This document shows, piece after piece, positions 1 through 21,638 of a stretch of DNA of 21,638 nt. Location of the stretch: positions 1-21,638 of IMG/VR virus record IMGVR_UViG_3300025853_000779, one strand, 5' to 3'. The translations under genes and the position numbers were made by a program. The notes below the pieces were generated by a model. The model was not told the origin of the DNA, ran no database searches, and saw nothing but the letters and a program-made list of their open reading frames with translations. Each line of letters starts with the position of its first letter. Position 1 is the stretch's first letter. This DNA comes from a virus.

Positions 1-828
1 CCCGAGGATCTGGAGGCCGAATTCAAAAATGAAGTGGTTTTTGGGTCGGTAGTTGAGCATTATAAAAAATACGCGCACAAGTTGCCGGCAATTGGGTTTT
101 GTCCAACAATTAAGATAGCGCAGGCATTTACAGAAAAATTCAGGGACGCTGGCTACAATTTTCATTTTCTCGACGGAAACACACCAGGCAAAGAAAGATT
201 CGATATGCTTCAAGATTTAGCTAATGGAAACATTGACGGGGTGATGAGCGTCGGCATTTTGATCGAAGGTACAGACATACCTTTGGCCACCGTTGGCTTG
301 ATGCTCACTCGCACAAAATCCATCCGCGTGTATTTGCAGTCAATCGGGCGACTGCTTAGGCCGCACCCAAAAAAGCAACGAGCAGTAATCATGGATTTTG
401 TCGGACTTACTGAGATTCACGGTTACCCCGACGATCACCGTGAGTGGAGCCTGTCCGGTAAATCGAAAAACCGCCCACGAGAAGCCAAAGAAGGCGACGA
501 ATCAAGTATTAAGGTGCAGACTTGCCCGACTTGCTACCGAGCACACCGACCGGCTGATTTATGCCCACATTGCGGACATGTGTACAGTGCCGACCCCAAA
601 GAACGCAAAATTTTAGAGGTTCAAGGCGAGCTCATCCGCGTAACCCGAGAAGAGCGCGAACTTGAGCATCAGAAAAAGCAGGAAGCAGTTAAGGGACGGC
701 GATTAGAAGAGGGGGCCTGCAAGACGTACGAGGACTGGCTGGAGTTGGCGAAATCGCGTAGTTACAAATTCCCTGCGCAATGGGCAAAAAGGCGCTATGA
801 ACTGAGAGTAAAAAGGAAACAAGCATGA
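1..828 (+). CDS. SF2 (DEAD/DEAH-type) DNA helicase, C-terminal part (5' truncated by window)
   Basis: The frame is open from base 1, so the N-terminal ATPase domain (Walker A, DEAx) lies outside the window; the GTG at 34 is internal. What remains is the second RecA-like domain. It has motif V (EGTDIP, about nt 262-279) and motif VI (QSIGRLLRPH, about nt 337-366), whose arginines act as the finger on ATP bound by domain 1. A four-cysteine zinc knuckle (CPTC, nine residues, CPHC; about nt 523-573) and a charged helical tail follow. Phage helicases of this kind act in replication or recombination as ATP-driven DNA translocases. The stop overlaps the next start as ATGA, so it is translationally coupled to the nuclease downstream, a pairing common in phage replication modules. 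The fold is secure; the exact role in this phage is inferred. Confidence 0.88.
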   Translation, partial: PEDLEAEFKNEVVFGSVVEHYKKYAHKLPAIGFCPTIKIAQAFTEKFRDAGYNFHFLDGNTPGKERFDMLQDLANGNIDGVMSVGILIEGTDIPLATVGLMLTRTKSIRVYLQSIGRLLRPHPKKQRAVIMDFVGLTEIHGYPDDHREWSLSGKSKNRPREAKEGDESSIKVQTCPTCYRAHRPADLCPHCGHVYSADPKERKILEVQGELIRVTREERELEHQKKQEAVKGRRLEEGACKTYEDWLELAKSRSYKFPAQWAKRRYELRVKRKQA

Positions 829-1208
829 CCAAAAACCGAGAAACCCGCGAAGTACAAGATCCCTGCTTTCTGGCCGTTGGTGAGCGTGAAGACTGCCTGA
901 TATGGAGGCAGCAAGTCGGGCTTTTTCGAGCATACGACAACCCAAAACGAGTGCTTAGAGCTGGCATGGCGGGACAATCAGACTCGGGGATGATTGTCAG
1001 GGTAAAAATCACGCCGGACATGGTCGGGCAAGAGGTTGGCATTGCGGTACAGCCAGAATTCAAGGCGGGTAATGGCCGCCAGTCTAACAATCAAAAGAAT
1101 TGGCAAAAAGCGGTCGAACGAGTTGGGGGCATATACCGGCTGATCCGCTCTGTTGAAGAAATGAATAGTTTGATTGATGATGTAAAAAACGGACGCTGGA
1201 AGAGTTAA
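825..1208 (+). CDS. VRR-NUC domain endonuclease
   Basis: 127 aa, the usual size of stand-alone phage VRR-NUC proteins (PD-(D/E)XK superfamily, structure-specific or Holliday-junction-type nucleases). Visible core: a glycine-rich loop leading to Asp53 (GMAGQSDSGM), then Glu78-x-Lys80 in PEFKAG, then the GRQSNNQ segment and the GGIYRLIRS strand typical of the C-terminal half of the domain. The spacing fits the catalytic D...ExK pattern. The start is the ATG inside the helicase stop (ATGA). Helicase and nuclease probably process replication or recombination intermediates together. Family assignment is by motif recognition; substrate preference cannot be read from the sequence. Confidence 0.82.
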   Translation: MTKNRETREVQDPCFLAVGEREDCLIWRQQVGLFRAYDNPKRVLRAGMAGQSDSGMIVRVKITPDMVGQEVGIAVQPEFKAGNGRQSNNQKNWQKAVERVGGIYRLIRSVEEMNSLIDDVKNGRWKS

Positions 1209-1221
1209 CCCAAAAAAATAG

Positions 1222-1251
1222 TTGATTTAATTTTTTACGGTGTAATAATAA
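1222..1251 (+). promoter_or_regulatory. Candidate promoter of the small-gene arm
   Basis: In the 65-base gap after the nuclease there is a -35-like TTGATT (1222-1227) and a TAATAATAAA tract giving -10 candidates at 1243 (15-base spacer) or 1246 (18-base spacer). A palindrome, TTACGGTGTAA (1235-1245), sits in the spacer and touches the -10. A strong AAAGGAGAGA ribosome binding site follows, with ATG at 1274. The spacers are not ideal, so the call is tentative. Confidence 0.45.
1235..1245. promoter_or_regulatory. TTAC-N3-GTAA palindrome, copy 1 (operator candidate)
   Basis: Perfect 4+4 inverted repeat TTAC-GGT-GTAA, 39 bases before the ATG at 1274 (first base to first base) and overlapping the likely -10. 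The same element, TTAC-GAT-GTAA, recurs at 3718-3728 in an equivalent position 37 bases before the lipoprotein start. By eye I found no other copy in the window. Confidence 0.45.
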
Positions 1252-1273
1252 ACCATCAACAAAGGAGAGAAAC

Positions 1274-1600
1274 ATGCCAAAACATGACCAAACAGATCCG
1301 CAAAACTGGACTGATCTTGTTATCACCGATGAGCATATGGTGCTAGCTAGACAGGATGCGTACAGGCGACTAAAAGAGTGTAAAGACGACGAGCATCAAC
1401 GTGTAATCGCCGAAATTGCTGGCTCTGGTGAGTTTGATGAATTGGTTAAAAATGCCATTTATGGTAATGATGATGCTCTTTCTTTCGGGTTAGCGTTTCG
1501 TCAAATTTTTCTTGCATCATTTAATTCCGTATTAGAAACAATGGTAATTGAAACTGCCGAAGAGATAGCACAAAAGGAGCGCGAAAATGGACACTCATAA
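1274..1600 (+). CDS. Hypothetical phage protein, acidic, 108 aa
   Basis: I do not recognise the family. The protein is soluble, mostly helical and acidic, with no signal or membrane segment. The start is well supported: AAAGGAGAGA lies a few bases upstream and it is the first gene after the candidate promoter at 1222-1251. It overlaps the following gene by 14 bases, so it heads an operon of small genes. Confidence 0.75.
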   Translation: MPKHDQTDPQNWTDLVITDEHMVLARQDAYRRLKECKDDEHQRVIAEIAGSGEFDELVKNAIYGNDDALSFGLAFRQIFLASFNSVLETMVIETAEEIAQKERENGHS

Positions 1601-1811
1601 GCTACTCAAAAAAGCAACTGCTGATTTTTACGCGGCACTTCGGGCCCATGATCAGGCTACTTTGAGAATGGGCAAGCAGTACAGCGACCCGGATATTGTT
1701 TCGATGATTAAACGCGTGCGACAGTTTAATTACCTGGTTAAAATTGGCGCGTTCAATTTTACACCCGTTGAGGTGATATTGGAAAACAATAAAGAAGCGC
1801 ACTATGAGTAA
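1587..1811 (+). CDS. Hypothetical phage protein, 74 aa
   Basis: Unrecognised small, basic, helical protein. Its ATG lies inside the end of the preceding gene (14-base overlap) and is preceded by AAGGAG at good spacing, which supports the start. The stop at 1809-1811 is followed at once by the ribosome binding site of the next gene. No motif allows a functional call. Confidence 0.7.
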   Translation: MDTHKLLKKATADFYAALRAHDQATLRMGKQYSDPDIVSMIKRVRQFNYLVKIGAFNFTPVEVILENNKEAHYE

Positions 1812-1827
1812 AAACAAGGAGAGAAAA

Positions 1828-1998
1828 ATGGAACACATACAAGTCAATGACTCAATTAAAGATGTAATTGAACATAAAGATTTTAGAGTTGGGGTTGATA
1901 ATTTTGGAGGCTATTACATTAAAGAAAATGGCTCACAAGTTTACAAGCAAACAACTTTAGAAAAAGCGCTAGATAGAATTAAGGGGTTAGCATCATGA
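1828..1998 (+). CDS. Hypothetical phage protein, 56 aa
   Basis: I chose ATG 1828 rather than the in-frame ATG at 1804. AAGGAGAG (1816-1823) lies just upstream of 1828, and the extra eight codons from 1804 would themselves encode that ribosome binding site. The protein is a compact alpha/beta type: a helical N-terminus, then strands around GVDNFGGYYIKENG, then a C-terminal helix. No family is recognised. It ends in an ATGA overlap with the next gene. Confidence 0.65.
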   Translation: MEHIQVNDSIKDVIEHKDFRVGVDNFGGYYIKENGSQVYKQTTLEKALDRIKGLAS

Positions 1999-2213
1999 TT
2001 TTAAATAGATTGGTTCAATTTCAAGAAGAGAACGAATTAGCACTTGGCTGGATTGAGAGTGCATTAAACAGCCCGTCAGCAAGTGCAGAGTATAAAGCCA
2101 AGGTTGCACACCAGCACCAAGCAATCAGGCGCTGTATAGCCAAAACAGACGCTGTTTTGATTGCCGCTTATGAAGATACAGCAAACCAGGTTATTGAAAG
2201 GGCGAAGCGATGA
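1995..2213 (+). CDS. Hypothetical phage protein, 72 aa, helical
   Basis: Unrecognised; almost entirely helical with heptad-like spacing of Leu, Ala and Ile, so perhaps a small coiled-coil oligomer. The start overlaps the previous stop (ATGA), with AAGGGG upstream. Its own stop overlaps the next, very short gene in the same way. Confidence 0.68.
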   Translation: MILNRLVQFQEENELALGWIESALNSPSASAEYKAKVAHQHQAIRRCIAKTDAVLIAAYEDTANQVIERAKR

Positions 2214-2344
2214 AATTACCAAATGACTACCAAAAAGACTTTTTAAAGCATTTGGAATACGTTCGACAGAGAAACCAGATTAAAAATCTGATCACATCCT
2301 CTGTTTTTGAGTCTAAAGCTAAACAAAAAAAGGATGCAGTATGA
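2210..2344 (+). CDS. Hypothetical micro-gene, 44 aa
   Basis: Short basic protein starting MKLPNDYQKDF and ending KQKKDAV. It is under 50 codons but supported by an ATGA overlap at each end (2210-2213 with the upstream stop, 2341-2344 with the downstream start) and by GAAAGGG before its ATG. The exact fit leaves no non-coding gap. Function unknown; the Lys/Arg/Gln-rich tail could bind nucleic acid, which is only a guess. Confidence 0.62.
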   Translation: MKLPNDYQKDFLKHLEYVRQRNQIKNLITSSVFESKAKQKKDAV

Positions 2345-2559
2345 GCCTACCCTACGAAAACATTATGGCTGAAATACTGATCTGGATTTGGTGCCTAAGC
2401 GCATTGATTACCTGCGCCGGGTATGTGTTTAACGTAATCACCCGGTCAATTTACATGCACGATATGATCCTGACTATTCTTTTTCCGGTCATTAACACGG
2501 TTCATGCGGTTTTAACAATTATCGGGTTTTATGAATACATTAAATGGAGAATAAAATGA
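2341..2559 (+). CDS. Small inner-membrane protein, two membrane segments, 72 aa
   Basis: Two hydrophobic helices are clear: about residues 10-33 (from AEILIWIWCLSALITCAGYV) and about 42-64 (from MILTILFPVINTVHAVL), joined by a short polar loop. The C-terminus YIKWRIK is positive, suggesting both ends lie in the cytoplasm. AAAGGATG lies before the start, and the stop overlaps the next ATG (ATGA). It sits in the early arm, far from the lysis genes, so an accessory role (for example superinfection exclusion) is as likely as a holin role; neither is shown. Confidence 0.7.
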   Translation: MSLPYENIMAEILIWIWCLSALITCAGYVFNVITRSIYMHDMILTILFPVINTVHAVLTIIGFYEYIKWRIK

Positions 2560-3062
2560 GACTAAATAAATACCACAAAAACGCTTTTGTAAAAGCCGTC
2601 ATGGATGACGTGCCCAAGCACGACTACCAGAAAGACCTGGAGACCGTTGCGAACAAATACATTCAGGAAATGTTGCCCAAAGAAATTTTTAAGATTTGGA
2701 ACGATAACAAGCTGAAGGGCTATTTGGAAACGAGGCCTTTGAGTCTGCATTATTTCAACTTTTCAGTCCCTTTATCTTATGAAGAAAGGTGTTCTTTTGT
2801 TGAAAGGCCGTCAATCAAAAAGATTGTTGAAGCTGATGAAATTCAAAGAAAAGAAAGGCGGGCGCTGAGAAGAAAAATTCAGGCGGCAATTGATTCTGTT
2901 ACTACGGTCAAAAAAGCGAAAGAGCTTTTGCCGGAGTTTGCTAAATATTTACCGGATGAAAAAGACGCGCCGAGCAAGCTTGCTCCCGCTGTGATCGCAA
3001 ACCTTGCGTCAGATTTGTCTGCGGCTGGATGGCCTAAAAAAACCAAGGGCAAATCGAAATGA
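2556..3062 (+). CDS. Probable Nmad5-family protein (nucleotide modification associated)
   Basis: 168 aa from ATG 2556, chosen over the in-frame ATG 2544 because GGAGA (2546-2550) precedes 2556 and the start forms an ATGA with the upstream stop. The N-terminus (MRLNKYHKNAFVKAVMDDVP, then HDYQKDLE) resembles the start of the phage Nmad5 domain family as I remember it. That family was named for genomic association with DNA base modification. The middle is a mixed alpha/beta region, followed by a basic helical stretch (RKERRALRRK) and a Lys-rich tail. No catalytic motif is recognisable, so a role in modifying DNA is inference from the family name only. Confidence 0.55.
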   Translation: MRLNKYHKNAFVKAVMDDVPKHDYQKDLETVANKYIQEMLPKEIFKIWNDNKLKGYLETRPLSLHYFNFSVPLSYEERCSFVERPSIKKIVEADEIQRKERRALRRKIQAAIDSVTTVKKAKELLPEFAKYLPDEKDAPSKLAPAVIANLASDLSAAGWPKKTKGKSK

Positions 3063-3172
3063 AAGATTACGCAAACAAGGACTGGCTAAAGCCAAAGCAC
3101 GAGGCCGGTAAACGAGCGGCGGTTTTGGTTTTGGTGGCTGGTATTGGCTTGATTTTGGGGGTGGGGGTATGA
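3059..3172 (+). CDS. Single-span membrane micro-protein, 37 aa
   Basis: A basic, Trp-containing N-terminus (MKDYANKDWLKPKHEAGKR) is followed by one uninterrupted hydrophobic helix (about residues 20-37) running to the end, the layout of an N-in small membrane protein. It overlaps its neighbours by ATGA at both ends (3059-3062, 3169-3172), with AAGGG before the start. Function unknown. Confidence 0.6.
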   Translation: MKDYANKDWLKPKHEAGKRAAVLVLVAGIGLILGVGV

Positions 3173-3375
3173 AAGACGCTTTATCAGACCCACAAGCACA
3201 ATACAACGCAACTTCAGATCACAAAATGATGGATGCGCCACAAAAGCATCTCTGGGCCATTCAAACCCACCGCAACGAGCCTTTTAAGCTGTGTGAGTTT
3301 TATTACACAAAGCAAGAGGCGGCGGAGGCTTTTAGGAACATTCAGGCATATAGAAAGGCGGGGATTACTCTATGA
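3169..3375 (+). CDS. Hypothetical phage protein, 68 aa
   Basis: Unrecognised. A polar, probably flexible N-terminal third precedes a small domain (HLWAIQTHRNEPFKLCEFYY, then KQEAAEAFRNIQAYRKAG) that looks like strand-strand-helix. The start forms ATGA with the upstream micro-gene and has GGGGG just before it. The stop forms ATGA with the winged-helix gene, so the two are probably co-translated. Confidence 0.65.
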   Translation: MKDALSDPQAQYNATSDHKMMDAPQKHLWAIQTHRNEPFKLCEFYYTKQEAAEAFRNIQAYRKAGITL

Positions 3376-3674
3376 CCATCACAACCGAGCAAATTAAACG
3401 CCTACTTGGCGACCCAGCTGAAAAACCCATGCTTAAACTGAGCAAAGATCAGCAGAAAATTGTCGATTTTATGCGTCAAAATCCCGGACAAGTTACCGGG
3501 CGGCAGATATGTGACGCAACAGGTTTTGACCCCAAGAGCATCAATAAACGAATGAATTTTCTGGAGGCTCGGCATATCGTTGAGTCTATTCGAGTACCGA
3601 GAGATCGAGATTTAGACCGTGCGATCGCAAAAAAAATGAGTGTTTTCTATCAGCTAAATCCAAAGCATAAATAG
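3372..3674 (+). CDS. Winged helix-turn-helix protein, 100 aa
   Basis: About residues 24-76 read as a winged helix: LSKDQQKIVDFMRQNPG (helix 1), TGRQICDATG (helix 2), DPKSINKRMNFLEARHI (recognition helix), then a wing strand VESIRVPRD. This layout is typical of MarR/GntR-like DNA-binding domains. There is no ligand-binding domain, so it is probably a small phage regulator. It is the last gene before the 80-base gap that carries the second TTAC-N3-GTAA palindrome, so it could bind that element; this is inference. The fold call is moderate and the target unknown. Confidence 0.62.
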   Translation: MTITTEQIKRLLGDPAEKPMLKLSKDQQKIVDFMRQNPGQVTGRQICDATGFDPKSINKRMNFLEARHIVESIRVPRDRDLDRAIAKKMSVFYQLNPKHK

Positions 3675-3704
3675 CAAAAACCACCTAAATGGGGTATGTT
3701 TTAT

Positions 3705-3739
3705 TTTTGCTTTTGTGTTACGATGTAATCACATTAATA
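3705..3739 (+). promoter_or_regulatory. Candidate promoter of the lipoprotein operon
   Basis: The 80-base gap after the winged-helix gene is AT-rich. TTTTGC (3705-3710) with TAATCA (3726-3731) gives a 15-base spacer, the same geometry as one reading of the promoter at 1222. TTGTGT (3713) with TTAATA (3734) is an alternative. The palindrome at 3718-3728 lies between or over these boxes. GGAGAGA (3744-3750) and ATG 3755 follow. The boxes are weak; the repeated layout is the main support. Confidence 0.4.
3718..3728. promoter_or_regulatory. TTAC-N3-GTAA palindrome, copy 2 (operator candidate)
   Basis: TTAC-GAT-GTAA, the second copy of the element at 1235-1245. The two copies share TTACG[AG]TGTAAT and are followed by an AT-rich stretch and a GGAGAGA ribosome binding site. 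The distance to the next ATG is 37 bases here and 39 at copy 1. Confidence 0.45.
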
Positions 3740-3754
3740 AAACGGAGAGAGATT

Positions 3755-4213
3755 ATGAAAGCACTTAAATTAATTACAATTGCATCGGTTGCGCTGTCAA
3801 TGACTGCGTGCTCGTCCATTAATATCCAGCGAGACAACGCACAAGGCCACGCTGTCGCAGCCACCGCAGATATGGCAAGCACATTTGCGGCAATCGACGC
3901 CGGGGGCTTTGAAGGCAATCCTTTGGGTGTGTCGGGCGTGATCGCTAGTAAATTTGCTGTGGGCTACATACTGGAAACCACAATCACAAATGAGCAAGCC
4001 AAAAAGAAGGCGTTTAAAACACTTAACGCGGCCCAGGTTGGTGCCACAGTAAATAACTTACTGATTGCAGCGGGCGGCGTTTCTGCGTACGCTGTGCCGT
4101 TTGGGGTTCTGGCTGGGGTAGTGTTTTACGAAGGCGTTAAGCACAAGGGGCACAAGTTAATTGGCTGTCCTGACGGGTCGCTTGATAAAACTGTGGATTT
4201 TGAGGGGTGTTAG
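3755..4213 (+). CDS. Phage-encoded lipoprotein, 152 aa
   Basis: Start is ATG 3755 (CGGAGAGAGATT before it); a longer in-frame GTG reading from 3689 would run through the promoter region. The N-terminus is a lipoprotein signal: positive MKALK, a hydrophobic core, then a lipobox-like SMTAC with lipidated Cys19. The mature part is Ala/Gly-rich with a strongly hydrophobic region around residues 110-133 that may be a membrane segment or hairpin. It has its own candidate promoter and palindrome, unlike its tightly packed neighbours. Phage lipoproteins outside the lysis module often alter the host envelope, for example by blocking receptors or superinfection; here that is inference. Confidence 0.72.
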   Translation: MKALKLITIASVALSMTACSSINIQRDNAQGHAVAATADMASTFAAIDAGGFEGNPLGVSGVIASKFAVGYILETTITNEQAKKKAFKTLNAAQVGATVNNLLIAAGGVSAYAVPFGVLAGVVFYEGVKHKGHKLIGCPDGSLDKTVDFEGC

Positions 4214-4215
4214 TG

Positions 4216-4392
4216 ATGGAAGCAAAAGAATGGACGGTGTACCAAAATATTTTTATTAATATTGATGGAAAGGTTGCGTCCAGTTTTCACTATTACAGGC
4301 AAAGCGCACTAGACGATGATGATATAAGGCAAAAAGCAGGTTTTAAAATTCTTGAAACAGCGAAGCCGTACACATATGAAGTGACTGAATGA
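4216..4392 (+). CDS. Hypothetical phage protein, 58 aa
   Basis: ATG 4216 has GAGGGG about eight bases upstream; in-frame GTG codons at 4207 and 4213 are less likely. The protein is small and acidic, with a beta-rich first half (EWTVYQNIFINIDGKVASSF) and a helix around DDDDIRQKAGFKI. Unrecognised. The stop forms an ATGA-type overlap with the next gene at 4389. Confidence 0.6.
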   Translation: MEAKEWTVYQNIFINIDGKVASSFHYYRQSALDDDDIRQKAGFKILETAKPYTYEVTE

Positions 4393-4811
4393 ATGAAAAG
4401 AATTTAAGAATCTTAGGTGAGTATTTAATCAGCCTTCCTGATGATTACAAATACTTTGACATGAGCGATTTTTGTAAGTCGTTAGCCGAAATTCGCCTTA
4501 CCCCTGATCAAGCAGAGCGAGGAAAGATCGGCGACCCGCTGTGGCACGCAATAAAAGCAGGGATTAAACCTAAAAGCAATCGTGCAAAAACGAGTTGGGT
4601 GGCTTTCTGTTATGAAGCGATGGGCATTTCTTTTTGCGGCATTGAGGGTGATTGGTGTTTTAGTCCTCGTTGGGAACTGGCAGACAACTCCCCCCAAGGG
4701 GCGGGCCGAAGAATTTTTTGGCTACTTGAGCATGGGTTGCCTGATGACTGGCATGAGCAGATGTTTGCTGAGGCTGAGTTGTGTTATTTAAATTATAAGA
4801 GAAAGGGGTAA
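4389..4811 (+). CDS. Hypothetical conserved-looking phage protein, 140 aa
   Basis: A globular protein rich in Trp and Cys. The segment around GDWCFSPRWELADNSPQGAG followed by RRIFWLLEHGLPDDW looks like a conserved core that I believe recurs in other phage proteins of unknown function. The start is coupled to the upstream gene (ATGA) and has no obvious ribosome binding site, so it depends on coupling. No catalytic motif is recognised. Confidence 0.66.
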   Translation: MNEKNLRILGEYLISLPDDYKYFDMSDFCKSLAEIRLTPDQAERGKIGDPLWHAIKAGIKPKSNRAKTSWVAFCYEAMGISFCGIEGDWCFSPRWELADNSPQGAGRRIFWLLEHGLPDDWHEQMFAEAELCYLNYKRKG

Positions 4812-4815
4812 ACAA

Positions 4816-4992
4816 ATGGAATCAATACGGATGTACAAAGCCAAGGACGGCAAGGTTTTTGAGACCGAAAAAGAGTGTCGGGCGCACGAATTTAAAAGAG
4901 AAATGGTTGAGCGCATATACAACGAACTTCGACATTCAGATTCAGACGAGATATACGACTGGATTTTAGAAAACACTAAGTGGTTTAAATAG
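4816..4992 (+). CDS. Hypothetical phage protein, 58 aa
   Basis: A small charged protein starting MESIRMYKAKDGKVFETEKE. The pattern of a short strand pair followed by a helix with CRAHE is common in small phage proteins of unknown function that begin with a YkakDGkvFet-type hairpin. GAAAGGGG lies upstream of the ATG. The stop TAG shares its last base with the next gene's GTG start. Confidence 0.62.
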   Translation: MESIRMYKAKDGKVFETEKECRAHEFKREMVERIYNELRHSDSDEIYDWILENTKWFK

Positions 4993-5117
4993 TGAAACCA
5001 TCCCACGAAGCCGAGCTACTGCGGCACTTAAACGCAGTAGTCAAGAAGCCAAAACCGCCAAAGTCACCGATTGCCCGGTACAAGTGGCTAGGTAATTTTG
5101 AAGAAGCGCCTTTTTAA
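4992..5117 (+). CDS. Hypothetical micro-gene with GTG start, 41 aa
   Basis: The frame from GTG 4992 overlaps the previous stop by one base (TAGTG) and runs to TAA at 5115-5117, just before the AAGGA of the next gene. The product is basic and proline-rich in its centre (KKPKPPKSP) with a helical start. It lacks a clear ribosome binding site and is shorter than usual, so support rests on fit and codon flow. Unrecognised. Confidence 0.42.
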   Translation: MKPSHEAELLRHLNAVVKKPKPPKSPIARYKWLGNFEEAPF

Positions 5118-5127
5118 GGATCAAATA

Positions 5128-5430
5128 ATGACAGACAACTTTTTTCAACACATGAAGTTAGAGAACGAAATTGGACTAGTGGAGCGGGGTGACCGAATGA
5201 GTACGAGTGAAACAGAACAGCCAGCGCCAGCCGTGGTGAGGCAGTTGGTGGAGCATCTAACAAAAGCACACGCATTTATTGAAAATACAGCAGCTTTTGG
5301 ACATGGCGCTAGTTTTGGGATATTGGACTGCGGGGGTTGTATTTGGAATATTGACGAATCAAAAGCCGCCCTCGCAGCAGCACGTGAAGCCGGACTAGGG
5401 CCACTTTTGATTCCCAAAAATTTGAGGTGA
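5128..5430 (+). CDS. Hypothetical phage protein, 100 aa (alternative start 5197 gives 77 aa)
   Basis: ATG 5128 has AAGGA upstream. An in-frame ATG at 5197 has its own GCGGGGTGACCGA leader, related to the leaders at 5424 and 5629. The first 23 residues look like a separate tail: LENEIGLVERGD resembles [12 protein letters not shown] at the end of the membrane protein at 5640-5792. The N-terminus may therefore be a leftover gene end fused in frame, with 5197 the ancestral start. The core has a helical part (VVRQLVEHLTKAHAFIE), a Gly/Cys-rich segment (GILDCGGCIW) and a final Ala-rich helix. Function unknown. Confidence 0.62.
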   Translation: MTDNFFQHMKLENEIGLVERGDRMSTSETEQPAPAVVRQLVEHLTKAHAFIENTAAFGHGASFGILDCGGCIWNIDESKAALAAAREAGLGPLLIPKNLR

Positions 5431-5439
5431 ACGAATGAA
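5424..5439 (+). repeat. 16-base gene-junction repeat, copy 1
   Basis: GAGGTGAACGAATGAA spans a stop codon, a strong ribosome binding site (GAGGTGA) and the start codon at 5435. It is identical to 5629-5644. A related version (13 of 16 bases) is at 5186-5201. Confidence 0.7.
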
Positions 5440-5635
5440 AATAGAAAGCTATTGTATTTTTAGTCCTGACAGTTATCAAAAGCAATTTTCGGTTCACGGG
5501 ATTAGTGCAGATACCGATTTGGTCATGCCTTTAATTTATTTACAAAGACCAAATTGGATTAAAGATGACGGTGTTTGGGAACAAATTTGCGATTCGGTAA
5601 ATCTGTCCCTGCCAAAAGATTTTGAGGTGAGGTGA
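5435..5635 (+). CDS. Hypothetical phage protein, 66 aa
   Basis: Start ATG 5435 with GAGGTGA five bases upstream. A mixed-strand protein containing CIFSPDSYQKQFSVHG and a Trp-rich second half (RPNWIKDDGVWEQICDS). Unrecognised. Its last codons run into a duplicated GGTGA just before the second junction repeat. Confidence 0.62.
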   Translation: MKIESYCIFSPDSYQKQFSVHGISADTDLVMPLIYLQRPNWIKDDGVWEQICDSVNLSLPKDFEVR

Positions 5636-5644
5636 ACGAATGAA
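5629..5644 (+). repeat. 16-base gene-junction repeat, copy 2
   Basis: Identical to 5424-5439 and again placed so that the start codon (5640) is eleven bases after the repeat begins. It is preceded by an extra GAGGT, giving GAGGTGAGGTGA, a local tandem duplication of the ribosome binding site. Confidence 0.7.
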
Positions 5645-5792
5645 TTGGTTAATTTTTTGGAGCGCGGTTTCTATTTTTGCTGGCGTTGGTGCATTCACCT
5701 GGTTGTACTGCGAACTTGAAGCAAGCAGGAAAAAACTTGAAAACGAAATGGGATTAGGGGAACAGGATGAGCTACAAGCACGAAATAATTGA
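5640..5792 (+). CDS. Small single-span membrane protein, 50 aa
   Basis: Residues 3-23 form one hydrophobic helix (MNWLIFWSAVSIFAGVGAF and on), followed by a charged helical tail (ELEASRKKLENEMG). Start ATG 5640 with GAGGTGA upstream. The 3' end overlaps the next gene by 26 bases. The tail [12 protein letters not shown] resembles the N-terminus of the 5128 gene. Function unknown; the single span plus charged helix would also suit a small regulator of a membrane process. Confidence 0.58.
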   Translation: MNWLIFWSAVSIFAGVGAFTWLYCELEASRKKLENEMGLGEQDELQARNN

Positions 5793-5904
5793 CAGAATAA
5801 TTTGCGCGGTGGACGAGGGCATGAGTGACGATGAGTTCTGCAATCTGCTCGAAGAGTGTAGCGTTGCAGCTGTTAAAAACAAATTGAGGAACGAATCAAA
5901 ATGA
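5767..5904 (+). CDS. Hypothetical micro-gene, acidic, 45 aa
   Basis: ATG 5767 lies within the end of the upstream membrane-protein gene, with GGGGAACAGG before it. The product is an acidic, Cys-containing helical protein ([18 protein letters not shown], then [12 protein letters not shown]). The stop overlaps the next ATG as ATGA. Unrecognised. Confidence 0.55.
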
Positions 5905-6026
5905 GTATTTTAGACCCAAAATTTAAGTACACGCCAGCAGACAAAACAGACGTTCAAGCTACTTGGCGCAAATACGGATGGACTCCTCAGTCAATACCTG
6001 TATTTCCTAATCCGAAGAGGTACTGA
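5901..6026 (+). CDS. Hypothetical micro-gene, 41 aa
   Basis: Starts in an ATGA overlap with the previous stop and has a GAGGAACGA leader reminiscent of the junction repeats. The product contains [17 protein letters not shown] and ends with prolines and basic residues (FPNPKRY). This W-x-K-x-G-W-x-P style is seen in small phage proteins of unknown function. The next start (6029) is two bases after its stop. Confidence 0.55.
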
Positions 6027-6028
6027 CC

Positions 6029-6295
6029 ATGTGCAACACGATTGAGACGATGCACGCGCTATCTAGGCTGTCCGAACTAAACGAACAGCTGTATAAGCTG
6101 TTACACGAAATGAACACTTTTCAGATCGTCAACACGCTTGAAAACATCGAGCGCCAACACATGCTCTATGAGGTCATAGAGGATACCGAGAAAGATATTG
6201 AGTTCTGCGAGGACTTTCTTAATGATTCTCGCTTGATTCAGCACTTTGCTCTTAGTCAACTTTCTCGGTTTTTTTTAAACTCTCCACAGCGTTAG
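6029..6295 (+). CDS. Hypothetical phage protein, helical, 88 aa; last gene of the + arm
   Basis: All-helical, acidic, with heptad spacing across residues 8-60 (LSRLSELNEQLYKLLHEMN and on), so a coiled-coil oligomer is likely. AGAGG precedes the start. It ends only 12 bases from the end of the convergent Rz1 gene. A run of eight T lies inside its 3' end but has no stem in front of it. Function unknown. Confidence 0.65.
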   Translation: MCNTIETMHALSRLSELNEQLYKLLHEMNTFQIVNTLENIERQHMLYEVIEDTEKDIEFCEDFLNDSRLIQHFALSQLSRFFLNSPQR

Positions 6296-6307
6296 CGATT
6301 GGCATTT

Positions 6308-6505
6308 TTACAAACCCAAGCAAGCGGCACGACACTCACGGTACACACCAATGACTTCAATTAGTTTTTCCGATGTGGCCCCAAAAGAATCGTCTCTAAG
6401 TTCTCCGAGGTTCTCAGGGCAACTCACTTTGCAAAGAGGGTTTGACGTCGGTGAGTAAGTTGTTGAGCAACTTGACAGCATCAGGATCATGCTTGCAATC
6501 AACAT
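6308..6505 (-). CDS. Rz1-like outer-membrane spanin lipoprotein
   Basis: Read in a different frame from Rz and overlapping its 3' end, as o-spanin genes often do. From ATG 6505 the protein is 65 aa with a lipobox LSSC at Cys13. The mature part has five cysteines and few prolines, unlike the proline-rich Rz1 of lambda. The signal from ATG 6505 lacks positive charge; a TTG at 6547 in the same frame would give MLKTLKKWKSACLF in front, a much better signal n-region, so the true start may be upstream. Neither has a clear ribosome binding site, as expected for an embedded gene. It would join Rz across the periplasm to fuse the membranes at lysis. Confidence 0.72.
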   Translation of the reverse strand: MLIASMILMLSSCSTTYSPTSNPLCKVSCPENLGELRDDSFGATSEKLIEVIGVYRECRAACLGL

Positions 6506-6737
6506 AAACAGGCACGCGCTTTTCCACTTCTTTAAAGTTTTTAACAAGAGTGCGGTTTTCGACTTTAATCTTTGAAATGGCGTCTGCTGTTTTATCGCTT
6601 GCGATTCGGACAGCCTCTTCAATCGCTGCTGCTCTCTCAAGTTCAGATTTTTCTCGAAGCTCTGATCCGACATACCACCCCCCACCAAATAAGCCAGCGC
6701 CAATGACTAAAGGCGCAACAAGTCGAGTATTGATCAT
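6414..6737 (-). CDS. Rz-like inner-membrane spanin
   Basis: 107 aa: one N-terminal membrane span (about residues 7-25, LVAPLVIGAGLFGGGWYVG), then a long charged helical region (ELREKSELERAAAIEEAV and on) and a Cys-containing C-terminal part (VYVDCKHD). This is the standard i-spanin plan of signal-anchor plus periplasmic coiled coil. The start forms ATGA with the holin gene stop; Rz1 overlaps its second half in another frame. It acts with Rz1 in the last step of lysis of a Gram-negative host. Topology and context are clear; the primary sequence is divergent from lambda Rz. Confidence 0.78.
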   Translation of the reverse strand: MINTRLVAPLVIGAGLFGGGWYVGSELREKSELERAAAIEEAVRIASDKTADAISKIKVENRTLVKNFKEVEKRVPVYVDCKHDPDAVKLLNNLLTDVKPSLQSELP

Positions 6738-6934
6738 TTATCTGGTTTCCCATTGATGTAAATCCCGAACCACGCGGCCCCTGCCCCCCATACTACAGAG
6801 GCAAATGTACTTTGTGAAGTGGTGGGTTCTGGCAAGTTCATAAACCACACACTCACCGTATAAGTCGCCCACATATAGGTGAGCATCATCAGGCGAGGTA
6901 CGACGCGAAGTTGATTAAAGGTAGAGATGCTCAT
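6734..6934 (-). CDS. Holin (small two-span membrane protein)
   Basis: 66 aa with two hydrophobic segments (about residues 12-32 and 43-60), the second Gly/Ala/Trp-rich (ASVVWGAGAAWFGIYING), separated by a short PEPTTSQS loop. This resembles a phage holin type seen beside Rz genes, where the conserved core ends in GAGAAWFG-YxN. It lies between the coiled-coil membrane protein and Rz with ATGA overlaps on both sides. It would open the inner membrane at the set time to release the endolysin, which has no signal peptide of its own. Confidence 0.75.
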   Translation of the reverse strand: MSISTFNQLRVVPRLMMLTYMWATYTVSVWFMNLPEPTTSQSTFASVVWGAGAAWFGIYINGKPDK

Positions 6935-7416
6935 CGTTTAATTTCCATCATCAGCCAATTCCACAAAGCGACAAAAATTAATGCTAATCCACCAAGAATG
7001 CTTGCTTTCGCCAGGTGCGTGAGGAGTTCTTTAAAAAACTGATTCCTGTTTTTCATCCACTCAATTTCTGCCTCGTGGTACATTCGGTGTCCGTGTGGGT
7101 CGCCATCAGGAAAAGCCGACGCCATAGTTGAATCAATTTTGTCGTCAAAACGTTTTGACATTTTCGCTAAACACTCACGAACACGCTCTTCGTGCTGATT
7201 CGCTATTTTGTTCATATGCTCGTTAATTTCGTTCTTGCTGTCTTTAATTTCAGTTAGCGCTTGCGCTATATAAGCCTCTTGTCTATTTTGCCTTTCGTGC
7301 ATAGTGTCCATTCTCGTGTTTAAGCTAGGCATACTATTTTGAGTAAGTTCAATTAAACGACCTGAAATATTTTCGATTTGTTCTTTTAGCTCTTTAATTT
7401 CTGTGGTGTTTGACAT
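6931..7416 (-). CDS. Coiled-coil protein with C-terminal membrane anchor (lysis-module accessory)
   Basis: 161 aa. Residues 1-95 are an extended coiled coil (KELKEQIENISGRLIELTQ and on). Then comes a conserved-looking motif (FPDGDPHGHRMYHEAEI), then a single C-terminal membrane span (about 137-157, ASILGGLALIFVALWNWLM). Phage proteins with the GD-x-x-GHR-x-YHEA motif and a terminal span often sit beside holins and endolysins, but their job is unclear; an antiholin or second holin is possible. AAAGGGGG precedes the ATG and the stop overlaps the holin start. Confidence 0.7.
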   Translation of the reverse strand: MSNTTEIKELKEQIENISGRLIELTQNSMPSLNTRMDTMHERQNRQEAYIAQALTEIKDSKNEINEHMNKIANQHEERVRECLAKMSKRFDDKIDSTMASAFPDGDPHGHRMYHEAEIEWMKNRNQFFKELLTHLAKASILGGLALIFVALWNWLMMEIKR

Positions 7417-7428
7417 TGTTACCCCCTT

Positions 7429-7860
7429 TTATTTTATAGCCACACCACCAGTATAGCCTTTATAAAAATACACGCCCGTTTTGATGCCTATGTCGTGTCC
7501 ACGATCAATGTGAACAAATGAGTTAGCCAATCCAACGCGCCAACCCATTGATCGAGCAAGCTCGGCAAATTCCTGTTGCTTGCCTATAGCCCAATCGCCC
7601 CAAAAAATGTCAGCGGCCATTGTTCCAAATGTGGGCCAAACTGGGTTTTTAGTAAGGTGTAATGAGCGAGGGTGGCCTCCTTCTTTTTGGTTATGCTTAG
7701 GCGTTCTGCAAACGCTATTTGGCAACAATGGTCTACCCCACGCCTTGCGCAGTTTGGGCAATTCCTCTGCAAATCGGGGATCAAGCCTAATCACGCCTGA
7801 GCCCTTGCAAGCTAGCTCATGCTCGGGAAAAAAGTCAATGGCGGTGGTGATTGGGGTCAT
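7429..7860 (-). CDS. Endolysin, M15-type zinc peptidase (D-Ala/L-Ala carboxy- or endopeptidase)
   Basis: 143 aa, the usual size for the phage peptidase M15_3 group. It shows the metal-site pattern: His68 in SLHL, Asp84 in MAADIF and His117 with Asp119 in SFVHID. The CRTP segment at 51-54 and the GRPL strand precede it as in related enzymes. The spacing between His68 and Asp84 is longer than the classic HxxxxxxD. There is no signal peptide, so export depends on the holin. The ATG overlaps the fibre stop (TAATG), and it opens the lysis cluster. It is predicted to cut peptide cross-links in peptidoglycan; the exact bond is not determined. Confidence 0.82.
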   Translation of the reverse strand: MTPITTAIDFFPEHELACKGSGVIRLDPRFAEELPKLRKAWGRPLLPNSVCRTPKHNQKEGGHPRSLHLTKNPVWPTFGTMAADIFWGDWAIGKQQEFAELARSMGWRVGLANSFVHIDRGHDIGIKTGVYFYKGYTGGVAIK

Positions 7861-9293
7861 TATTTGGCCTCTAGTGCAGCCACTCGAGCGCGTAACGATT
7901 GTAGCTCGGCAATTATGTTTGCCATAACTTCGCTAGAACTTGCTTGCATTGATTGTAATATAGGTTCCCCATCTTCATCCACCGCATCCTTTTCGCCACT
8001 CACAGAAACAGGAGACACTTGCTGGAATTCGTGAGCAATAAAACCAGTCCCTTGTAAACCGTCCTGCGCCCATGTCCAAGTTTTGGGTTGGAGCGCATCT
8101 ATAAATTTTCCAGACCCCGTTAAGGGCTGTGGGTCAATTTTTACCCGATAGTCTGAGGTGGTGTTAAAACTGGTGGTGGTGCCTGAGGTTGATATACTCC
8201 CAACCAGTCCGTTTGGGTTAAAAAATTGCTGTAAACCGTTCGAGGCTGTAGATGAAGTTGCTTGCTTCAATACTCGTCTGCTGTTTGTTTCGGCAGTAAA
8301 AGCAGAGCCATAATTGGCGGTTCCATCTGGCTCAACAAGCGTTCCAAAAAGAAAATCACCTGACGTGTTTATTCTCGCAATTTTTGAAGTGTTCACTTCA
8401 AAGTCTAACGGGATTGAGGTTCTCGTTGAAACAGCGGATTCCGTGGTGCTGCAATATAACTCAACCGCATGCGATGCGCTCTCTGCTCTAAACGCAGATC
8501 CTGATGTGTCTTTTGTTAAAACGCCCATTGTGCCTGTGGAAAAACTAGCCGAAGTTGTTCCTACAGCCAAAGCACCGCCAGCTAGGTAACTTAATCCGTT
8601 GGATCTAAAAAAGGTTTTCAACGTCCCGTTTAAATACATGTAAAGCTGAGATTCGTTGCCCGTTGCCCGTTCAAACGAAAACATATCAACACTTGACCGC
8701 TGAATTTTAAATAGTGGATCAACAGCACCAGTAGTGTAAACAGCGCCATTAGGTACGCTCCAAGCGTCAGCATTAAACGTAATTGCATCACTAGATGCAT
8801 TGCCTAACGTAGTGTCGCCATCTACCGTAAAATCTCCATCTGCATTAAGCGTACCTGTTACGTTAACGATGCCACCAAACGTATTACTTGCCGCGCCTAA
8901 TTTTGCAATATCATGCGCCCCGACAATATCAAACTCGGTTCCGTTGTCGCGGATAATTACGGGCTTCCCGGCTACCAGAACATCAGCCACCAGGGCCGCG
9001 CCATTTAGATAGATGTTTTTGGCTCCACCGCCGTTGATGTTTAATGTCGCCGCCCCGGTGTTATTTGATGCCGGAACCAATACAAAAAAATCATTAGCCG
9101 CCAGCGTGATTGTAGTCCCCAGAGTGGCCGTGATCGTGTTTGTTCCCGACACACTTGAAAGCAAACCAAGCCTCCGGCCAAAAAGCAAATCAATCGCGGC
9201 CAATCCATTGTTTAATTTTGTGCCCCAGGTGTTTCGGCTTGCGCCTACTTCTGGCTGAGTAAAACCGTATAAATCTGTTGTGGTGTCGGCCAT
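7860..9293 (-). CDS. Tail fibre with C-terminal S74 intramolecular chaperone domain
   Basis: 477 aa. The N-terminus (TDLYGFTQPEVGASRNTWGT, then LNNGLAAID) matches virion-attachment ends of phage fibres. The middle is repetitive, Gly/Thr/Asn-rich and beta-structured. The last 98 residues are a peptidase S74 chaperone: Ser380-Asp-Tyr-Arg-Val-Lys385 has the Ser/Lys spacing of the self-cleaving dyad known from K1F endosialidase. LQGTGFIAHEFQQVSP and a final coiled coil (LQSLRARVAAL) follow. The chaperone should trimerise the fibre and then cut itself off before Ser380, leaving about 379 residues. This is the likely receptor-binding protein; the ligand is unknown. Confidence 0.87.
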   Translation of the reverse strand: MADTTTDLYGFTQPEVGASRNTWGTKLNNGLAAIDLLFGRRLGLLSSVSGTNTITATLGTTITLAANDFFVLVPASNNTGAATLNINGGGAKNIYLNGAALVADVLVAGKPVIIRDNGTEFDIVGAHDIAKLGAASNTFGGIVNVTGTLNADGDFTVDGDTTLGNASSDAITFNADAWSVPNGAVYTTGAVDPLFKIQRSSVDMFSFERATGNESQLYMYLNGTLKTFFRSNGLSYLAGGALAVGTTSASFSTGTMGVLTKDTSGSAFRAESASHAVELYCSTTESAVSTRTSIPLDFEVNTSKIARINTSGDFLFGTLVEPDGTANYGSAFTAETNSRRVLKQATSSTASNGLQQFFNPNGLVGSISTSGTTTSFNTTSDYRVKIDPQPLTGSGKFIDALQPKTWTWAQDGLQGTGFIAHEFQQVSPVSVSGEKDAVDEDGEPILQSMQASSSEVMANIIAELQSLRARVAALEAK

Positions 9294-10138
9294 TACAATT
9301 CCTCAATAACCTTGAAATCAAGGTCAGTTCTTTGGTAAAAGATTTCAGATAAGTCTACACTATCAAAGCGACCATATAAAGTATGCACCAAGCCCTTATT
9401 GTTGGCTGTTGGATAAACCGAATAAACAAACGGATCGCTGTTTACAATGTCCTGATATTTCAACAAAAAATCAATTTTCTCAACATCGCTCATATAAGGA
9501 AACTTACCGCCAATATTTAACCTTGATGGCCTTTTTTGTATATAACGTTGCCCACCTATTGATTCCCTTGCAACGCTTCTCTCTTGCCTGCTTAGGTTGT
9601 ACCCATGGCTTAAATTATTCTCAAAAGTTGTAGCTGAGGCCATTATTAATCGCCCCAATTGCTGATAGCCCGTGTTTTCGTCTGTAAATGTATATTTCCA
9701 ATAAGCCGATGAAATGTTGGAACCAATCGGGAAAATCGTTATATTCTTTCCCAATTGTTGCTCAATGGGTGTATTAAGCCCGTACAAACCAACGCCATAG
9801 TCAGCGTCACCGTAAGCCGCCGCCTCTGGTTTGCCGCTTGTGTAGACAGTTGGCGAGATAGTTTCATCTAGCGTATTTATCGCGCCGTCTACAGCATCAT
9901 CCCATGCTTGTATTCTGATCTCACCTGCTGTTGTTAAATTAAGATCAACAAAAGCGATATGGTCAACAGATAACGGGTTTGCCAACTGCAAAGATATATT
10001 TGATGTTGTTCCCGCACTAGATCGCCAAAGCTTTGATCTCTGTGTGTTTTGGATGTTCTCAACTGGCAATGCCTCACTAGACGCGCTTAAAACGTCCGTG
10101 TTGTCTGACTGGCTACCAAACAAAAAAAGTGAACTCAT
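9293..10138 (-). CDS. Tail-tip / baseplate-associated protein, 281 aa
   Basis: A beta-rich protein placed between the tail hub protein and the fibre. The first half (LPVENIQNTQRSKLWRSS, then NISLQLANPLSVDHIAFVDL) has the look of a discoidin/F5-8-type beta sandwich, including the AFVDLNLTTAGEIRI strands. The second half is more polar. A role in attaching the fibre or binding host glycans is plausible from position and fold impression, but I do not recognise a named family. The start forms ATGA with the upstream gene; the stop overlaps the fibre start (TAATG). Confidence 0.65.
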   Translation of the reverse strand: MSSLFLFGSQSDNTDVLSASSEALPVENIQNTQRSKLWRSSAGTTSNISLQLANPLSVDHIAFVDLNLTTAGEIRIQAWDDAVDGAINTLDETISPTVYTSGKPEAAAYGDADYGVGLYGLNTPIEQQLGKNITIFPIGSNISSAYWKYTFTDENTGYQQLGRLIMASATTFENNLSHGYNLSRQERSVARESIGGQRYIQKRPSRLNIGGKFPYMSDVEKIDFLLKYQDIVNSDPFVYSVYPTANNKGLVHTLYGRFDSVDLSEIFYQRTDLDFKVIEEL

Positions 10139-11559
10139 ACCAGAATCATAACCCTTTGAATTGGATACCCGCCGTCAAAAATATCAATCACCGAAACGAC
10201 CGCGCCAATCATTAGCTTAACTCCAAATTCTACCGATATATTGTCGCCAAGTTTTAATGCCGCCGTATAAGGTAAATCCACCTCTAATAGTTTACGCTCT
10301 TGTGCGTAGATGCTCAACAATCTTTGAGAAACCGCCTGAGCGTCAGCCTGTTCATCAAATAAAGTTTCAAAAAACGGGCTTTCTTGATACTCAAGCTCAG
10401 AATCTAAACCTGCGGCTGTTTCGGTCGCAGACAAATAAAGGCGCTCAGAGAATGACGCCTGCGCTGTGCTTGCCGCTGGCCTGCTTTGGTACTGAGTCCA
10501 GTTTTTGCGATAGCTGTAATTTAAATCCGAGTACAGACGATCCTCTGCTTGATAGCGGACCTCGGACAATTCGGACAACGAGGTAAACGATCCTACCGCG
10601 GTGCTTTCTTGAGGAACCGGATACTGAGCGGCCAAAAATTCGTTGTTTTCGTCAATTAGCCAATACGCCGCGCAGGAAACCATAAGCCGGTTTAACAAAT
10701 CCCCAAGCGCCGTGGATTCAGTCACATAAAGACCAACCACACCCGTGGGGATGTTGTACGTTTGAGCGATGCTAACGACTGCGCGTGAAATTAGCTCCGA
10801 TGCTATTTCCTCGGTTGAATCCAACCAGGTGCCGCTTACTTGAGCGCCTTTAACGTCTGCGGTCACAATTCCAACAGGTGAACCAACTAGCGTTATTTTC
10901 CCTGTGCTTAAATCGACGGTGTAATCCGTGGTAAGGGTAAGCAATGCCCCTTGATCGTAAACGGCAACAACAGCCTCAATCGCACCATCGTGGACGTGAT
11001 ATTCAAGGGATGCAGGATTGGTTAAAAATGGTTGCACATTACGGCAATACCCAAAGCACAATGGTTTGTCTGACACGGCGACAATTGGTCTCTGTAATTC
11101 TTGTGACCCGTCTACTATTTCAAATCTCAGGCTGCCGTCGCTGCTACCTCCAACTCGGCCAACCTTTCCTTTAAGCAGCTGGATTGCATCAACTCTTGAG
11201 TAAACCCTAGGAGGCCCAGCAAGCCAAGCGGTTACAGTTGCCCCTCGAACTAAATTTATTGTTTCCTCTGAAAACGAACCGCTTATACTTGTCCATACCT
11301 GATCATCAACAAGCGTTATTTCTCCAAAGCCGGTTGATGCCTGACCGCTAAATGGATCGTTCAAAACCTTTCTAATATCCGACAAACCCGTGCCGCCGAT
11401 TACCGGAGAATAAAAAAGATTGGAGGGGGTGTCGTCGTGCTCGGTAATGTAATCGGAATCACTCAGATAGTAAGTGGTAGATGACGCATCATTACGGACA
11501 ATTTCGATAAGCAAAATCCGCTCCGCCTGCGGGGTCTGAAAATACTCTTCTAAGGTCAC
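10135..11559 (-). CDS. Tail hub / distal tail protein, 474 aa
   Basis: Directly downstream of the tape measure gene, where siphophages encode distal-tail and hub proteins. Beta-rich throughout (TYYLSDSDYI; GFGEITLVDDQVW; LTTDYTVDLSTGKITLVGSP), with one motif carrying two Cys (PLCFGYCRNVQPF) that I believe recurs in related phage tail proteins. The C-terminal third resembles hub-type domains with orthogonal strands (KLGDNISVEFGVKLMIGAVVSV). GTG start at 11559 overlapping the tape measure stop (GTGA). It probably caps the tail tube and holds the fibre; the domain assignment is approximate. Confidence 0.68.
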   Translation of the reverse strand: MTLEEYFQTPQAERILLIEIVRNDASSTTYYLSDSDYITEHDDTPSNLFYSPVIGGTGLSDIRKVLNDPFSGQASTGFGEITLVDDQVWTSISGSFSEETINLVRGATVTAWLAGPPRVYSRVDAIQLLKGKVGRVGGSSDGSLRFEIVDGSQELQRPIVAVSDKPLCFGYCRNVQPFLTNPASLEYHVHDGAIEAVVAVYDQGALLTLTTDYTVDLSTGKITLVGSPVGIVTADVKGAQVSGTWLDSTEEIASELISRAVVSIAQTYNIPTGVVGLYVTESTALGDLLNRLMVSCAAYWLIDENNEFLAAQYPVPQESTAVGSFTSLSELSEVRYQAEDRLYSDLNYSYRKNWTQYQSRPAASTAQASFSERLYLSATETAAGLDSELEYQESPFFETLFDEQADAQAVSQRLLSIYAQERKLLEVDLPYTAALKLGDNISVEFGVKLMIGAVVSVIDIFDGGYPIQRVMILV

Positions 11560-14500
11560 GATTTAACCCCATCCGAGTAAATAACCAACTCCCCACGCCT
11601 AGAGCGCTCACGAAGCGTGGTCAATGTTTCCTCTCGGATTATTCGGCCATCTGGCGTGACAACCGTTAGTACTAGATCGCCGGACTCCCTAATTTCTCGT
11701 CGCAACTCTCGAAGTTCGCCCACTACATTCTGGCTTGAATCTGCCTGCAAAGCTGGGGCGGCAACGGCGGACAATTGGCCTGTCACAACATCAAAAATTG
11801 ACTTAAATCTGCTTGATGAGCCGAAAAACTCACGCGACAAATTAAGCAGAGTGTCTGCCGAGTCTGTCAGGTTACCAAGCGCGTTAATATCGCCAGACCG
11901 AGCGGCGCTCAATGTTTCATTGAATTGCTGCTGAGCTGCCGCTAGTTTTTGAGTTGGGTTTAAAGTTGATTCACTTGTCTCAAGATTGCGTAAATAGTTC
12001 GCAATGCTCAGACCAGCGTTTCGAATTCGATCAATTTCCCTAATTGCAATGTTTGTGGACTCTTCTTGCCTTTTTTCAATCGCATCATAATACGAATCAA
12101 TTGCTGGCAACAGTTGAGAAACACGAGCAAACGCATCGGGCCCAATTGAGTTAAAGAAATTCACAAACTGTTCACGAGTGCTAAATAAACGGCCCCCAAA
12201 ATCTGCCAATGATCTATTAAGGTTATCAGTGAAATTTTTAAACTGATTTTCCTCACTTGTGAATTCTTTTGCAAAAAAACCTAAAGTTTGCTGGAGACCC
12301 TCTATCCCACCAATCATTGAAAAAAATTGTTTAACTGTTTGAGCAGATGCACCGGAAAGCTGCCTCAAACCATTTGTCATTTGAATAAAATTATCATTGA
12401 CATAATCAAGCATCCGAACATCAGCAAGCAGCGCGTTCAAATCCTCTAAACTTGCTGTTCGAACATCAACCGAATCAAAAAGACGGTCAATGTTGTCTAC
12501 AAAATCTGAATTTTGAAGAGCGGAGACAATAGCTCTCGTGCCAAAAAGCGCCATATTTTCAGCATTTAAAGCAATTTCACCGGCCAAGAATGTTCCGTTG
12601 TTTCCTGTCTCTCCGGCCCTGCTCTGGTATGTATTGAATAAATCTTGGCCACCAAGCCTAGAACCAAGAATAAAATTAGGATTTTGTCCTTGCCTTCCTG
12701 TGCTGCCCGTGAAAAAGAAATCAGCATTTGCAGCACGACCGCCAATGTCTTGAACAATATTAATAAATGAGGATTTTAAAGCGTCCTGTTGATCCTGTAA
12801 AAATTTAGGGCCTAGTAACTGAGCCGAAACTTTCCCGCCCCCGCCAAACAATGAGCCGCCAATGTACGAGCCGATTGCTGCTCCTATCGGGCCAAAAGAT
12901 GAGCCTAGATATGTTCCAATTGCAGCGCCCGCTGCCTTCTTTGGATCACCTTCTAGCAAGGCCGTTATCGCTCCGGCGTAAGGGGCCAGATCTGACGCAA
13001 ATGCTCCAAGTTCTGCGGTAAGCGCCGTCGTCTGTCCTGCAAACTTTGCCAAAACTGACCCGGCATTTTCAAGCCCGTATTCCAAGGCGATCGCCTGACC
13101 TCCAAAACCAGCCCCAGTTATTGCAGATGCTATTGTTCCTTGATTAGCTGAAAGAACACCTCCAATTGAACCGCCTTTGCTCATTGCCGCTTGAATAGTC
13201 GGACGCAACACCATCGAGCTAAATTGCTGTTCAATAGCCCGCTTAAACGATTCAGCAAAATCACCGACACGGTTAAAAGCCGTTTCAAAAGCGCCAATTA
13301 GATCGTTTTCAAACTGTTCGGCAATTTCTTTATTTGCATCAATGACTTTTTGGACTTCTTGCTTTTCAAATTGGGTTTTCTTTGCTTTTTTAAGGTCTTC
13401 AAGCGCGGCAATCTGTTTTTTATACGCTTTAATTAGCTCATCGTTTGCATCGCCAAATGAAATGGCCGCAATGCGCTGTTCTTTTGTAGCAATAACATCA
13501 TCAATTTTTGCAAGCTCCAAATTGCGTAGCTGTTGCTCATTAAGTCCTATGGCTTGCGTTTGCTCGGTGATCTGCTTAATTTGCTCCTGGATTGCGTCTA
13601 CTTGGTCAAGCTCAGCGTTGATCACATCAATGGCCTGCTCAAGCGCTTTCTGTTCTACTTTTTGCTTTTCTTTTAATGCCTTTTCAAGTTTTTTTTCGGC
13701 TTTCTCGCGGTCTTTGGCGTTTTGAATGATGGTCGTTTGTTGCTCGATATTCTGCTGGTCTTGAACCTGCGCCACTTGCTTGGATTGATTGAATGCTTCC
13801 AGCGCACTTTCGGCCTCAACTAATTGAGCCTTCATAGTTTTCAAGCGCTCAACGGTGACAGACGAACCTTGCCCGGCATCAATCAAAGCCTGCGCTTTCT
13901 CGATTTCTTTCTGAAGGTTAACAACACGCCGCGCCGTAGAATCAGCATCTTTCAATGCCTCGGATTGGGCGTTCAACACCTTGATGGCCGCACCCGCAGC
14001 CAAAGTCAACGCGCTAAAGACAGCGACGTAAGGTGCCAATAAAACCAATGATGGAATTAATCGACTTGAAATTGCAAGCGCAATCGAGTTGATGATCGTT
14101 GGCAACGTATAAAGCCCAGCAACCACCGCACCACCAACCATAAAAGGCTTGAACTCATCGACCAATCTGGGCAACTCCCTGATGATGTCTTGAGACACTT
14201 GCGCAATTGATGACATGGCGGGAATCAAAGCCATAGCAACTGAGCGCGACAGCCCCTCAGTCGTGGCCTCAAATTTACGCATTTCAATATCTAGCTTCTT
14301 GGCCTTTTCAAGTGCCGACTTGTCGAGCACAATGCCCAAACGGTCAGCCTCTTTTGACAGCTCTTTCAAAGCCTTGCCGTTGTCGGCAAATAGCGGGATC
14401 AATGCGCTCGAATCGCTGGCAATGGCCTCCATATAAAAGGTCATTTCTGCTTGAGATAAATTGGCTTTTTCTAAGCTTGTGATGTAAAGCTGTAATGCGT

Positions 14501-14951
14501 CCGCGCCATTTAACTTTCTGAAATTTTCAGCCGTTACGCCAACGCGAGGGGCAATATTTTCAAAAAAATCAGCCATCCCGCCTGCGCCGGTAGCCAAAAA
14601 ATCGCCCACTTTGTCTTGGGTGTCTTTTAGAATGTCCCCGAGCTTTTCTTGCTCAATTCCAAATGTTTTTGCGGCAAATGCAATTTCCTGGAATCTGTCA
14701 ACAGAAGTGCCGCTCAATCTACTTAACTTAGTAAGCTCACGACCAACATCACCTAAGCCGGTAACTAAGCCGACAAGCTCCCGAGCCCCCAAGGCAAGGC
14801 CAATTGCGCCCAAGGATTTAGCCGCCACCGCCGCCGACTTTTGAATTTTCTGCATTGACCCTTTTACAGTCGATTGCGCCCTATCCATGTCTTTTTTAAT
14901 CCGCGCTACATCTGCGGCCATTTGAATAGTAAGCTGTGCGACTGTGGTCAT
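11556..14951 (-). CDS. Tail tape measure protein
   Basis: 1131 aa, the largest gene of the window, between the chaperone and the tip genes as expected. The N-terminal coiled coil (ARIKKDMDRAQSTVKGSMQK) and GARELVGL region are typical of lambda-like tape measures. A hydrophobic stretch spans about 270-325, a long charged coiled coil about 325-550, and a Gly/Ala-rich hydrophobic region about 600-706 (AAGAAIGTYLGSSFGPIG) may insert into the host membrane. No lytic domain is evident. At roughly 0.15 nm per residue it predicts a tail near 170 nm if unprocessed. The start has AAAAGG upstream and overlaps the chaperone stop (ATGA). Confidence 0.92.
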   Translation of the reverse strand: MTTVAQLTIQMAADVARIKKDMDRAQSTVKGSMQKIQKSAAVAAKSLGAIGLALGARELVGLVTGLGDVGRELTKLSRLSGTSVDRFQEIAFAAKTFGIEQEKLGDILKDTQDKVGDFLATGAGGMADFFENIAPRVGVTAENFRKLNGADALQLYITSLEKANLSQAEMTFYMEAIASDSSALIPLFADNGKALKELSKEADRLGIVLDKSALEKAKKLDIEMRKFEATTEGLSRSVAMALIPAMSSIAQVSQDIIRELPRLVDEFKPFMVGGAVVAGLYTLPTIINSIALAISSRLIPSLVLLAPYVAVFSALTLAAGAAIKVLNAQSEALKDADSTARRVVNLQKEIEKAQALIDAGQGSSVTVERLKTMKAQLVEAESALEAFNQSKQVAQVQDQQNIEQQTTIIQNAKDREKAEKKLEKALKEKQKVEQKALEQAIDVINAELDQVDAIQEQIKQITEQTQAIGLNEQQLRNLELAKIDDVIATKEQRIAAISFGDANDELIKAYKKQIAALEDLKKAKKTQFEKQEVQKVIDANKEIAEQFENDLIGAFETAFNRVGDFAESFKRAIEQQFSSMVLRPTIQAAMSKGGSIGGVLSANQGTIASAITGAGFGGQAIALEYGLENAGSVLAKFAGQTTALTAELGAFASDLAPYAGAITALLEGDPKKAAGAAIGTYLGSSFGPIGAAIGSYIGGSLFGGGGKVSAQLLGPKFLQDQQDALKSSFINIVQDIGGRAANADFFFTGSTGRQGQNPNFILGSRLGGQDLFNTYQSRAGETGNNGTFLAGEIALNAENMALFGTRAIVSALQNSDFVDNIDRLFDSVDVRTASLEDLNALLADVRMLDYVNDNFIQMTNGLRQLSGASAQTVKQFFSMIGGIEGLQQTLGFFAKEFTSEENQFKNFTDNLNRSLADFGGRLFSTREQFVNFFNSIGPDAFARVSQLLPAIDSYYDAIEKRQEESTNIAIREIDRIRNAGLSIANYLRNLETSESTLNPTQKLAAAQQQFNETLSAARSGDINALGNLTDSADTLLNLSREFFGSSSRFKSIFDVVTGQLSAVAAPALQADSSQNVVGELRELRREIRESGDLVLTVVTPDGRIIREETLTTLRERSRRGELVIYSDGVKS

Positions 14952-15397
14952 TTGGTTGCCTTTTCCCGATCAGACTTTATCCGCGATCTAAACGCTGATG
15001 TAAGTTTATCAGATATAACCGACCGATTAAAGTCAATTTTACTGCGATACGGCGCGGGTGTTAAAGGGTCTTTTGATTGATGATACTGAGAGCAATAAGC
15101 ACGAGACGCATCAATGATAGCTTGAAATTCCCACCCAGAAAGAGGGTATTTTGTGCCGCGTTGCCACTCCATGACATCAAATGAGTTAAGCGGCTCAACA
15201 CCATTAAAACCAGACTTGCAAACCCCACAACGCTCTAAAACCTTAACCAAATACTCTAGGTCATCAATATCAGGCAGATCAGGCACCCCGCCTCTATCTC
15301 GCAAATCATCAAGGCGGGATTTTGTCCTTTTTTCTGGGGTTACGCTATACCAAGCCAATTGCTTGGCATAATCGCTTAATCTTGTTGAGCACCGCCA
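14948..15397 (-). CDS. Tail assembly chaperone, frameshift-encoded C-terminal part (gpT of gpGT type)
   Basis: This frame has no ATG near its beginning; the nearest possible start is a TTG at 15358 without a ribosome binding site. It is open back to the run of seven T in the upstream gene, which lies in the -1 position. A -1 slip there continues as WRCSTRLSDYAKQLAWYSV and runs to 14948, adding 149 residues to the first 140 of the upstream protein (289 aa in total). Position just before the tape measure gene and size match the T part of lambda-like G/GT chaperones, where the fusion binds the tape measure and recruits tube subunits. The stop overlaps the tape measure start. Confidence 0.75.
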   Translation of the reverse strand, partial: WRCSTRLSDYAKQLAWYSVTPEKRTKSRLDDLRDRGGVPDLPDIDDLEYLVKVLERCGVCKSGFNGVEPLNSFDVMEWQRGTKYPLSGWEFQAIIDASRAYCSQYHQSKDPLTPAPYRSKIDFNRSVISDKLTSAFRSRIKSDREKATK

Positions 15398-15816
15398 AAA
15401 AAATTCGACATGTCCCCCAAGAACGATTGGACTTGTTTATTGATATAAATAAGCCTTGTCTCAGAATAAACACCACGGGATCCGTTTGGATATGGGAAAT
15501 TTTCAATTTCTTTGGTAACTGAAACCAAGAAATTAACATCAGCCTGCTTGTCATCAGACTCTTCTTTTTTCCCATTTTTACCCAATGCTGCTAAGACCTT
15601 GCGCGTTGCTGCTGAATCAAGAGCAGCCTTTGCTTTTTCGTACTCAGAAGAGCCTGGGGCATAAACGTGAATTCTTACCGGCTGGCCGTTTCTTAAAAGC
15701 GGCTTACCCGTGGGGGTTTCAACTTCTAAAACGGCTGTTTCAGAAAGAAAAAACTCTTCAAATTCATTTTTTATTGACACTTCTTTTGATTCTTCAATTT
15801 TCTCAACGTTTTCCAT
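15376..15816 (-). CDS. Tail assembly chaperone (gpG type)
   Basis: 146 aa from ATG 15816, chosen over the in-frame TTG at 15879 because GCGAGG lies just upstream. Acidic N-terminal half, then a helix-rich part (AKAALDSAATRKVLAAL), and a C-terminus ending SNFFGGAQQD. The codons for the two Phe are part of TTTTTTT (15397-15403). Position between tube protein and tape measure, size and the slippery 3' end identify it as the short chaperone of a G/GT pair. Its similarity to any named family is weak by eye, so the call rests on context and the frameshift signal. Confidence 0.75.
   Translation of the reverse strand: MENVEKIEESKEVSIKNEFEEFFLSETAVLEVETPTGKPLLRNGQPVRIHVYAPGSSEYEKAKAALDSAATRKVLAALGKNGKKEESDDKQADVNFLVSVTKEIENFPYPNGSRGVYSETRLIYINKQVQSFLGDMSNFFGGAQQD
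15397..15403 (-). promoter_or_regulatory. Slippery heptamer for programmed -1 ribosomal frameshift
   Basis: On the coding strand the zero-frame codons AAT TTT TTT GGC contain T TTT TTT, the canonical X-XXY-YYZ heptamer made only of T. The zero frame stops six codons later, whereas the -1 frame is open for 149 codons up to the tape measure gene. Both tRNAs would re-pair perfectly after a -1 slip. No strong downstream pseudoknot is obvious by eye. Confidence 0.75.
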
Positions 15817-15900
15817 TATAACCTCGCAATTTATGCACCAACCAAGACCCCAGCCGTTGCGAGGATCGGCCAGAGTCAAGGAAAGTGCTAGTTTACGGCC

Positions 15901-16377
15901 TTATGCGGCCAATGATTCTACAATGCCAACGCCAGCATCGTTAGTAGTGATCTCAAGAGTAATGTTTGCCCGAGTAATGTCATCAACACCGGCGACAACG
16001 TTTTTAAACATCATCACTTTTGCGGCGAAAAAATAACGGTCACCTTTTTGGGTTGTGACCATGAAATAATAATCATCATCACTATCAGAGGCGGTTTTTA
16101 TTAGGATCTGACCAGCATCGTCGGTGTCAAGGCCAACAGTTAGAGCAATTGAGCCCTCGTTAAATGAGCCTTTTAGCTTTTTAGTCCCACGGGTATCGAC
16201 CGGGTTAAATGTGACTAAATTGAACTCTCGGCCAAATTCGCCATAATTTTCAATTTCGCCAACTAGCGAAGGCAAAGGTGAAGAAGTAAACAAGGTGTCA
16301 TATCCAGATTCGTCAAACGTTGCTGGAGCGGATGCAGTAACCCGAAGAGTTGATCCTGCGGAAGTGTAAACAGTCAT
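15901..16377 (-). CDS. Major tail tube protein
   Basis: 158 aa, a typical size for siphophage tube proteins. It starts with a short arm (MTVYTSAGSTLRVTASAPAT) and proceeds through the alternating strands of the tube fold: the EIENYGEFGREFNLVTFNPVD and RGTKKLKGSFNEGSIALTVGL segments are characteristic of this group, and the C-terminal strand ANITLEITTN follows. It lies between the tail completion and chaperone genes. It polymerises into hexameric rings around the tape measure. Small gaps (17 bases upstream, 84 downstream) separate it from neighbours, consistent with high, separate expression. Confidence 0.85.
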   Translation of the reverse strand: MTVYTSAGSTLRVTASAPATFDESGYDTLFTSSPLPSLVGEIENYGEFGREFNLVTFNPVDTRGTKKLKGSFNEGSIALTVGLDTDDAGQILIKTASDSDDDYYFMVTTQKGDRYFFAAKVMMFKNVVAGVDDITRANITLEITTNDAGVGIVESLAA

Positions 16378-16394
16378 TTTTTACCCCATAGCTA

Positions 16395-16796
16395 TTAGGT
16401 TTCGTACCAAAACATTCTATAATCAAAACGTTGCATAAACAAGCCCGATTCGGAATCTTTTTCCATTGGCCCAGCATCAATTAACCGCATAGAAACAACA
16501 AGTTTCCCGGCTATTGTTTGATGGTGCTTAAAATCAAACAATGATCTTAAAACTTCTGCGATCTGCTTTACCCCGCCAATGCTTGTCGCAATTGGGTTAA
16601 ATTGCATTCTACATTGCGCCAATTCTCGTTCGCCTTGCGCCGCTACAAATGGCTGCGGTGTTGCATCAACCAAATTGTAAACAAGCGCGGGGAACTCAGA
16701 GTTTGAAGGCAAATAAGGGGATGCGTAGCGATCCCCAATCACCGCTGAAACCGTTGCATCTTGAAGCCAGGTGGCAATGATGATCTCAGGGTTCAT
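16395..16796 (-). CDS. Tail completion protein (DUF3168 / lambda gpU-like)
   Basis: 133 aa. It begins MNPEIIIATWLQDATVSAVI followed by GDRYASPYLP and PALVYNLVD, the pattern of the DUF3168 family of tail terminator/completion proteins (short helix, GdRvyp-like loop, P-alvy strand). The C-terminal strands (SGLFMQRFDYRMFWYE) close the fold. The order adaptor, closure, gp10-like, completion, tube is standard. It would cap the tail tube at the head-proximal end. The start forms ATGA with the upstream stop. Confidence 0.8.
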   Translation of the reverse strand: MNPEIIIATWLQDATVSAVIGDRYASPYLPSNSEFPALVYNLVDATPQPFVAAQGERELAQCRMQFNPIATSIGGVKQIAEVLRSLFDFKHHQTIAGKLVVSMRLIDAGPMEKDSESGLFMQRFDYRMFWYET

Positions 16797-17308
16797 TTAG
16801 TCACCTTCTTTGAAAATTCTTTATCAATTCTTTTTCTTATCGTTTTTCCAAATTCTTCTAATGCTTTGGTTACATTCTGATCAAATGCTGGACGCATAAA
16901 TGGTTGAGGTCTTACCCCAGGGTGAGAAACAGATTCAACAATCACCGAACCAAACCCTAGGGCCCCTCTTTTTTCTGGTTTAATCTTATACTCAGATCGC
17001 TTGCTGTCTCCTGAACCTGTGTAATAACTTGCTGTACCGTATTCGATAAAATGAGCGTAATAAACTTTTTTGTTTCCAGCTACAACTTTTGATGTAATTT
17101 TACCCTGCCTTTTATCAACCCTACTAGAAACACGAATTGACTTCTTAAGGTCGCCATCATCAACAGGTGCAAGATTTTTTGCCGCATCTCTAATAATTCT
17201 GTTTGCCGCATTCAAACCAGCCCTAACAATTTTCCCCTCAACCGCCCCGGTAAGTTTTTTTAACTGTCGGTCAAGTTCAGCAAGTCCCTCAATTTTTACT
17301 TCGCTCAA
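16793..17308 (-). CDS. HK97 gp10-like head-tail/tail component
   Basis: I placed the start at TTG 17308 (171 aa), which overlaps the upstream stop as TTGA and has GCGAGG eight bases before it; a longer in-frame reading to 17335 is possible. It begins SEVKIEGLAELDRQLKKL, a strong match to the gp10-like pattern (v-i-GLdel-r-L), followed by AANRIIRDAAKNLAPVDDGDLKKSI and YYAHFIEYGTA. These are the hallmark A-x-LAPvdtG-Lr-si and fvEyGT elements of the family. RPQPFMRPAFD is the conserved C-terminal segment. It acts at the head-tail interface. Confidence 0.85.
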   Translation of the reverse strand: MSEVKIEGLAELDRQLKKLTGAVEGKIVRAGLNAANRIIRDAAKNLAPVDDGDLKKSIRVSSRVDKRQGKITSKVVAGNKKVYYAHFIEYGTASYYTGSGDSKRSEYKIKPEKRGALGFGSVIVESVSHPGVRPQPFMRPAFDQNVTKALEEFGKTIRKRIDKEFSKKVTK

Positions 17309-17661
17309 GATTGCACCTCGCTTCCGTCTTTGCAATCAAAAACGATAAATCGGCGCTCTTCTTGCAAGTCTCTTGAACCCAAGATTGATAAATACCTTGT
17401 TCCCTCTCTGGCAACGTAAACAATCCGCCAGCCGTCAGAATCTTTGGGTGGGGTTAACTGCTCATAATAACGAACCGCAACCGTCACATCTAAGTTAGCA
17501 TCAACAACACCTGATCTAAGTTTTTCACGGCCGCCAATGTATTGAATCGAAGCCCAGACCGTGGCTATGTCCGACCATGTTTCAAGCGGTTGGCCGTACA
17601 CGTCTTTGGTGGTAGTCCTGCTCTGAATTGTTACGCGCTTGTCTAGGCGGCCTATGTTCAT
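17305..17661 (-). CDS. Head closure / head-tail joining protein
   Basis: 118 aa, matching the phage_H_T_join family (SPP1 gp16 / HK97 closure type). The N-terminus MNIGRLDKRVTIQSRTTTKD then GQPLETWSDIATVWASIQ is the diagnostic 'G-L-rRv-iq' and 'W-dvatvWA-i' pattern. REKLRSGVVDANLDVTVAVRY and GTRYLSILG follow in the expected order. It closes the connector after DNA packaging and gives the tail a docking surface. The start ATG forms ATGA with the stop of the small gene at 17658-17792. Confidence 0.88.
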   Translation of the reverse strand: MNIGRLDKRVTIQSRTTTKDVYGQPLETWSDIATVWASIQYIGGREKLRSGVVDANLDVTVAVRYYEQLTPPKDSDGWRIVYVAREGTRYLSILGSRDLQEERRFIVFDCKDGSEVQS

Positions 17662-17792
17662 ACAAGTAAACCAATGGTTTTATATTTAAAGACAATCCAT
17701 AAATAATGAATTCTCGCAAAAAATAAATTTCTATGTGTTGCCTCGCACCGGTTGCAGCATGTGTAACCGATTTTTATCGTTCTTTTCTTCAT
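17658..17792 (-). CDS. Hidden 44-aa gene between adaptor and closure genes
   Basis: It fills exactly what looks like a 130-base gap. The ATG overlaps the adaptor stop (TGATG), GGGGG lies upstream, and the TGA overlaps the closure gene ATG (ATGA). The product begins MKKRTIKIGYTCCNRCEATH, with three cysteines in CC-x-x-C, then a mixed hydrophobic/basic part ending KTIGLLV. A single Cys cluster could be half of a zinc site completed in a dimer. Overlaps at both ends argue for a real translated gene or a coupling element. No family recognised. Confidence 0.62.
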   Translation of the reverse strand: MKKRTIKIGYTCCNRCEATHRNLFFARIHYLWIVFKYKTIGLLV

Positions 17793-18394
17793 CAAATCCC
17801 CCTGTTTGTCCTGTGCAAATTCAGCAAATCCTCAACGCCATACGGTAACGAGTCCATTTTTTGGCCTACTTGTTGACGGTTTTCGTATAGATGCCCAACC
17901 ATCAACAAAATGGCGTTCTTGATGCTTTTTGGAAGCGGGAATGTATTTGGGCTTTCACCGTCGGTATATCCAGCAGTAACGGTCAAAGTGGCAACGTTTG
18001 GAACGCTTGTTTTAACGCTTGGCCAATCACCGACCGAGTACACACGCGCCGGAGCGCTTGCTGAATCTAATACATAAGCCGAGGACACCAAAGTTTGCTC
18101 AGAACCGGCAGAATCAACATACTCAAACAGATCAACGCTTGATACCGGCCACTCCCCTAAGTCAATAAATTTGTCTTTCAAACGGTCAAAATAAATCACC
18201 GAAGTTCGATAAGCGATTGAATGCCCCAAGTAGTCCTCACAGAACTGACGAGCCGCCGAAATGTAAAGCGAAATTAAATCATCCTCTGGGTGTGTAGCTG
18301 GGCTCCCGAATGTGTCTAACCGCAAATGATCCCTAGCCTCGGCCAGCGTGACTGGCTCGGATGTTGGCTCTGCGCGTTGAATTCTCTTAACCAT
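17792..18394 (-). CDS. Head-tail connector (adaptor) protein, gp6/gp8-like
   Basis: 200 aa. TSEPVTLAEARDHLRLD followed by HPEDDLISLYISAARQFCEDYLGH is the hallmark of the adaptor family (HK97 gp6 and phiE125 gp8-type proteins): the 'pvsLaeak-hLr' helix, then the long 'D-li-l-i-aAr-~-E-~-g' helix. IKNAILLMVGHLYENRQQV is the conserved C-terminal helix, with DSLPYGVEDLL after it. It forms a ring below the portal. Its start overlaps the methyltransferase stop by eight bases, so the foreign-looking cassette upstream is in the same operon. Confidence 0.86.
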   Translation of the reverse strand: MVKRIQRAEPTSEPVTLAEARDHLRLDTFGSPATHPEDDLISLYISAARQFCEDYLGHSIAYRTSVIYFDRLKDKFIDLGEWPVSSVDLFEYVDSAGSEQTLVSSAYVLDSASAPARVYSVGDWPSVKTSVPNVATLTVTAGYTDGESPNTFPLPKSIKNAILLMVGHLYENRQQVGQKMDSLPYGVEDLLNLHRTNRGI

Positions 18395-19016
18395 TTAACC
18401 GCCTAAAATGATAGGTCTGAATATCCTCTCGGTACAACTGCTCACCTGTGCTTTGTCTCTCGCATTCAAAGCCAAACAAACGCATAAACCATTTTAAACC
18501 ATTGTCCGTGAAATACCAACAATGCTCATCTTTGCGAAAATGCTTGCTTCTTAAAATGTGCTCCGCGTTTTCATAAATCGGCATTGAAACAAAAACACTA
18601 TTTTTGACCCTAGATAAAATTGTCTCTGGGTCATGTATGTGCTCAAGCGAATCCCAGAAAGTCAAATAATCAACAGGCTTAGTGCTCATCAACAGATTGT
18701 GCCAACGTTTTTCATTTTTTAGCCAACCAATTGCCTTTGGGTTTATGTCAAACCCCGCGCAATCCATATCCTCGCAAAACCTGCCTCCGCCTATGCCAAC
18801 ATCAACCATTGAACTTGGATCGGTAATTTGAGTAAACTCAATTCTAAAATCAGTCAAATACTCGCCTGACGGGAACTGGTCCATTTCTCTGTATTTTTGC
18901 CAGTATTCAACATCGTAAGGTTGTTCTTTTACCGGGAAAAACCCAACCCCAAATTCAGGCAACCAGACAAGCTCATCAAGCTCTGTAGCCAGCTCTCGCA
19001 ATTTTTCTAAATTCAT
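18387..19016 (-). CDS. SAM-dependent methyltransferase, class I
   Basis: 209 aa from ATG 19016, which overlaps the upstream gene by about 40 bases; in-frame ATG 19064 is an alternative. A Rossmann core is clear: motif I VDVGIGGGRF at 71-80, motif II acidic Asp90 in GFDINP, and LTFWDSLEHIHDP at 118-130, the motif of UbiE/Coq5-like small-molecule methyltransferases. A C-terminal part (KHFRKDEHCWYFTDNGLKWF) completes the domain; the FRKDEHCWYFT element resembles sugar- and polysaccharide-associated methyltransferases. There is no DNA-methylase catalytic motif (DPPY or PC), so DNA is unlikely as substrate. Sitting after two putative sugar-transfer genes, it may methylate a glycan. Confidence 0.78.
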   Translation of the reverse strand: MNLEKLRELATELDELVWLPEFGVGFFPVKEQPYDVEYWQKYREMDQFPSGEYLTDFRIEFTQITDPSSMVDVGIGGGRFCEDMDCAGFDINPKAIGWLKNEKRWHNLLMSTKPVDYLTFWDSLEHIHDPETILSRVKNSVFVSMPIYENAEHILRSKHFRKDEHCWYFTDNGLKWFMRLFGFECERQSTGEQLYREDIQTYHFRRLNG

Positions 19017-19809
19017 CAATGTGTTTCTCAAAGTTGGTGATTTTTTTATCGCACTTGTGGTCATGCCGAGAACACATACAAAAATTTTCAGGCATGGCTT
19101 TAACAATCATTTTGTCATCAATACGCGGATCAAACAACCTTTCAGGGCAGTTTGATGCCCCCCAGCCTCCAAAAATACACAGCATGGGTAGATTGTAAGC
19201 CATGCTCGCCGGTAAAAGCCACCCAACCGAGCCAATAGCTCCAGCGCTTGATTCAAGTAACGCCAAAATATCAGCCAAGCTCAATTCCCCAGCATGGTAT
19301 TTCTCGTGGGCGAACGGCTCGTCCCCGTCTATCCATTCTTTGCCGTCCTCAAGATCGGCAATTGAAATTATATGAAACTCGTCTTTCAAGGCGTCTACAG
19401 CTTGGCATAAGTAAGCCGGATCACAATTCCTAGAACTTGCTGGCCACTCTGCCCTAACTGTGCATGGTCTGACAATAATAGTTTTCTTTTTTTTCAAGCC
19501 CAACTTAGGCATTTGCATTGATAAATGTGCATTCTTTACGCTAATTGAACGCTCAAGAGCCTCAATTATCGTTCCTCTTTGGTCATAAAAAAGCCGTTTT
19601 TTTATCCCAGACGGTCTAAAATTATCAAAGTTTGATTTTTCAATGTGTTTTTTTTGAGTCCGAAGCGTCGTTTGTGGTTTTAAGCACCGAACAGGCAAAT
19701 CAGCGTAAATCTCCGACCACGGCGTGTAAAGACTAACTGGTCCAAGCTCTCGGATTATTGCTCGTTGATAAAAGTTATCACCAAGCCCATACATGCCATG
19801 AATTATCAT
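18976..19809 (-). CDS. Glycosyltransferase family 9-like (GT-B fold) protein
   Basis: 277 aa. The N-terminus MIIHGMYGLGDNFYQRAII is the Gly-rich loop and first helix of heptosyltransferase-like GT-B enzymes. KTIIVRPCTVRAEWP at 109-123 matches the start of the donor-binding domain. GAIGSVGWLLPASMAYNLPMLCIFGG (190-215) is the region that contacts the nucleotide-sugar in this family, although the usual 'D-g-p-~-HlA' reads S-VGWLLPA, so a key residue differs. A Cys/His cluster near the end (C244, C246, H249, C253) may bind metal. The ATG overlaps the upstream stop (ATGA), with GAGG before it. Acceptor unknown. Confidence 0.7.
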   Translation of the reverse strand: MIIHGMYGLGDNFYQRAIIRELGPVSLYTPWSEIYADLPVRCLKPQTTLRTQKKHIEKSNFDNFRPSGIKKRLFYDQRGTIIEALERSISVKNAHLSMQMPKLGLKKKKTIIVRPCTVRAEWPASSRNCDPAYLCQAVDALKDEFHIISIADLEDGKEWIDGDEPFAHEKYHAGELSLADILALLESSAGAIGSVGWLLPASMAYNLPMLCIFGGWGASNCPERLFDPRIDDKMIVKAMPENFCMCSRHDHKCDKKITNFEKHIDEFRKIARAGYRA

Positions 19810-20411
19810 TTCAGGGCCTCAATGTTACGGCGCACAAAACAAACCAACGCGGTTTCCCGGCTAAAATTAACCACTTTCACGCCCTCACTAACCAAATCAG
19901 ACGCCAAAACATCAAAGTTTTTCACCCATTGATTAAACTGAGGGTTCCCGCCTCTGCATTTTGCTGGATGATCACCGTGCCAATGTGAATCACCGCCGGT
20001 TGCCTGCATATCAAAACCAAGCAAACCAACCCATTTAGCGCCCCACAGATAAGCCAAATTTAAAGCCTGATAGCCAGAATTGCCGCCCAAATGCATTACC
20101 TCGCGCCCTAATCCCGGCTTGCTGAAACCTTGAACTCTAATTCCGCCAATCTCATGAGCCCTGCTACTGTAAGAAACTCGAACGGCTTTACATGTTTTGT
20201 TTATTTCGTTTAAATAAACTTGCCACCAAGGGAAATCGCAGGCATAAAGAACATCACACCACGGGGCCAGCCTGAACGATGTATTGATGGCAATTACTGC
20301 TCTTTCTTTCGGGTTTTCTTCTCGCCACTTTTTGATTCTTTCGCAATCTCTTTCTGTGAGGCTGGGGCCACTTGCGATGATAAACCATTCTCGCTTACCC
20401 CAACCGTAAAA
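19806..20411 (-). CDS. DUF115/GT42-like protein; 5' half without a normal start codon
   Basis: The frame is open from 20411 to 19806 (201 codons). The first ATG is at 20096, with GAGG only two bases before it, but the residues upstream look like the real N-terminal half: WFIIASGPSLTERD (20387-20346), ERAVIAINTSFRLAPWCD, LYACDFPWW. After the ATG come GGNSGYQALNLAYLWGAKW, LLGFDM and HWHGDHP. The [A/G]-x-GPSL start with a later NSG-x-x-A-x-x-LA-x-x-x-GA-x-x-x-x-LLGfDm resembles DUF115/MptE-like proteins and GT42 sialyltransferases. No ATG, GTG or TTG lies between the TGA at 20412-20414 and the motif. ATG 20415 in the neighbouring frame (AAAGG upstream) would reach it by a +1 shift at GGGGT. The 5' part overlaps the 94-aa gene. 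Confidence 0.7.
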   Translation of the reverse strand, partial: FYGWGKREWFIIASGPSLTERDCERIKKWREENPKERAVIAINTSFRLAPWCDVLYACDFPWWQVYLNEINKTCKAVRVSYSSRAHEIGGIRVQGFSKPGLGREVMHLGGNSGYQALNLAYLWGAKWVGLLGFDMQATGGDSHWHGDHPAKCRGGNPQFNQWVKNFDVLASDLVSEGVKVVNFSRETALVCFVRRNIEALK

Positions 20412-20578
20412 TCATTTGGAATAACCTTTGTTTGGCGTGGTTTTCCTAAAATTTCAACTAAACCTGCGTTTTGCAACTGTTTTGCTAACCAATCATCAAT
20501 TGGGCGCTCTTCGCCAGATGAGAAATTTCCGGCATTTATACTTGAAAAATCTTTTAGTGCTTTAACTTGGATTTTCAT
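20294..20578 (-). CDS. Small post-capsid protein, 94 aa
   Basis: Start ATG 20578 with GCGAG upstream; a longer in-frame reading to 20611 would cross the terminator stem. N-terminal part (MKIQVKALKDFSSINAGNFS, then SSGEERPIDDWLAKQLQNAGLVEIL) has the strand - G - strand - helix - 'A..GLVE' plan common in small phage proteins encoded just after the capsid gene. The C-terminal 35 residues are Lys/Glu/Ser-rich and disordered (KESKSGEKKTRKKEQ). That low-complexity tail is exactly the part overlapping the putative N-terminus of the DUF115/GT42-like frame, so the tail may be a by-product of overlap. Function unknown. Confidence 0.65.
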   Translation of the reverse strand: MKIQVKALKDFSSINAGNFSSGEERPIDDWLAKQLQNAGLVEILGKPRQTKVIPNDFTVGVSENGLSSQVAPASQKEIAKESKSGEKKTRKKEQ

Positions 20579-20588
20579 ATTAACTCGC

Positions 20589-20617
20589 AAAAAAAATGGG
20601 GAGCCTCGCAACTCCCC
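20589..20617 (-). terminator. Intrinsic terminator after the major capsid gene
   Basis: On the - strand: GGGGAG, an eight-base loop (TTGCGAGG), CTCCCC, then A and eight T. The six-pair stem is perfect and GC-rich, and it lies six bases after the capsid stop codon. The T-run is followed immediately by the GCGAG ribosome binding site of the next gene. It would reduce transcription of everything downstream relative to capsid, unless antitermination acts. Confidence 0.8.
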
Positions 20618-20623
20618 GGTTCA

Positions 20624-21638
20624 TTAAGCTGGCAATGTACCGTACTGGATGGCAGCAGGGCGGTAGAATTCAGCAGCCGCTCTCAACTCACCGCGAACCG
20701 TGATTAGGTTCTTGGTTACGTTGTCAGCATCTTGCTCAAACATCTCAACAACAACATCAGAGCGCGGGCGTAATGCCATTGCATCAGACGCAGCACAAAT
20801 CAATGTGCCCTCTGGAACCGCGTTTGAAGCGACCACAGGAAGTCCCCAAAGAATCGGAACCAAGCCATTAGCAAGGTAGCTAACCGCGCCCTCTTGGCCA
20901 ACATAAGAGGCATCACCTGTGCCTTTCTTGATCAACTCAATGGCCGACCAATCAGCTGGATTGATCATGTAAACGCTCGGCATGTAATCGGCAGCAATTA
21001 CCGCATATTTCAAACGGTTTGCAAAGTCGATTTTATTGTCGCCAGTCAAAGCTGTGTACTCAGTTGAGTTGCCAGTATCCAGCAATCCAGACATTTGAGA
21101 AGAAGCCGCCAAGCCGTTGATGAATCGAGTTTGAAGGATGTTTTGAACACCGTGTCTCAAACGACGGTCAATGTAACCCTCAAGTGCTGGCTGGTCGTCT
21201 ATAACCTGCTTTGACAAGCGAATGAAGTGAGCAATCGTTTTCACGTTTGCTGTTTTCAGCTCAAAGGTCAAATCGCTTTCTGGCTTTGATGCACCTTCAG
21301 CCGTTTCAGACGCATTGTTGGTAAATACGTTTTCGCGCACATACTCAGTAGCGTTTGATGTAGTTGGAATACGGTTAACAAAGTCCAGAATAGTCAACGG
21401 GCGGAAAGCGCCGCCAACGATACCAGGCAAACGATCAGCTTGAACCAATACACCATCTGGTGCCTGTGGTGAACCACTCTCGCCCAAAATTGTGTTTTTG
21501 GTTTCTAATCGGATTTTGTTTGTGCGTCCGTCCTTGAAGTCTTTAAATTGAGCAGACTTTACAAATTCCTGACCCAATGTGTCGTTGACTTCCTGTTTGG
21601 CCAACTTAAAACCTTTTTGCGCCAACTCTTGAAACTCA
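20624..21638 (-). CDS. Major capsid protein, HK97 fold (5' truncated by window)
   Basis: Open to the right edge; the TTG at 21625 is internal, so the N-terminus (perhaps a scaffolding delta domain) is missing. The 337 visible codons contain gp5-like elements: a Gly/Asp-containing loop region (LPGIVGGAFRPLTILDFVNR), then ATEYVRENVFTNNASETAEG with GASKPESDLTFE, matching the E-loop region. IAHFIRLSKQVIDDQPALEGYID is the spine helix and the P-domain follows; VYMINPADWSAIELIK and LWGLPVVASNAVPEGT are typical A-domain segments. It forms the icosahedral shell. Upstream genes (protease, portal, terminase) should lie beyond the window. Confidence 0.9.
   Translation of the reverse strand, partial: EFQELAQKGFKLAKQEVNDTLGQEFVKSAQFKDFKDGRTNKIRLETKNTILGESGSPQAPDGVLVQADRLPGIVGGAFRPLTILDFVNRIPTTSNATEYVRENVFTNNASETAEGASKPESDLTFELKTANVKTIAHFIRLSKQVIDDQPALEGYIDRRLRHGVQNILQTRFINGLAASSQMSGLLDTGNSTEYTALTGDNKIDFANRLKYAVIAADYMPSVYMINPADWSAIELIKKGTGDASYVGQEGAVSYLANGLVPILWGLPVVASNAVPEGTLICAASDAMALRPRSDVVVEMFEQDADNVTKNLITVRGELRAAAEFYRPAAIQYGTLPA

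Follow-up and report, generated by a model that had tools for sequence, protein, structure and literature searches.

How is an enzyme made from a reading frame that offers the ribosome no start codon? This question arises on the minus strand of the window, as we call the whole stretch of viral DNA analyzed here (21,638 nucleotides). There, 201 open codons (20411-19809) are preceded by TGA at 20414-20412 and closed by a stop at 19808-19806. The frame, which encodes a putative glycosyltransferase and is referred to below as the GT frame, has the N-terminal residues FYGWGKREWFIIASGPSL... Its first ATG is at 20096 and would give a 96-aa product; upstream of 20096 there is no ATG, GTG or TTG, including the stretch before the ASGPSL loop. 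A sequence-only reading of the locus had described these properties, all of which we found as described, and had proposed a programmed +1 frameshift among other explanations. A programmed frameshift is indeed likely, but it would go in the -1 direction, out of an overlapping post-capsid gene, rather than in the +1 direction from the ATG at 20415. Based on the comparisons presented here, we consider it highly probable (roughly 0.9) that the GT frame, which has no canonical start, is a conserved and translated one, and that ribosomes enter it by a -1 shift from this small gene.

The enzyme is conserved upstream of its first start codon

In a profile search, PHROG 4603 (alpha-2,3-sialyltransferase) matched residues 12-199 of the full GT frame (E 1.4e-46), while the match of the 96-aa version was weaker (E 1.1e-25). 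This comparison of the 201-codon frame with the short version indicates that the upstream residues are real, and it bears out the earlier suggestion that a conserved Rossmann-type N-terminal half of an MptE/GT42-like enzyme lies before the first start. When tblastn was run with the GT frame, 77 phage records were found, and in 68 of them at least 80% of the frame was aligned. The sequence matches argue that the residues before the first ATG are genuine conserved protein and not noise.

The exact window sequence was found in two further contigs. The nearest lineage, with 87% protein identity, was found in five (L003-L007), and in these the TGA, the absent start and the overlap with the small gene (see below) were all kept. 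Downstream, the differences between the window and L003 numbered 7, 2 and 34 at the three codon positions of the GT frame. That they fall mostly on third positions indicates purifying selection on this frame.

The isolated phage Psp6 has a GT frame without any start. In D3-like phages, the sole GT-frame start is GTG or TTG and lies inside conserved codons of the small gene. Gene finders were predicted to truncate the enzyme, and this has happened in part of the relatives: D3 orf7 and the U7 gene are annotated from 3' of the loop, no gene was called in phi1, and the PMG1 gene was called from GTG. These inconsistent calls among D3 relatives are a systematic annotation error. By record, the same enzyme is truncated in D3 (AF165214.2, 5951-6409) and absent from the annotation of a close relative (KT887557.1, 17203-17712); among further relatives it is truncated in PP003919.1 (36989-37393) and has a GTG start in HQ711985.1 (5813-6409). 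In nine other loci (L023, L025, L027, L094, L102, L103, L105, L106 and L110), several of them Bordetella, Burkholderiaceae or environmental, the GT frame extends to approximately 390-570 codons, adding another domain at the C-terminus of the GT.

The GT frame is the -1 frame of a small post-capsid gene

The region upstream of the GT frame contains the following features:
20624..21625, minus strand: HK97-type major capsid protein gene (Pfam Phage_capsid, E 7e-38), directly upstream of the frameshift pair
20294..20578, minus strand: small post-capsid gene, 94 aa, the zero-frame product (phrog_7993 / phrog_2616)
20408..20411, minus strand: proposed -1 slip site T_TTT (zero frame GAT TTT ACG, -1 frame TTT TAC)

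The small gene begins 46 nt past the major capsid gene and overlaps the GT frame, which is the -1 frame of the 94-aa gene. This overlap and the -1 relation had been missed in the sequence-only reading. We propose that a programmed -1 frameshift links the two into a single unit of expression. Most ribosomes would complete the small protein, and a minority, after moving back one base at T_TTT (20411-20408), would read on through the GT frame (19806..20408, minus strand; 200 codons plus stop). Their 257-aa product would join 57 aa of the small protein to 200 aa of the GT: a small domain at the N-terminus, connected by a linker to an entire Maf/GT42-like glycosyltransferase.

Some members of the small-gene family have matches to DUF7210/DUF7302. 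The window small protein did not match these two profiles, and the relative L103 scored 25.3 bits, below the threshold of 27. By its profile matches, the small domain is best described as related to DUF7210/DUF7302 and not as a formal member.

A family-wide survey separates two settings of the enzyme

We assembled homologous loci from viral contigs and from prokaryote genomes, one for each species, built a small-gene profile by iteration and classed each locus by the frame of the small gene relative to the GT. At 113 of the 147 loci analyzed, the GT lies in the -1 frame of a small gene, a number that overstates independence because the loci are related by descent. The GT was in the +1 frame of the small gene in none of the 147. 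Three loci had a small-gene match in the GT's own frame, and 31 had no small gene. As the loci were picked by sequence pattern, with no more than 80 viral ones taken, these proportions are not population estimates.

In 95 of the 113 loci with the -1 arrangement, no ATG, GTG or TTG precedes the ASGPSL motif. The other 18 have a GT-frame start codon before the motif, which leaves room for independent GT initiation there. Where the small gene was missing, a start was present upstream of the motif in 30/31 loci. A capsid gene was found upstream in 104/105 -1-frame loci with enough DNA and in 1/28 loci without the small gene. Together, the counts for small-gene frame, start codon and capsid gene point to two settings. 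In one, seen in P1 PmgO and PAJU2, the enzyme stands alone and has a start codon; in the other, it follows the post-capsid gene and is start-less. The -1 arrangement is shared by the isolated phages D3, PMG1 and Psp6, and the carriers include Bordetella, Pseudomonas, Halomonas, Lysobacter, alphaproteobacterial and Omnitrophota genomes as well as phage D3. L134 (Rhodospirillaceae, anchor near 2504) was the only start-less GT with neither a small-gene relative nor a capsid gene among our matches; a different upstream gene may be its partner.

We rejected selection against start codons as evidence. Dereplication left 81 loci with several slip-motif types, 66 of them start-less; codon shuffles gave 67.1 ± 1.9, so there is no excess beyond the chance expected for this overlap phase. 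What counts as evidence is the conservation of the protein, the relation between the frames and the presence of slip motifs.

Slip motifs are concentrated in the small-gene frame

Heptamers of the type X_XXY_YYZ occurred 64 times in the small-gene frame, in 52 of the 81 dereplicated loci, compared to 12 and 18 times in the two other frames. In 500 codon shuffles of the small gene, the number was 27.6 ± 5.3 (maximum 45). Typical heptamers were GGGAAAA/C, CCCTTTA/G, CCCAAAC/A/G, AAACCCT and TTTTTTG, and the slip motifs were mostly located 11-14 codons 5' of the GPSL loop. C_CCA_AAG was kept in all five D3-like phages examined; this is the strongest motif measured in E. coli, with 54% frameshifting in the presence of a stimulator (PMC4066793). 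A C_CCA_AAT in L003 was rejected as a slip site, since it reads directly into the TGA.

The heptamer-less loci number 29, and 27 of them contain a shift-prone tetramer (C_CCC, C_CCU, U_UUU, A_AAG or A_AAA) 30-50 nt 5' of the motif; the null was 5.0 ± 2.0 (maximum 15 of 2000). No non-prone tetramers were found at this distance in the 29 loci. In L079 and L136, two of the 81 loci, we saw no obvious slip motif close to ASGPSL. The shift-prone set, including U_UUU, was ranked in E. coli, where tetramers were approximately 10x weaker than the best heptamers (PMC4066793); the site proposed for the window belongs to this weaker class. In the window group (L001, L003, L022, L024, L028, L029-L033, L036 and L098-L100), a zero-frame NNT TTT N is conserved at -35 to -44 nt relative to the ASG codons, while the preceding codon and the following base vary freely. 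Since T_TTT is kept at one place in this group, we place the slip at 20411-20408.

Coding constraint changes frame at the proposed slip site

A substitution-pattern test was conducted with 17 pairs of relatives. 5' of about position -45, substitutions fell on third positions of the small frame (96/160 in -150..-105), and from -24 on they followed the GT-frame pattern, with third positions accounting for 273/447 in 90..240. Inside the overlap, where both frames are open, GT third positions accounted for 81/142 in 0..60. Upstream, the window and L003 differed by 3, 3 and 20 at the three codon positions of the small frame. Thus, constraint switches from the small-gene frame to the GT frame at the proposed slip place. 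The zero-frame tail of the small protein is under weak constraint and is predicted to be flexible.

A natural in-frame counterpart was detected in L026. With a capsid gene upstream, its small domain and GT are encoded in the same order as a single in-frame ORF, without a shift (MDKVAIAMRAF...GLVREV...GRWPGSVIVCIASGPSL...). L086 is fusion-like in another setting and has a weaker small-gene profile match. We considered L086, L087 and L090 as extra fusions and left them uncounted: the small-gene profile reaches L086 alone, and Pfam reaches none. L043, which has a small-gene match in the GT frame, was also rejected as a fusion, having a separate upstream gene.

Other routes to the GT frame

The most serious competitor is initiation of the GT alone at a near-cognate codon (ATC/ATT/CTC) in the overlap, coupled to translation of the small gene. 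ATC ATC stands directly 5' of ASGPSL in the window and in L003, and ATT/ATC are frequent there in relatives. However, these codons encode the first beta strand, which such a start would cut, D3 has CTC at the last position, and the GT frame is conserved also upstream of the ATC codons. A free start would moreover need neither the -1 frame seen in 113/113 loci nor slip motifs confined to the small-gene frame. We regard it as very unlikely. The chance that the frame is changed by transcriptional slippage at a homopolymer, and not by the ribosome, is slim: runs of 7-8 A or T are present at the site in L033, L042 and L055, but the window site has four T only, and most loci carry mixed motifs (GGGAAAA, CCCTTTA) typical of tandem tRNA slippage.

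The +1 shift proposed in the sequence-only reading would start at the ATG at 20415 (MILRLG) and change frame at GGGGT. This short ORF and the AAAGG located 9 nt upstream of its ATG are present in the window; they are not conserved. L003, although 87% identical, lacks the stop and GGGGTAA and reads AAAAG for AAAGG, L022 (68%) has no ATG, and at no locus analyzed is the small gene in the frame that a +1 shift would require. We find this route scarcely credible. We give just as little weight to a recent one-base insertion in a dead gene or an assembly error, which the TTTT and GGGG homopolymers near the break might suggest. The same TGA without a start occurs in seven contigs of two lineages, 95 start-less loci are distributed across phages, prophages and bacterial genomes, and the window/L003 counts in the GT frame (7, 2, 34) speak for purifying selection. 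Because the arrangement recurs in 113 loci, D3, PMG1 and Psp6 among them, we find no support for the other explanations first suggested, namely initiation at ATC/ATT, a gene killed by an insertion or an error in the assembly.

A candidate hairpin follows the proposed slip site in close lineages

A potential stimulatory RNA structure was found in the window:
20360..20405, minus strand: candidate stimulatory hairpin, 2 nt past the slip codon (20405-20397 pairs with 20368-20360)

Its 3' arm lies inside the GPSL codons (dG -22.2 kcal/mol, z -2.9). Comparably strong stems were present in L003 (z -4.0) and L022 (z -3.3) despite differing 5' arms, and L103 also has a stem after the slip site. The hairpin was looked for and found absent in L028, L032, L024 and D3, and a general downstream hairpin was rejected, as the mean z across 81 loci was just -0.5. 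We therefore treat the hairpin as a candidate stimulator in the window's close lineages only. An upstream Shine-Dalgarno stimulator was set aside, as AAAGG is replaced by AAAAG in L003. Rfam gave no match in 19500-20700.

Predicted structures of the two parts

To model the GT half, we used the AlphaFold2 prediction for the natural in-frame relative L026 (264 aa, mean pLDDT 87.2). This half matched the flagellin glycosyltransferase Maf (5mu5) with Z 16.5 over 187 residues at 2.9 A, the GT42 enzyme CstII with Z 12.3 over 165 residues and the MptE HPPK with Z 11.6. According to the model, the enzyme half shares its fold with GT42 and with the Maf central domain. Sequence identity to Maf and CstII is 12-15%; the GT half is much smaller than Maf and, unlike Maf and CstII, is joined to a phage head-module domain. 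Against Pfam MptE-like (PF01973), the GT scored 20.6 bits, below the gathering threshold of 34.6. The conserved family residues are ASGPSL, DxLYAxDxxWW, NSG, GxD and HWHGxH, with ASGPSL and HWxxxH near-invariant across the family. These two may be the counterparts of the GNGPSL-like donor loop and the catalytic His of GT42 enzymes (His188 in CstII). The GPSL loop is expected to form the donor site.

For the small domain, AlphaFold2 gave a pLDDT of ~90 at residues 1-40; residues 1-44 are predicted to be folded and 45-94 flexible, so that the proposed slip falls in a predicted flexible linker between both folded parts. The small domain matched the C-terminal domain of lambda gpFI (2lsm; Z 5.3, rmsd 1.2, 44 residues, VIA-align), 2hjq (Z 4.5) and GINS B-domains (up to Z 6.5, above the 5.3 of gpFI), and fold matches at Z below 8 may reflect just a common arrangement. 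Residues 1-47 are also weakly similar in sequence to archaeal GINS B-domains (3anw, E 9e-5; NCBIfam Gins23, 0.04). The GINS resemblance probably means a shared small fold only. A PDB sequence search with the fusion gave no significant match.

In lambda, the gpFI gene is located directly after the coat gene, and the C-terminal domain of gpFI binds the coat protein. Both the gpFI gene and the small gene are thus directly 3' of the capsid gene. The small domain differs from gpFI in its low identity (16%), low Z and lack of the terminase-binding N-terminal domain, and it would carry an enzyme when shifted. Because of the gene position, the likeness to the head-binding gpFI fold and the likeness of the enzyme to the protein-glycosylating Maf, we suggest that the N-terminal domain could bind the capsid, and that the fusion could glycosylate a capsid protein or ride in the head. 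We hold this suggestion with somewhat less than even confidence.

The downstream cassette

The GT frame is followed by two genes:
18976..19809, minus strand: phrog_6804 gene (E 1.3e-77), with a 4-nt overlap with the GT end
18387..19106, minus strand: SAM methyltransferase (Methyltransf_23, Pfam E 1.9e-13), third gene of the cassette

The phrog_6804 gene is labelled glycosyltransferase family 9 in some D3-like phages. The listed TTG start of the methyltransferase gives 239 aa, and its true start is likely later. The trio of GT, GT9-like protein and methyltransferase recurs in Psp6, D3-like phages and PAJU2, which is consistent with a glycan-modifying role. In PAJU2, the trio is located away from the capsid gene.

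Elsewhere in the window, at 14948-15879 on the minus strand, there is a second likely -1 frameshift, at a T7 run (15403-15397). The gene 15879-15376 ends with ..SNFFGGAQQD, and a slip at TTTTTTT leads to WRCSTRLSDYAKQLAWYSVTPEKR.. in the frame of the next gene (phrog_18915), the only listed start of which is TTG. This is probably a tail assembly chaperone pair.

Relation to known systems and significance

In phage T3 gene 10 and the major head protein of Lactobacillus phage A2, a -1 shift extends the capsid protein (reviewed in PMC5009743). Like the pair described here, these genes belong to the capsid module and shift late, yielding a minor C-terminally extended product. In T3 and A2, however, the extension is an Ig-like domain of the coat protein, present in the virion, whereas here a small post-capsid protein would acquire a whole enzyme. 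The lambda G/GT tail assembly chaperone also has a conserved -1 heptamer in the overlap and a start-less second frame, but the genes and products are different. IS3/IS1 transposases use the same set of Z_ZZN and X_XXZ_ZZN motifs, including U_UUU and C_CCY tetramers (PMC4066793); no transposase is involved in our pair, and the main text of that paper mentions neither sialyl nor capsid. The family to which P1 PmgO and D3 orf7 belong matches our GT along nearly all of its frame. The N-terminal loop is missing from the annotated D3 orf7. P1 PmgO and PAJU2 ORF010, unlike our pair, are not neighbors of the capsid gene, and each has a start codon of its own. A survey of Rhodococcus phages reportedly mentions frameshifts and a glycosyltransferase.

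In the largely open-access literature searched, we found no report of a frameshift joining a post-capsid protein to a glycosyltransferase. Nor did we find one linking ribosomal frameshifting with a sialyltransferase, or a capsid protein and a glycosyltransferase with a slippery sequence. Programmed frameshifts in phage capsid and tail genes as such are already known (PMC5009743).

A knock-down screen classed P1 PmgO as non-essential (PMC10695390), which leads us to expect an accessory role. Tentatively, and with the odds against it, we envisage that in HK97-type phages and prophages the -1 shift puts a Maf/GT42-like glycosyltransferase on a small, fixed share of a capsid-binding protein. The enzyme would thus be held at the assembling head and possibly packaged, and might either decorate the coat with a nonulosonic-type sugar of the host or be a cargo that the particle delivers.

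If true, the -1 shift would be a further conserved, widespread programmed frameshift, this one adjoining the major capsid gene. It would also account for the truncated, inconsistent or missing annotations of D3 orf7 and its relatives, in which the GPSL loop is lost. The tetramer slip motifs of the E. coli ranking would then have a natural use beyond insertion sequences, which is directly testable. Finally, an enzyme tethered to the phage head would bear on the origin of virion glycosylation.
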